From Nocardioides sp. SYSU D00038 (GTDB lineage: Bacteria > Actinomycetota > Actinomycetes > Propionibacteriales > Nocardioidaceae), in the NCBI RefSeq assembly GCF_016924665.1, contig NZ_JAFFJT010000027.1, positions 1 through 64,000 of the forward strand: a DNA stretch of 64,000 nt, given 5' to 3'. Every line of letters begins with the position of its first letter. Within the stretch, counting starts at the first letter, position 1. Under the pieces are notes generated by a model that was given only the letters and a program-made list of their open reading frames with translations, was not told the DNA's origin and searched no databases. Shown here in pieces: positions 1 through 64,000 of this stretch. Made by a program: the position numbers and the translations under genes.

Positions 1-70
1 GTTAATTGACGACGGCTCGGCGATACCCGAGTCCGCATCCGTTGGGGCGGCAGGGTGTTCGGCCGGTGGG

Positions 71-106
71 GGTTTCGAGACAGTCGCTAGCGCGACTTCC
101 TCAACC
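71..106 (-). repeat. Hairpin repeat copy 1, core AGTCGC-GCTA-GCGACT
   Basis: A 36-bp copy. Read on the minus strand it starts GGTTGAGGA and ends GTCTCGAAACC. The central 16 bases form a perfect 6-bp stem with a GCTA loop. The outer GGTT/AACC and GAG/CTC segments can also pair, with a small bulge. It is identical to copy 4 at 455-490. Confidence 0.85.
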
Positions 107-116
107 ACCGGGCGCT

Positions 117-156
117 GGTTGAGGTGCGAGGAGCGCTAGCGACGAGCCTCGAAACC
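117..156 (+). repeat. Hairpin repeat copy 2, 40-bp variant
   Basis: Starts GGTTGAGGTGCGA and ends GAGCCTCGAAACC, with a central GCTA loop. It belongs to the same longer subclass as the copy at 33162-33201. Its inner stem pairs imperfectly, unlike most other copies. Confidence 0.75.
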
Positions 157-370
157 CGGCGAGATGAACGCCCTCCGATCGCTCGGGCGTCGGGCCACTC
201 CTGTGGTGACTCGGGGCGCCCGCGCGCCTAGCAGGCCGACGCTCGCCGTCAAGGATTCCCTGCGGCGCCTTCGGCGTCCTTGACCGCGAGCCTCGGTCGG
301 CCTGCTGTACGGCGCACTGCCGGCACTCGCAAGCTCGCGCCGCCAGCATGCGCGGGCTTCGCGTATCGCT

Positions 371-403
371 GGTTGAGGAAGGACGAAGTCCTGTCTCGAA
401 ACC
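371..403 (+). repeat. Hairpin repeat copy 3, core AGGAC-GAA-GTCCT
   Basis: A 33-bp copy with the standard flanks and a 5-bp perfect stem closed by a GAA loop. The stem differs from the GGGAC/GTCCC copies in the 32.7 kb cluster by a compensated A-T to G-C change. Confidence 0.85.
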
Positions 404-454
404 CGGTGAGACAATAACCCTTCGGTGAGGACGGCAGGGTGTTCGGCCGGCGGA

Positions 455-490
455 GGTTTCGAGACAGTCGCTAGCGCGACTTCCTCAACC
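455..490 (-). repeat. Hairpin repeat copy 4, core AGTCGC-GCTA-GCGACT
   Basis: Same 36-bp sequence and orientation as copy 1. It lies about 100 bp before the HNH endonuclease start and faces copy 3 across a linker, giving the composite arrangement (two inverted copies around a linker) seen again at 32.8-33.1 kb. Confidence 0.85.
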
Positions 491-592
491 ACCGGCGACC
501 CAGGTAACGATCGGGTCACAACGTCGAATCCCGTTGTGGACAACGCGAAAACCAGGCCGGGGACTGTCGGTGGTCGGTGCTTGGGTGGAGGC

Positions 593-1813
593 ATGACAGC
601 GAAGGTCACACCCCACGGACGGCACCGCATCTCGCGTGCCGTCGCGGAGGTGCGGGCCACGCTGGGCGAGGTTGGGGAGCTGCCGCTGTGGAGCGTGCAG
701 GCACCTGAAGCCGCCGAGACCCTCACCGAGCTCGCCAAGCTCGAGTCCCAGGTGGCGGCGCTGAAGCTGAGGGTCGCCAGGCACGCTCAGACCCAGAAGG
801 TCGAGGCCGCCTCCGGCGCCACCAGCACCGCGGCGTGGCTGGCGGTCGCGACCCGCGCGACCCGCCGCGAGACCGCCAGGACGATGCGGCTGGCGGAGCT
901 GCTCGACACCATGCCCGTCGTCGCACAGGCGCTTGGACGCGGTGAGCTGCTGCTGGAGCAGGCCGAGGTCATCGCCAGGGCGATCGACAAGCTCCCCGAC
1001 GACGTGGACGCCGCGGTCCGCGAGCAGGCGCAGGCCAAACTGGTCGAGCTGGCCCAGCACCACGACGCCAAGGACCTGGTCGTCTTCGGCAATCGCATCC
1101 TCGACCTCGTCTGCCCTGAGGTCGGCGAAGCAGCAGAGGCAACAGCCCTCGAGCGCGAGGAGCGCGAGGCCGAGAAGGCCTGCAAACTCACCATGCTCGA
1201 CGACGGCGAAGGCCGGACCCACGGCCGGTTCGTCATCCCCACCATGCACGCCGAAGCCCTCAAGAAGGCCTTGTTCGCCCACGCCGCGCTCACCCACGAG
1301 AAGGTCACCTCGCAGACACTGGGCCAGGCGTTCTGCGACTACATCCTCCGCTACCCCGCCGACCGGCTCCCCCAGCGAGGCGGCGTCAACGCCACCGTCG
1401 TCGTCACCATCCCGCTCGCCGTGCTGGAGGGCCGGCTCGCGGCGTGCGAGCTCGACACCGGCACCCGGATCAGCCCCGGCGCCGCCCGACGCCTCGCCTG
1501 CGAAGCCGGACTCATCCCCGCTGTCCTCGACGGACAGTCCCAGGTCCTCGACCTCGGCCGCACCCGACGACTGTTCACCACCCCGCAACGGATCGCCCTC
1601 GGCCTGCAGCAGAAGACCTGCCGCAGCGAAGGCTGCGACCGACCCGCCTCCACCTGCGAGTCCCACCACAGGACCCGCTGGACCGACGGCGGCAACACCG
1701 ACCTCCGCGACGGCGTCCTCCTCTGCCCCTCACACCACCAACGAGCACACGACCCGGCCTACAACACGACCTACCTACCCACCGGCAAGGTCCAGTTCCA
1801 CAGGCGCACGTGA
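593..1813 (+). CDS. DUF222 / HNH endonuclease (13E12 family)
   Basis: A 406-residue protein. The ATG at 593 is chosen because it follows a good ribosome site (ggtggagg); the open frame extends upstream only into repeat DNA. The first 300 residues are the helical DUF222 region. The C-terminus carries an HNH nuclease module: CxxxxC, then ESHHRTRWTDGG, then LLCPSHHQRAHD. Such proteins occur in many copies in actinobacteria, including the 13E12 repeat proteins of mycobacteria, and are presumed DNA nucleases of unknown role. The gene is bracketed by hairpin repeats on both sides, which hints at a shared history. Family assignment is firm; function is not. Confidence 0.9.
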   Translation: MTAKVTPHGRHRISRAVAEVRATLGEVGELPLWSVQAPEAAETLTELAKLESQVAALKLRVARHAQTQKVEAASGATSTAAWLAVATRATRRETARTMRLAELLDTMPVVAQALGRGELLLEQAEVIARAIDKLPDDVDAAVREQAQAKLVELAQHHDAKDLVVFGNRILDLVCPEVGEAAEATALEREEREAEKACKLTMLDDGEGRTHGRFVIPTMHAEALKKALFAHAALTHEKVTSQTLGQAFCDYILRYPADRLPQRGGVNATVVVTIPLAVLEGRLAACELDTGTRISPGAARRLACEAGLIPAVLDGQSQVLDLGRTRRLFTTPQRIALGLQQKTCRSEGCDRPASTCESHHRTRWTDGGNTDLRDGVLLCPSHHQRAHDPAYNTTYLPTGKVQFHRRT

Positions 1814-2002
1814 GTCGCCCGTCCCTCCTGAACTGTTTCGGACCGCAACCACGACGGTCGACCCCAGCGAACCCGCCAGCCGCCGACGGCGCGCGCCCAC
1901 CCACCGCGACCAGCCACGGCGAGCAACCACATTGATCGTCCTGCGACCGCAACCCACCGCGCGCCCGGCAGCCGAACGCGCTGGAGGGCCCTCGTCTCAC
2001 CG
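1814..2002. other. Spacer without a recognised gene
   Basis: Proline- and arginine-rich reading frames here look like shadows. The last 45 bases (gccgaacgcgctggagggcc and onward) resemble the linker that precedes inverted repeat copies in the 32.7 kb cluster. Confidence 0.5.
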
Positions 2003-2037
2003 GGTTTCGAGACAGGCGTTGCACGCCTTCCTCAACC
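2003..2037 (-). repeat. Hairpin repeat copy 5, core AGGCGT-GCA-ACGCCT
   Basis: A 35-bp copy with standard flanks and a 6-bp perfect central stem. The stem sequence is found in no other copy in the window, yet it is fully complementary. Confidence 0.85.
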
Positions 2038-2100
2038 AGCGGGAGCGTTGCACGCCTTCCTCAACCAGCGGGAGCGTTGCACGCCTTCCTCAACCAGCGA
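2016..2100 (-). repeat. 29-bp tandem array derived from the hairpin repeat
   Basis: The distal half of copy 5 is repeated at a 29-bp period (units begin at 2016, 2045 and 2074). Each unit carries gttgcacgccttcctcaacc. The later units lack the tttcgaga half and so cannot form the full hairpin. The array looks like local duplication of a broken repeat. Its last ggttga (minus strand) supplies the stop codon of the next gene. Confidence 0.85.
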
Positions 2101-2671
2101 CGCGGTCGAGGAAGGCCAGCACCCGCTCGACGACGAGGGCGGTCGCGTCGGCGTCGTACGACGGGAGCGAGCTGTCGGTGAACAGGTGCTGGTCGCCGGA
2201 GTAGGTGAAGACCTCGCCCAGACCGGGGCCGGCGGCGGCCACGACCTCGCGGGCGGCGTCGAGGTCGCCCTCGAGGGCGAAGAACGGGTCCTGGTCCATG
2301 CCGTGCACCTGCACGGGGAGACCCGCGGGCCAGGGGCCGACGGCCCACTCCCCCGAGATCGGCAGGCAGGCCTCGAGCAGCACGGCGCCGCGGGAGCCCG
2401 GTCGGGTCTGGGCGTGGCGCTGCGCCGTGGCGACCCCCCACGAGATGCCGGCGTGGACGACGTCGGTGGGCAGGTCGGCCAGCCGGGCGTCGACCTCGTC
2501 GTCGCTCAGCGTCCGTGCCAGTGACATCCCGTCCTCGAGCGTGTCCGCCACGACGCCCTCGAACAGGTCGGGCGTGTGCACGGTGTGCCCGCCGGCGCGC
2601 AGCCGGTCGGCGAGCTCCCGCACCCCGTCGGTGAGTCCCTGCACGTGGTGGAGGAGCAGTACGTCGGCCAT
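2090..2671 (-). CDS. Dienelactone hydrolase family protein
   Basis: A 193-residue alpha/beta hydrolase of dienelactone hydrolase type. The likely triad is a Ser nucleophile at residue 77 in GISWG (many family members have Cys in this elbow), an Asp in HGMDQD (about 126-128) and His162 in GDQHLF. The N-terminal LLLHHVQGL matches the family's first strand and oxyanion loop. The substrate is unknown. The final codons (Val-Ala-Gly-stop) lie inside the 29-bp repeat array, whose ggttga provides the TGA. The protein is somewhat shorter than the usual 230-250 residues. Confidence 0.85.
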
Positions 2672-2745
2672 GGGGTCCCCTCGTCGTCAACAGCGGTCGA
2701 CCACGAACGCTACGACGCCGACGGCCCCCTTGCGACAATGCCTGC

Positions 2746-3081
2746 GTGACCCTCGCCCGCTCGCTCGTCCTGTTCGCCGCGGCCGCGCTCGCCGAGATCG
2801 GCGGCGCCTGGCTGGTCTGGCAGGGCGTCCGCGAGCACCGCGGCTGGCTCTGGGTCGGCGCCGGGCTGGTCGCGCTCGGCCTCTACGGCTTCGTGGCGAC
2901 GCTCCAGCCCGACGCCCACTTCGGCCGCATCCTGGCGGCGTACGGCGGCGTCTTCGTGGCGGGCTCCCTGGCCTGGGGGATGGTCTTCGACGGGTTCCGG
3001 CCCGACCGGTGGGACCTCGCTGGCGCGGCGATCTGCCTGGCCGGCGTCGCGGTGATCATGTACGCCCCGCGCGACGCCTGA
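2746..3081 (+). CDS. YnfA/UPF0060 family membrane protein
   Basis: A 111-residue protein with four predicted membrane helices and the YnfA signature ([17 protein letters not shown] near the start, [23 protein letters not shown] in the middle, [14 protein letters not shown] near the end). GTG start. The family resembles small multidrug-resistance transporters, but its function is not settled. It diverges from the hydrolase at 2671 and converges with the secreted protein ending at 3086. Confidence 0.9.
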
Positions 3082-3085
3082 GGTC

Positions 3086-4264
3086 TCAGAGCCGGACCTG
3101 GCGCACCGGCGAGGCCGACGGCAGGGTGGTGGCCGAGCCGGCGTAGCGCACGGTCAGCCGGTGGGGCCCCGCCGCCAGCCTCGTCGAGCGCACGAGGACG
3201 GTGCCGTCACGTCCGAGCCGCGCCGACCCGACCAGCCGCCTGCCGTCGTAGACCCGCACCCGACCGCTGGGCCGGGCGTCCGGTCCGGTCACCTTCACCC
3301 GGACCGTCCCCCGCGTGCCCCGGCGCAGCCGGTAGGTCGCGGTGGTCGTGGTCGGCGACTTCACCGTGACCGCCGCGACCCCCGAGCGTGACTCGAGGTG
3401 CTCCGGGCTCCGGTGCACGACGACGAGGCGGTGCGCGCCCACCGGCAGCGACACCCACAGCCGCCGGGCCGCGGGCCAGGTGCCGACCGCGCGGCCGCCG
3501 TCGAGCACCGTCAACGTGCCGGACGTGACCGGCACGCCGGCGGAGGCGACCGCCACGTCGAGCGGCACCGGGACGCGGCTGGAGGCGACGGCTGGGGCGC
3601 CCAGCCGGGTGGTGGCCGGCCGGGCGGGCGGCGCCTCGACGACGTAGTCGAGCTCGGTCATCCGCACGTGCCCGGCCCGGTCGGAGGCGAAGACCAGCAC
3701 CCGGTGCACGCCCGGGCGGGACGTGTCGAAGGTGCCGTCGGGGCGGAGCCCGTCGGTCCAGCAGTCGGCGAGGCCCGACAGGGCGTCGGCGCAGGAGTAC
3801 GACGGCGCGGCGACCGCGCCGAGCGCGAGCGGCGGCTGCGGGGCGACGTCGATCGTCGGGCCGCGCAGGTCGACCCGCACGGTGAGGGCCGCCTCGGGGC
3901 CGGCGGCGCCCGAGGCGTCCCGGGCCCGCACCCGCAGCGTGCTCTCACCCTCCTGGTCGAGCACGAACGACGCCAGGCGACCCTCGCGCACGCCGCTGTC
4001 CTGCGGGTTGCTCAGCTGCCAGTGCAGGCGCTCCACCAGGGCGCCTGCCGCACCCGGGAACGCTGCGACGTCGACCGTGACCGGCACCGGCCACCAGCCG
4101 TGCTCCGACGGCTCGCCGCGAGGCACGAGCGACACCGTCGGCAGCGCCGGGTCGTCGGCAGCCCGCGCCGGGGCGGTCGAGCCGGCGCCGACGAGGGCGC
4201 CGGCGAGCAGGACGCCGGCCAGGGGTGCGCCGGCGAGGCGGACGAGGCGGGTGGGGCGGGGCAT
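3086..4264 (-). CDS. Secreted Ig-like repeat protein
   Basis: A 392-residue exported protein. Residues 1-35 form a classical signal peptide with a hydrophobic core and ARA-A cleavage. Beta-rich domains follow, including two C-terminal modules of the bacterial Ig-like type (VRVYDGRRLVGSARL...PHRLTVRYAGS). No catalytic motif or wall-sorting signal is seen. The role is probably adhesive or structural. A GAAGGA ribosome site precedes the ATG, and a strong 16-bp palindrome sits directly upstream of that. The adjacent upstream gene encodes an orphan LuxR-type regulator. Confidence 0.75.
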   Translation of the reverse strand: MPRPTRLVRLAGAPLAGVLLAGALVGAGSTAPARAADDPALPTVSLVPRGEPSEHGWWPVPVTVDVAAFPGAAGALVERLHWQLSNPQDSGVREGRLASFVLDQEGESTLRVRARDASGAAGPEAALTVRVDLRGPTIDVAPQPPLALGAVAAPSYSCADALSGLADCWTDGLRPDGTFDTSRPGVHRVLVFASDRAGHVRMTELDYVVEAPPARPATTRLGAPAVASSRVPVPLDVAVASAGVPVTSGTLTVLDGGRAVGTWPAARRLWVSLPVGAHRLVVVHRSPEHLESRSGVAAVTVKSPTTTTATYRLRRGTRGTVRVKVTGPDARPSGRVRVYDGRRLVGSARLGRDGTVLVRSTRLAAGPHRLTVRYAGSATTLPSASPVRQVRL

Positions 4265-4277
4265 GCGGCGTTCCTTC

Positions 4278-4293
4278 CGGTCACGGGTGACCG
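4278..4293. promoter_or_regulatory. Palindrome CGGTCAC-GG-GTGACCG upstream of the Ig-like gene
   Basis: Perfect 7-bp arms with a 2-bp centre, abutting the ribosome site of the gene that starts at 4264. It lies about 70 bp beyond the stop codon of the LuxR-type regulator gene. The size and symmetry fit a dimeric regulator site, possibly for that regulator; this is inference. Confidence 0.45.
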
Positions 4294-4363
4294 AACGGTG
4301 CCGGGCGGCTTGTCCCGGCCGCGAGGGCGCGCCGTCCCGCGTGGCCGCCCCTGTGTCCCGCCG

Positions 4364-5041
4364 TCAGCGCCGGTTGTCGACGACGCGCAGCCGGTCGGGC
4401 TCGAACCCGTGGGCGATGCCCCAGAGCACCGCCTGTGCGCGGCGCTCGACGCCCATCTTGCGGTAGGCGGTGCGGATGTAGGTCTTGACCGAGTTGATAC
4501 TGAGGTAGGTGCGCTCGGCGATCTCCCGGTTGGAGAGGCCCTGGGTGATCAGCGCCACCACCTCGGCCTCGCGGGCGCTCAGCCCCACGTCGCGGCCGGG
4601 CCACTCGCCGCGCTCGGTGCCGAGAGAGGAGTCGCCGACCGGCGCCACGGTGCCGCCGCGGTGCACCTCCTCGATGCCGACCACGATCTCCTCCGCCGAC
4701 ATCGCCTTGGACAGGTAGCCGCGGGCTCCCCGCGCCAGGGTGTTCTCCACCAGCTCGGGGTGGAGGTTCCAGCTGAACACGATCACCTTCGCGTGCCCGT
4801 CGCGCACCAGGCCGTCGAGGTCGACGCCGTCGCCCTGCACCTGGCCGAAGGTGTCGTAGAGGATCACGTCGACGTCGCTCACGACCGGCAGCCCGGAGTC
4901 GAGCTCGACGACCGCGACCCGGTCGGAGAACGGCTCGAGCAGGGAGGCGACACCGGCGACCACGAGCTCGTAGTCGTTGACGATGGCGACGGTGATGGGC
5001 GGGGTGCTGGGCATGAGGAGGCCAGCGTAGGCCCCCGACAC
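4364..5041 (-). CDS. Orphan NarL/LuxR-type response regulator
   Basis: A 225-residue regulator with an N-terminal receiver and a C-terminal LuxR-type helix-turn-helix (GLSAREAEVVALITQGLSNR and onward, about residues 155-215). The receiver keeps the phospho-acceptor Asp63 (ILYD) and the Lys of GYLSKAMS. Its acidic pocket reads ND rather than the usual DD. No histidine kinase is adjacent. The GTG at 5041 is preceded by gagggagg at 8 bases. An ATG ten codons in (5014) is possible but has a poor ribosome site. Confidence 0.88.
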   Translation of the reverse strand: MSGAYAGLLMPSTPPITVAIVNDYELVVAGVASLLEPFSDRVAVVELDSGLPVVSDVDVILYDTFGQVQGDGVDLDGLVRDGHAKVIVFSWNLHPELVENTLARGARGYLSKAMSAEEIVVGIEEVHRGGTVAPVGDSSLGTERGEWPGRDVGLSAREAEVVALITQGLSNREIAERTYLSINSVKTYIRTAYRKMGVERRAQAVLWGIAHGFEPDRLRVVDNRR

Positions 5042-5090
5042 GCCCCGCGCCTCCCTCAGGTCGACGTCCGGGCCCGGTAGACAGGGATCG

Positions 5091-5117
5091 GCCCCGCGGA
5101 GTATGAGTCCGCGGGGC
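5091..5117 (-). terminator. Hairpin terminator-like element between add and the regulator
   Basis: Perfect 10-bp arms gccccgcgga / tccgcggggc with a 7-base loop, directly after the deaminase stop codon. There is no long T tract, as is usual in high-GC actinobacteria. Confidence 0.65.
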
Positions 5118-5132
5118 CCCGCACGTGGCAGG

Positions 5133-6161
5133 TCAGCCGGCGGCGTAGGCGTCGATCTCGCCGAGCACCCGGGCCCGCACGTCGTCCGGGGCGAACGACG
5201 CCCGCACCGCCGTCCTCGCCAGTTCAGCGGCGCCGGCGGCGTCGAGGCCGAGCAGGTCGGCCGCGATCTCGTACTCCCGGTTGAGGGTCGTCCCGAACAT
5301 CGGCGGGTCGTCGGAGTTGACGGTCACGACCACCCCGGCATCGCGGAACGCCCGGATCGGGTGGTCCTCCAGGCTGGCGACCGCCCGGGTGGCGAGGTTG
5401 GACGACGGGCAGACCTCCAGCGGGATGCCGGTGGCGGCTAGGTGGGCGAGCAGCTCGGGGTCCTGGGCCGCCGAGGTGCCGTGGCCGATCCGCTCGGCGC
5501 GCAGCACCCGCAGCGCGTCCCAGACCGTCTCGGGCCCGGTGGTCTCGCCCGCGTGGGGCACGCAGCGCAGGCCGGCCTCGCGCGCGGCGTCGAAGTGGCG
5601 CTGGAACTGCGGCCGCGGGACGCCGATCTCCGGCCCGCCCAGGCCGAACCCCACCAGTCCCTCGGGTCGGTGGTTCAGCGCGATGTCGAGGGTGCCGTCG
5701 GCGCCGGGGATGCCGAACTCCCCGGGGATGTCGTAGATCCAGCGCAGCACCAGCCCGAAGTCGCGCTCGGCCTCCAGCCGCGCCGCCTCGATCGCCTCGG
5801 TGTAGCCCTCCACGGGCATGCCCAGGTCGTCGTCGTGCGGCCGCACCGAGGTGTACGGCGTGCACGTCAGCTCGGCGTAGCGCAGCTGCTGCCCGGTCGC
5901 CATCTCCCGGGCGATCTCGTAGGTGAGGTAGTGGATGTCCTCTGGGGTGCGGATCAGCGCCACCACCGCGAGGTAGACCTCGATGAAGTGGGCGAAGTCG
6001 CGGAAGGCGAAGAACTCCCGAAGCCGGTCGGGGTCGCTGGGGACGGTGCCGGGGTGACGGCTCGCGAGCTCGCTGACGATCCGCTCGGAGGCGGAACCGA
6101 CGTGGTGCACGTGCAGCTCGGCCTTGGGCAGGCCGGCGATGAAGGCGGAGAGGTCGGTCAC
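5133..6161 (-). CDS. Adenosine deaminase family (adenosine or aminofutalosine deaminase)
   Basis: A 342-residue amidohydrolase. It has the metal-binding HVH pair (His17, His19), HAGE (catalytic Glu), RIGHG, CPSSN and NSDDP, all family landmarks in the expected order. The residues after the first metal motif read HHVGSAS instead of the more common HLDGS. That variant is shared by a group of actinobacterial homologues, some of which act in the futalosine menaquinone pathway, so the substrate is uncertain. It removes the 6-amino group of an adenine nucleoside to give the inosine form. Monocistronic, with a hairpin on its 3' side. Confidence 0.85.
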   Translation of the reverse strand: MTDLSAFIAGLPKAELHVHHVGSASERIVSELASRHPGTVPSDPDRLREFFAFRDFAHFIEVYLAVVALIRTPEDIHYLTYEIAREMATGQQLRYAELTCTPYTSVRPHDDDLGMPVEGYTEAIEAARLEAERDFGLVLRWIYDIPGEFGIPGADGTLDIALNHRPEGLVGFGLGGPEIGVPRPQFQRHFDAAREAGLRCVPHAGETTGPETVWDALRVLRAERIGHGTSAAQDPELLAHLAATGIPLEVCPSSNLATRAVASLEDHPIRAFRDAGVVVTVNSDDPPMFGTTLNREYEIAADLLGLDAAGAAELARTAVRASFAPDDVRARVLGEIDAYAAG

Positions 6162-6219
6162 GCTCGCGATGATCTCAGCGACCCGCGGCGCCGGGGCAAA
6201 TCGCAGCGGCGGTCCGAGG

Positions 6220-6256
6220 CCCTCCCGCGACCACGGACAGGGTGGTCGCGAGAGGG
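6220..6256 (-). terminator. Hairpin terminator after the DsbA/MauE operon
   Basis: 14-bp arms (6220-6233 and 6243-6256) with one mismatch and a 9-base loop, just beyond the DsbA-like gene stop at 6273. Confidence 0.65.
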
Positions 6257-6272
6257 CGGTCCGGGAGCCGGC

Positions 6273-7001
6273 TCAGCCGACCAGCTCGACGATCCGGTCG
6301 GCGAGGTCCTCCATCGAGCCCTCCTGCACGACCTCGCCGTCCACCAGCACCGTCGGCGTGCCCTGCACGCCGGCCTCGGAGGCCGCGCGCGTCGCCTCGT
6401 CGACCCAGTCCTTGCCGGCGAGGTCCTCGATGCCGGCGGCGACGGCGTCGCGGTCGGCCCCGGCCTCGACCGCGAGGTCGACCAGCTCGCCGTCCTCCGG
6501 GAACGGGCCCTCCTCCGACGGCTGGTTCTCGAAGAGCAGGTCGTGGAACTCCTTGGCGACCTCCGGACCCGACTCCTCGAGCACGACGGCGAACGCCGCG
6601 GTGGCACGGATGGGGTAGTCGCTGATCCGGCTGAGCAGGTCGAACGGCCGGTACTCGACGTAGACCTTGCCCGCCTCGGCCAGCTCGGCGAGGTCGTCGC
6701 GCGACGCCGCCTCGAGGTCACCGCAGAACGGGCAGAGGAAGTCCTCGTAGATGACCACCTGGTGCGGCGCGTCGGGGTCGCCGATCGCCACGCCGTGGTC
6801 GCCCTCGCCCGCCGGGGCGGCGCTGACGTCCTTGCTGTCGTCCATCGACCGCACCACCAGGAACCCGAGCAGCACGATCAGCGCCAGCACGCCGGCGACG
6901 CCGGCCATCATCGTTCGGGCGCGGCGGCGCTGGGCCGCCTCGGCCTCGCGCTTCGCCTCCTCCAGCCGCGCGGCGCGCTTGGCCTGGGCCTGCTTGGACA
7001 T
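6273..7001 (-). CDS. Membrane-anchored DsbA-family thioredoxin-fold protein
   Basis: A 242-residue protein with a charged cytoplasmic N-terminus (1-30), one membrane helix (about 32-50) and an extracytoplasmic thioredoxin fold. The active site is Cys90-Pro-Phe-Cys93. The cis-Pro loop (GVQGTPTVLVDG) is present. It probably oxidises or isomerises disulfides in exported proteins. It starts 2 bases after the stop of the MauE-like membrane gene, so the two form an operon. MauE/DoxX-type partners typically supply or recycle electrons for such proteins. Confidence 0.9.
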   Translation of the reverse strand: MSKQAQAKRAARLEEAKREAEAAQRRRARTMMAGVAGVLALIVLLGFLVVRSMDDSKDVSAAPAGEGDHGVAIGDPDAPHQVVIYEDFLCPFCGDLEAASRDDLAELAEAGKVYVEYRPFDLLSRISDYPIRATAAFAVVLEESGPEVAKEFHDLLFENQPSEEGPFPEDGELVDLAVEAGADRDAVAAGIEDLAGKDWVDEATRAASEAGVQGTPTVLVDGEVVQEGSMEDLADRIVELVG

Positions 7002-7002
7002 C

Positions 7003-7548
7003 TCAGGATCCTTCGTTCAGGGGGACGGTCGAGCGGTCGTCGTGGTCGGGCTCGTGGTCGGGCTCGTGGTCGGGCTCGGGGTCGAGCGCCGGGGCGGGAC
7101 GGCGGAGGAGCAGCGAGTCGAGCGCGAGCCGGGTGCGCGGCAGCCAGGCGACGTAGACGGAGAGTGCCAGCAGCCCGACGTCGCGCGCGATCTCCCAGGG
7201 GTACGACGACGCGGCGCCCGGCTCGTGCCCGCCGCCGCCGAAGCAGCCGCAGTCGATCTCCATGCCGCGCGCCCACACCGAGGCGATGCCGATGATGAAG
7301 GCGAGGAACAGCACCGCCGAGAGCACGCCGGAGCCGCGGGTCAGCAGCCCGAGCACCAGCGTGACGCCCACGACGAGCTCGACCACCGGCAGCAGCTGCC
7401 CGACCGTCGGCACCACCGCCTCGGGGAGCAGGTCGTAGGCGCGGACGGCCTGGACGCTGGTGGCGGGGTCGGGCAGCTTCACGACCGCGGCCCAGATCCA
7501 CACGCCGCCGGTCACCAGACGTGCCAGCAGGCCCAGCCACTCCTTCAC
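7003..7548 (-). CDS. MauE/DoxX-type redox membrane protein
   Basis: A 181-residue protein with four membrane helices. It has a Cys pair in DCGCFGGGG, as in MauE proteins that service periplasmic thiol enzymes. The GTG at 7548 opens the conserved WLGLLARLVTGGVWIWAAVVK helix; the open frame beyond it lies antisense to orn. The C-terminal tail carries a (DHEP)-type repeat from a 12-bp DNA repeat. It lies immediately upstream of the DsbA-like gene, and the pair is a likely disulfide-handling unit. Confidence 0.85.
   Translation of the reverse strand: MKEWLGLLARLVTGGVWIWAAVVKLPDPATSVQAVRAYDLLPEAVVPTVGQLLPVVELVVGVTLVLGLLTRGSGVLSAVLFLAFIIGIASVWARGMEIDCGCFGGGGHEPGAASSYPWEIARDVGLLALSVYVAWLPRTRLALDSLLLRRPAPALDPEPDHEPDHEPDHDDRSTVPLNEGS
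7040..7085. repeat. 12-bp tandem repeat in the MauE-like C-terminus
   Basis: About three copies of gggctcgtggtc encode a Pro-Asp-His-Glu tail in the MauE-like protein. Copy number could vary without a frameshift, because the unit is a multiple of three. Confidence 0.75.
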
Positions 7549-7623
7549 GTGCCCGGACGGTACCGGCCGATGCTGAACCGGCGCTGAGAGCAGCCACCGG
7601 GCGGCACCGTAGGCTGGCCGACT

Positions 7624-8271
7624 GTGAACGAACGACTGGTCTGGATCGACTGCGAGATGACCGGCCTCGAGCTGGGTGCCGACGCGCTGATCGAGGTGGC
7701 TGCCCTGGTCACCGACTTCGACCTCAACGTGCTCGGCGAGGGGATCGACCTGGTCGTGAAGCCGCCCGCCGCCGCACTGGAGCAGATGACCGACTACGTG
7801 CGGACCATGCACGAGAAGTCCGGGCTGCTCGCCGAGCTCGACTCCGGCCTCACCCTCGCCGACGCCGAGGCGCAGGTGCTCGCCTACGTGCAGGAGCACT
7901 GCCCGCCCAACAGCCGGCCCCCGCTCGCCGGCAACACGGTCGCCACCGACCGCTCGTTCCTCGCCCGCGACATGCCAACGCTCGAGTCGTTCCTGCACTA
8001 CCGGATCGTCGACGTCTCCTCGATCAAGGAGCTGTCGCGCCGCTGGTTCCCCCGCGCCTACTTCCAGGCCCCCTCCAAGCGCGGCAACCACCGGGCGCTG
8101 GCCGACATCCAGGAGAGCATCGAGGAGCTGCGCTACTACCGCGAGGCGGTCTTCGTGGCCCCTCCCGGCCCCGACAGCGACACCGCCCGCGCGCTCGCCG
8201 AGAAGCACGGCGGAGCCCTCACCGGGCTGGGTGCGCCGCCCGCGGACACCGATTCCACGTCCGGGGCCTGA
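7624..8271 (+). CDS. orn: Oligoribonuclease
   Basis: A 215-residue 3'-5' exoribonuclease of the DEDDh family that degrades 2-5 nt RNAs and finishes mRNA and cyclic-di-nucleotide turnover. Visible motifs are WIDCEMTGL (Asp9, Glu11), [10 protein letters not shown] and [14 protein letters not shown] with the catalytic His and Asp. The length is normal plus a short acidic tail. The GTG start gives the standard N-terminus. It is divergent from the MauE-DsbA operon, with tRNA-His directly downstream. Confidence 0.96.
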
Positions 8272-8313
8272 CTCCCCTAGACTTTTCCCCGGCCCGGACG
8301 ATCCGGGGCCGTG

Positions 8314-8386
8314 GTGGGTATAGCTCAGCTGGTAGAGCGCCGCGTTGTGGTCGCGGATGTCGCGGGTTCAAGTCCCGTTACTCACC
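8314..8386 (+). tRNA. tRNA-His (GTG)
   Basis: A complete cloverleaf with acceptor GTGGGTA/TACTCAC, anticodon loop TTGTGGT with anticodon GTG, and T-arm gggttcaagtccc. A G at 8313 can serve as G-1 opposite C73 (8386), the histidine identity pair. CCA follows at 8387-8389. Confidence 0.97.
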
Positions 8387-8393
8387 CCACGGG

Positions 8394-8431
8394 CTCGAGC
8401 CCCCGCCCTGCACCAGGGTCGGGGGCTCGAG
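8394..8431. terminator. Strong hairpin after tRNA-His
   Basis: Arms ctcgagcccccg (8394-8405) and cgggggctcgag (8420-8431), continued by an inner ccctg/caggg stem with a 3-base loop. It can serve both tRNA-His and the convergent ABC permease gene. Confidence 0.8.
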
Positions 8432-8461
8432 TCGTTCGCGGGCGTCGTTCGGGCGGTCGGC

Positions 8462-9658
8462 TCAGTCGGCCGCGGTCCAGGCCTGCTTGAGCGTGACCCG
8501 TCCCTGGGTCTGCAGCAGGGCCCGGCGGTAGAGCCGCTCGGCGAGCACGACCGTGGCCGCCATCGCCGCGCCCAGGAGCAGCAGGGCGACCACCGGCTCC
8601 CACGCGGCGGCGTCGCCGTTGAGCACCCGGATCGGCATCAGCACGATCGAGAACGGCGGCACGTACGACGCGATCGTCTGCACGACGCCCTCGAACAGGA
8701 ATGCCCCGAAGAACACCGCCATGATCAGGAAGCTCAGCGGCGTGGCCGTCGTCTGGAGGTCCTCGGCGCGGCTGGCGAGCGCCCCCGCCACCGCCCACCA
8801 GCAGGCGATGAACGTGAACCCGACGAGGAAGAACGCGGCGAACCAGCCGACCCCCGCGGAGACGTCGCCGAGGAACGAGGAGTAGTCGGTGAAGGTGATG
8901 CCGACCAGACCCACCCCCACGATCAGCGCCGTCTGCCCCAGCGCGAGCAGGGTGTTGCCCGCGATCTTGCCGATGAGCAGCTGGCGCACCGGGATCTTGG
9001 TGGTGATGATCTCCACGATCCGGTTGGCCTTCTCCTCCACGATGCTGCCGGAGAGCGTGTAGCCGAAGCCGAGCGCCGCGAAGTAGAACAGGAACGCGAG
9101 CAGCACCCCCATCGCCTCCGCGAAGTCCTGCCGCTCGGCGTCGCCCTCGAGCAGCTCGGTGTCGACCGTGCTGCCCCGCTGGAGCTCCTCCAACGACGTG
9201 CCGGCCGCCTCGGCGTTGGCCGTGAGGGCGGTGGTGCGCACGACGGTCTCGACGGCGAGCGCCAGGTCGTCGTCGACCTCCTCGTCCCCCACCAGCGTCC
9301 ACCCGTCGTCGGCGGGACGCAGCAGCACGTCGGCGTCCTCGTCCTCCAGCGCGGCCACGCCGGCGTCGTCGGAGTCGACCTCGAGGACCTCGACCTCGAT
9401 GCCGTCGTCGACCCCCGGCACCGCCTCCTCCAGCAGCTCGGCGGTGGCGAGCCCGTCGGCCGTGGCCGCCACGGTGTAGGTGTCGGAGCGCCCCTCCGAC
9501 CAGGCGGTCCAGCCAAGGAAGCCGACGAGCAGCACCAGGGTGATCGCGGTGCCGATCAGGAACGACTTGTCGGTGAGCCGGGTGACGACCTCGCGGCGGG
9601 CCACCAGCCGCCACGGACGTCGGGCAGGGGGCGTGGTGGGCGTCGTGGGCGAACTCAT
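8462..9658 (-). CDS. ABC-2 type exporter permease (NatB-like)
   Basis: A 398-residue membrane protein of the ABC-2 permease family. It has one N-terminal helix (about 28-48), a large extracytoplasmic acidic domain (about 50-180) and five or six C-terminal helices, with the family motif GSIVEEKANRIVEIITTKIP. This matches NatB/COG1668 permeases, which pair with a NatA-type ATPase to export Na+ or drugs; the substrate is not readable here. The ATG overlaps the stop codon of the ATPase gene (ATGA), so the two are translationally coupled. The strand-wide open frame continues far beyond this start, but only as antisense to other genes. Confidence 0.88.
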   Translation of the reverse strand: MSSPTTPTTPPARRPWRLVARREVVTRLTDKSFLIGTAITLVLLVGFLGWTAWSEGRSDTYTVAATADGLATAELLEEAVPGVDDGIEVEVLEVDSDDAGVAALEDEDADVLLRPADDGWTLVGDEEVDDDLALAVETVVRTTALTANAEAAGTSLEELQRGSTVDTELLEGDAERQDFAEAMGVLLAFLFYFAALGFGYTLSGSIVEEKANRIVEIITTKIPVRQLLIGKIAGNTLLALGQTALIVGVGLVGITFTDYSSFLGDVSAGVGWFAAFFLVGFTFIACWWAVAGALASRAEDLQTTATPLSFLIMAVFFGAFLFEGVVQTIASYVPPFSIVLMPIRVLNGDAAAWEPVVALLLLGAAMAATVVLAERLYRRALLQTQGRVTLKQAWTAAD

Positions 9659-10554
9659 GCGGTGACCTCCCGGTAGATCTCCGACAGCGGGGCGCGGACG
9701 ACGGCGAGCTCGCGGACCTCGCCGCGGGCCAGCCCCTCGGTGAGCAGCACCCGGCGTACGGCGTCCGCCCCGCCCTCGTCGGGGGCGGTGACCTGCACCA
9801 GGGCCTCGGGCCCGTCGACGGCGACGACGTCGAGACCGGCGACGTCGCGCACCCAGCCGGCGTCGCCGTCGGTGACCAGGCGCAGGCGCTCGGGGCCGCG
9901 GGCCCGCAGCTCCTCGACCGTGCCCTCGACGACGACCCGGCCGGCTCGCAGCACCACGATCCGGTCGCAGAGACGCTCGACCAGGTCGAGCTGGTGGCTG
10001 GAGAACAGCACGGGGACGCCGCGCGCGGTCTCCTCGCGCAGCAGGTCGACCATCGAGTCGACGGCGGCGGGATCGAGGCCCGAGAACGGCTCGTCGAGGA
10101 TCAGCGCCTGCGGCTGGTTGAGCAGCGCGGCAATGATCTGCACGCGTTGCTGGTTGCCGAGGCTGAGCTTCTCCACCCGGTCGCCTGCGCGGTCGGTGAG
10201 CCCGAAGCGCTCCAGGCTCGCCGCGGCGGAGTCGCGAGCCGCGCTCGCCGTGAGCCCGGAGAGCTCGCCGAGGTAGACGAGCTGGTCGAGGATCTTCTGC
10301 TTGGGGTAGAGGCCGCGCTCCTCGGGCATGTAGCCGAAGCGCCTCCGGTCGGCAGCGGTGATCGGCCGTCCCTGCCAGCGGACCTCCCCCGCCGAGAGGG
10401 CCAGCAGTCCCATGATCATCCGCATCGTGGTGGTCTTGCCGGCGCCGTTGCCGCCGACGAAGCCGGTCAGCAGCCCGCCCGGAACGTCGAAGGACACGTC
10501 GTCGACCGCGACGTGCTCGCCGAAGCGTCGGACCAGACCCCGAGTCTCGATCAT
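9655..10554 (-). CDS. ABC exporter ATP-binding protein (NatA-like)
   Basis: A 299-residue ATPase. It has Walker A GGNGAGKTTTMRMIMGL, signature KLSLGNQQRVQIIAALL, Walker B ALILDEPFSGLDP and the H-loop in SSHQLDLVERL. The C-terminal 80 residues form the DUF4162-type extension common in NatA/drug-export ATPases. The ATG at 10554 begins the canonical IETRGLVRRFG strand. It is coupled by a 4-base overlap to the permease gene. It is divergent from the next ABC pair with only 70 bases between them, so the two exporter systems share a promoter region. Confidence 0.9.
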   Translation of the reverse strand: MIETRGLVRRFGEHVAVDDVSFDVPGGLLTGFVGGNGAGKTTTMRMIMGLLALSAGEVRWQGRPITAADRRRFGYMPEERGLYPKQKILDQLVYLGELSGLTASAARDSAAASLERFGLTDRAGDRVEKLSLGNQQRVQIIAALLNQPQALILDEPFSGLDPAAVDSMVDLLREETARGVPVLFSSHQLDLVERLCDRIVVLRAGRVVVEGTVEELRARGPERLRLVTDGDAGWVRDVAGLDVVAVDGPEALVQVTAPDEGGADAVRRVLLTEGLARGEVRELAVVRAPLSEIYREVTA

Positions 10555-10624
10555 GGCCGCCACCGTAGCGACCCGGTGGTCCGGCGCCGGGGCGCGGGCG
10601 GCACGCACTAGGCTCCCCCGTGCC

Positions 10625-12325
10625 GTGAACGACGTCCTCCCGCCCCGCACCGCCGGCGGCCTGGTTCGTCGCACGCTCCGCCGCCAGCGTCGCCGCCTGC
10701 TCGCCAGCATCGGCCTGATCACGCTCTGGCAGGTCTGCGAGGCCGCGGTGCCGGTGCTGATCGGCGTGGTCATCGACCGGGCGGTCGCCACCGGCGACGT
10801 CGGCGCTCTGGTGCTGTGGGCCGGCGTGCTGTGCGCGCACTTCACCGTCCTCAGCCTCGCCTACCGGTTCGGCGCCCGCGTCGAGGTCCGCGCCGAGATG
10901 GTCGAGGGTCACCGGCTGCGCACCGAGGTCTCCGCCCACGTGCTGTCGCCCCGCGGCGCCCGCACCGAGCGGCTGCCGGGCGAGGTGCTCTCGATCGCGA
11001 CCTCCGACGCCGAGCAGGTCGCCAAGGTGGTGCCGCAGGTCGCGACCACCGCTGCGGCGGTCGTGGGCCTGTGCGTCAGCGCGGCGGCGCTCGCCACGAT
11101 CGACGTGCAGGTGGCGCTGGTGATCCTGCTCGGCGTGCCGACCGTGCTGGTCGTGACCCAGGTCCTCGCGCCCCGGCTGGCCCGCCGCAGCGGGGAGAGG
11201 CAGGAGGCGCTGGGCCGGGCCACCGGCACCGCGACCGACCTGGTGCGCGGCCTGCGTCCGCTCAAGGGCATCGGCGCCGAGGACGAGGCGGTCCGCCGCT
11301 ACCGCGCGACCAGCCGCGACGCCGTCCGCGCGAGCGTCGCCGCCGCCGGCTGGCAGGGTGCGCTCTACGGCGTGACGCTGGCCATCTCCGGGGCGTTCCT
11401 CGCGCTGGTGGCGCTGCTCGCCGGGAGCCGCGCCCTCGACGGCACGCTGTCGGTGGGCGAGCTGGTCGCGATCGTGGGGCTGGCCCAGTTCGTGGCCGAG
11501 CCGATGGGGATGCTGGCCTACCTCGTCGCGGCGCTGGCCGGTTCGCGGGCCAGCGCGAAGCGACTGGTCGAGCTGCTCTCGGCTCCCCCGCTGCTGCTCG
11601 TGGGCGAGCGCGCCGGCGACGGCCGGCCCACCCTCTCGCTCGACGACGTCGCCCACGGTCCGCTGACCGGCTTCACCCTCGACGTCGAGCCCGGCTCGCT
11701 GGTCGCGGTCGTCACCGACGAGCCGGCCGACGCCGCCGCGCTGCTCGCGCTGCTGCGCGGCGAGGCCGCCCCCGAGCAGGGCCGGGTCCTGCTCGGCGGC
11801 GTGGAGCTCACCGAGCAGCCGCCCGGCAGCGACCGGCGCGGTCTCCTCGTGGCCGACCACCACGTCGACCTGTTCGAGGGCACGCTGCGCAGCAACGTCG
11901 ACCCGGCCGGCCGCCTCGACGACGCCGGCCTGACCCGGGTGCTGGAGGACTCCGCGGTCGCCGACCTGGTCTCGGCCTCCGAGCACGGCCTCGACGAGCC
12001 GGTGACCGTGCAGGGCACCACGCTGTCGGGGGGCCAGCGCCAGCGGCTGGGCCTGGCCCGGGCGCTCGCCGCCGACCCGCCGCTGCTGGTGCTGCACGAC
12101 CCCACGAGCGCGGTCGACGGCGTGACCGAGCAGCGGATCGCCGACGCGCTGCGCACCGGCCGGCACGCCGTGCCCGGCCGCACCACCGTCGTGCTCACCT
12201 CCAGCCCGGCGCTGCTGGCCCGCGCCGACCTCGTCGTCCACGTCAGCGGCGGCAGGGTGGTGCGCAGCGGCACCCACCGGGCGCTCTGCGACCACGCCGA
12301 CTACCGGCGCACGGTGCTGCGATGA
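10625..12325 (+). CDS. ABC exporter half-transporter with degenerate ATPase site (subunit A)
   Basis: A 566-residue fused membrane domain (six helices, about 1-320) and nucleotide-binding domain. The signature LSGGQ (from Leu467) is perfect. The Walker A loop is destroyed (TDEPADAAA, residues 364-372, no Gly-Lys-Ser/Thr). Walker B ends in His491-Asp492 instead of Asp-Glu, and the H-loop His is replaced in LTSSPALLARAD. It therefore cannot bind ATP canonically but can complete the partner's site. It overlaps the next gene by ATGA, and the two form a heterodimeric exporter. GTG start; a shorter start is not favoured because the first helix needs these residues. Confidence 0.9.
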   Translation: MNDVLPPRTAGGLVRRTLRRQRRRLLASIGLITLWQVCEAAVPVLIGVVIDRAVATGDVGALVLWAGVLCAHFTVLSLAYRFGARVEVRAEMVEGHRLRTEVSAHVLSPRGARTERLPGEVLSIATSDAEQVAKVVPQVATTAAAVVGLCVSAAALATIDVQVALVILLGVPTVLVVTQVLAPRLARRSGERQEALGRATGTATDLVRGLRPLKGIGAEDEAVRRYRATSRDAVRASVAAAGWQGALYGVTLAISGAFLALVALLAGSRALDGTLSVGELVAIVGLAQFVAEPMGMLAYLVAALAGSRASAKRLVELLSAPPLLLVGERAGDGRPTLSLDDVAHGPLTGFTLDVEPGSLVAVVTDEPADAAALLALLRGEAAPEQGRVLLGGVELTEQPPGSDRRGLLVADHHVDLFEGTLRSNVDPAGRLDDAGLTRVLEDSAVADLVSASEHGLDEPVTVQGTTLSGGQRQRLGLARALAADPPLLVLHDPTSAVDGVTEQRIADALRTGRHAVPGRTTVVLTSSPALLARADLVVHVSGGRVVRSGTHRALCDHADYRRTVLR

Positions 12326-14082
12326 GCGCGGCCACCCGGCTCCCGGTCTCGACCGCTCGCGAGGCCGCGAGGCTCACCGGCGCGCTGGTGCTGCGGCGCC
12401 GAGGCGTCCTGACCGCCTGCGTCACGGCGTTCGTGGTGCAGGGGCTCGCCGGGCTGGTCGCGCCCTGGATGCTCGGGCGGATCGTCGACGTGGTGCGCGA
12501 CGGCGGCCCGCGCGACGACCTGGTCGCCGCCGTCGCCTGGATCCTCGGCGCCGCGGTCGTGGGTGGGCTCTCCACGGTGCTCGCCACCGTGCTGCTGGCC
12601 AGGGTGGCCGAGCCCGCGCTCGCCGACCTGCGCGAGCAGGTGGTCGACCGGGCGCTCCACCTCGACTCCGCCGAGCTCGAGGCGGCCGGGTCGGGGGACC
12701 TGCTGTCGCGGGTCGGCGACGACGTGCGGCTGGTCGCGTCGTCGTTCTCCGACGTGGTGCCGTTCCTCGTCAACGCCGTGCTCGCCGTCGTGCTGACCGC
12801 GGGCGGGCTGTTCGCACTCGACTGGCGGCTCGGGCTGGCCGGCCTGGTCGCCGGGCCCTTCTACGTCGCCAGCCTGCGCTGGTACCTGCCGCGCTCCGGC
12901 CCCTACTACCGGCGCGAGCGCGAGGCCAACGGCGACCGGGCCGAGGCGTTGCTCACCGGGGTCCACGGCAGCCGCACGCTGCGCGCGTTCGGCCTGGCCG
13001 CGGGCCACCAGGAGCAGGTGGCCGCCGCGTCGTGGCGCTCCGCGTCGCTGACCATCGACGTCTTCCACCTGCTCACCCGGTTCTTCGGGCGCAACAACCG
13101 CGCCGAGCTGGTGGGGCTGCTCGCGATCCTGCTGGTCGGCTTCGCGCTGGTGCGCGCCGACGCCGCCTCGGTCGGGGCGGCGACCGCCGCGGCGCTGTTC
13201 TTCCACCGCCTCTTCAACCCCATCGGCGGCCTGGTGACGCTCTTCGACGAGGCGCAGTCGGCCGGCGCCTCGCTCACCCGCCTGGCCGGCCTCGCGCTGC
13301 TGCCGCCGCCGGTGCGACCGGCGCCCACCGGCGTCCCCGCCGGCGCCGGCCTCGCCGTCCGGGGGCTGCACCACGAGTACGTCCCCGGACGGCCGGCCAT
13401 CGACGAGGTCGACATCGAGGTCCCGCGCGGTCACCGGGTCGCGGTGGTCGGCGCCTCGGGGGCGGGCAAGTCCACCCTGGGGCTGGCCGTGGCCGGCCGG
13501 CTGGTGCCGACCCGGGGGGACGTCCGGCTCGGTGGGGTGCCACTCGCGACCGCCGACACCGGCGACCGCCCGGCCGTCGCGCTGGTCACCCAGGAGGTGC
13601 ACGTCTTCTCCGGCACCCTGCGCGACAACCTCACGCTCGCCGCCCCCGGGGCCGACGACGCGCGGCTCGAGGCCGCGCTGCGCACCGTCGGCGCCTGGCC
13701 CGCCGTCGCGGCCCTCCCCGAGCGCCTCGGCACCCGGGTCGGCGACGGCGCTACCCCGCTCGCCCCGGCCCTGGCCCAGCAGCTGGCCCTGGCCCGGGTG
13801 GTGCTGGCCGACCCGTGGGTGGTGGTGCTCGACGAGGCCACGGCCGAGGCGGGCTCGACCGGCGCCCGCGACCTCGAGCAGGCCGCCACCGCCGCCACCC
13901 AGGGCCGCACCACGCTCACCATCGCCCACCGGCTCACCCAGGCCCAGCACGCTGACGCCGTGGTGGTGATGGAGGCGGGCCGGGTGGTCGAGGCGGGCCC
14001 GCACCACGAGCTGGTCGCCGCCCGTGGCCGCTACGCGCGGTTGTGGGCGGCCTGGGCTGACGCCCCGGAAATACCTGACTAG
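12322..14082 (+). CDS. ABC exporter half-transporter with active ATPase site (subunit B)
   Basis: A 586-residue partner of the preceding gene with six membrane helices (about 1-320) and an ATPase domain. Walker A GASGAGKST (377-385), Walker B VVVLDEAT (Asp504, Glu505) and the H-loop His in TIAHRLTQAQHAD are intact. The signature motif is lost (LAPAL at 480-484 in place of LSGGQ). Together with subunit A this gives one complete ATP site and one dead site. The stop codon lies inside a 14-bp palindrome in front of the MarR-GNAT gene. The substrate is unknown; drug or peptide export is plausible. Confidence 0.9.
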   Translation: MSAATRLPVSTAREAARLTGALVLRRRGVLTACVTAFVVQGLAGLVAPWMLGRIVDVVRDGGPRDDLVAAVAWILGAAVVGGLSTVLATVLLARVAEPALADLREQVVDRALHLDSAELEAAGSGDLLSRVGDDVRLVASSFSDVVPFLVNAVLAVVLTAGGLFALDWRLGLAGLVAGPFYVASLRWYLPRSGPYYRREREANGDRAEALLTGVHGSRTLRAFGLAAGHQEQVAAASWRSASLTIDVFHLLTRFFGRNNRAELVGLLAILLVGFALVRADAASVGAATAAALFFHRLFNPIGGLVTLFDEAQSAGASLTRLAGLALLPPPVRPAPTGVPAGAGLAVRGLHHEYVPGRPAIDEVDIEVPRGHRVAVVGASGAGKSTLGLAVAGRLVPTRGDVRLGGVPLATADTGDRPAVALVTQEVHVFSGTLRDNLTLAAPGADDARLEAALRTVGAWPAVAALPERLGTRVGDGATPLAPALAQQLALARVVLADPWVVVLDEATAEAGSTGARDLEQAATAATQGRTTLTIAHRLTQAQHADAVVVMEAGRVVEAGPHHELVAARGRYARLWAAWADAPEIPD

Positions 14083-14088
14083 AGTCAG
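14075..14088. promoter_or_regulatory. Palindrome CTGACT-AG-AGTCAG before the MarR-GNAT gene
   Basis: A perfect 14-bp inverted repeat that contains the stop codon of ABC subunit B and ends 4 bases before the GTG of the MarR-type regulator. Size, symmetry and position suit an autoregulatory MarR operator; binding is inference. Confidence 0.55.
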
Positions 14089-14092
14089 AGAT

Positions 14093-14944
14093 GTGACCGA
14101 GACCGCCGTGCTGCGCCACTTCAACCGGACCTGGAGCCAGCGGGTGGGGGCGCTCGACGACTCCTTCCTCGGCCTCGGCCTACCGTTGGGAGCGGCCCGG
14201 CTGGTCTTCGAGGTGGGCACCGCGGGCGCGTCGGTGCGCGACCTGCGCGAGCGGCTCGACCTCGACTCCGGCTACCTCAGCCGGTTGCTGCGCACGCTCA
14301 CCGACAGCGGCCTGGTCTCCGTCGCACCCGACCCCGCCGACGGCCGGCGCCGGCTCGTCACGCTGACCGCCCGCGGGCGGCGTACGCACGCCACGCTGGA
14401 GGAGCGCTCGGAGCGGCTGGCCGCCGACCTGGTGGCGCCGTTGACCGAGCGGCAGCGCGGGCGGCTGGTCGAGGCGCTGGCCGGCGCCGACCTGCTGATC
14501 CGGGCGGCGACCGTGCGGCTGCGCGAGGTCGACCCGCGCTCCCCCGAGGCGCTCGACGCCGTGGGGCGCTACGTCGCCGAGCTCGACCGCCGCTTCCCCG
14601 ACGGGTTCGACCCCGGGGAGCCCGACCACGAGGGCACCTTCGTGCTGGCCACCAGCGACGGTGCCCCGGTGGCCTACGGCGGCGTCCGGCCGCTCGACGA
14701 CGGCTCCGGCGAGATCAAGCGGATGTGGGTCGACGACGCCTGGCGCGGTGCCGGGCTCGGCTCGCGGATGCTGCGCCACCTCGAGGCGCTCGCGGCCCGG
14801 CTGGGGCACCGCCGCGTGGTGCTCGACACCAACCCGACGCTGGTCGAGGCGATCGCGATGTACGAGCGGGCCGGCTACAGCCCGATCCCCCGCTACAACG
14901 ACAACCCCTACGCCGGGGCGTGGTTCGAGAAGGTGCTGGCGTAG
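14093..14944 (+). CDS. MarR-type regulator fused to GNAT acetyltransferase
   Basis: 283 residues. The N-terminal half (1-150) is a MarR winged helix (LDLDSGYLSRLLRTLTDSGLV then wing SVAPDPADGRRRLVTLTARG). The C-terminal half (about 155-283) is an N-acetyltransferase with the acetyl-CoA loop WRGAGLGSRMLRHLEALA and the closing AIAMYERAGYSPI. Such fusions are a recognised actinobacterial architecture and may couple sensing to acetylation of a small molecule. It sits directly after the ABC exporter pair, suggesting a shared resistance role. The GTG at 14093 follows the operator-like palindrome. Confidence 0.88.
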   Translation: MTETAVLRHFNRTWSQRVGALDDSFLGLGLPLGAARLVFEVGTAGASVRDLRERLDLDSGYLSRLLRTLTDSGLVSVAPDPADGRRRLVTLTARGRRTHATLEERSERLAADLVAPLTERQRGRLVEALAGADLLIRAATVRLREVDPRSPEALDAVGRYVAELDRRFPDGFDPGEPDHEGTFVLATSDGAPVAYGGVRPLDDGSGEIKRMWVDDAWRGAGLGSRMLRHLEALAARLGHRRVVLDTNPTLVEAIAMYERAGYSPIPRYNDNPYAGAWFEKVLA

Positions 14945-14948
14945 GCGG

Positions 14949-17018
14949 TCAGGTCTCCTCGGCCAGCAGGTCCCAGGCGGTGACGATCGGCGCGAGCCGG
15001 GCCTCGGCCCAGAGTCCGAGCTGGTCGTGGTGGTGGGGGCTGCGGGGGTCGCCCGAGGCGCCGAGCGGCACGACCCAGCCGCCGGCGGTGCGGTCGGCGA
15101 GGTCCCAGACGTAGCGGGCGACCGAGCCGCGCACGCACGCGTCGGTCACCCCGGGGACCGAGCCGGCGCAGCGCACGCAGTCGTGATCGCCCGAGACGCC
15201 GACGTCCGGCAGCTCCAGCGCCGGGTGCGGCGACAGCGTGGTCTCGAAGGCGTGCACCACCCTCAGGACGTGCACCTCGCCCCAGGTGCTGGTCTGCTCC
15301 AGCCGCTCGGACGCCTCCGCCAGCGCCTCGGCCGCGAGGGCCGCCAGGTCGAGTCCGAACGGCGCACCGTGGGCGAGCAGGGTGTCCAGTGCCTGGGCGA
15401 CCCGGGTGGTCAGGTCGTGCCACGGCTCGAGCAGCGCGGGGTGGCCCGACGGCTCGGTCAGCGGCGCCAGCCGGGGTGCGGCGGCGATCCTCCGCACCAG
15501 CGCGCCGCGCCAGGCGGCGAAGGCCGCGGCGCCGCGGGAGCCGGCGTCCATCCGGCCGTCCCAGTCGAGGATCGCGGTCAGGGCCGGCAGCCCGCGCGGC
15601 TCGGCTGGCGTCGCGAGCAGCAGCGCCCGCACGGCGTCGTAGGTCGGAAGCAGGGTGTCGGCGTGCACCTCGGCGAAGTCCGCCGCGTCGAGCTCGGAGC
15701 GGCCGCTCAGCAGCGCGGCGATCCGCCGGGCCCGGTGGGGCGGGGCGAACGCCGCGCCGATCGCGTCGCTCTCGGGCCCGCGGCGCTCGTTGGCGGTGAC
15801 CACCTGCCCGTCGGCCGGCACGTCGTGGGCGGGCAGCGGGTCCACCCAGCCCCGCCAAGCGGCTGCGGGGTCGTCGGCGGCCACCACGCCGCGCCGGTTG
15901 GCGTCGTCGCGCAGCGGCACCCGCCCGGCCACGCGGTAGCGCACCGCACCGGTCGAGTCGGCGACGACCACGTTGTTGACCGGCTCGACCCAGCGGTCCA
16001 GGGCCCGGTCGACGTCGTCGACGGTGCGGGCGCGCAGCAGCGGCAGCAGGGCGTCAAATCCGAGGTCGCCGAGCTCGTCGGAGGCGGTGCGCAGGCTCAG
16101 CCCGACTCCGTCGGCCACCGAGCCGTCGAAGACGCAGCCGCGCGGGGTGCGCACCACCTCGACGTCGACTGGCTCCCCGTCGCGGACGGCGACGGTCTCG
16201 CGGTGCGAGGCGGCCCGCTCCCAACCGTCGGGACCGAGCGCCTCCACGCGGCCGTCGCGGCGGCGCAAGGTCTCGCGGAAGACGTCCTGGTAGTCGCCCA
16301 TCGCGTTGGTGATCGCCCAGGCGACGCCGCCGGCGTGGGCGAAGTGGGCCACCCCGGGCACGCCCGGGAAGGCCAACCCCACCACGTCGAACGCGTCGTC
16401 GGGGTCCTCGCACGCCAGCCGCACCTGCGCGTAGACGTTCGGGTGCTCCAGCGTGCGGTGCGGGTCGCCGCCGATGAGCGGCCGGCCGCTCGCGGTGCGG
16501 GCCGGGCCCACGGCCCAGGCGTTGCTGCCGCTGGGGTGGGGGCCCTCGGCCGAGAGCAGCTCGGCCTCGTCGCCGAGCACCTCGCGGGCCCGGTGGAGCC
16601 AGAGCTTCGAGGGCATCGCCGCGAACAGCACGTGCTGGGCGAGGAAGACCGCCAGCGGCGTCCACGGCTCCCACGGGGTGGGGGCCAGGTCGAGCCGTCG
16701 CAACTCGGGACAGTCGGGGTCGAGGCCGGCGTTGACCCCCTCGACGTACGCCGCCACGAACGCCGCGGTCTCGGGCTCGAGCGCCGCGGCGGCCCGGCGG
16801 GCGGTGCCGGCCAGGCAGGCGCGGCGAGCGAACACGTCCCAGCCGGTCGCCCCCGCACCGAGCGCCTCGGCCACGGTGCCGGTGGCTCGGCGCCGCAGCC
16901 ACTCCAGCTGCCAGGTGCGGTCGCGGGCGGTGACCCGGCCCTGGCCACGCGCCAGGTCGGACACCGACGCGGCCCGGACGTGCGGGACCCCCAGGGGGTC
17001 GCGGTAGGTCCGAGCCAC
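14949..17018 (-). CDS. Penicillin acylase family Ntn-hydrolase (cytoplasmic form)
   Basis: A 689-residue N-terminal nucleophile hydrolase of the penicillin/AHL acylase family. The self-cleavage site is GPHPSG|SNAWAV, with Ser165 becoming the catalytic N-terminus of the beta subunit. The downstream RPLIGGDPH and the oxyanion/Asn regions (NNVVVADSTGAVRYRVAGRVPLR) fit the fold. It lacks a signal peptide, unlike most family members and unlike the paralogue at 33691-36138. It probably hydrolyses an amide of unknown nature. GTG start; convergent with MarR-GNAT with 4 bases between. Confidence 0.88.
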   Translation of the reverse strand: MARTYRDPLGVPHVRAASVSDLARGQGRVTARDRTWQLEWLRRRATGTVAEALGAGATGWDVFARRACLAGTARRAAAALEPETAAFVAAYVEGVNAGLDPDCPELRRLDLAPTPWEPWTPLAVFLAQHVLFAAMPSKLWLHRAREVLGDEAELLSAEGPHPSGSNAWAVGPARTASGRPLIGGDPHRTLEHPNVYAQVRLACEDPDDAFDVVGLAFPGVPGVAHFAHAGGVAWAITNAMGDYQDVFRETLRRRDGRVEALGPDGWERAASHRETVAVRDGEPVDVEVVRTPRGCVFDGSVADGVGLSLRTASDELGDLGFDALLPLLRARTVDDVDRALDRWVEPVNNVVVADSTGAVRYRVAGRVPLRDDANRRGVVAADDPAAAWRGWVDPLPAHDVPADGQVVTANERRGPESDAIGAAFAPPHRARRIAALLSGRSELDAADFAEVHADTLLPTYDAVRALLLATPAEPRGLPALTAILDWDGRMDAGSRGAAAFAAWRGALVRRIAAAPRLAPLTEPSGHPALLEPWHDLTTRVAQALDTLLAHGAPFGLDLAALAAEALAEASERLEQTSTWGEVHVLRVVHAFETTLSPHPALELPDVGVSGDHDCVRCAGSVPGVTDACVRGSVARYVWDLADRTAGGWVVPLGASGDPRSPHHHDQLGLWAEARLAPIVTAWDLLAEET

Positions 17019-17051
17019 GTCGGGTGACGCTAGCCGAGATCCGAGGCCGGA

Positions 17052-17597
17052 TCAGCCGACGGCGACCCAGCGCTTGCCGAAGGCGTGGTGGGCGGGCACC
17101 ACGTCGACCGGCTTCCGGTCGGGGTAGTCGTTGCGCGCCTCGACGTTGATCCGCACGTGCTTGGGCCCCTGGTCGCCGGCCGGTCGCAGGCAGCGGCGCG
17201 GCACGCTGAAGCGGGCGACGCCGGTGTCGGTGTAGCGGAACGACCTCAGCGAGCAGGTGCGGGTCGCGTCCGGGTCGTGCCAGGTGTCGACCTTCGAGAC
17301 CGTCAGCCTGGGCTCGACCTCGACCGAGGCGCCGAGGACGTACTCGGGGCCGGGGTTGCGGGCGTCGGTGTCGACGTGCACGACCCAGTAGTCGGCGGCG
17401 TCGTCCTTCTCGGGGACGACCGACACGACGACGCGGGTCTTGAGGTGCTCGACCTCGACCCGGTCGACGTCGCCGCCGAACCCGGTCCTCACCTGGTCGC
17501 CCTTCGGGTCGTCCATGGTGATCGTCTGGGCGCTCGCTGCGGCGGGCAGGGCCAGCAGGGCGGTCGTGGCCAGGGCCGCGATCGTGGTGGTGCGCAT
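17052..17597 (-). CDS. Secreted protein of unknown function
   Basis: A 181-residue exported protein with a clear signal peptide (residues 1-23, cleavage near ASA-QT). The mature part is a single beta-rich domain with a TMDDPKGD opening and two Cys that could form a disulfide (TCSLRSFRYTDTGVARFSVPRRC). No enzyme motif. The ATG at 17597 follows gagagg. A short basic upstream extension of the frame is not credible. Not recognised further. Confidence 0.75.
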   Translation of the reverse strand: MRTTTIAALATTALLALPAAASAQTITMDDPKGDQVRTGFGGDVDRVEVEHLKTRVVVSVVPEKDDAADYWVVHVDTDARNPGPEYVLGASVEVEPRLTVSKVDTWHDPDATRTCSLRSFRYTDTGVARFSVPRRCLRPAGDQGPKHVRINVEARNDYPDRKPVDVVPAHHAFGKRWVAVG

Positions 17598-17715
17598 GGT
17601 GGTTGGTTCCTCTCGGTTCTTCGTCTGGTGCCCGTGTGACGACCCCTGCTCGGGAAAAGTTGCGGAGTGACGACGTGGTCGCTGGCGGATGTCCTGCGGG
17701 GCTAGGTTGGGAGCC

Positions 17716-19302
17716 ATGAGCGACGCCCCCGCCCGACCCCGCCAGGCCCGCTACGACGTGGTCGTCGTGGGTGGCGGCCACAACGGCCTGGTGGCCGCGG
17801 CCTACCTGGCCCGGGCCGGGCTGGAGGTGCTGGTGCTCGAGCAGCTCGACCACGTGGGCGGCGCCGCGGTCTCGGCCGCGGCGTTCCCGGGTCGGCCGAC
17901 CCGGCTCTCGCGCTACAGCTACCTCGTCTCGCTGATGCCCGACCGGCTGATGGCCGAGCTCGACCTCGACGTGCGGCTCGCGTCGCGCACGACGGCGTCC
18001 TACACGCCGGTCGTGCGCGGTGGGCGCCACCTCGGCCTGCTCGCCGAGCGGCCCGAGGGCCCGGCGACCCGGGCGTCGTTCGAGGAGGTCACCGGAGGCC
18101 CGGCCGACTTCGAGGCGTGGGAGCGGTTCTACGCCGACGTCGCCGGCCTGGCCGCGGCGGTCGCCCCGACGCTGATGGAGCCGCTGCCCACCGAGCAGGC
18201 CGTGCAGGAGCAGGTCTCGGCCGAGGTGTGGCGCGAGCTGGTGCTCGAGCCGCTGGGACTCGCGATCGAGCGCCGGTTCGCCGACGACGTGGTGCGCGGC
18301 GTGGTCGCCACCGACGCGCTGATCGGCACCTTCGCCTCGCTCACCAGCGAGTCACTGGTGCAGAACCGCTGCTTCCTCTACCACCTGATCGGCAACGGCA
18401 CCGGCGAGTGGCGGGTGCCGATCGGCGGCATGGGCGCGGTCACGGACGCACTGGCCCGCGTGGCAGCCGGCGCGGGTGCGGAGCTCCTGACCTCGGCCCG
18501 GGTCGCGCGCATCCACCCCGGCGACGACGTCTCGGTCGTCGAGCTCGATGCGGCTTCCGGGGGCGCGTCCGTCGAGGCCCGCCACGTGTTGAGCAACGTC
18601 GCGCCCTGGGTGCTGCGCGGATTGCTCGGCGAGGAGGCCGACCCGGCCACCAAGCCCGAGGGCTCGCAGCTGAAGATCAACTTCCTCCTCGACCGGCTGC
18701 CCCGGCTGCGCTCGGGGGTCGACCCGGAGGTCGCCTTCGCCGGCACCCTCCACCTCAACGAGGGCTACCAGCAGCTCGAGACGGCGTACGCCGAGGCCGC
18801 GGCCGGCCGGGTGCCGACCGAGCTCCCCGGCGAGGTCTACTGCCACTCGCTCACCGACCCCTCGATCCTCGGCGACGTTCCGCCCGGCACCCACACGCTC
18901 ACGTACTTCGGGCTGCACACGCCGGCCAGCCTGTTCGAGGCCGACCCCGCCGGCGCGCGCTCCGCCGCGATCGGTCGGGCCATCGCCGCGCTCGACGAGC
19001 ACCTGCTCGACCCGATCGGGTCGGTGGTCGCGCGCGACGAGCGGGGCGATCCGTGCATCGAGGCCAAGATCCCCCAGGACGTCGAGGCCGACCTCGGCAT
19101 GCCGGGCGGCCACATCTTCCACGGCGACCTCGACTGGCCCTGGGCGCCGCCCCGGTCGCGCCTCGACACCCCCGCCCAGGCCTGGGGCGTGCAGACCGAC
19201 CACCCCGGCGTGCTGCTGTGCGGCTCGGGGTCGCGCCGCGGCGGCGCGGTCTCGGGCCTCGGCGGCCACTCGGCGGCGATGGCGGTGCTCGCCTCGCGGT
19301 GA
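17716..19302 (+). CDS. Phytoene desaturase/PYROXD2-type FAD oxidoreductase
   Basis: A 528-residue flavoprotein. The N-terminal dinucleotide fold is VVVVGGGHNGLVAAAYLARAG (residues 15-35). The C-terminal FAD-binding segment is GVLLCGSGSRRGGAVSGLGGHSAAM. The overall pattern matches the NAD(P)/FAD-dependent oxidoreductases related to phytoene desaturase and PYROXD2. No carotenoid genes are nearby, so the substrate is open. ATG with a weak ggga site. Confidence 0.88.
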   Translation: MSDAPARPRQARYDVVVVGGGHNGLVAAAYLARAGLEVLVLEQLDHVGGAAVSAAAFPGRPTRLSRYSYLVSLMPDRLMAELDLDVRLASRTTASYTPVVRGGRHLGLLAERPEGPATRASFEEVTGGPADFEAWERFYADVAGLAAAVAPTLMEPLPTEQAVQEQVSAEVWRELVLEPLGLAIERRFADDVVRGVVATDALIGTFASLTSESLVQNRCFLYHLIGNGTGEWRVPIGGMGAVTDALARVAAGAGAELLTSARVARIHPGDDVSVVELDAASGGASVEARHVLSNVAPWVLRGLLGEEADPATKPEGSQLKINFLLDRLPRLRSGVDPEVAFAGTLHLNEGYQQLETAYAEAAAGRVPTELPGEVYCHSLTDPSILGDVPPGTHTLTYFGLHTPASLFEADPAGARSAAIGRAIAALDEHLLDPIGSVVARDERGDPCIEAKIPQDVEADLGMPGGHIFHGDLDWPWAPPRSRLDTPAQAWGVQTDHPGVLLCGSGSRRGGAVSGLGGHSAAMAVLASR

Positions 19303-19371
19303 GCAGCACCACGCCCTTACGATTTCGCCGGCCGCTCGCCCGCTGGTAGTGTTCACGTCGCTTGACGGCAC

Positions 19372-19444
<73 letters not shown>

Positions 19445-19449
19445 CTGAT

Positions 19450-19480
19450 GGCCCCTGACCGGCGTTGCTGGTCGGGGGCC
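19450..19480 (+). terminator. Hairpin after tRNA-Lys
   Basis: 11-bp arms ggcccctgacc / ggtcgggggcc with one G-T pair and a 9-base loop, 5 bases past the tRNA end. Confidence 0.7.
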
Positions 19481-19520
19481 GCTGTCGTTCTCGAGGGCGC
19501 CTCGGCCGCGCCATCACCGG

Positions 19521-19916
19521 CTACGGGTTGAGGTCGGGAAGGCCCGTGGGGTAGCCCCAGGCCAGACCGCCGAAGAACCACATGCTGAAGCTCGCGACGA
19601 TCATCGGCAGGCCGGCTATCGGGGAGATGGCGAGGATGGCCGGCCCCGAGATGGCCCCCAACGCCACCGTGAGGCGCTGCGCGCCGGTGAGCGGCTCACG
19701 ACCTCGTCCCTTGCGGGCCATCCGAGCGCCCACCACGGTCCCCACGAACCAGAGTCCTGTTGCCGAGACCAGCGCCACGAACGGATAGGCGATGCGGGCC
19801 GCGCTTGACACCAAGACCCAAGAAGTCAAGATGCCGATTACTCCCAGGCCAGCGCAGATGTACGGCACCGGCCGAAGCTGTTGTCGGATGTACTCGGGGG
19901 TGTGCTCCTCGCGCAT
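19521..19916 (-). CDS. Small multi-pass membrane protein, unknown
   Basis: 131 residues with about four hydrophobic segments (YICAGLGVIGILTSWVLV, ALVSATGLWFVGTVVG, LGAISGPAILAISPIAG, PMIVASFSMWFFGG). The ATG at 19916 is preferred over the longer frame because gaggag lies 5-6 bases upstream and the extra N-terminus is Arg/Gly-rich. No family recognised. Confidence 0.65.
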   Translation of the reverse strand: MREEHTPEYIRQQLRPVPYICAGLGVIGILTSWVLVSSAARIAYPFVALVSATGLWFVGTVVGARMARKGRGREPLTGAQRLTVALGAISGPAILAISPIAGLPMIVASFSMWFFGGLAWGYPTGLPDLNP

Positions 19917-20014
19917 GCGATCTCCTCGTCCACCGTCAGGGCGTCCTGTCAGCCAGCGTCGCGAATCGGGTGGGCCCACGTCCAGCACGCGGCTGTCGGT
20001 TCGTCGCGGTCGTC

Positions 20015-20484
20015 CTAGTCCCCGATCACGAAGCGGTAAGTGTGAGCGGGCGACTTGCTGTCACTCACCATCCCCGTCCCGAGGGCCGAACTAGTGGGAA
20101 CCGTGACGCTGGCAACGAACCCGACGTCGAGACCGTCTCTCACCACCCGGGGAGTGAACTCGCCGAGCTACATCCGCGTGCCGTCCGGGAGGGTCACCGT
20201 CAGCTCGACGGGTCTCAGGGGTTCCAGTTCGCTGCACTCCCCGGTGTCGTTGCAGGTCGAGCTGTAGCCGTGACCGTAGACCTTGAAGGTGTCCCCTGGA
20301 CTGACGGTCAGGTCGGGGGCCGGGGACCGGCTGTCGGGCGCTTCGGAGAGCGAGTCGTCGTCGAGCCAGGGTCCGTAGCAGCCACCCGTCGAGTCGGAGC
20401 TGCAGTCCGTCGGGGGTGCCCCGCACCCGCCAGGAGCAGCAACGCTGTCAGAGTGCCGGCGGCCAGTTGCGGGCCATGGGTCAT
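20015..20484 (-). pseudogene. Decayed lipoprotein gene (frameshift at the lipobox, then amber stop)
   Basis: The ATG at 20484 begins a typical lipoprotein leader (MTHGPQLAAGTLTALLLLAG). Right at the lipobox, near 20425-20427, the frame must shift by one base. Restoring a single T gives LLAG-Cys followed by GAPPTDCSSDS. The mature part then runs with Cys-rich beta sequence to an in-frame TAG at 20168-20170. Beyond it the same frame stays open for 50 sensible codons (from LGEFTPRVV to YRFVIGD) up to the stop at 20015. Two independent lesions argue for decay rather than recoding. Confidence 0.7.
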
Positions 20485-20593
20485 GTGTCTCGGACGCTGT
20501 TCCGGCAGGCCGGGTTCCGGCAGCCTCGACACCCGCCCCGCGACAGCGGCGCGGAGCCCCCAACGAGGGCACGTCGCGGATGGCGTAACAGAA

Positions 20594-20620
20594 GGCCCCC
20601 TGACCATCGGTCAGGGGGCC
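20594..20620. terminator. Perfect 12-bp hairpin terminator
   Basis: Arms ggccccctgacc and ggtcagggggcc with a 3-base loop. It lies after the stop codon of the secreted coiled-coil gene (ends 20670) and before the lipoprotein pseudogene. Confidence 0.85.
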
Positions 20621-20669
20621 CGCTCTGCTGTCCGGGAGATGTGCGCCCGGGCAGTGGATCCGGGACCGG

Positions 20670-21050
20670 TCAGGCGGCGGGCGCCTGGCCCGCCTCGCAG
20701 GCGGCGAGCCGCTCGATCGCCTTGGCCAGCCGCACCTGCTGGGCGGTCTTGGACTTCTTGGCCTCGTCCTTGCGGTCCTTGGCGCGCTCGAGCGCGGCCC
20801 GGGCCCGGGCCCTCTCGACGCGGGTGTCCGCCTGGCGCAGGCCCTTGCGAGCCGTGGCGACCTTGTCCTTCTGCCGCCCGAAGACCGCGGTCACGCGGGC
20901 CAGAGCCTGCTCGGCCTTGGCGACCTGCGCCTCCTGCCGTGCGCACGACTCCGGGGCCGGGGTCGGAGCCGCGGACGCGACGGTGGCGCCGCCGAGTCCC
21001 AGGGCCAGGGTGGAGAGCAGGGCAGCGACGGACGTGCGGGTGCGAGTCAT
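20670..21050 (-). CDS. Secreted coiled-coil protein
   Basis: 126 residues. The signal peptide spans residues 1-28 (ASA-AP cleavage), followed by a charged helical domain rich in Lys, Arg, Glu and Ala with heptad character (QEAQVAKAEQALARVTAVF and onward). Two Cys flank the helical region (CARQ near the start, AACEAG near the end) and may cross-link it. The ATG follows aaggag. A perfect hairpin terminator lies downstream. Function unknown. Confidence 0.72.
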   Translation of the reverse strand: MTRTRTSVAALLSTLALGLGGATVASAAPTPAPESCARQEAQVAKAEQALARVTAVFGRQKDKVATARKGLRQADTRVERARARAALERAKDRKDEAKKSKTAQQVRLAKAIERLAACEAGQAPAA

Positions 21051-21135
21051 GGGGGTGCTCCTTCGTGGGGTTCGCATCACTCGCCCATGTCGGGAACGAA
21101 CGGCTGCGTTACACCCGCCGGCCCGTCGAAGGGCC

Positions 21136-21297
21136 TCAGCCACCCGTGGCGCGACGCCGCCGACGGCGGTGGCCGGCCACGTCGGCCGCCACCCCGGCCG
21201 CGACGAGCGCCCCGAGCGCGATCCACACGAGCGGCGAGAAGTCGCATCCCGCGAGGGCGCCGACCAGGGCCGCCACGAGCACGAGCAACGCGAGCAT
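21136..21297 (-). CDS. Possible small membrane protein
   Basis: 53 residues: a hydrophobic N-terminus (MLALLVLVAALVGALAGC), a second hydrophobic stretch (SPLVWIALGALVAAGVAADV) and a basic tail (HRRRRRR). The N-terminal half could be read as a lipobox (LAG-Cys). The ribosome site is weak and there is no homologue I recognise. Confidence 0.35.
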   Translation of the reverse strand: MLALLVLVAALVGALAGCDFSPLVWIALGALVAAGVAADVAGHRRRRRRATGG

Positions 21298-21596
21298 CGA
21301 CCCCGGAAACAGCAACTCGCGGCCCTCCGCCTGTGGTCGGTCCCGTCGAGGAAATGAGTAGACCCGCTGGCGTCTCGGGTCACCAGCGGGTCTGCACCCA
21401 ACCCTAGGGCGGCGCCGCGGGCCGGACCATGGCCGAAGCGGGTCATCCTCGCCTAGCCCGACCGGACTACGACGTCCGGTCGGGCGCCGACCTCGACGGG
21501 ACTCAACAGAACGTGCACACCACTTGCACGCCCTCGGCGCAGGCTCCTCCTGCAACCGGCCGCCACCCGCGGCCCGACTTCCGAGAGGCAACCGAG
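21298..21596. other. Spacer with an inverted repeat, no gene seen
   Basis: Contains a perfect 11-bp inverted repeat, agacccgctgg (21360-21370) / ccagcgggtct (21383-21393), with a 12-base loop. Its direction of action is unclear, since it lies upstream of genes on both strands. Otherwise I see nothing but the leader of the methyltransferase gene. Confidence 0.5.
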
Positions 21597-22457
21597 ATGA
21601 CCAGCACCACCACCGGCACCACCGGCACCACCGGCACCACCAACAGCACCACCCCCTCCATGGACGACCTGCGCACCAAGCAGCAGGCCGTCTGGAGCAG
21701 CGGCGACTACAACCGGATCGCCGCGCTGACCGTCCCCGTCAACGAGATGGTCGTGGCGGCCGCGGCCGTCCGCCCCGGCGAGCGCGTCCTCGACATCGCC
21801 ACCGGCACCGGGCACGCCGCCCTCGCCGCGGCCCGCCAGGGTGGCGACGTCACCGGCATCGACTACGTCCCGGCGCTGCTCGAGATCGCGCGCGACCGTG
21901 CGGCGGCCGAGCACGTCGAGGTCGAGTTCACCGAGAGCGCCGCCGAGCACCTGCCGTTCGACGACGCGTCGTTCGACGTCGTGGTCTCGGCCATCGGCGT
22001 GATGTTCGCGGCCGACCACCAGGCCGCCGCCGACGAGATCGCCCGGGTCAGCCGCCCCGGCGGCCGGGTCGCGCTGGCGAGCTGGACCGCCGAGGGCTTC
22101 GTCGGCGGCATCCTCGGCACCGTCGGCCGCCACGTCTCCCCGCCGCCCGGCGCCCAGCCGGCCGTGCGCTGGGGCGACGAGGCGATCGTCGCCGGACTGC
22201 TCGGCGACCGGGTCACCGACCTCGCCTCCACGACCCACGTGGTGCCGGTGCGGTTCGCCGACGCCGCGGCGTTCGCCGACCTGTTCCTCACCTACTACGG
22301 CCCGACCTACAGCGCGGCCGCGAAGCTCGACGACGCCGGCCGGAGCGCGCTGCGTGCCGACCTGGTCGAGCTCGCGAGCTCGTCCGCCGTGTCGACCGAC
22401 GGCGACGCGATCCACCTCGAGTGGCAGTACCGCGTCGTCACCGCCACCCGGGCCTGA
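21597..22457 (+). CDS. Class I SAM-dependent methyltransferase
   Basis: A 286-residue methyltransferase with motif I VLDIATGTGHAALAAAR, a motif II acidic turn (DVTGIDYVP), and the post-motif segments PFDDASFDVVVSAIGVMFAA and RPGGRVALASW. The family resembles UbiE/type-11 enzymes; the substrate is unknown. The ATG at 21597 has a gagagg site 8 bases ahead. It produces a Thr-Gly-rich leader (TTTGTTGTTGTT) encoded by tandem accaccggc units. A start at the later Met22 is possible and would omit this repeat. Confidence 0.88.
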   Translation: MTSTTTGTTGTTGTTNSTTPSMDDLRTKQQAVWSSGDYNRIAALTVPVNEMVVAAAAVRPGERVLDIATGTGHAALAAARQGGDVTGIDYVPALLEIARDRAAAEHVEVEFTESAAEHLPFDDASFDVVVSAIGVMFAADHQAAADEIARVSRPGGRVALASWTAEGFVGGILGTVGRHVSPPPGAQPAVRWGDEAIVAGLLGDRVTDLASTTHVVPVRFADAAAFADLFLTYYGPTYSAAAKLDDAGRSALRADLVELASSSAVSTDGDAIHLEWQYRVVTATRA

Positions 22458-22492
22458 CGCGCCGGACCAGTCCCCCGATCCAGGAGTACCTC

Positions 22493-23512
22493 GTGAACCG
22501 CTCCCGCACCCTGTCCCGCACGGTCGGCACCGCCCTCGTGGTGCTGGCCGGGGGGCTGGTCCTGCCTCCCGCCCCCGCCACCGGCGCACCGGTGACCTCG
22601 TCGGCCCTCGCGACGATGGCCGGCGTCATGTACCGGCCGAGCGTCTGCACCGGCCCCCAGAACGAGCTGGCCCCCGAGGTCGCCGCGCCCGTGGACGGCA
22701 GCACCACGACGAGCCGCGCCAGCGCGGCGTCCACCATCACCCACGTCGCCTCGGGCGGCTCCATCCGCACCGACCAGCAGGTCAGCGCCACGACCCGGGG
22801 ACGGCTGCGAGGCGGTCAGCTCTCGGAGGTACGCCTCACCGCCACCGGTCGCGTCGCTACCGACCGACGCGCCTCCGACCCGTGCACCACGATGTCCGTG
22901 GCGTACGCCGTCCGCACCCTCGACTTCACGTTGGAGCGCCCCCAGTGGGTGTCGGTGTCGCTGGGCCGGACCGGCGAGGGACAGGGGCACGTGCGCATCA
23001 GCACCGACGACGGCGCCACGGTCCTCGAGACGGGCACGCCACCGTTGCGCGGGACACCGGGTCCGGCGTACCTGCCGGCCGGCAGCTACAACCTCGCCGC
23101 CACCGTCACCTGGGGGGTCCTGGCAGACGCCTCGGACACCACGGGGTCCGGCACGAATGCCGGCACCGTGACGGTCGACGTCGGCCTGCACGACCCCGGC
23201 TCCGCGGTCACCGGCCCCACGGGCCGCGGTAGCCGTTACGCCGTCCCGGGCTCTGCGGCGTGTGCGAGCGGCACCGTGCCCGTCACCCTGCGCGGAGCGG
23301 CGCGCCGCGCCCGTTCCGTCGTCGTCAGCGTCGACGGGCGGCGGGTGCGCACCCTGCGTCGTCCCACGCCCGGCCGCACGGTGCGGGTGCGGCTCGGCTC
23401 CACCCGCCCCACCACGACGGTGCGCGCGCGCCTCGTCGTCGACCCGCCCGGTGCGCGTCGACGGGCCACCGTCACCGTCACCCGCACCTACCGGTCCTGC
23501 GCCCCGCGCTGA
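22493..23512 (+). CDS. Secreted protein, tandem paralogue 1
   Basis: A 339-residue exported protein with a signal peptide at residues 1-32 (PATGA-P). The central beta-rich domain carries paired Cys (SVCTG, DPCTT) and a Ser/Thr-rich region. The C-terminal domain ends VVSVDGRRVRTLRRPTPGRT then RLVVDPPGARRRATV and a final Cys. The same plan and C-terminal module recur in the next gene, so the two arose by tandem duplication. GTG start with caggag. It could be an adhesin or envelope protein; no catalytic residues are seen. Confidence 0.75.
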   Translation: MNRSRTLSRTVGTALVVLAGGLVLPPAPATGAPVTSSALATMAGVMYRPSVCTGPQNELAPEVAAPVDGSTTTSRASAASTITHVASGGSIRTDQQVSATTRGRLRGGQLSEVRLTATGRVATDRRASDPCTTMSVAYAVRTLDFTLERPQWVSVSLGRTGEGQGHVRISTDDGATVLETGTPPLRGTPGPAYLPAGSYNLAATVTWGVLADASDTTGSGTNAGTVTVDVGLHDPGSAVTGPTGRGSRYAVPGSAACASGTVPVTLRGAARRARSVVVSVDGRRVRTLRRPTPGRTVRVRLGSTRPTTTVRARLVVDPPGARRRATVTVTRTYRSCAPR

Positions 23513-23531
23513 CCACCGACAGGAGAAGAAC

Positions 23532-24545
23532 ATGGACCACCACCCCCACCGACGCCCGACGGCGGTCGCGACCTTCGCCCTGGTCGCATCACTGGTGCTG
23601 GCCCCGGCACCGGCCGAGGCCGCGGCGATCGACGAGGCGTCGATCGACGGCTTCGTCGGCGCCTACCACACCAACACGACAGGTTGCCTGACCACGACCA
23701 CACCCAACCAGCCGCGCACGCCGGTCCCTCCGGGCCGGACCGTGACCCGCACCGTCAGTGGCAGCAGCACCACCAACCACACCGGTGGCGCGGTCACCCG
23801 CACCACGATGCGGGCGTCCGGCACCGCGACGGTGCAGGGGCGCGGTGGCCAGCTGGGGTCGACGCAGCTCACGGCGTCCGGCCGGGTCGAGAGCACCGAG
23901 GACCCCGGGCAGGTCTGCCGGGTCGCCGCCTGGACGCAGGTGGACCACGAGGTTGCCTTCCGCCTCGACCGTCCGCAGTGGCTGGTGCTGACCTCGTCGG
24001 CGACCCGCGACACCAGCGCCTACCTCGAGCTCGAGCCGGCCGGACCGGTCGGGAAGCACGTCTCCTACGAGGACCGTTCGGGCGGCGAGCACACCGCCAC
24101 CTGGTTCCTGCCCGCCGGCTCCTACGAGGTCGACCTCGGCCTCTACTGGGAGGTGGTCGCCGAGGACGAGAGCTCGCTCCAGCGGGTGCGGAGCGGCTCG
24201 GGCCGGATCCGACTCGACCTGCACGACGGCGGGAGCGCGACCTCCGTGACCACCGGGCGGGGGCGTCGCCACGTCGCGCTGGCCGACGCCGCCACCTGCG
24301 CGAACCGGTCGGTCGCTGCGACCTTCCGCCGCACCGGCACCGTGCGCAAGGCGGTCCTCACCGTCGACGGCCGGCGGGCCCGCAGCGTGCGGCGCCCCGA
24401 GCCGGGCCGCACGTACGTCGTGCCCGGGCTGCCCGCGACGCGCGGCGCGACCGTGGGCGTCCGGCTGGTCGTCGACCCCCCGGGGCCGCGCCGTACCAAG
24501 GTCGTCACGGCCCGTCGGTCGTACCGCGCGTGCGCCCCCGCCTGA
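23532..24545 (+). CDS. Secreted protein, tandem paralogue 2
   Basis: 337 residues with a signal peptide at residues 1-30 (AEA-AA). The architecture matches the preceding gene: Cys-containing N-terminal part, GTATVQGRGGQLGSTQLTAS-like central segment, then LTVDGRRARSVRRPEPGRT and RLVVDPPGPRR with a terminal Cys. It starts 19 bases after the first paralogue's stop, with aggagaa ahead of the ATG, so the pair is an operon. Divergence between the copies is substantial, so the duplication is old. Confidence 0.75.
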   Translation: MDHHPHRRPTAVATFALVASLVLAPAPAEAAAIDEASIDGFVGAYHTNTTGCLTTTTPNQPRTPVPPGRTVTRTVSGSSTTNHTGGAVTRTTMRASGTATVQGRGGQLGSTQLTASGRVESTEDPGQVCRVAAWTQVDHEVAFRLDRPQWLVLTSSATRDTSAYLELEPAGPVGKHVSYEDRSGGEHTATWFLPAGSYEVDLGLYWEVVAEDESSLQRVRSGSGRIRLDLHDGGSATSVTTGRGRRHVALADAATCANRSVAATFRRTGTVRKAVLTVDGRRARSVRRPEPGRTYVVPGLPATRGATVGVRLVVDPPGPRRTKVVTARRSYRACAPA

Positions 24546-24619
24546 GGTCGGCGACCGGCGTTGCCGCGAAGTTCGCCGATCGTGACCCGGTGTTCACCGC
24601 GACGCCCTACCGTGGGCAC

Positions 24620-24910
24620 GTGGCGAGAGACATGGGGTCGGGCTCGCAGGAGCACCGCTGGGTCGACGACGCGTGCGCGACGTGCGGCATGCGGCGGAGC
24701 GAGACCTGGCTGCTCGACGAGCACCAGCGCCCCGTGATGGCCCTGGTGTGGACCACCCGCGACGGCCTGCAGGGGATCCGCACCTCGCCCTGGATGAAGG
24801 GCGTGGCGCCGCCCGTGGGCCGGCTGCCCCACCAGACCGCCGAGCAGGCCTTCCCCGGCGTCGAGGTCGGCCGCGAGCCGGCCTGCCGTCCGCTGCTCGC
24901 CTCCAGCTGA
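24620..24910 (+). CDS. Small protein with a Cys-x-x-Cys pair, unknown
   Basis: 96 residues from GTG (an ATG four codons later at 24632 is an alternative). It opens with a compact DDACATCGMRRSETWLLD motif that could bind metal, followed by a Trp- and Pro-containing region. A very strong hairpin terminator directly follows, supporting a real transcript end. Not recognised. Confidence 0.5.
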   Translation: MARDMGSGSQEHRWVDDACATCGMRRSETWLLDEHQRPVMALVWTTRDGLQGIRTSPWMKGVAPPVGRLPHQTAEQAFPGVEVGREPACRPLLASS

Positions 24911-24924
24911 TCCGCCGCTGACGC

Positions 24925-24960
24925 GGCACACCCCGCCCGGGTGCCCGGGCGGGGTGTGCC
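24925..24960. terminator. Strong bidirectional hairpin
   Basis: 17-bp perfect arms (24925-24941 and 24944-24960) around a minimal centre, lying between convergent genes (small protein and fasciclin protein). Confidence 0.9.
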
Positions 24961-24976
24961 TGTCTGGTGGCGTGCG

Positions 24977-25630
24977 TCAGAGGTCGGCCGGACGCAGCAC
25001 CCGGTCGATGCCGTGGGCAACCTGGCGGTTGCCCCGGTTGAGGTCGAGCAGCGCCGGGATCGCCCGGGGGTTGCGGGCGTCGCGGTCCTTGTCGAGCAGC
25101 GTGACCGCGCCCTTGATGACGTGCAGCTTGATCGTGCCGCCCTGGGCGGTGGTGACCGTGCCGCCCTTCTTGGCGGCGGCGACCACCTTGGGCGAGGTCA
25201 GGGTCCGGGCCGGGACCACGTGGTAGAGCAGGATGGTCTCGATCGTGTCGACGTCGGCGGCCGCGAGGATCGCGGCGACCGTGCGCTTCTCGGTGCGCGG
25301 GGTGCTGCCGGTCAGGCTGCGCACCAGCCTCTGGAAGGCGCGGTCGGTCGGCAGGAACGCCGTCAGCCGGGTGCCGCCCCTGGCCAGCAGTCCGACCGGG
25401 CTGTCCGGCTTGGCGTCGAGGACCGCGAGGGCCGCGGCCTCCATGATGTCGAAGTCCTTCCAGTTCTTGTCGAACCGGACGCCGTCCGCGGCCAGCACCT
25501 TGACCAGGCTGCGCTTGCCGGCGGCGCTCGGGGCGGCCTCGGCCGAGGTGGCCGGGGCCAGCGCGCCGATCGCGGCCACTGCTCCGGCCACCGCCGTGAC
25601 CAGGATTCGCTTCGTGCGCTGTGCGTGCAT
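24977..25630 (-). CDS. Secreted fasciclin-domain protein
   Basis: 217 residues with a signal peptide at 1-32 (AEAAP) and one FAS1 domain. Visible FAS1 landmarks are the H1 box (TRLTAFLPTDRAFQRLV), the YHVVPARTL motif and the closing NRQVAHGIDRVLRP. FAS1 domains mediate adhesion at the cell surface. The ATG at 25630 follows ggagga. It lies downstream of, and may be controlled by, the MerR-DICT regulator 140 bases away. Confidence 0.92.
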   Translation of the reverse strand: MHAQRTKRILVTAVAGAVAAIGALAPATSAEAAPSAAGKRSLVKVLAADGVRFDKNWKDFDIMEAAALAVLDAKPDSPVGLLARGGTRLTAFLPTDRAFQRLVRSLTGSTPRTEKRTVAAILAAADVDTIETILLYHVVPARTLTSPKVVAAAKKGGTVTTAQGGTIKLHVIKGAVTLLDKDRDARNPRAIPALLDLNRGNRQVAHGIDRVLRPADL

Positions 25631-25771
25631 GTCTCCTCCTCCGTGGGGCAGGCCCGGCGGTCGCCGGGTCGCGAGGAACGGCCCCCGGGCGGGCCGGGCT
25701 CCTCCTCGTGGGTGCTTCGGAGCCACAGTTGTCGCGGATTGCACAGCCTGTTGAAATTTTCGGGTGGCGGC

Positions 25772-26647
25772 TCAGACGGCCGCGCCGTCGACGTACGCCA
25801 GCACCCGGGAGAGCAGCCGGGTGACCGACCCCGGGTCGACGGATCCGACCGGCGGCGGCCCGGCGAGCGCGGCCAGCACCGGCACCGCCCGGGCCACCCC
25901 GGCCGCCACCGCCACCTCGGCGCAGGTCCGCGCCGCGTCGCGGGCCGCCGCCGGGTCGATCGTCCAGACCGCCTCGAAGACCCGGTCGGCGTCGGGCACC
26001 CCGGCCTGGCCGGGCACCTCCCAGGCCACGAGCACCGCCGGCAGCCGGCGCGAGTCGCAGGCCACCACCCACTCGCGCAGCATCGGCGCATCGGTCGGCA
26101 GCGGCACCAGCGCCGGCCCATGTCCGTCGGCCACGGTCGGGAAGTCCGCGAACGCGAACGCCGACCCGGCGACCCGGTCGACCTCCTGCCACCGCTCGCG
26201 GGACCGGGCGTAGAACTCCCGACGTTGGAAGCCGCCGAAGACCGATGCCCGCTCGGCGGTCGAGCAGAGCTCGTCCTCGATCGCCCGGGACAAGGCGACC
26301 AGGGTGCGCTTGCGGAGCCGGTGCGCCGCGAGGTCGGGTCTGGTGCGGCGCAGCTGGGCCCACACCGACGGGGGCGTGGGCGCCTCGGGTTGCGGGGCCG
26401 CCACCTGGGCGATGGCGGCGTCGAGCCGGACGCCGGCATCGCGCCGGTCGACCACCGCGCGCACGGCCCTGACATGACCGTCGTCGTAGCGTCGGTGGCC
26501 GCTCGGGAGCCGGTGCGGCACCGGGAAGCCGTGCCGCTGCTCCCACATCCGCAGCGTCGCGGCCGCCACGCCGGTGCGCTCGGCCAGGTCGCCGATGCTC
26601 AGCACGGCGCCCTCGCCTGGCGGGCTCTGGGGCTGGTCCTTGGTCAC
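25772..26647 (-). CDS. MerR-type regulator with DICT sensory domain
   Basis: 291 residues. The N-terminal MerR winged helix (LSIGDLAERTGVAAATLRMWEQRHGF, residues 16-85) is followed by a DICT domain (about 115-235). The DICT domain is a predicted sensor often linked to light, diguanylate cyclases or MerR proteins. GTG start. It is divergent from the mini sigma-like protein across a 59-base promoter region holding an ACAC-CTT-GTGT dyad. Plausible targets are itself, the divergent gene and the fasciclin gene. Confidence 0.88.
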   Translation of the reverse strand: MTKDQPQSPPGEGAVLSIGDLAERTGVAAATLRMWEQRHGFPVPHRLPSGHRRYDDGHVRAVRAVVDRRDAGVRLDAAIAQVAAPQPEAPTPPSVWAQLRRTRPDLAAHRLRKRTLVALSRAIEDELCSTAERASVFGGFQRREFYARSRERWQEVDRVAGSAFAFADFPTVADGHGPALVPLPTDAPMLREWVVACDSRRLPAVLVAWEVPGQAGVPDADRVFEAVWTIDPAAARDAARTCAEVAVAAGVARAVPVLAALAGPPPVGSVDPGSVTRLLSRVLAYVDGAAV

Positions 26648-26706
26648 GGTGGCATCCTATCCTCAACACCTTGTGTAGAAATCACCCTCTCGCCCCGGAG
26701 GCGGCC
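26648..26706. promoter_or_regulatory. Divergent promoter region with ACAC-CTT-GTGT dyad
   Basis: The dyad at 26666-26676 lies between the MerR-DICT gene and the sigma-like gene. On the minus strand a TAGGAT sequence just ahead of the GTG could be a -10 element. Operator assignment is inference from position and symmetry. Confidence 0.45.
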
Positions 26707-26997
26707 ATGACGACGAGCCAGGCAGGATCCGTGACCCCGGGCCCGTGGCGCCCCGCCGCGGTGACGGGGGCCGACGTCGACGCCGTCGCCGTGGTCGACA
26801 CCACGCTGGCCGCTGCCTGGCGGCTCGCCCGGTGCCTGGCCGGAACGCCGGCCGAGGCCGAGCGGCTGGTGGAGGAGGCCTACCGGCTGGCGTGGAGCCG
26901 GCACCCCGACGGGCCGCCGCCCCACACCAGCCCGCAGGCGTGGATCCTCGGGACCCTCTGGTCGACGTGCCGCAGCCGGGCGACCCGGCGGGCCTGA
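26707..26997 (+). CDS. Sigma-70 region-2-like mini protein
   Basis: A 96-residue protein resembling only the N-terminal half of an ECF sigma factor. Residues 30-96 (AAAWRLARCLAGTPAEAERL, then EEAYRLAWSRH, then SPQAWILGTLWSTCRSRATRR) match the region-2 pattern of core binding and -10 recognition helices. Region 4 is absent, and the stop codon is followed by unrelated DNA and a convergent gene. It is divergent from the MerR-DICT regulator. It may be a stand-alone sigma-2 protein or a truncated remnant; the open frame and ribosome site (cggaggcggcc) are intact. Confidence 0.65.
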   Translation: MTTSQAGSVTPGPWRPAAVTGADVDAVAVVDTTLAAAWRLARCLAGTPAEAERLVEEAYRLAWSRHPDGPPPHTSPQAWILGTLWSTCRSRATRRA

Positions 26998-27009
26998 CCC
27001 CGACCCCGG

Positions 27010-27753
27010 CTACTCCCCCCAGCCCATCGGGAAGACCTCGAAAGCGGCCGCGAACCGGGCCCCCAGCCGCTGACCGGTGGCCCGGGCCCCGCCCTCGAGG
27101 AACTCGCGGGGGTCGAAGTGGTCCCAGCCCAGGCCGTCGATGTAGGCGCGGTGGGCCTCCAGCGAGGCCACGCCGGCGTCGAAGGTGTCGGTGGTCTCGA
27201 CCGCGTGGGTCGCGTCGGGCGAGCCGAACGCCCACACCTCCTCGACCCCGCCCCACGGTTCCAGCCCGTCGACGAGCTGGTCGGCGAAGACCCAGCGGTT
27301 GCCGGCGTCGCGAACGGCGTCCACGACCGCCCGGCCTACGGCGACGTGGTCGGCCTGGTTGAGGTTGCGCCCACCCCAGGTCTCGCGGAAGTTGCCGGTG
27401 ACGACGACCTCGGGCCGGTGACGGCGGACGACGCGGGCGATCGCGGCCCGCAGCGCCAGGTCGTGCTCGAGCACGCCGTCGGGCAGCCCCAGGAACTCGA
27501 CCGTGTCGACGCCGACGATCCGGGCGGAGTCGACCTGCTCGGCCTCCCGGACCCGTCGACACTCGTCGGGGTGCAGCCCGTCGATGCCGGCCTCGCCGCT
27601 GGTCACCAGGCAGTAGGCGACCTCCTTGCCCTGGCCGGTCCAGCGGGCCACGGCGGCCGCCGCGCCGAACTCGAGGTCGTCGGGGTGGGCCACCACGCAC
27701 AGGGCGCGCTGCCAGTCCTCACGGAGGGGCTCGAGCGGGGCAGGTGTCGTCAT
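27010..27753 (-). CDS. PIG-L family deacetylase
   Basis: 247 residues. The metal-binding AHPDD motif (His23, Asp25, Asp26) opens the Rossmann-like fold, and the second metal His is in NQADHVAVGRAV. TSGEAG and GVDTVEFLGLPDG are family landmarks (MshB/BshB/GlcNAc-deacetylase type). It removes N-acetyl groups from sugars or glycoconjugates. The length is less than MshB, so a mycothiol role is not claimed. The ATG at 27753 is preferred; a GTG three codons earlier is possible. Confidence 0.9.
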   Translation of the reverse strand: MTTPAPLEPLREDWQRALCVVAHPDDLEFGAAAAVARWTGQGKEVAYCLVTSGEAGIDGLHPDECRRVREAEQVDSARIVGVDTVEFLGLPDGVLEHDLALRAAIARVVRRHRPEVVVTGNFRETWGGRNLNQADHVAVGRAVVDAVRDAGNRWVFADQLVDGLEPWGGVEEVWAFGSPDATHAVETTDTFDAGVASLEAHRAYIDGLGWDHFDPREFLEGGARATGQRLGARFAAAFEVFPMGWGE

Positions 27754-27804
27754 GGCGACCACCCTGCCACCGCCGACGGCGTCCGCCCGGAAATCACGGA
27801 CGGG

Positions 27805-28224
27805 TCAGCCGTCGAACTCGCCCTCGGCCAGTGAGCGGAGCACGCAGAACTCGTTGCCCTCGGGGTCGGCCAGCACCACCCAGGAGCGACCCTCCCCCTG
27901 GCCGACGTCGACGCGGACGGCGCCCAGGGCCTCGATGCGGGCGACCTCGTCGGCCAGCGAGGCGTCGGTGGGCGAGACGTCGAGGTGGACCCGGTTCTTG
28001 ACCGTCTTGCGGTCGGGGTTGGCCACGAAGACGACCGAGGGTACGACCGGCCCGCTGCGGACCCGGCTCAGCAGCTCGGGGGTGGCGACCCGGGCCGGGG
28101 CGATCTCGACGACCCGGCCGGGGTCGGAGTCGATGACGACGTAGTCGAGCACCGCGCACCAGAACGCCGCCAGCGCCTCGGGGTCGCGGGCGTCGACCAC
28201 CACCTCGGTGAGGCGGGCGGTCAC
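27805..28224 (-). CDS. VOC (glyoxalase-like) family protein
   Basis: 139 residues with two beta-alpha-beta-beta-beta modules (RLTEVVVDARDPEALAAFWC at the start, RSWVVLADPEGNEFCVL at the end), typical of the glyoxalase/bleomycin-resistance superfamily. Specificity cannot be read. Its GTG overlaps the stop codon of the upstream DinB-type gene (GTGA), so the two are coupled. Confidence 0.88.
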   Translation of the reverse strand: MTARLTEVVVDARDPEALAAFWCAVLDYVVIDSDPGRVVEIAPARVATPELLSRVRSGPVVPSVVFVANPDRKTVKNRVHLDVSPTDASLADEVARIEALGAVRVDVGQGEGRSWVVLADPEGNEFCVLRSLAEGEFDG

Positions 28225-29009
28225 GGGGCCACCCCCTCGCGCTGCTCCAGCACCGCGAGGTCACGCTCGGCGAACAGCCGGTGGTGCCACTCCTCGGAGA
28301 TCACGGCGCCCAGGCAGCGGGTGACGGCGTAGGCCTTGCCCTCGGGGTAGCCCCGCTCGCGCACCGGCGTGGTGGTGCCGGCCAGCCGCTCGTCGGTGAG
28401 CTCGTCGAGCACCCGGGACACGGTGGCCTTGCGGTCGGCGCGCGCGGCCAGCACCTCGTCGAGCGACGGGCGGAGGTCAGGATCGAGCACGACGCCCACC
28501 GAGGCGGGGTCGACGTCGGTGTGGAAGAGCCCGAGCGGGTGGTAGGGCGACGGCTCCCCCAGCAGCGCGCGCAGCACCCAGGCGTCGGTGGCGAAGACCA
28601 GGTGGCGCAGCGTCTCGACGAACGACCACTCCTCGTCGACCCGCTCGTGCAGTCGCTCCTCCGGCAACCTCCTGGCCCGCGCGACGGTACCGGCCCACAG
28701 CCGCTCGAGGGCCGTCCACGCGGTGCGGTAGCCGTCGGCGGTGGTCGGCCGCATCAGCGGGCGTTCGGGGTGGCGCCGGTCGAGCTCGGCCTCGACGTAG
28801 GGCATCACGTCGACGTCGTTGACCACGAGCCGGTCGGCGTGGCCGTCGAGCACCAGGTCGGTCAGCAGCGCGCCGGTGACCTTGCCCCCGCTCAGGTCGA
28901 CGTCGTGGAGGCGGGCGGCCCGGAGGTCGGCGCGCTCGACCCTCAGCCTCGACAGGTCGACGTCGCGGAAGGCCGAGCCGGACAGGTCCTCGTCGTGGTG
29001 CTCCACCAT
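28221..29009 (-). CDS. Pentapeptide-like N-terminus plus DinB-fold protein
   Basis: 262 residues. Residues 8-65 contain A(D/N)LxxxxL-type five-residue periodicity (DLSGSAFRDVDLSRLRVERA and onward). The rest is a DinB-like four-helix bundle (DEEWSFVETLRHLVFATDAW, then EEWHHRLFAERDL), a fold used by thiol-dependent enzymes with His metal ligands. It probably belongs to the mycothiol-dependent DinB group. ATG at 29009; first gene of a two-gene operon with the VOC protein. Confidence 0.82.
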   Translation of the reverse strand: MVEHHDEDLSGSAFRDVDLSRLRVERADLRAARLHDVDLSGGKVTGALLTDLVLDGHADRLVVNDVDVMPYVEAELDRRHPERPLMRPTTADGYRTAWTALERLWAGTVARARRLPEERLHERVDEEWSFVETLRHLVFATDAWVLRALLGEPSPYHPLGLFHTDVDPASVGVVLDPDLRPSLDEVLAARADRKATVSRVLDELTDERLAGTTTPVRERGYPEGKAYAVTRCLGAVISEEWHHRLFAERDLAVLEQREGVAP

Positions 29010-29053
29010 CCGGGCAGCATCGCACCGGCCGCCGACAGCCACCAGCCGCCCGA

Positions 29054-29085
29054 TACGATGCCGCTTGATGGTTGTCGTCGACAAC
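29054..29085 (+). promoter_or_regulatory. Promoter and GTTGTC-GTC-GACAAC operator at the MFS start
   Basis: TACGAT at 29054-29059 is a plausible -10, placing transcription start at or next to the ATG at 29068 (leaderless). A perfect 6-bp inverted repeat with a 3-bp centre (29071-29085) overlaps codons 2-6, so a bound repressor would block initiation. Inference from sequence. Confidence 0.5.
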
Positions 29086-30585
29086 CGAGTCTCGTCGAGG
29101 AGCGCCACCCTGAGCAGCCTGCGCGGCCGCCCGCCGCTGACCTTCGCGGTGCTCGCGCTCGCGGTGAGCTCGTTCGCGCTGCTCCAGTCGCTGGTCGTCC
29201 CGGTGCTCGCCCAGATCCAGGTCGAGCTCGACACCGATCAGTCGACGGTCACCTGGGTGCTCACGGCGTACCTGCTCTCGGCCTCGATCTGCACGCCCCT
29301 GCTCGGCCGGGTGGGCGACGCCGTGGGCAAGAAGCGGATGCTGGTGATCACCCTGCTGGCGCTCGCGCTCGGCTCCCTCGTCGCCGCGCTGGCGCCGTCG
29401 ATCGGCTGGCTGATCGCTGCCCGGGTGCTCCAGGGGGCGGGCGGCGGCGTGCTGCCGCTGTCGTTCGGGATCGTCCGCGACGAGTTCCACGGCGAACGGA
29501 TGGGCACCGCGCTGAGCGTGCTGGCCTCGCTCACCGCGGTGGGGTTCGGCGTCGGCATCGTGATCGCGGGCCCGATCTTCGACCTGCTCGACTACCACTG
29601 GCTGTTCTGGCTGCCGATGATCGCCACCCTGGCGGCGGCGACGCTGGCGGCGTTCTGCGTGCCGGAGTCGCCCGCCCGCACCCCGGTACGGCTGCCGGTG
29701 CTCCCCGGCGTCCTGCTCGCCGTCTGGCTGGTCGCGCTCCTGCTCGCCCTCTCGGAGGGCAACACCTGGGGCTGGACCTCCGGCCGGGTGCTCGGCCTGA
29801 TGGCCCTCGCGCTCGTGGTGGGCGTCCTGTGGGTGCGCACCGAGGTGCGGGCGCCGGTGCCGATGATCGACATGGGCATGATGCGGCTGCGCGGGGTGTG
29901 GACCACCAACGTCGTCGCCGGGCTGGTCGGCGTCGGCATGTACTCCTCCTTCGGCTTCCTGCCGCAGTTCCTCCAGACGCCGCGCAGCGAGGGCTACGGC
30001 TTCGGGGCCACGATCAGCGAGTCCGGCTGGCTGCTGCTGCCCTCGGCGGTCGCGAGCTTCCTCGTGGGGTTCACCACGGCCCGGCTGATGCGCCGGTTCG
30101 GTGCCCGCGCCGTGATCGCCACGGGCACCGGCACGACGGCGCTCGCCTTCCTCTCGGTCGCCCTCTTCCACGACCACACCTGGCAGCTCTACGCCGCGAC
30201 CACCGTGCAGGGCGTGGGCTCGGGCCTGGTCTTCTCCAGCCTGGCCGGTGTCGTCATCGCCTCGGTGCCCGCCGAGCAGACCGGGGTCGCGAGCGGGATG
30301 AACGCCAACATCCGCACCATCGGCGGCTCGCTCGGCGCGGCGCTGATGGCCGGCATCGTCACGGCCCGGCTCGGGGAGACCGGGCTGCCGCTCGAGAGCG
30401 GCTACGTCGGCGGGTTCGTCTTCCTGACCGTGGTGATGGTGGTGGCCAGCCTGATGGCGCTGTTCATCCCCCCGCTGCGCCGGCAGCCGACCGCCGGTCC
30501 GCTGGAGGACGCCGAGGACGCCGCGCTCGGCCTGGTGCCGGCCGCACCGTCGCCGGCCCGGCGCCACGACCGGCCCGCGCCGTAA
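29068..30585 (+). CDS. MFS drug exporter, DHA2-type
   Basis: A 505-residue transporter with about 14 membrane helices. It has motif A (GRVGDAVGKKRMLV, residues about 86-99) and the antiporter motif C region (GFGVGIVIAGPIFDLL). This matches DHA2 multidrug exporters. The C-terminal 35 residues are cytoplasmic and Pro/Ala-rich. It is divergent from the DinB-VOC operon with 58 bases between; the overlapping palindrome suggests repression by a TetR/MarR-type protein not seen nearby. Confidence 0.92.
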   Translation: MVVVDNRVSSRSATLSSLRGRPPLTFAVLALAVSSFALLQSLVVPVLAQIQVELDTDQSTVTWVLTAYLLSASICTPLLGRVGDAVGKKRMLVITLLALALGSLVAALAPSIGWLIAARVLQGAGGGVLPLSFGIVRDEFHGERMGTALSVLASLTAVGFGVGIVIAGPIFDLLDYHWLFWLPMIATLAAATLAAFCVPESPARTPVRLPVLPGVLLAVWLVALLLALSEGNTWGWTSGRVLGLMALALVVGVLWVRTEVRAPVPMIDMGMMRLRGVWTTNVVAGLVGVGMYSSFGFLPQFLQTPRSEGYGFGATISESGWLLLPSAVASFLVGFTTARLMRRFGARAVIATGTGTTALAFLSVALFHDHTWQLYAATTVQGVGSGLVFSSLAGVVIASVPAEQTGVASGMNANIRTIGGSLGAALMAGIVTARLGETGLPLESGYVGGFVFLTVVMVVASLMALFIPPLRRQPTAGPLEDAEDAALGLVPAAPSPARRHDRPAP

Positions 30586-30698
30586 CCTTTGCCACCCCCC
30601 GGCGTTGAGCCGTCGAGGGCCGCACCGCGCCCTCTCCTCGGGTTGTTCACAGTGGGGCCGTGCGGGATGCGGCCCCGGGGGTTGGGAGGCCTCACCAC

Positions 30699-31958
30699 AT
30701 GCTCGCTCGGACCGCCATCCGGATCGGAGCCGTCGCGACGGCCTGGTCGATCGTCGCCCTCTCGGGCTCGCCCGCCCTCGCCGCCGCCCCCGTGGCCCAG
30801 GCCAGCGCCACCGGCCTGACCCTCACCCTGCTCAGCAGCCCGGTCGACTCCGGCAGCTACCAGGTCAGCCACGACGGGGAGAAGCAGACCGCGAGCGGCA
30901 ACAACGAGCCGGTGCTCGGCCTGCTCGGCGGCCAGTCCCTGATCTCGGCCGGGACCCTGGCCCAGGACGCCGTGACCCGGATCGACAAGGGCAACGGCAT
31001 CTCCGAGGCCTGCGCGGGCCTGGCCGGCGACGGCGCCACCCTGGTCGCGGCCGGCGACGGCGCCTGCCTCTCGGGCGGCAACAACGTCTCGATCAGCGCG
31101 GCCGACCTCGACCTGAGCAAGCTGACCCTCACCAACTCCACCGTCCTCGACGGCCTCGCCCAGCCGCTGGTCGACCTGCTCCAGCCGGTCATCGGCCAGG
31201 TGCTGCCGCCGCTGCAGAACGCGCTGCAGACGGTGCTCACCTCCGTCGGCGACCCCAAGATCGTCGTCGACCTGGGCGCCGTGCAGAGCTCGTGCCGGGC
31301 CACGCCCACCTCGGCGACGGGTGACTCCGACCTGGCCGACGTCGGCGCCTACGTGCAGGTGCTCAACCAGCGGGTCGACCTGGTCAAGCTGCCGGTGCAC
31401 CCCGAGCCCAACACCAAGCTCGTCACCGGCCTCGACAAGGTCGTCGACGCGGTGCTCAAGGCCGTCAAGACCCAGCTCACCACCGCCCTCGGCGGCACCC
31501 TCGCCCAGCTCGGTGTGGTCGTCGACCAGGCCGCGGTCGTCACCAACATCATCGGCCAGATCGCCAAGCAGCTCGGCCCGCTCGAGGAGAACATCCTCAA
31601 CGGCACCCTGAACAAGCAGGTCCGCCCCTCCAAGAACGCCATCGAGGTGACCGCCCTCGAGCTCGAGGTGCTGCCGGTCGCGAAGCAGTTCGGCGTCGAG
31701 GTGCTCTCGCTCGCGATCGGCAAGAGCACCTGCGGACCCAACGGCCGCGTCGCCGCTCCCCCGGCCGACCCGACCCCCACGTCCACGCCCACGCAGCCGG
31801 TCCCGACCTCGGTGCCCGCCGGCGTGACGGGCGCCTCCGCCCCGACCGACACCGCGACCACGATGCCGCTGGCCGCCGTGGCGGGCCTCGGCGCGCTGCT
31901 CCTGCTGGCCTTCGGCGCCGGTGCCGTCAGCGTCCGTCGGGCCGTCGCCCGCCGGTGA
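30699..31958 (+). CDS. Secreted protein with C-terminal membrane anchor, sortase neighbour
   Basis: A 419-residue protein with a signal peptide (1-30, ALA-AA), a long helical/beta exported domain containing about eight Leu/Val-rich repeats (residues 130-330), a Pro-Thr linker (ADPTPTSTPTQPVPTSVPA), a membrane helix (about 385-408) and a basic tail (RRAVARR). This is the layout of a wall-sorted protein, but no LPxTG or LAxTG motif is present before the helix. Its stop overlaps the GTG of the sortase gene, so it may be that sortase's substrate through a non-standard signal. ATG at 30699 after gggagg. Confidence 0.8.
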   Translation: MLARTAIRIGAVATAWSIVALSGSPALAAAPVAQASATGLTLTLLSSPVDSGSYQVSHDGEKQTASGNNEPVLGLLGGQSLISAGTLAQDAVTRIDKGNGISEACAGLAGDGATLVAAGDGACLSGGNNVSISAADLDLSKLTLTNSTVLDGLAQPLVDLLQPVIGQVLPPLQNALQTVLTSVGDPKIVVDLGAVQSSCRATPTSATGDSDLADVGAYVQVLNQRVDLVKLPVHPEPNTKLVTGLDKVVDAVLKAVKTQLTTALGGTLAQLGVVVDQAAVVTNIIGQIAKQLGPLEENILNGTLNKQVRPSKNAIEVTALELEVLPVAKQFGVEVLSLAIGKSTCGPNGRVAAPPADPTPTSTPTQPVPTSVPAGVTGASAPTDTATTMPLAAVAGLGALLLLAFGAGAVSVRRAVARR

Positions 31959-32686
31959 CCGACCCGGCCGTCGGCCCGGATGACGACCGGGTCGACGACG
32001 TACCGCCGGAGCTGACCCCAGGGTTCGACCTCCTCGACCGACTGGCCGGGAAGTTCAGCACGGTCACCACCGTGGTGACCGCGGTGGTGCTGCTGGCTGT
32101 CGTCGGCCTCCTCGGGTGGTCGGTGCTCGGTCCGGACGATGACGACGACGAGCCGGCCGCCGCCTCCGCGGGGGCTCGCTACGAGACGCTCAAGCCCGCC
32201 GAGCCGCTGCGCCTGATCGCCCGCTCGGTGAAGATCGCCGCGCCGATCGTCCCGATCCAGGTGAGCCCGGACGCGGTGCTCGACCCACCCCGCGACCCCA
32301 AGCAGGTCGGCTGGTGGGACGCCAGCGCCGAGCCCGGCGCGCTCACCGGCCAGACCGTGATCACCGGCCACACCGTGCACACCGGCGGCGGCGCCATGGA
32401 CCGCGTCGACCGCCTCGAGCCCGGCCAGTTCGTCGACGTCCAGACCCAGCGCGGCACGATGCGCTACGAGGTCACCAAGGTCAGCGTCCTGTCGAAGGAC
32501 GAGGTCGCCGAGAAGGCGGTCTCCCTGTTCGGCCAGGAGACCGGCGACGGCCGCCTGGTCCTGGTCTCGTGCGACGACTGGAACGGCAGGTTCTACGAGT
32601 CCAACGTGATCGTCTTCGGCAAGCCCCTCGGCAAGCCGGTGAAGACCCCGAAGCCCCAGGACACCACCCGCGCCTCCGCTGGTTGA
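31955..32686 (+). CDS. Class E/F-type sortase
   Basis: A 243-residue transpeptidase. Cytoplasmic acidic N-terminus, membrane helix (about 37-58), Asp-rich linker, then the sortase domain. The catalytic triad is visible: His139 in GHTVH, Cys206 in LVSCDDW and Arg212 in GRFYESNVIVF. WWDASAEPG resembles class F sortases. It would cleave surface proteins and attach them to the wall. It is coupled by GTGA to the preceding secreted protein. The last codons (Ala-Gly-stop) come from a hairpin repeat copy (GCTGGTTGA), so the true C-terminus may once have differed. Confidence 0.9.
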   Translation: MTDPAVGPDDDRVDDVPPELTPGFDLLDRLAGKFSTVTTVVTAVVLLAVVGLLGWSVLGPDDDDDEPAAASAGARYETLKPAEPLRLIARSVKIAAPIVPIQVSPDAVLDPPRDPKQVGWWDASAEPGALTGQTVITGHTVHTGGGAMDRVDRLEPGQFVDVQTQRGTMRYEVTKVSVLSKDEVAEKAVSLFGQETGDGRLVLVSCDDWNGRFYESNVIVFGKPLGKPVKTPKPQDTTRASAG

Positions 32687-32701
32687 GGCCGCCTCGAAAC
32701 C
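32681..32701 (+). repeat. Minimal hairpin repeat at the sortase stop codon
   Basis: A 21-bp copy, GGTTGAGGC-C-GCCTCGAAACC. The flanks are retained but the core stem is reduced to GAGGC/GCCTC with a 1-base loop. Its TGA is the sortase stop. Confidence 0.8.
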
Positions 32702-32751
32702 CCGCCGGCCGACCGCCCTCCGGTGGGGACGGGAGGGCTCTCGGCTCACCG

Positions 32752-32784
32752 GGTTTCGAGACGGGACTTCGTCCCTCCTCAACC
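32752..32784 (-). repeat. Hairpin repeat, core GGGAC-GAA-GTCCC
   Basis: 33 bp, standard flanks. Same sequence as the copies at 32888-32920 and, with one flank change (gtgac for gagac), 33025-33057. Confidence 0.85.
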
Positions 32785-32801
32785 AGCGGTAGCCCACCGG
32801 T

Positions 32802-32837
32802 GGTTGAGGAAGTTGCGCTAGCAACTGTCTCGAAACC
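32802..32837 (+). repeat. Hairpin repeat, core AGTTGC-GCTA-GCAACT
   Basis: 36 bp. Relative to copy 1 (AGTCGC/GCGACT) one stem pair has changed from C-G to T-A on both sides, a compensated change. Identical copies lie at 32938-32973 and 33075-33110. Confidence 0.88.
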
Positions 32838-32887
32838 CCCGCCGGCCGAACGCCCTCCGGGGGGGACGGAGGGCTTTCGTCTCACCG

Positions 32888-32920
32888 GGTTTCGAGACGG
32901 GACTTCGTCCCTCCTCAACC
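32888..32920 (-). repeat. Hairpin repeat, core GGGAC-GAA-GTCCC
   Basis: 33 bp. With 32802-32837 it forms one composite unit around a 50-bp linker. Confidence 0.85.
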
Positions 32921-32937
32921 AGCGGTAGCCCACCGGT

Positions 32938-32973
32938 GGTTGAGGAAGTTGCGCTAGCAACTGTCTCGAAACC
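32938..32973 (+). repeat. Hairpin repeat, core AGTTGC-GCTA-GCAACT
   Basis: 36 bp, 136 bases after the first copy of the same type. Confidence 0.88.
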
Positions 32974-33024
32974 CCCGCCGGCCGAACGCCCTCCGGTGGG
33001 GACGGGAGGGCTCTCGGCTCACTG

Positions 33025-33057
33025 GGTTTCGTGACGGGACTTCGTCCCTCCTCAACC
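33025..33057 (-). repeat. Hairpin repeat, core GGGAC-GAA-GTCCC, flank variant
   Basis: 33 bp with gtttcgtgac instead of gtttcgagac, which breaks one outer pair. Confidence 0.85.
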
Positions 33058-33074
33058 AGCGGTAGCCCACCGGT

Positions 33075-33110
33075 GGTTGAGGAAGTTGCGCTAGCAACTG
33101 TCTCGAAACC
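33075..33110 (+). repeat. Hairpin repeat, core AGTTGC-GCTA-GCAACT
   Basis: 36 bp, 137 bases after the previous copy of this type. Confidence 0.88.
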
Positions 33111-33161
33111 CCCGCTGGCCGAACGCCCTCCGGTGGGGACGGGACGGCGCTCGGCTCACCG

Positions 33162-33201
33162 GGTCTCGAGGCTCAGGCCTAGCGGCCTTCGCACCTCGAC
33201 C
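33162..33201 (-). repeat. Hairpin repeat, 40-bp variant, core AGGCC-GCTA-GGCCT
   Basis: Flanks are GGTCGAGG and CCTCGAGACC on the minus strand, so the outer T-A pair has become C-G on both sides, again compensated. The central 5-bp stem is perfect with a GCTA loop. Same length class as 117-156. Confidence 0.82.
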
Positions 33202-33216
33202 AGCGCAGGTGCCGGT

Positions 33217-33260
33217 GGTCGAGCAGCGAGGAGCCCCAGCGACGAGCGTCCGTCGAGACC
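33217..33260 (+). repeat. Hairpin repeat, 44-bp divergent copy
   Basis: Flanks GGTCGAG...GTCGAGACC pair; the centre (gcgaggagccccagcgacga) folds only partly. Confidence 0.65.
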
Positions 33261-33309
33261 CCTGCACCCGACCGCCCTCCGGTGGGGACGGAGGGCTTTC
33301 GTCTCACCG

Positions 33310-33342
33310 GGTTTCGAGACAGGACTTCGTCCCTCCTCAACC
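33310..33342 (-). repeat. Hairpin repeat, core GGGAC-GAA-GTCCT
   Basis: 33 bp. One stem pair is G opposite T, which would still pair as G-U in RNA. Confidence 0.85.
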
Positions 33343-33642
33343 AGCGAGCTGCCGCGCCGCACGGCACGGAGGCGGCGGAGCGACGGGCGTCGTTCGGCAC
33401 GTAGACGGCGGCGTGGCGCCGACACGAACGCCGGGGAACCGCAGGGCAGAGTCCGGCGACACGGCAACGAGTGCCGAACGACGTCCGGCGCGCAGCAGCC
33501 GCAGTGCCCACCAACGCGCGGCACCCCGCACCCCCGCCCACCAACAGTCACCACCCGCCCGGATCACACCAGCCCGCAGTCACCACCCGCCCGAGCACCG
33601 TCCCCGGAGTCACCCGCTCCAGGGAGGCGTTCGGCGCACCCG

Positions 33643-33679
33643 GGTCTCGACGACGCTCGCTGGCGCTCGCTGCTCGACC
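33643..33679 (-). repeat. Degenerate hairpin repeat beside the acylase stop
   Basis: On the minus strand GGTCGAGCAGCGAGCGCC continues to CGTCGAGACC. It follows the acylase stop by 12 bases. The joint (ggtagccgccatggct) resembles the ggtagcccaccggtgg joint of the main cluster, so the TAG stop lies in repeat-type sequence. Confidence 0.65.
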
Positions 33680-33690
33680 AGCCATGGCGG

Positions 33691-36138
33691 CTACCGCGGG
33701 GCGGAGAGCACCAGCCGCCGGACGAGCTGCTTGCGGATCTGCTTGTCGGTGAAGGCGAACCGCACCCAGCGCTTGGCGGCGAAGAGGCGGGTCTGGTCGG
33801 AGGACCAGCGGGAGGTGGGGTCCTCGTACTGGCCGTAGGTGAGGATCGTGTCGGCGCGGACCCGGCCGCGGTCGAGGAAGGCGATGGACTGGATGTGGGA
33901 GGAGCCGTAGGTGACGGCCTTGTAGCGGTCGCGGTTCTGCACCGGCTTGCGCGACGACAGGGTGTTGGCGTTGCCGACGGCGTCGCCCTCGCCGCCGCCC
34001 AGGCCGATCGCGGGCGCGCCCCGGTCGCCGGCGACCTGGAGGCTGCCCCACGTCGCGTTCAGCGGGATCCGGCGGGCCCGCAGCGAGGCGATCGCGTCGG
34101 ACATCGCCTTCACCACGCCCTGGTTGGTCGTCAGCAGGCCGCGCGGGGTGTTGAGCGGGTCGGCGACGTCGAACGGCACCTTCCAGATCCCCTTCTCGGG
34201 GAGCCGCTCGACGAACTCCTCGAAGATGTGGGTGCCGCGCGAGCCGGGGTTGGAGCGGCCGTCCCAACGGCGCAGCACGGCGCACGCGTCGGTCTGGCCG
34301 GTCTTGGCGCACACCGCGTCGAGGGCACCGTCGGCGCGCATCACCTCGGCGGCGCGCAGCCGGTTCTCGTGCTGGTGGCCGCGGAAGCTGGCCGGGGTCT
34401 CCTTGCCGCGGGCCAGCCGGTCCTGCACGTAGCGGGCGACCATCCTGGTGCGCATCGTCCGCGCGCAGCGCTCGCAGCCGATGATGTGGGCGTAGCCCTC
34501 GAGCCGCTGGGCCGGGTTGGGCAGCCAGTAGGAGTCGTTCGCGTTCATCACCCAGTCGCGGCGGAACGTCGCCGGGAGGTTCCTGGGGCCGAAGACGCCC
34601 GGCCGCTGGGCGTCGGGGTCGGTGCCCCAGGCACAAGCGCTACCGGCCCGGGTGCCGTCGAGGCCGGGGAGGCCGGCGACCGAGTCGATGATCCGCCCGA
34701 TGACGGTCATGCACCTGTTCGCCATCGCGTCGGTCACGTGGGGCACGACCGAGTGGTCGGCGTAGAGCACGTCGCCGGCGCGGTCGGCCGCGGTCGTGTT
34801 GACCCACGGCATCCCGCCCTCGCGGTCCTGGCGGCGCAGCAGGTCGCGCACCGAGGTGGCCTTGCCCATCTCGAGGAAGGTGTCGATGGTGCGCAGGTGC
34901 TCTGCGTTGGCGTCGCGGATCGCCCAGAAGCTCAGCGGACCCCACGGCATGAACTGAGCGGGGTCGTCGATCACGTAGCCCTGGGCGGTGCGGTAGAGGT
35001 CCTCGGTGACGGTGCCGAGCGAGCCGTCGGCCTTGCGCACGGTCACCTTCACCACGCGCCGCTCGAGCTGCTTGACGCCCTTCTCGGTGCGGTAGCCCAG
35101 GCGGCCCGCGCGGCGGTACTCGTACGGCGTGAAGCGGTACGCCGTCGACACCGTGTGGCTCCAGGCGACGGACCTGTTCCAGCCGATGTTGATGGCCGGC
35201 GAGCCGATGAGCGAGGCACCCGCGACGTCGTACTTCCCCGGGATCGTGAGGTGCTGCTGGGTGAAGTGGTAGCGACCGCGCCACGGGAAGTGGGGGTTGC
35301 CCAGCAGCATCCCGCGGCGGGTGCTGGTGGCGGCGCCGCCGACCGCGGTGGCGTTGGAGCCGAACTGGGCGGTGGGCTTGAGCGAGGCACGCAGCGCCTC
35401 GCGCTCGGCCTCGCTGAGGTCGGCGGCCTTGAGCGGCAGCTCCGGCAACCCGGGGTCGCTGAGCGTGGGCGGGGCGGCGTCGACCATCTGGCCGACGAAG
35501 ACGCCGCTGGAGGCGAGCAGGTTGGCCAGGTAGACGCCGTACCAGAGGTCGAGGGTGGTGGCCCGGGTGCGGAGGTAGCCGGCGTTCTTGCAGGCGGGGT
35601 CGGTCACGCCGGCGGGGCCGCCGACCTTGCGCAGGTACTTGTTGATGCCCGCGACGTAGCCGCCGACCATGGCCCGGGCCTGGCGCCCCGGCCCGCGCAC
35701 GGGGTCGGCGAGCAGCCGCTCCACGACCCGGCGGTTGCGCAGGTCGGTGACGAACGCGTCCACCTGGAGGTTGGTGACGTCCATCGACACCTGGTCGTCG
35801 TAGCGGGCCGCCGGGCCGAACCAGCGGGAGCGCTGGCCGCGCGCGGTGACCAGCGTGTCGGCGAGCGTGCACAGCGACGCGGCCGCCGCGGCGTAGCCGC
35901 TGCCGAACCCGAGCGAGCCGAAGTCCTTGGCCTTCACGTGCGGGATGCCGTGGCGGGTCACCCGGACCACGGCGCGGTACTTCTTCCCACGGCCGGGCTT
36001 CGCGGGCGACGTCACCGCGGGCCCGGCCTCGCCCACCGCGCCCGGCTCCCCCGACGCGGACGGCCCGGCGACCACCGCGAGCGGCACCAGCGGGACCAGG
36101 CAGAGAGCAGCGATCAGTACGGTGACGCGTCGGGTCAT
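33691..36138 (-). CDS. Secreted penicillin/AHL acylase family Ntn-hydrolase
   Basis: An 815-residue exported precursor. The signal peptide covers residues 1-30. The alpha region (about 50-258) is followed by the autocleavage site QFG|SNATAVGG, where Ser261 becomes the catalytic N-terminus. Later landmarks are MLLGNPHFPWRGRYHFTQQH, WNRSVAWSHTVS (oxyanion/Asn region) and NATWGSLQVAGDRG. Family members deacylate beta-lactams or acyl-homoserine lactones; the length and NPHFPW context favour the AHL-acylase-like branch. The 3' end abuts repeat DNA and its TAG lies in a repeat-like joint. Confidence 0.9.
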   Translation of the reverse strand: MTRRVTVLIAALCLVPLVPLAVVAGPSASGEPGAVGEAGPAVTSPAKPGRGKKYRAVVRVTRHGIPHVKAKDFGSLGFGSGYAAAAASLCTLADTLVTARGQRSRWFGPAARYDDQVSMDVTNLQVDAFVTDLRNRRVVERLLADPVRGPGRQARAMVGGYVAGINKYLRKVGGPAGVTDPACKNAGYLRTRATTLDLWYGVYLANLLASSGVFVGQMVDAAPPTLSDPGLPELPLKAADLSEAEREALRASLKPTAQFGSNATAVGGAATSTRRGMLLGNPHFPWRGRYHFTQQHLTIPGKYDVAGASLIGSPAINIGWNRSVAWSHTVSTAYRFTPYEYRRAGRLGYRTEKGVKQLERRVVKVTVRKADGSLGTVTEDLYRTAQGYVIDDPAQFMPWGPLSFWAIRDANAEHLRTIDTFLEMGKATSVRDLLRRQDREGGMPWVNTTAADRAGDVLYADHSVVPHVTDAMANRCMTVIGRIIDSVAGLPGLDGTRAGSACAWGTDPDAQRPGVFGPRNLPATFRRDWVMNANDSYWLPNPAQRLEGYAHIIGCERCARTMRTRMVARYVQDRLARGKETPASFRGHQHENRLRAAEVMRADGALDAVCAKTGQTDACAVLRRWDGRSNPGSRGTHIFEEFVERLPEKGIWKVPFDVADPLNTPRGLLTTNQGVVKAMSDAIASLRARRIPLNATWGSLQVAGDRGAPAIGLGGGEGDAVGNANTLSSRKPVQNRDRYKAVTYGSSHIQSIAFLDRGRVRADTILTYGQYEDPTSRWSSDQTRLFAAKRWVRFAFTDKQIRKQLVRRLVLSAPR

Positions 36139-36185
36139 GCCCGGCTCAACGGGTGGCGCCCGTCACGGTTACGCCGGACGGACGC

Positions 36186-36509
36186 TCAGAGGTAGAGGCC
36201 GGTGGCCTGGTCGCCCAGTCGGTCGGCGGCGACGGCGTGGACGTCGCGCTCGCGCATGACGACGTAGGTCTCGCCGTGCACCTCGACCTCGGCCTTGTCG
36301 TCGGGGTCGAACAGCACCCGGTCGCCGTTCTCGACCGCCCGGGCGTGCGGCCCGACGGCGACGACCCTGGCCCAGGCGAGCCGGCGCGCCCCCATCGCCG
36401 CGGTCGCGGGGATCACGATGCCGCCGGACGAACGACGCTCGCCGGCGTCGACGTCGAGCTCGACCAGCACGCGGTCGTGCAGCATCTTGATCGGGGTCTT
36501 GTCGGACAT
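36186..36509 (-). CDS. GroES-like (Cpn10-fold) protein
   Basis: 107 residues with the Cpn10 pattern: IKMLHDRVLVELDVDAGER, a mobile-loop-like SSGGIVIPATA, then ARVVAVGP, GDRVLFDPDDKAEVEV and EYVVM-type ending (YVVMRERDVHAV). No groEL is adjacent, and the sequence differs from canonical GroES (extra AMGARRLAW insertion), so it is likely a divergent second copy rather than the main chaperonin partner. It precedes the acylase gene on the same strand. Confidence 0.82.
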   Translation of the reverse strand: MSDKTPIKMLHDRVLVELDVDAGERRSSGGIVIPATAAMGARRLAWARVVAVGPHARAVENGDRVLFDPDDKAEVEVHGETYVVMRERDVHAVAADRLGDQATGLYL

Positions 36510-36523
36510 GCGGGGCTCGGCGA

Positions 36524-36778
36524 TCAGCTGACGACCTTGCGGACGACGACGAAGAACGCCACCGTCCCGAGCACGCCCGCGGCCAGCTTGACGATGTGGT
36601 CGGCGCGCGGCTGGCCGGTCTCGGGGTCGACGAACCAGGCCTTCACCTGACTGACCTCGCGGTTGACGATGGTCTTGGGGTTGGACCGGTGGAGCAGCTG
36701 GTCGATGGTGGTGGCGAGGCGCTCGCGGGTCTCCTCGATCTCGCGTTCGATGGCCGAGGTGTCGTTCGCCTTGCTCAC
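36524..36778 (-). CDS. DUF3618 family protein
   Basis: 84 residues: a charged helix (AIEREIEETRERLATTIDQL), a short middle segment and one C-terminal membrane helix (AAGVLGTVAFFVVVRKV). This is the DUF3618 plan, common in actinobacteria and without known function. The GTG at 36778 fits the length of the family; the longer frame upstream is antisense to cbiO. Confidence 0.85.
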   Translation of the reverse strand: MSKANDTSAIEREIEETRERLATTIDQLLHRSNPKTIVNREVSQVKAWFVDPETGQPRADHIVKLAAGVLGTVAFFVVVRKVVS

Positions 36779-36783
36779 GTGTG

Positions 36784-37605
36784 TCAGTCTCCCTGGCTCG
36801 GTCGGGTCGCGGTCGAATCTACCAACCCGTCGGGACCGCGCCGGGGCGGGGCGGGCTCCGGCCGGCCGGTCGTGCGAGGGTCGAAGCCCCACGGCAGCTC
36901 GAGCCGGTGGGCGCGCATCAGCTCCGTGTCGGTGAGCAGGTCGTACGTCGCCCCGTCGGCGACGACCGAGCCGTCGGAGAGCACCACCGAGCGCGGGCAC
37001 AGCTCGAGGGCGTAGGGCAGGTCGTGGGTGACCATCAGCACGGTGACGTCGAGCGAGCGCAGGATGTCGGCGAGCTCGCGCCGCGAGGCGGGGTCGAGGT
37101 TGGCCGTAGGCTCGTCGAGCACCAGGATGTCGGGCTCCATCGCCAGCACGGTCGCCACCGCCACCCGGCGCCGCTGGCCAAAGGAGAGGTGGTGGGGCGG
37201 GCGGTCGGCGTACTCCGCCATGCCGACCTGCTCCAGCGCGGCCGTGACCCGGGCGTCGAGCGCGGCGCCGCGCAGGCCGAGGTTGCTGGGCCCGAAGGCG
37301 ACGTCGGCCCCCACCGTGCCCATGAACAGCTGGTCGTCGGGGTCCTGGAAGACGATGCCGACCCGGCGCCGGATGTCGGCGAGGTTGCGCTTGGTCATCT
37401 CCAGCCCGCTCACCCGCACCGAGCCGGCGCCGGCCTCGAGGATGCCGTTGAGGTGGAGCACCAGCGTGGTCTTGCCCGCGCCGTTGGGCCCGAGCAGCGC
37501 TACCCGCTCGCCGGGGTGGACGTGGAGGTCGACGCCGTAGAGGGCCTGGTGCCCGTCGGGGTAGGCGTACGCCAGCCCCCGGACGTCGAGGACGGGGGTG
37601 CTCAC
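36784..37605 (-). CDS. cbiO: Cobalt/nickel ECF transporter ATPase
   Basis: 273 residues with Walker A LLGPNGAGKTTLVLHLNG, the Q-loop FQDPDDQLFMGTV, signature HLSFGQRRRVAVATVLAM, Walker B ILVLDEPTANLDP and the H-loop THDLPYALEL. The FQDPDDQLF block is typical of ECF-type metal transporters. It is last in the cbiM-cbiN-cbiQ-cbiO operon. An extra 35-residue Pro/Arg-rich tail has no clear function. It powers uptake of Ni2+ or Co2+ with the membrane subunits. Confidence 0.93.
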   Translation of the reverse strand: MSTPVLDVRGLAYAYPDGHQALYGVDLHVHPGERVALLGPNGAGKTTLVLHLNGILEAGAGSVRVSGLEMTKRNLADIRRRVGIVFQDPDDQLFMGTVGADVAFGPSNLGLRGAALDARVTAALEQVGMAEYADRPPHHLSFGQRRRVAVATVLAMEPDILVLDEPTANLDPASRRELADILRSLDVTVLMVTHDLPYALELCPRSVVLSDGSVVADGATYDLLTDTELMRAHRLELPWGFDPRTTGRPEPAPPRRGPDGLVDSTATRPSQGD

Positions 37606-37612
37606 GGCACCA

Positions 37613-38281
37613 TCATCGCGGCATCCGGCCGGTGTAGCCGCGCGAGAGCATCGCCAGGTGGACGCGCTCGCCCCGCTCGTAGGAGCGGATGAACAGCGCT
37701 CCGGCGGCCCGGGCCAGCACCGGCCAGTGCGTGGGGTTGCGCGCCGAGAAGCCGCGCGACTCGCGGGCCACCCGCATCCGCTGCAGCTCGGTGGTGACGA
37801 CGTCGAGGTAGCGGACCATGAACCCCATGATCTGCACCAGCAAGTCGGGCAGCCGCAGCCGCTCGAGCCCGGCGAGCAGGTCGTGCGGCTCGGTGGTCGC
37901 GGCCAGGGTCAGGCTGGCGAGCACGCCGAGCGTGCCCTTGGCGAGCAGGCCCCAGGCGCCCAGCAGCCCGGGCTCGCTGACGGTGACGCCCAGCACCTCG
38001 GTGTGCGGCCCGTGAGCCACGAACGGCAGCAGGAGCGCGAAGACCACGAACGGCACCTCGACGACCATCCGCTTGAGCAGGTACGACGGCGGCACCCGAG
38101 AGACGCCGATGACCGCCAGCACCACGGCGAGGTGGACCCCGAAGGCCCAGAACCACTCCCGCGGGGTGGCCACGACCAGGACGACGAACGCCAGCAGCGC
38201 GACCACCTTGAGGTGGGCCGGCGCGCGGTGGACGGGCGAGTGCCCGTGGAAGTGCAGCTTGTGCCCGTGCCCCGCACCCAC
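37613..38281 (-). CDS. cbiQ: Cobalt/nickel ECF transporter transmembrane subunit
   Basis: 222 residues with five or six helices and the coupling motifs ARESRGF and AMLSRGYTGRMP (Ala-Arg-Gly type), which contact the ATPase. The GTG at 38281, four bases after the preceding stop, is chosen. It gives a His-rich N-terminus (GHGHKLHFHGHSPVH) that may bind metal. The longer frame would overlap the whole preceding gene. Confidence 0.9.
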   Translation of the reverse strand: MGAGHGHKLHFHGHSPVHRAPAHLKVVALLAFVVLVVATPREWFWAFGVHLAVVLAVIGVSRVPPSYLLKRMVVEVPFVVFALLLPFVAHGPHTEVLGVTVSEPGLLGAWGLLAKGTLGVLASLTLAATTEPHDLLAGLERLRLPDLLVQIMGFMVRYLDVVTTELQRMRVARESRGFSARNPTHWPVLARAAGALFIRSYERGERVHLAMLSRGYTGRMPR

Positions 38282-38285
38282 CGGG

Positions 38286-38645
38286 TCAGCCCCGGTCTGG
38301 GCTGTCGCGACCGGGGCGGCGCCGGACGGCGTAGGCCACCCCGGCGCCGAGCACCAGCACCACCACGACGCCGACCACGCCGGCCAGCCCGCCGCTGAGC
38401 CGCTCGTCGTCGACACCCTCGGTGCCGTAGCCGGCGAACGGCCCGTCCCCGGTGCGATGCTCCTTCTCGGTGTCGGCGAACCCCTCGTCCTGGGAGACCT
38501 TGGTCAGCCCGTCGGGGCTGCTGGCGGCGTAGAAGCTCACGATGCCGGCGAGCACGACGGAGACCAGCAGGATGCCGACCGCCACCGCGCGCGTGGAGGG
38601 CCGGCGGCCGGTGCGCCGGTCGGACGACGACTGCGTGGTGCTCAT
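38286..38645 (-). CDS. PDGLE-domain protein (CbiN-like subunit)
   Basis: 119 residues with two membrane helices and an extracytoplasmic ASSPDGLTKVSQDEGFA segment, the PDGLE signature found in small CbiN/NikN-type subunits. Its ATG overlaps the cbiM stop (ATGA). It is expected to assist the M subunit in metal capture. Confidence 0.9.
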   Translation of the reverse strand: MSTTQSSSDRRTGRRPSTRAVAVGILLVSVVLAGIVSFYAASSPDGLTKVSQDEGFADTEKEHRTGDGPFAGYGTEGVDDERLSGGLAGVVGVVVVLVLGAGVAYAVRRRPGRDSPDRG

Positions 38646-39340
38646 GCGGAGGCTCCCGTCGCGGCGGGGCGGATCTCGAGCTCGCGCGCGGCGAGCACCC
38701 GCCGGGCGCCGTAGCAGAGGTCGGGCCGCACGGCGACGATGCTGCCCACGGCGAGGAAGGTGATCACGCCCTCGCCGATGCCGATGAGCAGGTGCACGCC
38801 GACCATCGCGGTCGTGAGGTTGTCGAGCGGCACCGGGGCGGCTCCGCCGACGGCGTAGAGCACGACGAAGAGGAGCGCGGCGGCCGGCACCGAGACGAAC
38901 GCGCCGATGCCGGCCGCCACCGGCACCAGCGACGGTCGCCTGGGCAGCACCGCCTGCAGCCCGCGGAAGACCAGCCAGCCGACGAGCACCGTGGTCAGCC
39001 CCATCAGCACGATGTTGGTGCCGAGCGCGGTGACGCCGCCGTCGGCGAAGAGCAGGCACTGCACGAGGAAGACCACGCTGGTGCAGAGCACGCCGGTCCA
39101 CGGCCCCACCAGCACGGCGGCGATCGCGCCACCCATCAGGTGGCCGCTGGTGCCGGAGGCCACCGGGAAGTTGAGCATCTGGGTCGCGAAGACGAACGCC
39201 GCCACCAGCCCGGCCAGCGGGGCGGTGCGGTCGTCGAGCTCGCGCCGGGCGCCGCGCAGGGCCAGGCCGACCCCCGCGGCCGCGACCGCGCCGGTGACGA
39301 CCGAGGTCGGGGCGTCGAGGAATCCGTCGGGGACGTGCAT
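38642..39340 (-). CDS. cbiM: Cobalt/nickel ECF transporter substrate-binding subunit
   Basis: 232 residues. The N-terminus MHVPDGFLD is the metal-binding loop of CbiM/NikM (Met1, His2 and the conserved second His as ligands), so the ATG at 39340 is essentially fixed. Seven helices follow, with LMGGAIAAVLVGPWTG and GIGEGVITF as family landmarks. It is first in a four-gene operon. A Nur-like box upstream suggests nickel rather than cobalt. Confidence 0.94.
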   Translation of the reverse strand: MHVPDGFLDAPTSVVTGAVAAAGVGLALRGARRELDDRTAPLAGLVAAFVFATQMLNFPVASGTSGHLMGGAIAAVLVGPWTGVLCTSVVFLVQCLLFADGGVTALGTNIVLMGLTTVLVGWLVFRGLQAVLPRRPSLVPVAAGIGAFVSVPAAALLFVVLYAVGGAAPVPLDNLTTAMVGVHLLIGIGEGVITFLAVGSIVAVRPDLCYGARRVLAARELEIRPAATGASA

Positions 39341-39428
39341 GTCGCTCCTGTCGCCGGGCCGGGCCCGGGCACTGGTGGAACAGGGGTCGAGGAGTGGTTG
39401 AGTAGGGCCGCAGCCCACCGTCACCTTA

Positions 39429-39445
39429 TTGCACGTCGTTTGCGA
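39429..39445. promoter_or_regulatory. Nur-like box TTGCAC-N5-TTGCGA
   Basis: Matches the published streptomycete Nur half-sites (TTGCAA-N5-TTGCAA) at 10 of 12 positions. It lies between cbiM and bcp, 89 bases from the cbiM start. It supports nickel-responsive control of the ECF transporter; binding is not shown. Confidence 0.45.
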
Positions 39446-39468
39446 CAAGAACAGGAGCCGTGCGTCCC

Positions 39469-39948
39469 ATGGCCGAGACCCCGCGCCTCTCCCCCGGCGA
39501 CACCGCCCCCGACTTCACCCTCACCGACGATACGGGGAGCAGCGTGACGCTCTCGTCGTTGCGCGGACGCAAGGTGATCGTCTACTTCTACCCCGCTGCC
39601 ATGACCCCGGGCTGCACCAAGCAGGCGTGCGACTTCACCGACTCCCTCGACTCGCTCCGGGCCGCGGGCTACGAGGTGCTCGGCATCTCACCCGACCGCC
39701 CCGAGAAGCTGGCGAAGTTCCGCGAGCGCGACGGCCTCACCATCCGCCTGCTCTCCGACCCCGACAAGGAGGTGCTCACCGCGTGGGGCGCCTTCGGGGA
39801 GAAGAAGCTCTACGGCAAGGTCGTGCAGGGCGTGATCCGGTCGACCGTCGTCGTCGACGAGGACGGCACCGTCGAGGTCGCGCAGTACAACGTCAAGGCG
39901 ACGGGCCACGTCGCCAAGCTGCGGCGCGACCTCGGTCTGGCCGCGTGA
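39469..39948 (+). CDS. bcp: Bcp-type thioredoxin-dependent peroxiredoxin
   Basis: 159 residues. Peroxidatic Cys49 and resolving Cys54 sit in TPGCTKQACDF, the BCP/PrxQ arrangement, and reduce peroxides using thioredoxin. The ATG at 39469 lies 11 bases after aggag; the GTG at 39460 is too close to the ribosome site. Its stop overlaps the GTG of the next gene. Confidence 0.94.
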   Translation: MAETPRLSPGDTAPDFTLTDDTGSSVTLSSLRGRKVIVYFYPAAMTPGCTKQACDFTDSLDSLRAAGYEVLGISPDRPEKLAKFRERDGLTIRLLSDPDKEVLTAWGAFGEKKLYGKVVQGVIRSTVVVDEDGTVEVAQYNVKATGHVAKLRRDLGLAA

Positions 39949-40535
39949 GCGCCGAGACCTACCTCGGGGCGGCCGAGGCGTTCGCCGACCTCGTCGACCG
40001 GCTCCCGGTCGACCTGTCCGGTCCCGGGCTCGGCGAGTGGGACCTGCGCGCCCTGGTCGGCCACACCAGCCGGTCGCTGGTCACGGTGATCGACTACCTC
40101 CAGCAACCGGCCGACTCGGTGGTCGCCGCCACCGCAGCCGACTACTACGTCGAGGTGGGCCGGGTCTCGCTCGAGCCGGCGGCCATCGTCGAGCGCGGCG
40201 TGCAGGCCGGTGCCGCGCTGGGCGACGACCCGGCCGCCGCCGTCCGCCGGCTGGTCGAGACGGTCGCCGACGCGCTGGTCGGCGCGGACGCCGACGCGGT
40301 CATCACGACGATCGTGGGCGGGATGAGGCTGCGCGACTACCTGCCGACCCGCGTCTTCGAGCTCGCCGTCCACGGCCTCGACATCGCCAACGCGACCGGA
40401 CTGGACTGGCAGCCGCCACGGGCTGCGCTGGCCGAGGCGCTGGCGCTGGCCGGCGAGGTCGCGGTCGCGGCGGGCACCGGCCCCGCCGCCCTGCTGGCGC
40501 TCACCGGGCGCGGCGAGGCGATCAGCGTCGTCTGA
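39945..40535 (+). CDS. Maleylpyruvate-isomerase/DinB-like mycothiol-fold protein
   Basis: 196 residues. The N-terminal region (ETYLGAAEAFADLVDRLP, then GLGEWDLRALVGHTSRSL) is the MDMPI_N/DinB-like bundle with the LVGHT motif. Such proteins are mycothiol-dependent enzymes or relatives; substrate unknown. GTGA overlap with bcp indicates coupling and perhaps a thiol-redox link. Confidence 0.85.
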   Translation: MSAETYLGAAEAFADLVDRLPVDLSGPGLGEWDLRALVGHTSRSLVTVIDYLQQPADSVVAATAADYYVEVGRVSLEPAAIVERGVQAGAALGDDPAAAVRRLVETVADALVGADADAVITTIVGGMRLRDYLPTRVFELAVHGLDIANATGLDWQPPRAALAEALALAGEVAVAAGTGPAALLALTGRGEAISVV

Positions 40536-40578
40536 GGCCCCACCCTGGCCCCCGCCTAGACTTCGCCGCGCACCACCA

Positions 40579-40652
40579 GCGCCCGTAGCCCAATCGGTAG
40601 AGGCACCAGGTTTAGGTCCTGGCCAGTGAGAGTTCGAGTCTCTCCGGGCGCA
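40579..40652 (+). tRNA. tRNA with UAG anticodon (Leu by decoding), class-I body
   Basis: Acceptor GCGCCCG/CGGGCGC, positions 8-9 TA, anticodon stem ccagg/cctgg with loop TTTAGGT (anticodon TAG, 40613-40615), 5-base variable loop ccagt, T-arm gagag/ctctc with ttcgagt, discriminator A. By its anticodon it reads CUA (Leu). It lacks the long variable arm of bacterial tRNA-Leu, and its acceptor stem resembles tRNA-Arg. The 3' end continues CCG, so CCA is not encoded. Confidence 0.85.
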
Positions 40653-40662
40653 CCGATCCGGC

Positions 40663-41256
40663 TCACTCCGAGGTCGCCCGGTCCTCCTCGCGCAGCCGCG
40701 GCACCGTGGTCAACTCCGGACGGATCGCGACCTTGTCGGCGTAGAACGCGCGCACCCGGTCCATGTCGGCGCGCACGTCGCCGGTGACCGCGAACGTCGG
40801 ACCCCAGCCCACCGTGCGCGTGCGGGCGTCGAGGTAGGCCAGCGTGATCGGGATGCCGGTCTGCTGGGAGATCCGGTAGAAGCCCGACTTCCAGTGCTCG
40901 ACCTTGCCCCGGGTGCCCTCGGCGGCGATGCCGAGCAGGAACGTCTCGTCGCTCTCGGCGTCCTCGAGCAGCTCGCGGATCGTGGCACCGGGGTTGGCGC
41001 GGTCGAGCTCGACGGCGCCGGTGCGCCGCATGAACCAGCCGAGCGGACCCTTGAAGAACGAGTCCTTCACCAGCAGCCGGATCTGCACGCTGCTGTCCCA
41101 GGCCAGCAGCATGGTCAGCACCCAGTCCCAGTTGGAGGTGTGGGGGGCGCCGACCAGGATGCCCCGTCGCGGCACCTGCCCCGCCGTCCGCCAGCGGGCC
41201 AGGCGCAGCAGCACCCGCGCGATCGTGCGGCGGACCAGGAACGGGTGGCGGGACAC
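40663..41256 (-). CDS. PlsC-like acyltransferase
   Basis: 197 residues with the acyltransferase catalytic HX4D motif (His39 and Asp44 in APHTSNWD) and the phosphate-binding AAEGTRGK loop. It resembles 1-acyl-glycerol-3-phosphate acyltransferases, but is short and without membrane helices, so the acceptor lipid is uncertain. Convergent with tRNA; divergent from the BASS transporter. Confidence 0.88.
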   Translation of the reverse strand: MSRHPFLVRRTIARVLLRLARWRTAGQVPRRGILVGAPHTSNWDWVLTMLLAWDSSVQIRLLVKDSFFKGPLGWFMRRTGAVELDRANPGATIRELLEDAESDETFLLGIAAEGTRGKVEHWKSGFYRISQQTGIPITLAYLDARTRTVGWGPTFAVTGDVRADMDRVRAFYADKVAIRPELTTVPRLREEDRATSE

Positions 41257-41301
41257 GCTCGGAACCTACCCGACCCCTTGTCGGCCCCCTACAGTCCCGG
41301 C

Positions 41302-42189
41302 ATGGACTCCGCCCTCACGACCGTCGGGCTGCCGCTGGCGCTCGCGATCATCATGTTCGGCCTGGGGCTCTCGCTGGTGCCCGACGACTTCCGACGGGTC
41401 GCCCGCCACCCGCGCGCGGTCGTGGTGGCGCTGACCTGCCAGCTGGTGCTGCTGCCGCTCGTCTGCTTCGGCCTGGTCAAGGGACTCGACCTGCCACCGC
41501 TGCTCGCGATCGGCATGATGCTGCTCGCGGCCTCGCCGGGCGGCACCAGCGCCAACCTGTTCAGCCACCTCTTCCACGGCGACGTCGCCCTCAACGTCAC
41601 ACTCACCGCGATCAACTCGATCGTCGCCATCGTCTCGCTGCCGATCATCACCAACCTCGCCATCGCCCACTACGACCAGGGAGACGAGGTCTCCCTCCAG
41701 TTCGGCAAGGTGGTCGAGGTCTTCGCCGTGGTGCTGGTGCCGGTCGCGATCGGCATGCTGGTGCGGGTCCGGGCCAGCGGGTGGGCGCTGCGGATGGACA
41801 GGCCGGTGCGCACCGGCTCCGCGGTGGTCCTCGCCGTGCTGGTGCTCGGCATCCTGGTCGACCAGCGAGAGAACGTCGGCGACTACCTCGCCGACATCGG
41901 CGTCGCCGCCGGGCTGTTCTGCGCGATCAGCCTGGTCGTCGGCTACGTCGTGCCGCGGGCGCTCGGCGTGCGCGAGGCGCAGGCGATCGCCTCGTCGATG
42001 GAGATCGGGGTGCACAACGCGACGCTCGCGATCTTCGTGGCGGTGGAGGTGCTCGACAACACCGAGATCTCGATCCCGGCGGCCGTCTACTCCCTGTTCA
42101 TGTTCGTCTACGCCAGCCTGTGGGGCATGGTGATCACCCGCTGGATCGCCCGCCGAGGAGCGACGCCGCCTGCGGCGCCAGCTCCCTGA
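41302..42189 (+). CDS. Bile acid:Na+ symporter (BASS) family protein
   Basis: 295 residues with nine or ten helices and BASS landmarks (MMLLAASPGGTSANLFSHLF; SSMEIGVHNATLAIFVA). It probably carries an organic anion with Na+. TACAGT at 41290-41295 sits about 7 bases before the ATG, so the mRNA may be leaderless. The last 56 bases overlap rdgB on the other strand. Confidence 0.9.
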   Translation: MDSALTTVGLPLALAIIMFGLGLSLVPDDFRRVARHPRAVVVALTCQLVLLPLVCFGLVKGLDLPPLLAIGMMLLAASPGGTSANLFSHLFHGDVALNVTLTAINSIVAIVSLPIITNLAIAHYDQGDEVSLQFGKVVEVFAVVLVPVAIGMLVRVRASGWALRMDRPVRTGSAVVLAVLVLGILVDQRENVGDYLADIGVAAGLFCAISLVVGYVVPRALGVREAQAIASSMEIGVHNATLAIFVAVEVLDNTEISIPAAVYSLFMFVYASLWGMVITRWIARRGATPPAAPAP

Positions 42190-42751
42190 GCGCCCGCCCC
42201 CGGTGGGAGATCGCGTCCTTGTCCTCGCGCGAGAGCTCGGCGGTCGTGAGCCCGGGGTGGTCGTCGGCGACGAACAGCACGTCGTAGCCGAACCCGCCGC
42301 TGCCGCGCACCTCGCGGATCACCCGGCCGTCCATCCGGCCCTCGACGACGAGCTCGCCGCTGTCGTGCACGAGGGCGACCGCGCAGCGGAAGTGGGCGGT
42401 ACGGCGCTCGTCGGGCACGTCGGCGAGCTGGGCGAGCAGGAGCTCGTTGTTGCGCGCGTCGTCCTTGGGCGGACCGGACCAGCGGGCCGAGAGCACGCCG
42501 GGCATGCCGTTGAGGGCGTCGACGCACAGCCCGGAGTCGTCGGCGACCGTGGGCAGCCCGGTGGCGGTGTGGCCGGCGCGGGCCTTGAGCAGGGCGTTGC
42601 CCTCGAACGTCGGCTCGTCCTCGACCGGCTCGTCGTAGGCCGGCACGTCGTCGAGACCCACGACCTCGATCCCGGGCAGGTGCTCGGCGAGGATCCGCTG
42701 CATCTCCTCGAGCTTCTTGGCGTTGCGCGAGGCGAGGTGGAGCCGGGTCAC
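42134..42751 (-). CDS. rdgB: Non-canonical purine NTP pyrophosphatase
   Basis: 205 residues with the RdgB/HAM1 pattern: [12 protein letters not shown] (substrate loop), the acidic [13 protein letters not shown] metal site and [12 protein letters not shown]. It hydrolyses dITP/XTP to the monophosphate and so cleans the nucleotide pool. The ATG overlaps the rph stop; rph-rdgB order is standard in actinobacteria. The C-terminal 19 residues overlap the convergent BASS gene. Confidence 0.96.
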
Positions 42752-43470
42752 GACTGCGCGAGCGCTTCGTGCTGGAGGCGGGTCAGGTCGGCGCAGCCCT
42801 TCTCGCCGAGCGCCAGCAGCGCGTCGAGCTCGGCGCGCGTAAACGCCGCGCCCTCGGCGGTGCCCTGCACCTCGACGAAGGTGCCCTCGCCGGTCATCAC
42901 GATGTTCATGTCGGTCTCGGCGCGCACGTCCTCCTCGTAGGGCAGGTCGAGGCGGGGCGAGCCGTCGATGATGCCCACCGAGACGGCCGCCACCGAGCCG
43001 GTGAGCGGCTCGCCGGTGAGCGCGCCCGTCGTGCGCAGGTGGGCGACGGCGTCGGCGAGCGCGACGTACGCACCGGTGATCGCGGCGGTGCGGGTGCCGC
43101 CGTCGGCCTGGAGCACGTCGCAGTCGAGCTGGATGGTGTTCTCGCCGAGCGCGGAGTAGTCGATGACCGCCCGCAGCGAGCGGCCGATCAGCCGGCTGAT
43201 CTCGTGGGTGCGACCGCCGATCCGGCCCTTCACCGACTCGCGGTCGGAGCGGGTGTTGGTGGCCGCCGGGAGCATGGCGTACTCCGCGGTGACCCAGCCG
43301 AGCCCCGAGCCCTTGCGCCAGCGCGGCACGCCCTCCGACGCCGACGCCGCGCAGAGCACCCGGGTGCGGCCGAATCCCACCAGCACCGAGCCGGCGGCGT
43401 GGTCGAGCCAGTTGCGGGTGATGGTGATCGGGCGGAGCTCGTCGTCGGCGCGACCGTCGGCACGTGTCAT
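42748..43470 (-). CDS. rph: Ribonuclease PH
   Basis: 240 residues with the phosphorolytic core: [44 protein letters not shown] and [18 protein letters not shown]. It trims tRNA 3' ends using phosphate. It is upstream of and coupled to rdgB. In M. tuberculosis the same pair lies in the murI neighbourhood that reappears at 49-61 kb here. Confidence 0.97.
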
Positions 43471-43533
43471 GGCGACGAGGCTATCGAGCGGCCGGCGGTC
43501 GGAGGTCGGCGGTCAACGGTCAGCGAGTGCTCG

Positions 43534-44238
43534 CTACCAGCTCAGCGTCGCACCCATCACCAGCAGCGTCCCCGTGCAGGCGTCCAGGTTCGCGGCGGCG
43601 TTGCGCAGCAGCCGCACCACCACCACGTCGCCCGGCACCGCGGCGGCCGGCAGGGCGGCGCGCACGGTCACCCGGCCCAGTCCCGGCGACCGGGGCAGCG
43701 CGGCCAGGTTGCCGCCACCGACGAGCGAGGTGGGGACCGGCTCGGCGCTGGTCCCGGTCCGCAGGTGGTCGGTCGTGGCGATCAGGGACACCACGCACGG
43801 CACGTTGGGCGTGAAGATGTCGAGGGCCACGGTGAGGGGCCGCCCGCGCACGTAGGTCGGCGGCAGCGGCACGACGGCACTCACCGACGGCACGCCGGCG
43901 TCGGCCAGCGGGTGCCCCGTGAAGTCCTCGTTGGCGCTGTGCAGGGCCGAGGCCGGAAGCACCAGCGACCGGAACGCCGTGGCCGGGACGCCGCCCAGCC
44001 GCGCGGAGTCGGGCGCCTGCGCGATGATGTTGTTGGGCAGCCGGCCGGTCTTCCGCGACGTGGCGACCAGCTTGCCGCGTCGCTTCTTCACCGACGCCGA
44101 GGACTTCACGGCGTGCAGCCCGTCGACCTTGTCGGAGTTGACGGCCTTCTTCACCGCCGCGGCGGTGGCGGGAGCGACCAGGCCGATGACCAGGCAGGTC
44201 GCCGCGAGCAGGACGAGCTTCGCGTTGTCACGGATCAT
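43534..44238 (-). CDS. Secreted protein of unknown function
   Basis: 234 residues with a signal peptide at 1-28 (ATA-AA). It is followed by a basic NSDKVDGLHAVKSSA segment, a motif I have seen to be common in exported actinobacterial proteins, and a beta-rich C-terminal domain containing two Cys (PCVVSL; DACTGTLL). No catalytic motif. Single gene downstream of rph on the other side of a short gap. Confidence 0.7.
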   Translation of the reverse strand: MIRDNAKLVLLAATCLVIGLVAPATAAAVKKAVNSDKVDGLHAVKSSASVKKRRGKLVATSRKTGRLPNNIIAQAPDSARLGGVPATAFRSLVLPASALHSANEDFTGHPLADAGVPSVSAVVPLPPTYVRGRPLTVALDIFTPNVPCVVSLIATTDHLRTGTSAEPVPTSLVGGGNLAALPRSPGLGRVTVRAALPAAAVPGDVVVVRLLRNAAANLDACTGTLLVMGATLSW

Positions 44239-44371
44239 GGCCGAACGCTAGACCTGTCCGGGGGTCGCCGTCGCCCCTCGCCGACCATTCCCGGCCCGGT
44301 CACGGGTCTGGTCGTGGCCCGGGGCAACCGACGACCGGCCCGCTCCGGTCAGGAGGGTGGAAGGAGGCCAC

Positions 44372-44894
44372 ATGGACACGTCCCGACGGGACACCGAGTT
44401 CACCGCGTTCGTGGTCGCCCACCGCACCGACCTGGTCCGGATGGCGACCCTGCTCACCACCGGGGACCCGGCGTGGGCCGAGGACCTCGTGCAGGGCACG
44501 CTGACCCGGCTCTACCTCGCCTGGCCGAAGGTGCGGCGAGCAGACAACCCGGTCGGTTACGCGCGGCGCAGCCTGACGAACCTCTTCGTCGACGAGAGCC
44601 GACGGGCCCACCGGAGGCGGGAGGCCACCACGGCCGACCCGGCGCTGGCCGGGCCCGAGCCCCGCTCGTCCGCACCCGACCCCGACCTGCGGGCGGCGGT
44701 GCTGGCCGCGCTGCGCGACCTCGCACCCCGGCAGCGGGCGGTGGTCGTCCTGCGGCACTGGGTCGACCTCGACGTCGCCGAGACCGCGCGGGTGCTCGAC
44801 CGGCACCGTGAAGTCCCAGAACGCCAAGGCCCTCGACCACCTGCGGCGCACCCTCGCGCCTCAGCTGCGACCCCTCACCCTGGAGATGCCATGA
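44372..44894 (+). pseudogene. ECF sigma factor (SigE-like family), frameshifted in region 4
   Basis: The ATG at 44372 follows aaggagg. Region 2 (FVVAHRTDLVRMATLLTTGD then AEDLVQGTLTRLYLAW) and the region-4 start (DLAPRQRAVVVLRHWVDLDV) are intact up to RVLD at about 44800. Recognition-helix coding then continues in another frame (TGTVKSQNAKALDHLRRTL) to TGA at 44892-44894, overlapping the next ATG as in an intact operon. A second copy of tgctcgac at this point would restore the frame. In the actual frame translation runs on into the downstream gene. Read as a disrupted sigma gene, a slippage state, or a sequencing error. Confidence 0.72.
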
Positions 44895-45532
44895 CCGACC
44901 TGCACCGCACCCTCGACCTCGCCGCCGGCACCGGCGGCGACGCCCCCGCCGCCGACGCCGACCTGGCCCGCGCCCGGCAGGCGCTCGTGCACCGCCGTCG
45001 CCGGCGCTACACCGGCGGCCTCGCCGCGCTCGCGCTCGTGGCCGTGGGCTCGGTGGGCGTCACGGTCGCCGTGAGCAACGACGACCCGGCCGGACCGGCC
45101 GCCACTCCCCCCACGACCCCGCCCGCCGCCGACCCCGGGGTGCGCCTGGTCGCGGAGTCCTTCGACGCGGCGCCGTACACCTTCGGCCTCACGCCCGAGG
45201 GGTGGTCGGTGCAGGCGAGCAACGACTTCGGCGTCGTCATCGCGCCCGACGACGGGTCGGTCGACGACAACCCCGACAGCTTCCTCGGCAAGCTGGTGGT
45301 CATGTTCGACGCCAACCCGCTCGGCGACGGCCGGGTGGAGCACGACGGCCGCACGTTCAGCATCCGCGGCGACAGCGACCACACGACGATCTCGACCCGC
45401 ACGCTGCCCGGCGAGCCGGAGGGCGTGGTGCGGATCCAGTACCCCGACTCCGCCGGCTGGTCGGAGGAGTCGATGCTCGACTTCCTCGGCAGCGTGCACG
45501 TCGGTGAGGGCGCACGGCAGAGCGTCGGCTGA
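44891..45532 (+). CDS. Membrane protein partner of the ECF sigma (putative anti-sigma)
   Basis: 213 residues: a cytoplasmic N-terminus (about 1-37) ending RRRRRYTGG, one membrane helix (LAALALVAVGSVGVTVAV), a Thr/Pro linker and an extracytoplasmic beta domain. Position directly after an ECF sigma gene, with the ATG sharing bases with the sigma gene's ancestral TGA, suggests an anti-sigma or sensor. No zinc anti-sigma HxxxCxxC motif is present. Because of the upstream frameshift the frame is continuous with the sigma gene from 44372. Confidence 0.7.
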   Translation: MTDLHRTLDLAAGTGGDAPAADADLARARQALVHRRRRRYTGGLAALALVAVGSVGVTVAVSNDDPAGPAATPPTTPPAADPGVRLVAESFDAAPYTFGLTPEGWSVQASNDFGVVIAPDDGSVDDNPDSFLGKLVVMFDANPLGDGRVEHDGRTFSIRGDSDHTTISTRTLPGEPEGVVRIQYPDSAGWSEESMLDFLGSVHVGEGARQSVG

Positions 45533-45601
45533 CCCTGCTCCCGCGGACCGGCCGCCGTCGGACCCATCCGGTCCGGGGGCGGCTCCGAACACCACACGAG
45601 C

Positions 45602-45638
45602 GCCGGACGCGACCCACCACGGAGAGGTCGCGCCCGGC
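45602..45638. terminator. Hairpin between convergent genes
   Basis: 13-bp arms (gccggacgcgacc / ggtcgcgcccggc) with one mismatch and an 11-base loop, between the putative anti-sigma gene and the ABC-2 permease gene. Confidence 0.65.
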
Positions 45639-45671
45639 GTTCGGTGCTCGGTGCTTGGTGCTCCGCGCTCG

Positions 45672-46469
45672 CTACTTGAACTCGGTGCGCAGCAGGCGCA
45701 TCACGCCCAGCACCAGTGGGATCACCAACCAGATGAAGCCCGAGGTGGCGATCTGCGCCCACTCCTCGCCCGAGGGCACGTAGTCGCCCTCGAACAACGG
45801 CACCTGGGCGGTGTTGAACTCGATCCACGGCGCGATCCGGTCGAAGCCGTCACTGAGCGCGGACAGGAACCCCACCGCGACGGGCAGGATGATCGTGTAG
45901 GCGAAGTAGGCCACGATCGCGCCCGGGGTGCTCATCAGCAACGTCGCGATGGCGAAGCCCACGAGGACGCCGATGGCGTTGGCGAGCACGAAGCCGTTGA
46001 AGACCAGGTTGCCGTCGACCGACCAGTCGGCGTCGGCACCGGTGGCGATGGCGATCGCGTTGGCGACGACCGCCATCACCGCGGCCAGCACCATGACGGT
46101 GGCGGCGAGCGTCGCGCCGGCGAGGAACTTGGCCACCACCACCCGCGAGCGGCGGGGCTCGAGGGTGAAGGTCACCAGGCCGTTGCGCTGGCTGGCCTCG
46201 CTGGTCACCAGCATGATGATGATGATCGGCATGAAGTAGCCGAGCACGCCGCCGGCGATCGACAGGAAGTTGTCGAACTGCTTGAAGCTGTCGGTCGCGA
46301 CCAGGGCCACGATCACGAGGACGACCAGGACCAGGCCGACGATCGAGGTCGTGAACCAGAAGCCGGCACGGGTGTCGAGGGCCTTGCGGACCTCCACCTT
46401 CGCCAGCCGCAGCATCGAGACCTGGGGCGTCGACGCGAGGTCGAGGATCTGGGGGGCGGTGGCACTCAT
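45672..46469 (-). CDS. ABC-2 exporter permease
   Basis: 265 residues with six predicted helices and a large loop. It has the ABC-2 feature SEASQRNGLVTFTLEPRRSRVVVAKFLAG at the cytoplasmic loop that meets the ATPase. ATGA overlap with the ATPase gene. It probably exports a drug, lipid or peptide; the divergent two-component system nearby is a likely regulator. Confidence 0.88.
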   Translation of the reverse strand: MSATAPQILDLASTPQVSMLRLAKVEVRKALDTRAGFWFTTSIVGLVLVVLVIVALVATDSFKQFDNFLSIAGGVLGYFMPIIIIMLVTSEASQRNGLVTFTLEPRRSRVVVAKFLAGATLAATVMVLAAVMAVVANAIAIATGADADWSVDGNLVFNGFVLANAIGVLVGFAIATLLMSTPGAIVAYFAYTIILPVAVGFLSALSDGFDRIAPWIEFNTAQVPLFEGDYVPSGEEWAQIATSGFIWLVIPLVLGVMRLLRTEFK

Positions 46470-47380
46470 GCCTGGACTCCTTCGGGGATGTCGTCGCGCT
46501 GGGTGGCCGAGGTGAGCTCGAGGAACAGGTCCTCGAGGCCGCCGTCACCCGCGCGAAGGTCGGTGAGGACGATCGTGTTGTCGGCGGCGACCCGGCCCAC
46601 CTCGACCGCGGGGGCCTCGACGCGCAGGCCGGAGCCGGCCGTCGTGACCGCGAAGCCCTTGCGCTGCAGCGCCTCGGCGAGCAGCGTGTTGTCGAGCGAG
46701 GTCACCAGCGTGGCCTGCTGCTTGGCGCCGCTCAGCAGCTGCTCCTTGTTGCCCTGGGCCACGATCCGGCCCCCGCCGATGAGGATCATCTCGTCGGCGA
46801 TCAGCTCGACCTCGTTGAGGAGGTGGCTCGAGAGCAGCACGGTGCCGCCGCGGTCGGCGTAGGACTTCAGCAGCTGGCGCATCCACCGGATGCCGGCGGG
46901 GTCGAGCCCGTTGGCCGGCTCGTCGAGGATCAGCACCGAGGGGTCACCCAGCAGCGCGTGCGCGATGCCCAGGCGCTGCTTCATGCCGAGCGAGTAGTTG
47001 CGCAGCCGGCGCTTGGACTCGGCGTCGCTGAGCGAGACCAGCGCGAGCATCTCGTCGACCCGGCTGGCCGGCAGGCCCATGGTCTCGGCGCCGATGGTCA
47101 GGATCTCGCGGCCGGTGCGGCCGGCGTGCTGGGCCGAGGCGTCGAGCAGGACGCCGACGTGACGGCCCGGGTTGGGGATGTCGTGGTAGTCGTGGCCGCC
47201 GATCGTGACCGACCCGCTCGTCGCCACGGTCAGCCCGACCATCACCCGCATCGTCGTGGTCTTGCCCGCACCGTTGGGCCCGAGGAACCCGGTGACGCGC
47301 CCGGGCTGGCAGCTGAAGCTGACGTCGTCGACGGCGGTGAAGCCGCCGTACTTCTTCGTGAGTCGTTCGACCTTGATCAT
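46466..47380 (-). CDS. ABC-2 exporter ATP-binding protein
   Basis: 304 residues with Walker A GPNGAGKTTTMRVMVGL, signature NYSLGMKQRLGIAHALL, Walker B VLILDEPANGLDPAGI and the H-loop SSHLLNEVE. The SLGMKQRLGIA signature and ANGLDP block are typical of bacitracin/lantibiotic-immunity-like exporters. ATG at 47380; 129 bases from the divergent histidine kinase gene. Confidence 0.92.
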   Translation of the reverse strand: MIKVERLTKKYGGFTAVDDVSFSCQPGRVTGFLGPNGAGKTTTMRVMVGLTVATSGSVTIGGHDYHDIPNPGRHVGVLLDASAQHAGRTGREILTIGAETMGLPASRVDEMLALVSLSDAESKRRLRNYSLGMKQRLGIAHALLGDPSVLILDEPANGLDPAGIRWMRQLLKSYADRGGTVLLSSHLLNEVELIADEMILIGGGRIVAQGNKEQLLSGAKQQATLVTSLDNTLLAEALQRKGFAVTTAGSGLRVEAPAVEVGRVAADNTIVLTDLRAGDGGLEDLFLELTSATQRDDIPEGVQA

Positions 47381-47509
47381 GGGCCCAGCCTGCCCGGTCA
47401 CGGGCGCCGGCACATCGGTCAGCGGTACGGGACGGCACCGACCAAAGTAGGTGTGTCGCGAGACCCGGGGCTCCTGCGCGGGCGCTACGGCGCCGCCTAG
47501 CCTGCAGGG

Positions 47510-48670
47510 GTGCAGCGACCCACGCCCGAGGAGTACCAGCCGCGCCTGTCGGCGTGGGGGCACGGGTGGCGCACCGCGCTGGTGCTGTCGATCAGCCTCG
47601 TCGTGTGGTTCACCATCGCCGAGCGGCAGAGCGAGGAGATGTTCGTCCTCGACGTCGCGCTGGGTCTGCCGTGCGTGGCGCTGGTCTACTTCCGGCGTCG
47701 GTGGCCGATGCGGGTCGCCCTGGTGACCGCCGTGCTCAGCGCCGTCTCGTCGCTGGCCGCGGGACCGGCGACGCTGGCGGCGGTCTCGCTCGCCACCCGG
47801 CGTCGCTGGCCGCAGGTGCTGGTCATCTCGGCGGTCAGCCTCGTGGCGGCCTGGGGGTTCACCGAGGTGCAGCCCGCGACCGACGAGGAGCCGTTCTGGC
47901 TGATCACCTCCACCAACGTCATCTTCGTCGCCGCGGTGATGGCCTGGGGCATGTACGTCGGGTCGCGGCGCGAGCTGATCTGGACGCTGCGCAACCGCGC
48001 CGAGCGGGCCGAGGCCGAGCAGGAGCTGCGCGTCGAGCAGAGCCGCGGCAACGAGCGCGCCCGGATCGCCCGCGAGATGCACGACGTGCTGGCCCACCGG
48101 ATCTCGCAGATCGCCATGCACGCAGGCGCCCTGAGCTACCGCGAGGACCTCACCCCCGAGCAGGTGCGCGACTCCGCGGGGGTGATCCAGGAGAAGGCCC
48201 ACGAGGCGCTGACCGACCTGCGCGGCGTCCTCGGCGTGCTGCGCGACCGGCAGGGCGACCCGGCCGCCGCCCCGCAGCCCACCTGGTGCGACCTGCCCAC
48301 CCTGGCCGAGGACGCGCGCCGCTCCGGCCTCAACGTCGAGCTGCACGACCGGGTCGAGGGCGGGCCGGTGCCCGACGTGCTCGGTCGCACCGTCTACCGG
48401 ATCGTCCAGGAGGGCATGACCAACGCCCAGAAGCACGCCCCGGGCGCGGCGCTGACGATCCTGCTCACGGGCTCGCCCGACGAGGGCATCCACGTCGAGC
48501 TGCGCAACCCGCTCGGCTTCGGGCGCAGCACCACCCCGGGCGCCGGGCTCGGGCTGATCGGGCTCAGCGAGCGCGCCGAGCTGCGCGGCGGCCGGCTCGA
48601 GCACCGCATCGAGCGGCGCCCCGACGGGCCGCTGTTCGTCCTCAGCGGCTGGATACCGTGGGCCGCATGA
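47510..48670 (+). CDS. NarL-class sensor histidine kinase
   Basis: 386 residues. Four or five membrane helices in the first 150 residues form a membrane sensor without a large outside domain. The dimerisation helix holds the phospho-acceptor His191 (REMHDVLAHRIS), and the ATPase follows (NAQKHAPGA, GAGLGLIGLSERAELRGG). GTG start. ATGA overlap with its response regulator. It is divergent from the ABC-2 exporter it probably controls. Confidence 0.92.
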   Translation: MQRPTPEEYQPRLSAWGHGWRTALVLSISLVVWFTIAERQSEEMFVLDVALGLPCVALVYFRRRWPMRVALVTAVLSAVSSLAAGPATLAAVSLATRRRWPQVLVISAVSLVAAWGFTEVQPATDEEPFWLITSTNVIFVAAVMAWGMYVGSRRELIWTLRNRAERAEAEQELRVEQSRGNERARIAREMHDVLAHRISQIAMHAGALSYREDLTPEQVRDSAGVIQEKAHEALTDLRGVLGVLRDRQGDPAAAPQPTWCDLPTLAEDARRSGLNVELHDRVEGGPVPDVLGRTVYRIVQEGMTNAQKHAPGAALTILLTGSPDEGIHVELRNPLGFGRSTTPGAGLGLIGLSERAELRGGRLEHRIERRPDGPLFVLSGWIPWAA

Positions 48671-49332
48671 CCGAGCCGCCCGTCCGGGTCCTCCTCGTCG
48701 ACGACGACCCGTTGGTCCGCTCGGCCCTCGCGCTGATGCTCGGCGGCCAGTCCGACCTCCAGGTGGTCGGCGAGGCCGCGACCGGGCGCGAGGGTGTCGA
48801 CCGGGTGGCGGAGCTGGGCCCCACCGTGGTGCTGATGGACATCCGGATGCCCGTGCTCAACGGCCTCGAGGCGACCCGGCTCCTGCACAGCCGCCCCGAC
48901 CCGCCCCACGTGATCGTGCTGACGACGTTCGACGCCGACGACCTGGTGGTCGAGGCGTTGGGCGCTGGTGCCGACGGGTTCCTGCTCAAGGACACCCCTC
49001 CCGCGCAGATCGTCGAGGCCATCCGCACCGTGGCCAACGGCGACCCGATGCTCTCCCCCTCGGTCACCCGCACGCTGATCGACCGGCTCCGCACCACCGG
49101 CCCCGTCGACGACCGCGCCGCCGTCGCCGAGCGCCGGCTCGCGCTGCTCACCGAGCGCGAGCGCGAGGTCGCCCTCGCCGTGGGCCGCGGACTCAGCAAC
49201 GCCGAGATCGCCGCCGAGCTGCACCTCTCGGTGCCGACGGTGAAGGCCCACGTCTCGAAGCTGTTCGAGAAGATCCAGGTCACCAACCGGGTCCAGATCG
49301 CGATCTGCGTGCACGACGCCGGGCTGGTCTGA
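48667..49332 (+). CDS. NarL/LuxR-type response regulator
   Basis: 221 residues. The receiver has acidic pocket Asp12-Asp13, phospho-acceptor Asp58 (LMDIRMP) and Lys in FLLKD. The LuxR-type HTH follows (LTEREREVALAVGRGLSNAE then SVPTVKAHVSKLF). It is the partner of the preceding kinase; the likely target is the divergent exporter promoter (47381-47509). Confidence 0.94.
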   Translation: MTEPPVRVLLVDDDPLVRSALALMLGGQSDLQVVGEAATGREGVDRVAELGPTVVLMDIRMPVLNGLEATRLLHSRPDPPHVIVLTTFDADDLVVEALGAGADGFLLKDTPPAQIVEAIRTVANGDPMLSPSVTRTLIDRLRTTGPVDDRAAVAERRLALLTEREREVALAVGRGLSNAEIAAELHLSVPTVKAHVSKLFEKIQVTNRVQIAICVHDAGLV

Positions 49333-49342
49333 GGCGCGTCCG

Positions 49343-49428
49343 GAATCCCCGGTCGACCGGGGGTGCTGGGAGCTGTCGGGCATGGCCATGCCCGACAACA
49401 CAGGGAACCGCCGGTCAACCGGGGATTC
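49343..49428. repeat. Nested palindromic element
   Basis: Outer arms 49343-49360 and 49411-49428 (18 bp, one mismatch, gaatccccggtcgaccgg type) enclose a perfect 24-bp palindrome at 49374-49397 centred on catggccatg. The left arm is itself part of a 16-bp palindrome, ccccggtcgaccgggg. It lies between convergent genes and may terminate both, but is far more elaborate than the other terminators here. Confidence 0.75.
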
Positions 49429-49458
49429 GAGCGCCCCGGCGGGCTGCCCCCAGGCGCC

Positions 49459-50232
49459 TCAGCCGTGGAGCTCGTAGACCGCCCCGGGCCGCGCGAGCTC
49501 GATGGGCCCGGAGTAGACGGCGGTGGCCTCGGCGAGCATCCCCTGCGGGTCGAACCAGGGCGGGATGTGGGTGAGCACCAGTCGGCGGGCACCGGAGCGG
49601 ACGGCGACGCCGCCGCAGTCGGTGCCGGTGAGGTGGAGGTTCGCGGGGTTGTCGTCGCCGTCGCGGAACGACGCCTCGGCCAGCAGCAGGTCGGCGTCGG
49701 CGGCGAGCCGGTCGAGCGCCTCGCAGGGGCCGGTGTCGCCGCTGTAGGCCAGCGCGGCACCGTCGCACTCCACGCGCAGCCCGTAGGCCTCGACGGGGTG
49801 GTCGACCGGAACCGCCTCGACCCGGAACGGGCCGACCTGCACCGGCTCGCCCCAGACCCGGAAGTCGAACTCCTCGCGCATGCCCGGCTCCTCGGGCAGG
49901 TCGTAGGCGCGGGCCATCCGGCCGGCGGTGTCGCTGGGCCCCCAGACCGGGATCACCGGCGCGTGGCCGTCGGGGTGGTAGCGGCGCAGGACGTGGTAGC
50001 CGCAGAGGTCGAGGCAGTGGTCGGCGTGCAGGTGGCTGAGCAGCACGGCATCGATGGCGAGCGGGTCGGCGTAGCGCTGGAGCTGGCCGAGCGCGCCGTT
50101 GCCGAGGTCCATCAGCACCCGCCAGGTGCGCGGCCCGGTGCCGTCGTCGTGCTCGGCCTCGAGCAGGTAGCAGCTGGCTGACGACTCCGGCCCGGGGTAG
50201 GACCCCGAGCAGCCCACGACGGTGAGCCTCAT
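49459..50232 (-). CDS. MBL-fold hydrolase, Rv1339-like (cyclic-nucleotide phosphodiesterase family)
   Basis: 257 residues with the metallo-beta-lactamase motif SHLHADH (His67, His69, Asp71, His72), later metal ligands in PVDHPVEAYGL and SGDTG, and THIPPW near the end. Its place beside murI in a cysM-mec-clpS neighbourhood matches Rv1339 of M. tuberculosis, an atypical phosphodiesterase reported to lower cAMP. Function by synteny; activity not shown. Confidence 0.88.
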   Translation of the reverse strand: MRLTVVGCSGSYPGPESSASCYLLEAEHDDGTGPRTWRVLMDLGNGALGQLQRYADPLAIDAVLLSHLHADHCLDLCGYHVLRRYHPDGHAPVIPVWGPSDTAGRMARAYDLPEEPGMREEFDFRVWGEPVQVGPFRVEAVPVDHPVEAYGLRVECDGAALAYSGDTGPCEALDRLAADADLLLAEASFRDGDDNPANLHLTGTDCGGVAVRSGARRLVLTHIPPWFDPQGMLAEATAVYSGPIELARPGAVYELHG

Positions 50233-50323
50233 GCCCGGCCCCTGTCGGACCTCGTGCCGGACCTCGTGCCCGTGCCAGCCCTCATGCCTGCCCCCTCGTC
50301 GGCTGCCCCGCCGTCCCCGACCC

Positions 50324-51148
50324 TCACACCGGTCCCCGAAGTCCGCCGGCGTACTGCCGGGCCTCGACCATCTCCGCCCCCAGGAACCGGCGGCCGATCG
50401 TCTCGAACTCCGCCGGGGAGCCCGTGGTCGAGAACGAGTACGACGGCTCGCCGGACTCGCGCATCAGGCCGGTCGTGGCCAGCATCCGGTAGACGTCCTT
50501 GGCGCACTCCTCGGCGCTGCTCACCAGGGTGACGCCGTCGCCCATCACGTAGGAGATGACGCCGGTGAGCAGGGGGTAGTGGGTGCAGCCCAGCACCAGG
50601 GTGTCGACACCGGCCTCGGTGAGCGGGTCGAGGTAGTCGTGGGCCGCCGCGAGCAGCTCGTCGCCGGCGGTGACGCCGGCCTCGACGAAGTCGACGAACG
50701 ACGGGCAGGCGCGGGTGAGGAGCTCGACGTGCGGCGCGGCGGCGAAGGCGTCGTCGTAGGCCAGCGACTCCGCGGTGGCGCGGGTGCAGATCACGCCGAT
50801 CCGACCGTTGCGGGTCGCGGCGACCGCGCGGCGGGCCGCGGGGAGGATCACCTCCACCACCGGCACGTCGTAGCGCTCCCGGGCGTCGCGCAGCATCGCG
50901 GCGCTGGCGGAGTTGCAGGCGATGACGAGCGCCTTCACGCCCTCCTCGACCAGGTGGTCGAGGCACTCCAGGGCGTACTCGCGGACCTCGCCGATCGGCT
51001 TGGGGCCGTAGGGCTGCCGGGCGGTGTCGCCGACGTAGCGGATCGACTCGTGGGGCAGCTGGTCGATCACCGACCTGGCCACGGTGAGCCCCCCGAACCC
51101 GGAGTCGAAGATGCCGATCGGCGCGTCGGTCGACGCGGTGGGGGTCAC
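50324..51148 (-). CDS. murI: Glutamate racemase
   Basis: 274 residues that convert L- to D-glutamate for peptidoglycan. The two catalytic Cys are Cys78 (IACNSASA) and Cys188 (LGCTHYPLL). [15 protein letters not shown] is the conserved N-terminus. The GTG at 51148 is chosen; another GTG three codons earlier is possible. It lies upstream of the MBL gene as in mycobacteria, with 91 bases between. Confidence 0.96.
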
Positions 51149-51210
51149 GGGCGGCACAAGAGCCAAGGCTAGGCCATCGCCCCCGGCGCATCGAGGCGTC
51201 GAGAGGTGGG

Positions 51211-51594
51211 TCACGCCCCGCGCGCCGGGCCGCGGGCGAGCATCTCGCCGGCGTGGTCGGCGACCCAGCCCAGCAGTGGCACCAGGTGGTCGGCGAGCTC
51301 GCGCCCGAGCGGGGTGAGCGAGTACTCCACGTGCGGGGGTACGACGGGTCGCGCCTCGCGCAGCACCAGCCCGTCGTCCTCGAGCTGGCGCAGGGTCTGG
51401 GCGAGCATCTTCTCGCTGACGCCCTCGGCCCGACGGCGCAGCTCGCTCCAGCGCAGGGCGTCGCCGTCGGACAGCGCGGCCAGCAGCAGCGGCGCCCACC
51501 GGCTCATGACGTGGTCGAGCACGGTGCGGGTCGGGCAGCCGGCAGTGAAGTCGCCGTCTCGGAACGCCGACGCGAGGGGGGTGCTTACCTGCAT
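51211..51594 (-). CDS. HxlR-family transcriptional regulator
   Basis: 127 residues with a winged helix of HxlR type: [19 protein letters not shown], then [29 protein letters not shown], then [15 protein letters not shown] conserved Cys at residue 20 often senses oxidants or electrophiles in this family. Divergent from an NmrA-type oxidoreductase, a common regulator-target pairing, with an operator-like repeat between them. Confidence 0.92.
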
Positions 51595-51597
51595 GCC

Positions 51598-51622
51598 AGT
51601 ACCTTACTTCAAAGTTGGTACT
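51598..51622. promoter_or_regulatory. Operator-like repeat AGTACC-N13-GGTACT
   Basis: An inverted repeat 4 bases ahead of the HxlR gene start and 76 bases from the divergent oxidoreductase gene. Half-site spacing fits an HxlR dimer on neighbouring grooves. Confidence 0.6.
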
Positions 51623-51697
51623 AACTCACGGGAAGTATCGCGGCCGGGTCCCGGTTGGGGCGGGTGACACCCACCTACGACCGATCGGAACCAGCTC

Positions 51698-52555
51698 ATG
51701 ACCTACCTCGTCACCGGCGCCAGCGGCCACCTCGGACGCCTCACCGTCCGCGCCCTCCTCGACCGGGGCACCCCCGCGGAGCGCGTCGTCGCCACCGCCC
51801 GCGACACCACCGCGATCGCCGACCTCGCCGACCTCGGCGTCACCACCCGGCGGGCCGACTACGACGACCCCGCGTCGCTGGCCGCGGCTGTCGACGGGGT
51901 CGACCGCCTGCTCCTGGTCTCGGGCAACGCCTTCGGCGAGCGGGTCCGCCAGCACCGCGCCGTGATCGACGCCGCCGTCGCCGGCGGCGTGGGCCACCTC
52001 GTCTACACCAGCGCGCCGCACGCCGACACCGCGTCGTACCTCATCGCGGTCGAGCACCGCGGCACCGAGGAGGCCCTGGCCGCCAGCGGCCTCTCCCACA
52101 CGGTGCTGCGCAACAACTGGTACCTCGAGAACTACACCGACAACGCCGCGACCGCCCTCCAGGTCGGCGCGGTGCACGGAGCGGCCGGCACCGGCCTGGT
52201 CAACGGCGCCACCCGCGCCGAGCTCGCCGAGGGCGCCGCCGCCGCGCTGCTCGACGACGCCCACGACGGCCAGGTGCTCGAGCTCGGCGGCGACGAGGCG
52301 TTCTCGATGGGCGACTTCGCCGCCGTGCTCAGCGAGGTCTCCGGTCGCGAGATCCCCTACGTCGACCTGCCGGCCGACGACTACGCCGAGGTGCTCGTCG
52401 GGGCCGGCGTGCCCGGGGACATGGCCCGGGCGCTCGCCGACTCCGACGCCGCGATCGCCCGCGGCGAGCTGCACGACGACTCCCGGGCGCTGAGCCGGCT
52501 GCTGGGCCGCCCGACCACCTCGCTGGCCGAGGCCGTGCGCGCCGCGCTCGCCTGA
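51698..52555 (+). CDS. NmrA/QorB-like NAD(P)-binding oxidoreductase
   Basis: 285 residues of the atypical short-chain dehydrogenase type. The nucleotide fold VTGASGHLGRLTVRALL (residues 5-21) and the RNNWYLENY segment are shared with quinone oxidoreductase 2 (QorB) and NmrA-like proteins. It lacks the full Tyr-x3-Lys pair. It is probably a quinone or aldehyde reductase induced through the divergent HxlR regulator. Confidence 0.88.
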   Translation: MTYLVTGASGHLGRLTVRALLDRGTPAERVVATARDTTAIADLADLGVTTRRADYDDPASLAAAVDGVDRLLLVSGNAFGERVRQHRAVIDAAVAGGVGHLVYTSAPHADTASYLIAVEHRGTEEALAASGLSHTVLRNNWYLENYTDNAATALQVGAVHGAAGTGLVNGATRAELAEGAAAALLDDAHDGQVLELGGDEAFSMGDFAAVLSEVSGREIPYVDLPADDYAEVLVGAGVPGDMARALADSDAAIARGELHDDSRALSRLLGRPTTSLAEAVRAALA

Positions 52556-52595
52556 GCCACGCCCGCCGGCGGCGGGAGGGGTCTACGGTGACGTC

Positions 52596-53633
52596 GTGCG
52601 CCGACTCGCGACCTCCCTCCCCCTGGGCCTCCTCGGGGTCCTGGCCCCCCTCGCCGCCGTCCTCACGCCCGTGCCCGCCGCGGCCGCGCCGGCCGCGCCG
52701 GCCGAGCCGTCCGCGACCGCGGCGCGGCTGAGCGGCAAGGTCGTCGTCGCCATCTCCGTCGACGGCCTCAACCCGCGCGCGATCACCCGCCTCGGCCCCT
52801 CGGGCGCCCCCCACTTCCACCGGCTGCTGGGCGAGGGCATCGGCACCCTCAACGCCCGCACCGCCTACGAGCAGACCGTCACCCTGCCCAACCACGCCAG
52901 CATGATGACCGGCCGCCGGATCAACCCCCGCAAGGGCGGTCACGGCGTCACCTGGGACGACGAGCGCCCGGGCATGACGGTCCGCAAGGCGGCCGGCCAC
53001 TACGTCGCCTCGGTGTTCAGCAAGGTGACCGGCTCCGGCGGGCGCACCGCGCTGTTCTCCACGAAGCCCCGCTTCGGCCTCTACCAGCGCTCCTGGCCCA
53101 AGGGGATCGGCCGGTTCGTGGTGCAGGAGAACCAGTCCAAGCTGGTCTCGGTGGCCCGCAACGACCTGGTCTCGCACAAGCGCGAGCTGACGTTCCTGCA
53201 CTTCTCGCTGCCCGACAAGGCCGGTCACGACCACGGCTTCATGTCGCCGGCCTACGTCGCCGCGGTGGCGCGCACCGACCAGCTGCTCGGCGTCGTCCTC
53301 GACGCGATCACGGCCCGGCCCCGACTGCGGTCGCGCGCCGTCGTCGTGCTCACCTCCGACCACGGCGGCCAGGGGCGGCGCCACCGGGACATGACCCGGT
53401 TGGCCAACTACCGGGTGCCGTTCGTGGTCTGGGGCGCCGGCGTCGGGTCCGGCGACCTCTACGCCGCGAACCCCCAGCTGCGCGACCCGGGCACCCGGCG
53501 TCCGTCGTACGCCGGGCGGCAGCCGGTGCGCAACGGCCTGGTCGCCAACCTCGTCACCCAGCTGCTCGGCATCGGCCGGGTGCCGGGCAGCGAGGTGGGA
53601 GCCGACGCCCCGCTCGTGCTCACGGCCCCCTGA
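52596..53633 (+). CDS. Secreted alkaline-phosphatase-superfamily phosphodiesterase
   Basis: 345 residues. Signal peptide 1-31 (AAAA-P). The metallo-phosphoesterase core shows Asp in ISVDGLNPRAI, the nucleophile Thr in TVTLPNHASMMTGRR, DKAGHDHGF and TSDHGGQG metal ligands. This matches nucleotide pyrophosphatase/phosphodiesterase and related type-I phosphodiesterases. It works outside the cell; substrate unknown. GTG start, probably nearly leaderless (tacggt 16 bases ahead). Confidence 0.9.
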   Translation: MRRLATSLPLGLLGVLAPLAAVLTPVPAAAAPAAPAEPSATAARLSGKVVVAISVDGLNPRAITRLGPSGAPHFHRLLGEGIGTLNARTAYEQTVTLPNHASMMTGRRINPRKGGHGVTWDDERPGMTVRKAAGHYVASVFSKVTGSGGRTALFSTKPRFGLYQRSWPKGIGRFVVQENQSKLVSVARNDLVSHKRELTFLHFSLPDKAGHDHGFMSPAYVAAVARTDQLLGVVLDAITARPRLRSRAVVVLTSDHGGQGRRHRDMTRLANYRVPFVVWGAGVGSGDLYAANPQLRDPGTRRPSYAGRQPVRNGLVANLVTQLLGIGRVPGSEVGADAPLVLTAP

Positions 53634-53642
53634 CCGCCGGGG

Positions 53643-56132
<2,490 letters not shown>

Positions 56133-56146
56133 GGTTGCGGTGCTCC

Positions 56147-56590
56147 TCAGCTGCTCTCGACGGGGGCGAGCTCGGGGACGACCGTGACCTCTTCCTCGGT
56201 CACCTCGCCGTCCACGATCCTGTACGACCTGAACTCCACCGGGCCCTCGTTATTCCCGTGCTCACGTGTGCTGACCAGCACGTAGTGGGCGCCCGGCTCG
56301 CTGGCGAGGCCGATGTCGGTGCGGCTCGGGTAGGCCTCGGTGGCGGTGTGGGAGTGGTAGACGACCACCGGCTCCTCGTCGTTCGCCCACATCTGCTTGT
56401 AGAGCGCGAGCAGCTCGGTGGAGTCGAACTCGTAGAACGTCGGGCTCCCGGCGGCGTTGACCATCTCGACCAGCCGCTCGGGCCGGTCGCTGCCCTCGGG
56501 GCCCGCGACGATGCCGCACGCCTCGTCGGGATGGTCCCGCTTGGCGTGCGCGATGATCGCGTCGTAGGTCGCCTGGTCGATCGTCAGCAC
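56147..56590 (-). CDS. mec: JAMM/MPN+ metalloprotease Mec
   Basis: 147 residues. JAMM motif: His79-Ser-His81...Ser89...Asp92 in YHSHTATEAYPSRTD, and the upstream Glu23 in DEACG. It releases cysteine from CysO-Cys and can regenerate the Gly-Gly end. The GTG at 56590 directly follows ggaggg; TACGCT about 10 bases ahead suggests a nearly leaderless mRNA. First gene of the cysteine operon. Confidence 0.94.
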   Translation of the reverse strand: MLTIDQATYDAIIAHAKRDHPDEACGIVAGPEGSDRPERLVEMVNAAGSPTFYEFDSTELLALYKQMWANDEEPVVVYHSHTATEAYPSRTDIGLASEPGAHYVLVSTREHGNNEGPVEFRSYRIVDGEVTEEEVTVVPELAPVESS

Positions 56591-56689
56591 CCCTCCAGCG
56601 TAGGCGGGTCGCGACCCGCCATCCGCGGCGGTCCGGACCGCGGGAGCCGATCGGCTCCCACGGGCCTCGCGGTGCCCTACTGTCCGATC

Positions 56690-57721
56690 ATGACGACCCT
56701 CGACGGCGCCGGGGCCGCGGCGTGCGCCCGGACCGCGCTGCCCCACCTGCTCGTCGCGCTGGGCAGCGGCCTGCTCGCGGGCGGCGCCGTGCTGACCATC
56801 GCCTACTCCCGCGCTCGCCCCGATCTCGACACCTCCAACGTGGTGGTCGCCGTCGCCGCGACCCTCGTCCTGCTCGGGACCGCGCTGCTCGCGCCGGTCG
56901 TGGCGCCCGGAGCCGAGCAGCGCGCGTCACTGCGCAGCTGGCCCGGCGCGACGGGTGCGTTGAGTGCCGGGTTCGTGATCATGCAGCTCGTCGACAGCGA
57001 TCCCGAGGGGACCTACGCAGGCGCCGCCGCCGTGGTGCTGCTCTCGGTGGCGGGCCACCGTCTCGTCGAGGGCCCGGCGTTCGTGCTGACCGGCCTGGCC
57101 GGCTCGGCCGCCGCCTTCGCCCAGGGCGTCGGCGACGCGATCGGCACCGGCGACGGCGGCGACACGTTCCTGGCCGCCGGGCTCGCGGTGGCGTGCTTCG
57201 TGACGCTCGCCACCGCGATCGGGTGGGCCTTGCCGGCCACCCGCGTGGTGTCCGGCGTGGCCGTCGGGACGGCGGGTCTGGTCGTCATGACCGGGCTGCT
57301 CTACGCCGTCCTCTACGCCGGCGCCTTCTACGGAGCTTCCGTCGAGGGCGACTACGACGGGACGGGTGACGATCCCTACGACAGCAGCCTCGAGCTGACC
57401 TACGACAACCCCTTCGTCGACGACACCTACGTCCTGCTCGGCTGCTGCGCCGCCCTCGTCGTCGTCTGGTCCGTGGCTGCCCTGGTGAGCGGCCACGTCG
57501 GCTTCCGGCTGCTGGTGCTCGCGCAGTGCGTGCTGGCCGTGCCGCTCGGTGCGTACGCGGTGCGCGCCGACCACCCGACCTGGTGGGGTGTCGTGGTGGG
57601 CACCGTCGGCGCGATCGCCCTGGGCGCGGTCGTGCTGTGGTTGCGGCGCCCGCGGCCCGAGCGGCCCGTGCCGTACGGTCCCCCGGACCCGGCCGACCCG
57701 CCGGTGACGACCGTCACCTAA
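56690..57721 (+). CDS. Multi-pass membrane protein, unknown
   Basis: 343 residues with eight to nine hydrophobic segments and an acidic outside loop (ASVEGDYDGTGDDPYDSSLE). The tail is Pro-rich (PDPADPPVT). Leaderless-type promoter (TACTGT at 56679, ATG at 56690). It is inserted between mec and gdhA relative to the mycobacterial gene order. Not recognised. Confidence 0.75.
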   Translation: MTTLDGAGAAACARTALPHLLVALGSGLLAGGAVLTIAYSRARPDLDTSNVVVAVAATLVLLGTALLAPVVAPGAEQRASLRSWPGATGALSAGFVIMQLVDSDPEGTYAGAAAVVLLSVAGHRLVEGPAFVLTGLAGSAAAFAQGVGDAIGTGDGGDTFLAAGLAVACFVTLATAIGWALPATRVVSGVAVGTAGLVVMTGLLYAVLYAGAFYGASVEGDYDGTGDDPYDSSLELTYDNPFVDDTYVLLGCCAALVVVWSVAALVSGHVGFRLLVLAQCVLAVPLGAYAVRADHPTWWGVVVGTVGAIALGAVVLWLRRPRPERPVPYGPPDPADPPVTTVT

Positions 57722-59077
<1,356 letters not shown>

Positions 59078-59208
59078 GCCGACGCCGGCACCGGCATCGC
59101 CGGGAGCGGCGGGAGATGGGTCGGTCCCGGGCGCACGAACGGCGCAGAGGCGCGGTTGGTGCACCCCGTCCACCTGCCGGTGCGCAGGCGAGCAGGGCGC
59201 CGCCCGGG

Positions 59209-59793
59209 CTACGACGTCAGCGCGTCGACGAGCGTCTCCTGCAGCCAGCCCACCCACTCGTAGATGTCGTGGGCCTGGCCCCGCGGGTCGTCGTCGGGCA
59301 GCGTGTGCCAGTAGGCCTCGTCGCCCTCCTCCACGCCGAGCCGGGTGGCGAGGGCCAGCCGCAGGTCGGTGAACGAGCGCAGCCAGGTCTCGGCCGTGGG
59401 CTCGTCGAGCTCGACGTCGATCACCAACCCGTCCTCGGTGAGCTCGGGGGGCAGCCCGGCCTCCTCGAGTCCGTCGATGATCGCGACGGCCGCGGCGGCC
59501 TTGCCGTCGCGCAGCGCCCCCTCGGTGAACCGGCGGAACTCCGAGGCCGCCTCCTCGTCCTGCAGGTACGCCGTGGGGAACAGCCGGGCGAGCACGGGGT
59601 CGTCGGGCTCGGTGGTGGGACCCGAGAAGTCCATCAGCGCCTCGAACGGGTCGACGTCGTCGCGCGGCACCGCCGCCTCGTTGCGCAGCAGCTCGACCAG
59701 CTGGGCGGCCAGCGACCGCAGCAGGTCGGCCTCGAAGCCGGCGAAGTTCGCGATCACCAGGCGGCTGCGGCGGTGGCGGGTGAACCCGCTCAT
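59209..59793 (-). CDS. DUF2017 family protein
   Basis: 194 residues with the DUF2017 pattern (DPVLARLFPTAYLQDEEAASEF; WLRSFTDLRLALATRLGV; YEWVGWLQETLVDAL). Function unknown, but it is nearly always linked to clpS in actinobacteria, as here (4 bases apart), suggesting a role in Clp proteolysis. Confidence 0.93.
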   Translation of the reverse strand: MSGFTRHRRSRLVIANFAGFEADLLRSLAAQLVELLRNEAAVPRDDVDPFEALMDFSGPTTEPDDPVLARLFPTAYLQDEEAASEFRRFTEGALRDGKAAAAVAIIDGLEEAGLPPELTEDGLVIDVELDEPTAETWLRSFTDLRLALATRLGVEEGDEAYWHTLPDDDPRGQAHDIYEWVGWLQETLVDALTS

Positions 59794-59797
59794 CGGC

Positions 59798-60094
59798 TCA
59801 CTCCTGCTTGTCCATGGTCGCCCAGAGGCCGTACTCGTGCATGGCCTGCACGTCGCGCTCCATCTCCTCGCGGGTGCCGGAGCTGACCACGGACTTGCCG
59901 TCCTCGTGGACCTCCATCATCAGCTTCTCGGCCTTGGCCTTGTCGTAGCCGAAGTACTTCTGGAAGACGTAGGTGACGTAGGACATCAGGTTCACCGGGT
60001 CGTTCCACACGATCGTCACCCACGGCTTGGCCGTGAGGGTGATCTCGTCGGGTGTGGTCGTCGGCTCGACCTCGACCGGGCTGGCGGCGGACAC
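59798..60094 (-). CDS. clpS: Clp protease adaptor
   Basis: 98 residues. [20 protein letters not shown] and the metabolite-side helix [17 protein letters not shown] are the N-degron-binding region of ClpS; it delivers N-end-rule substrates to ClpC/ClpA. The GTG at 60094 gives the normal disordered N-terminal extension. It is divergent from pncB with 43 bases between. Confidence 0.95.
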
Positions 60095-60137
60095 GCGTCC
60101 ATGGTGGCACACCGGTGGGGTTGGCAGACTGGGGCGG

Positions 60138-61421
60138 GTGACGCCCTCCACGGCCCTGCTCACCGACCACTACGAGCTCACGATGGTGCAGGCCGCGCTG
60201 TCCGGCGGCACCGCCCACCGACGGTCGGTCTTCGAGCTGTTCCCGCGGCGGCTGCCCGAGGGCCGGCGCTACGGCGTGGTCGCCGGGGTGGGCCGCGCGC
60301 TCGACGCGATCGAGGCGTTCAGCTTCGGGGACGCCGAGCTCGAGCTGCTCCGCGACGTGGTCGACGCACCCACCCTGGAGTGGCTGTCGGCATACCGCTT
60401 CACCGGCGACGTCTGGGGCTACCCCGAGGGCGAGGTCTACCTCCCCCACTCCCCGCTGCTGGTCGTCGAGGCGAGCTTCGCCGAGGCCGTGCTGCTGGAG
60501 ACCGTGCTGCTCTCGATCTACAACCACGACTCGGCGATCGCCTCGGCGGCGTCGCGGATGACCGCCGCGGCCGGTGACCGGCCGTGCATCGAGATGGGCT
60601 CGCGGCGCACCCACGAGGAGGCGGCCGTGGCGTGTGCGCGCGCGGCGTACGTCGCGGGGTTCACGACGTCGTCGAACCTGATGGCCCGCGCCCGGTACGG
60701 CGTGCCGACCACCGGCACCAGCGCCCACAGCTTCACGCTGCTCCACGACTCCGAGCGCGACGCGTTCCGCGCCCAGGTCGACTCGCTCGGCGTCGGCACC
60801 ACGCTGCTGGTCGACACCTACGACGTGGCCGAGGCGGTGCGCACCGGCGTCGAGGTGGCCGGCCCCGGCCTCGGCGCGGTGCGCCTCGACTCCGGCGACC
60901 TCGGCGACCTCGCCCACGAGGTGCGCGCGCAGCTCGACTCGCTCGGGGCCACCAGCACCCGGATCGTGGTCACCAGCGACCTGGACGAGCACGCCATCGC
61001 CGCGCTCGCGGCCGCGCCGGTCGACGGCTACGGCGTCGGCACCCAGCTGGTGACCGGCAGCGGCCACCCGACGTGCGGGTTCGTCTACAAGCTGGTCGCC
61101 CGCGAGGGTGCGTCCGGTGAGCTCGAGGCCGTCGCGAAGAAGAGCATCGACAAGGTGTCCGTGGGCGGGCGCAAGTGGGCGCTGCGGCGGCGCAGCGCCG
61201 CCGGTGTCGCCGAGGCCGAGGTGGTCGGCATCGGGGCGCCGCCGCAGGACGACGGCGACGACCGGGCGCTGCTCGTGCCGCTCGTGCGCGACGGCGAGGT
61301 GGTGGGTCGCGAGCCGCTCGAGCAGTCGCGGACCCGCCACCTGGCCGCGCGCGCCGAGCTGCCCCCCGAGGCCCGGCAGCTGTCGAAGGGCGAGCCGGTC
61401 ATCCCCACGCTGCTTGGCTAG
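60138..61421 (+). CDS. pncB: Nicotinate phosphoribosyltransferase
   Basis: 427 residues. [13 protein letters not shown] at the start, the active-site [21 protein letters not shown] and the phosphate-binding [12 protein letters not shown] all fit. It makes nicotinate mononucleotide for NAD salvage. It is followed 9 bases later by the nicotinamidase gene, so the two consecutive salvage steps are co-transcribed. Confidence 0.96.
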
Positions 61422-61430
61422 GTTGGGGCC

Positions 61431-61985
61431 ATGAGCACCGCGCTGATCGTCGTCGACGTCCAGAACGACTTCTGCGAGGGCGGTTCGCTGCCGGTCACCG
61501 GCGGGATCGCGGTCGCCGAGAAGGTGGCGGCCCTGCTCGCCGGCGACCCGTCGTACGACCACGTGGTGGCGACGCGCGACCACCACGTCGACCCCGGCAG
61601 CCACTGGTCCGAGACGCCCGACTACGTCGACTCGTGGCCGGTGCACTGCGAGGTCGGCACCGAGGGCGAGCAGTTCCGCCCGGAGCTCGACCCGGCGCGG
61701 TTCGACGAGGTCTTCCTCAAGGGCGAGCACCAGGCGGCGTACTCCGGGTTCGAGGGCAGCTCCCCCGCCGGCGCCGGGCTCGCCGACTGGCTGCGCGAGC
61801 GCGGCGTCGACCGGGTCGAGGTGTGCGGGATCGCCACCGACCACTGCGTGCGGGCCACAGCGCTCGACGCGGTCGCGGCCGGCTTCGCGACGACGGTGCT
61901 GCTCGACCTGTGCGCCGGGGTGGCGCCGGAGACCACCGCGGCCGCCCTCGACCAGCTCCGTTCGGCCGGCGTGGCGCTGGGGTGA
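61431..61985 (+). CDS. pncA: Nicotinamidase (isochorismatase fold)
   Basis: 184 residues. Catalytic triad Asp9 (VVDVQNDF), Lys97 and Cys139 (GIATDHCV); metal ligands Asp50, His52 and His58 (TRDHHVDPGSHW). Converts nicotinamide to nicotinate, feeding pncB. Stop overlaps the next start (GTGA). Confidence 0.95.
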   Translation: MSTALIVVDVQNDFCEGGSLPVTGGIAVAEKVAALLAGDPSYDHVVATRDHHVDPGSHWSETPDYVDSWPVHCEVGTEGEQFRPELDPARFDEVFLKGEHQAAYSGFEGSSPAGAGLADWLRERGVDRVEVCGIATDHCVRATALDAVAAGFATTVLLDLCAGVAPETTAAALDQLRSAGVALG

Positions 61986-62755
61986 GCGAGCACGTCGACG
62001 TCGAGACCCGCGGCCCGGCGCTGTGGATCACGCTGCGTCGCCCGGAGGTGCTCAACGCCCTGGACGAGCGGATGGTGCAGGCGGTCGCCGAGGCGCTGGA
62101 GTCGGCGCGCGGTGACGCGGAGGTGCGGGTCGTCGTGCTGACCGGCACCGGCGCGGCGTTCTCGGCGGGTGCCGACCTGACGACGCTGCGGCTGGCCCAG
62201 CAGCACCCGGTCGAGACGATGGACGCCGCCAACCGGGTGGTGCGCACCGTCGTCGGCCTCGACAAGCCGGTGCTGGCCGCGGTCAACGGCGTCGCGGCCG
62301 GCGTGGCCTGCTCGGCCGCCCTCGCCGCCGACCTGGTGGTGGCGGCGGAGTCGGCGTCGTTCCTGCTCCCGTTCACCCGGCTGGGCCTGATGACCGACGG
62401 CGGCTCCTCGGCCACGGTCGCCGCCGCGATCGGGCGCCCCCGAGCCATGCGGCTGGCCCTCCTCGGCGAGCCGCTGCCCGCCCCCGAGGCCCTCGCCGCC
62501 GGCCTGATCACCCACGTCGCCCCCGACCCCGACCTCCCCGCCCTCGTCGACCGTCTGGTGACCCGTCTGGCCGCCGGCCCCGCCCTCGCCCAGTCCGCGA
62601 TCAAGAAGGCGATCAACGCCGCCACCCTCCCCCACCTCGAGGACGCCCTCGCCCGCGAGCACTCCGGCCAGCGCGCCCTCTTCACCACCCACGACCACAC
62701 CGAGGGCCTCGACGCCTTCGAGGCCGGCCGGCGGCCGGTCTTCCGGGGCGAGTGA
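61982..62755 (+). CDS. Enoyl-CoA hydratase/isomerase family protein
   Basis: 257 residues of the crotonase fold: oxyanion-hole segments GTGAAFSAGADLTTL and VNGVAAGVACSAALAADL. At the usual catalytic Glu positions the sequence reads TRLGLMTDGGSS, with Asp in place of the second Glu, so it may be an isomerase or hydrolase of another acyl-CoA. Coupled by GTGA overlap to pncA. Confidence 0.88.
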   Translation: MSEHVDVETRGPALWITLRRPEVLNALDERMVQAVAEALESARGDAEVRVVVLTGTGAAFSAGADLTTLRLAQQHPVETMDAANRVVRTVVGLDKPVLAAVNGVAAGVACSAALAADLVVAAESASFLLPFTRLGLMTDGGSSATVAAAIGRPRAMRLALLGEPLPAPEALAAGLITHVAPDPDLPALVDRLVTRLAAGPALAQSAIKKAINAATLPHLEDALAREHSGQRALFTTHDHTEGLDAFEAGRRPVFRGE

Positions 62756-62772
62756 GGGTCGCCGCGGCACGC

Positions 62773-62844
62773 TTGTAACGCTGGTTTATCCGAACTGGCG
62801 CGCCCTTGTAGAGGCGCACCAGTTCGGATAACTGCGCGTTACAA
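62773..62844. repeat. Large inverted-repeat element, copy 1
   Basis: 32-bp arms (62773-62804 and 62813-62844) with a few mismatches and an 8-base loop; each arm begins ttgtaacgc and contains ttatccgaactgg. It can form a long cruciform or RNA hairpin and would terminate both converging genes. A second copy starts at 63956. Confidence 0.85.
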
Positions 62845-62857
62845 CGGCGGGCGTGCC

Positions 62858-63868
62858 TCAGGCGGCCGGCGAACGACTCACCCGGTACGGCGCCAGGTCG
62901 TCGATCGAGTCGCCGTACCGATCCTTCGTCCGGGCGTGGTCGGAACGCAGCCGGGCCTTGGTCGCCTCCCACCGAGACGGCGCCAGGTCTGCCCACACGA
63001 CTCGGGAGATGCCGAGCTCGAAGGAGGCGATGAAGTCCTGCCGCAGCTTCTCCCGCCAGAGCACCTCCCCGGGGTCGAGCCCGGCCACCCCGCCCTCGCT
63101 CTCCGGCTGGTACTTGATCCGGCCGTCGAACTCGACCACGTGCCGGCCGACCCGGAGGTCGCAGAACACCGTGCGACCATCCGCCCGCAGACCGAACTGG
63201 GTCTCGATCGGTCCCAGACCCAGCTCCACGAGGAGCAGTCGGGTCAGGGACTCACCCGCGTTGGCCGCCCCCGGGTCGGCCAACCCGACAGCCGCTCTCG
63301 CTCGGGTGACGTGGGGCCAGTACTCCATCGCCGCCACCGCGGCGGAGAGCTCCAGCACGCTCGTACCGAGGCGGCGTGCCGAGTCGCACGCCGCGAGCCC
63401 GTGCCGGAGTCCGTGCTCTCGGGCGATGTCGACGGCCGTGCGTGCCGGGTCGAGCATCCACTGTCCGTCCAGCTCGACGAGCTGGCGGGGCGTGAACGGC
63501 GCCTTGTGGTGCTTCACCCCGTGCCGGGTACGGCCGCCCAGAACACCAAGGCGGGTGAAGTGCACCAGTCCGCGGGGTTCGGCCAGCAGCGAGAACCCGT
63601 GCGCCAGCCCTGCGCTGTCGTGGCTCCACAGGTGCGGCATGACCGCGCTGAGGCTGGCCGCCCGGGCTCGGGCGATCGGACGGCCGACGTACTCGTCGAG
63701 GGCTGCCCAGTCATCGCCTCGCATGTAGACGCCTCGGCGTAGGGCGACCCACTCTCCACGAGCGAGCAGGGCACCCATGTCCTCGGTCGTCATCCCCCTC
63801 TCGCGCGCCTGCCGCCGCAGGACCAGACCGTGCTGCGCGGCCATGACCTCGACTACCCCGGGTGTCAT
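62858..63868 (-). CDS. AbiEi-like protein with PD-(D/E)xK nuclease-like domain
   Basis: 336 residues. The N-terminal 60 residues are the AbiEi-type winged helix (RRQARERGMTTEDMGALLAR then WVALRRGVYMRG). The C-terminus (from about 240) is similar to DUF559/Vsr-type nucleases: FCDLRVGRHVVEFDGRIKYQ, then EVLWREKLRQDFI, with Asp, Glu and Lys in the expected order. Such proteins are very common in actinobacteria; a toxin-antitoxin or defence role is proposed for relatives but not shown. No partner toxin gene is adjacent. It is flanked on both sides by the same inverted-repeat element. Confidence 0.85.
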   Translation of the reverse strand: MTPGVVEVMAAQHGLVLRRQARERGMTTEDMGALLARGEWVALRRGVYMRGDDWAALDEYVGRPIARARAASLSAVMPHLWSHDSAGLAHGFSLLAEPRGLVHFTRLGVLGGRTRHGVKHHKAPFTPRQLVELDGQWMLDPARTAVDIAREHGLRHGLAACDSARRLGTSVLELSAAVAAMEYWPHVTRARAAVGLADPGAANAGESLTRLLLVELGLGPIETQFGLRADGRTVFCDLRVGRHVVEFDGRIKYQPESEGGVAGLDPGEVLWREKLRQDFIASFELGISRVVWADLAPSRWEATKARLRSDHARTKDRYGDSIDDLAPYRVSRSPAA

Positions 63869-63955
63869 GACGACACCCTGAACCGGGCGCCTCCCCAGCG
63901 CACCCCGCCGGCGCCTCCCCTGTGGACGACCGCGGCGGACCCGCGCCGGCCACGC

Positions 63956-64000
63956 TTGTAACGCTCGTTTATCCGATCTGGTGCGCCGTTGTAAGGGCGC
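63956..64000. repeat. Large inverted-repeat element, copy 2 (cut by window end)
   Basis: Left arm 63956-63987 matches copy 1 at all but three or so positions in the same orientation. The loop follows and the right arm (ggcgc...) begins at 63996 before the window ends. Confidence 0.8.

Follow-up and report, generated by a model that had tools for sequence, protein, structure and literature searches.

In-frame stop codons supplied to genes by a palindromic repeat of Nocardioides

Introduction

Why do two different genes in one stretch of Nocardioides DNA end in the same nine nucleotides, read in both cases from copies of a palindromic repeat? In the window, by which the whole 64,000-nucleotide stretch analyzed here is meant, a dienelactone hydrolase family gene and a sortase-family gene both close with Ala-Gly-TGA. 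A preliminary description had counted a penicillin acylase gene as a third gene end formed by the element, and had proposed that insertion trims and re-terminates neighbouring genes or is targeted to their 3′ ends. The features concerned are as follows.

2090..2671, minus strand: dienelactone hydrolase family gene (PF01738), ending ...FLDRV-Ala-Gly-TGA
2090..2098, minus strand: GCTGGTTGA, giving the hydrolase gene its final Ala-Gly codons and stop, from a repeat head
31955..32686, plus strand: sortase-family gene (PF04203), stop supplied by the repeat, ending ...RAS-Ala-Gly-TGA
32678..32686, plus strand: GCTGGTTGA, Ala-Gly-stop of the sortase gene, from a repeat head
33691..36138, minus strand: penicillin acylase family gene (PF01804), TAG at 33691-33693, outside the repeat
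33643..33682, minus strand: diverged repeat copy (GGTCGAG...TCGAGACC), starting 8 nt after the acylase TAG, no stop supplied

Materials and methods

The source genome was sampled as 66 stretches (406,661 bases) plus the window, together covering the first 100 of 194 sites of the repeat 13-mer and all 26 DUF222 genes; the stretches were chosen around repeats and DUF222 genes. Genes were called with a codon-usage caller built for this analysis (467 calls, some doubled where stretches overlap), and 414 distinct gene ends were examined in the 66 stretches and the window. Expected frequencies of terminal codons were calculated from codon and stop usage in the 398 genes with a score of 25 or more. 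The loose motif [CG][CGT]TGGT[TC]GAG gave 543 matches in the window and stretches, intragenic matches included. For the genus searches, 30-60 genomes were drawn each.

Length offsets are own minus orthologue, given as median residues, and cover 11 of the 22 repeat-stopped genes of the source genome. Orthologue rows were left out when over 25 residues of the query lay beyond the end of the match, or when no stop was met. Protein names beyond the five scanned with Pfam are putative assignments from the sequence.

Structure and distribution of the repeat

The repeat is laid out as CGCTGGTTGAGG-hairpin-CTCGAAACC. Its half unit of about 45 nt is a bulged hairpin that extends from a head, CG[CG]TGGTTGAGG, through an inner hairpin to the tail CTCGAAACC; two halves facing each other form a bilateral element of about 120 nt with terminal inverted repeats, and many copies are half elements only. 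Among head-to-facing-head spacings below 400 nt, 32 of 57 fall at 100-119 nt. The four bases preceding GGTTGAGG are CGCT at 171, CGGT at 42 and CGTT at 21 of 284 sites. Base frequencies 5′ of the first C of the head are close to background in the 543 loose matches, which include diverged copies and chance matches within genes, so that the 5′ boundary of the head is approximate.

The inner stem covaries, with changes on both sides in 4 of 6 pairs in the 37-nt class (26 distinct sequences), 5 of 6 in the 36-nt class (9 distinct) and 3 of 5 in the 35-nt class (7 distinct). Paired cells in these classes number 132/156, 51/54 and 35/35, and sliding the register leaves no more than 75, 26 and 18; the 34-nt class was left out of the count, its register being one base off (27/65 cells paired, 63/65 when slid by one). 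The mean paired arm of 4.8 falls to 2.9 when halves from different copies are joined. At gathering thresholds, Rfam returned three tRNAs and no other match in the window, and a known RNA family was rejected on this ground.

The window holds 12 complete copies, one of them diverged, and 12 occurrences of the nonamer GCTGGTTGA versus a mean of 0.21 in 100 shuffles. The copies at the hydrolase end and in the array beyond the sortase gene lie as follows.

2003..2099, minus strand: repeat copy with one complete hairpin at 2003-2038; on the gene strand two more heads stand in tandem before it, at intervals of 29 nt, and the hydrolase gene ends in the outermost
32676..33347, no single strand: palindromic-element array, many elements facing, including three tandem units at 136/137-nt spacing

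Tandem growth is visible at both places, as three heads at 29-nt spacing (2016-2102) and three units at 136/137-nt spacing (32697-33142). Elsewhere in the window, two abutting 43-nt arms (49343-49428, 81% complementary) form an inverted repeat that by eye is unrelated to the palindrome family.

In the source genome (4.34 Mb, 44 contigs) the 13-mer occurs 194 times versus 2 for the reversed control, and strict elements number 210 versus 0 in the control. The strict element was found in 28 of 59 Nocardioides genomes and, in a class-wide draw of 246 genomes, in 8 of 13 members of Nocardioides and 1 of 233 others. The repeat family is nearly confined to Nocardioides.

Gene ends inside the repeat

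Both the hydrolase and the sortase gene end exactly as had been described, each with the nonamer as its last two codons and stop. The acylase TAG had been placed in a repeat-type joint; it lies 8 nt before a diverged head without TGA, and the gene was rejected as a third repeat-stopped case. That head, GCTGGTCGAG, is the nearest repeat-like sequence 3′ of the acylase on the same strand, and is stopless through the change of TTGA to TCGA. The supposed joint, GCGGTAGCC, recurs three times in the tandem array (32786-33080), and GGTAGC within 30 nt upstream accompanies only 10 of 543 loose-motif matches, four of these being the joint sites of the window. Compared with 14 matched loci, of which two hold a single split gene, the acylase C-terminus is itself at a median of +2.

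Across the stretches and the window, the TGA of the repeat is the gene stop in 22 genes when the loose GGTTGAGG head is used and in 19 by the strict motif, in agreement with the proposed re-termination of neighbouring genes. The strict motif excludes three loose stop cases, C13_14507, C28_74280 and C35_79905, the last of which is a head-like match without a tail and probably due to chance; C6_82270 is a low-scoring call of 58 residues. The listing of coding sequences with the repeat's last codons gave 16 of the 398 called genes in the stretches and the window ending GCT-GGT-TGA (GCTGGTTGA), where 0.005 were expected from codon and stop usage, and because of this excess chance is excluded for the class of repeat-stopped genes. 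TGA is the stop of 340 of the 398 genes. The base before the nonamer is C in 17 of 19 repeat-stopped genes versus 254 of 376 others, which is only mildly unusual.

For the 73 genes of the source genome with a sense head nearby, the first sense head was located relative to the stop. It lies at offset 0 in 19 and 10-37 nt past the stop in 26; in none does it lie 1-9 nt past the stop, and none reads through it (no negative offset). The density at 10-37 nt is about 0.9 gene per position, and position 0 holds 19. Four called gene ends in the source genome overlap antisense half-motifs.

Genes stopping inside the repeat were also found in three other Nocardioides genomes (G013, two; G054, one; G072, one), and stop supply was thus observed in four species. 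MetX of G013 is offset by +3.5 (n = 4) and NirB of G072 by -2 (n = 11); stop supply recurs in other species, and the exact +2 is confirmed for the source genome only. One called gene of G072 runs on for 52 nt after a sense head (offset -52), and the end of one in G013 lies 24 nt beyond the point where an antisense head begins. Element variants stand shortly after the stop of the hydrolase gene in G016 and of the desaturase-like gene in G010; the same gene ends may have been hit repeatedly, or an old copy may have been kept. A gene of G054 (L330, 416-1504) encodes five C-terminal repeats of GRGGSPSPG type and runs into the element that supplies its stop.

C-termini of orthologues

Where the C-terminus is tightly conserved, orthologues tend to end two residues before the protein of the source genome. 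The offset is a median of +2 for the hydrolase (n = 21, exactly +2 in 11), threonine aldolase (n = 6, exactly +2 in 3), the LLM oxidoreductase on C28 (n = 5, exactly +2 in 4) and C26_241623 (n = 13, exactly +2 in 10). It is also +2 for C13_14507 (n = 58, exactly +2 in 15) and is +1.5 for adenosine deaminase (n = 96 loci, some species twice, exactly +2 in 27), both with C-termini that vary among orthologues. Mfd (n = 6) and C6_19066 (n = 9) are at +3, the LLM oxidoreductase on C6 at +1 (n = 7) and the desaturase-like gene on C35 at 0 (n = 3). The sortase is at +17 (n = 17) with a weakly conserved tail, and no conclusion was drawn from it. A typical pair of ends is YAQRTS-AG-stop in the source genome and YADRTS-stop in the orthologue.

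Judged by these comparisons, the repeat mostly appears to add Ala-Gly-TGA at the native stop without shortening the protein. Trimming, one of the effects proposed for insertion, was rejected: orthologues mostly end about two residues before the own protein, not after it, and where C-termini are tightly conserved their lengths do not point to trimming. Comparison with orthologues could have attributed the shared ends to coincidence, had these the same C-termini and stops; the C-terminus is common up to, and not including, Ala-Gly, and the comparison does not refute the role of the repeat. The adenosine deaminase of the source genome has its best match (88%) in N. lianchengensis. In the 78 adenosine deaminase loci that were read, the stop never coincides with a head; L197 alone carries a variant, some 20 nt beyond its stop.

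Linkage to DUF222 genes

Near its start the window carries a DUF222 gene with repeat heads on both sides: those at 99, 117, 371 and 483 precede it, and those at 2030, 2059 and 2088 follow it.

650..1813, plus strand: DUF222 gene (PF02720, E 1e-22), REP13E12-type; caller start 650, open frame from 425, ATG at 593
71..156: two repeat copies (71-107 minus, 116-156 plus) upstream of the DUF222 gene
370..491: a further pair of repeat copies (370-403 plus, 455-491 minus), facing each other, also upstream of the DUF222 gene

A C/H-rich pattern, which may be that of an HNH nuclease, is readable at the C-terminus of this gene; Pfam gives only DUF222 at 1e-3 and NCBIfam nothing at E 1. PF02720 has 28 matches in 26 genes of the source genome, and a head lies within 1 kb upstream of 25 of the 26 (23 of 24 called and two uncalled), across divergent subfamilies. 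With a chance per gene of about 0.05 (210 strict elements) or 0.12 (500 heads assumed, covering 1 kb each), P for 23 of 24 is 1e-29 or 6e-21, that is, below 1e-20 even under the second assumption. A repeat-stopped gene is followed directly in tandem by a DUF222 gene at C35_217490 and C26_241623 and, by coordinates, also at C14_7744 and C38_104539.

Linkage recurs in G072, where 14 of 17 DUF222 genes have the repeat upstream (P 2e-23), and in G013, where 5 of 27 DUF222 matches are linked, all on the 3′ side (P 1e-5), and 22 are unlinked. G054 has 32 elements and its sole DUF222 match is near none, and at the 20 DUF222 loci of G037, G018 and G015 no Nocardioides-type element lies within the 2.9-3.0 kb searched at each. 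As a universal association the linkage was rejected, 4 of 6 other genomes examined being without it. In many pairs of DUF222 paralogues homology stops with the stop codon of the gene or some 50 nt further on, and in others likeness continues 60-200 nt past the stop. By eye, no duplicated TGA was recognised in the 3′ flanks of DUF222 paralogues.

One DUF222 subfamily (L082, L081, L084, L066, L103) shares about 50 nt after the stop, GC-rich and pairable, after which homology mostly breaks off abruptly, as it would at the right-hand edge of a mobile unit. In G037, which belongs to another family of the order, DUF222 genes are numerous (L385-L396), with a 390-codon frame in 11 of 12 loci; these loci share an upstream motif, in many copies the 3′ flank ceases to match at the stop or shortly beyond, and they have no palindrome of the Nocardioides type.

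REP13E12/HNH endonuclease/DUF222 is grouped with repetitive elements of Mycobacteria in PMC10589994, and REP13E12 regions are described as without defined biological function in a 2026 preprint (PMC13061034). The window gene at 650-1813 shares the DUF222 domain with this family; the difference is the link to palindromes at stop codons, which does not appear in the available text of PMC13061034 or PMC10589994.

Discussion

We consider it likely that the repeat is a mobile REP/MITE-like palindrome with a preference for gene 3′ ends and stops. Elements would settle at gene 3′ ends, with a large subset placed precisely on the stop codon. There the head would substitute for the native stop and be read in frame as Ala-Gly-TGA, and the protein would keep its native C-terminus, gain two residues and stop inside the element. 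This exact placement would most likely reflect an insertion preference for the stop-codon junction or for a TGA-containing context, with purifying selection then removing out-of-frame insertions. The data show the anatomy of the repeat, its recurrence, the +2 position where C-termini are tightly conserved and stop supply in four species; placement by insertion, deduced from distant orthologues, the target preference and the enzyme are inferences. The suggestion that insertion is targeted to 3′ ends holds as a pattern (19 genes at the stop and 26 at 10-37 nt, of 73), but whether the pile-up at the stop stems from target preference or from selection is a distinction that sequences alone cannot make. 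Several observations weigh against this reading: the offsets of the sortase, Mfd, C6_19066, the LLM oxidoreductase on C6, the desaturase-like gene, NirB of G072 and metX of G013 depart from +2, one G072 gene runs on beyond a sense head, gene ends overlap antisense motifs in G013 and in the source genome, the hydrolase copy does not outdo its shuffles in folding, and no target-site duplication was identified.

Several other readings were weighed against this one. Coincidence or a gene-calling artefact would account for the tail-less C35_79905 and perhaps the weak call C6_82270, but with 16 genes where 0.005 were expected, and with conserved proteins such as adenosine deaminase running in frame into the head, it is extremely improbable as a general explanation. 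Insertion near gene ends could instead be random to the base, with only in-frame TGA events surviving. The lack of any gene among the 73 that reads a sense head in another frame is as expected under purifying selection, TGA is in any case the predominant stop (340 of 398), and the variable C-termini of adenosine deaminase (27 of 96 at exactly +2) and C13_14507 (15 of 58) leave room for small truncations. Selection only removes, however, and random insertion with selection explains the frame and not the excess at one base, because a density of about 0.9 per nt at 10-37 nt predicts about one gene at the stop, not 19; it would also be expected to leave C-termini short by one to several residues, while the tight cases (hydrolase, 11/21; LLM oxidoreductase on C28, 4/5; threonine aldolase, 3/6; C26_241623, 10/13) stand at +2. 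We regard such a survivor effect as rather unlikely.

Less probable again is that the elements are primarily transcription terminators or 3′-end protectors under selection, with mobility secondary and the stop a by-product of packing. Of the gaps in the stretches, heads occupy 27 of the 81 convergent, 37 of the 232 tandem and 13 of the 79 divergent ones, and 9 of the 13 head-bearing divergent gaps are upstream regions of DUF222 genes; these proportions are biased, however, by the choice of stretches around repeats and DUF222 genes. One bilateral copy folds better than shuffles (z -3.06) and sits between two convergent calls that both stop inside the element, one of them a weak 58-residue call, but the hydrolase copy shows no such advantage (z -0.77). 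Moreover, 31 of 59 genomes are without the element at the strict threshold, which argues against a general terminator of the genus, and the exact addition of Ala-Gly is left unexplained. That the elements are non-autonomous ends of a DUF222 mobile unit, whose protein moves both the unit and solo elements, is the most credible of these readings, although it too falls short of probable. It is consistent with the upstream heads at 25 of 26 own genes, the linkage in G072 and G013, the paralogue pairs that lose homology at or about 50 nt past the stop, and the lack of a Y1 transposase match in the source genome. The unlinked DUF222 match of G054, the 20 element-free loci of G037, G018 and G015, the 22 unlinked matches of G013 and the paralogue pairs alike for 60-200 nt past the stop count against it; DUF222 copies also spread in element-free genomes, and the linkage may be hitch-hiking or a common landing site. 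For a mobile palindrome that prefers gene ends, the DUF222 (REP13E12-type) protein is the best candidate mobiliser, an assignment we make only tentatively.

Among known systems, REP elements are short, multicopy, largely intergenic imperfect palindromes, often oppositely paired and 3′ of genes, with a conserved GTAG/GTGG foot 5′ of the hairpin. The Nocardioides repeat is likewise a short, multicopy, largely intergenic imperfect palindrome, often in facing pairs, 3′ of genes; GTGG arises only from the CGGT form among the bases preceding GGTTGAGG. It differs from REP/RAYT systems in carrying a stop used by the host and in that the linked multicopy gene is DUF222. The RAYT domain Y1_Tnp (PF01797) has no match in the source genome at E ≤ 0.001, with matches in 5 of 14 control genomes, and RAYT was rejected as the mobiliser on this ground. 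MITEs are non-autonomous inverted-repeat elements, possibly related to a larger gene-bearing unit; the bilateral elements resemble them in their terminal inverted repeats, and the element differs from them in that no target-site duplication or transposase was identified. DUF222 genes have the same heads upstream, and these might be ends shared with an autonomous element if the putative enzyme role of DUF222 holds, but the link is broken in other genomes. The target of MIRUs is DTGA, with duplication, and the head of the Nocardioides repeat contains TTGA. MIRUs insert at start codons with the ORF coupled at -4 nt, as described in PMC12548453. The likeness lies in a short repeat at a gene junction with codon function preserved, for the Nocardioides repeat at stops only and with insertion inferred; the difference is that MIRUs join genes and carry an ORF, whereas the palindrome terminates the gene upstream of it with an added Ala-Gly-TGA. 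We class the repeat with small palindromic mobile elements, and as a member of neither REP nor MIRU.

Stem-loop families in bacterial genomes are the subject of PMC2267715. For the N. dokdonensis genome, the available text of PMC5526307 mentions palindromic repeats only as CRISPR and lists ten putative CRISPR repeats without adjoining cas genes; these ten might be palindromic repeats of the stop-supplying kind. In the titles and abstract beginnings retrieved from the open-access literature, neither a Nocardioides palindrome at stop codons nor a role of DUF222 with such repeats is named.

An element that carries its own in-frame stop, exactly where one is needed, would offer a simple route to harmless insertion in a gene-dense genome. 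The identical dipeptide appended to many unrelated proteins matters for the annotation of C-termini, and the DUF222 linkage suggests, for a multicopy family of actinobacterial genes, a function open to testing. More speculatively, and in our view with the odds clearly against it, the DUF222 protein may be the enzyme of a new class of mobile elements with palindromic ends that recognise stop-codon junctions, the unit and its solo copies landing at TGA and giving in-frame Ala-Gly-TGA without damage; were this so, a stop-junction enzyme would give the actinobacterial 13E12 family a function.
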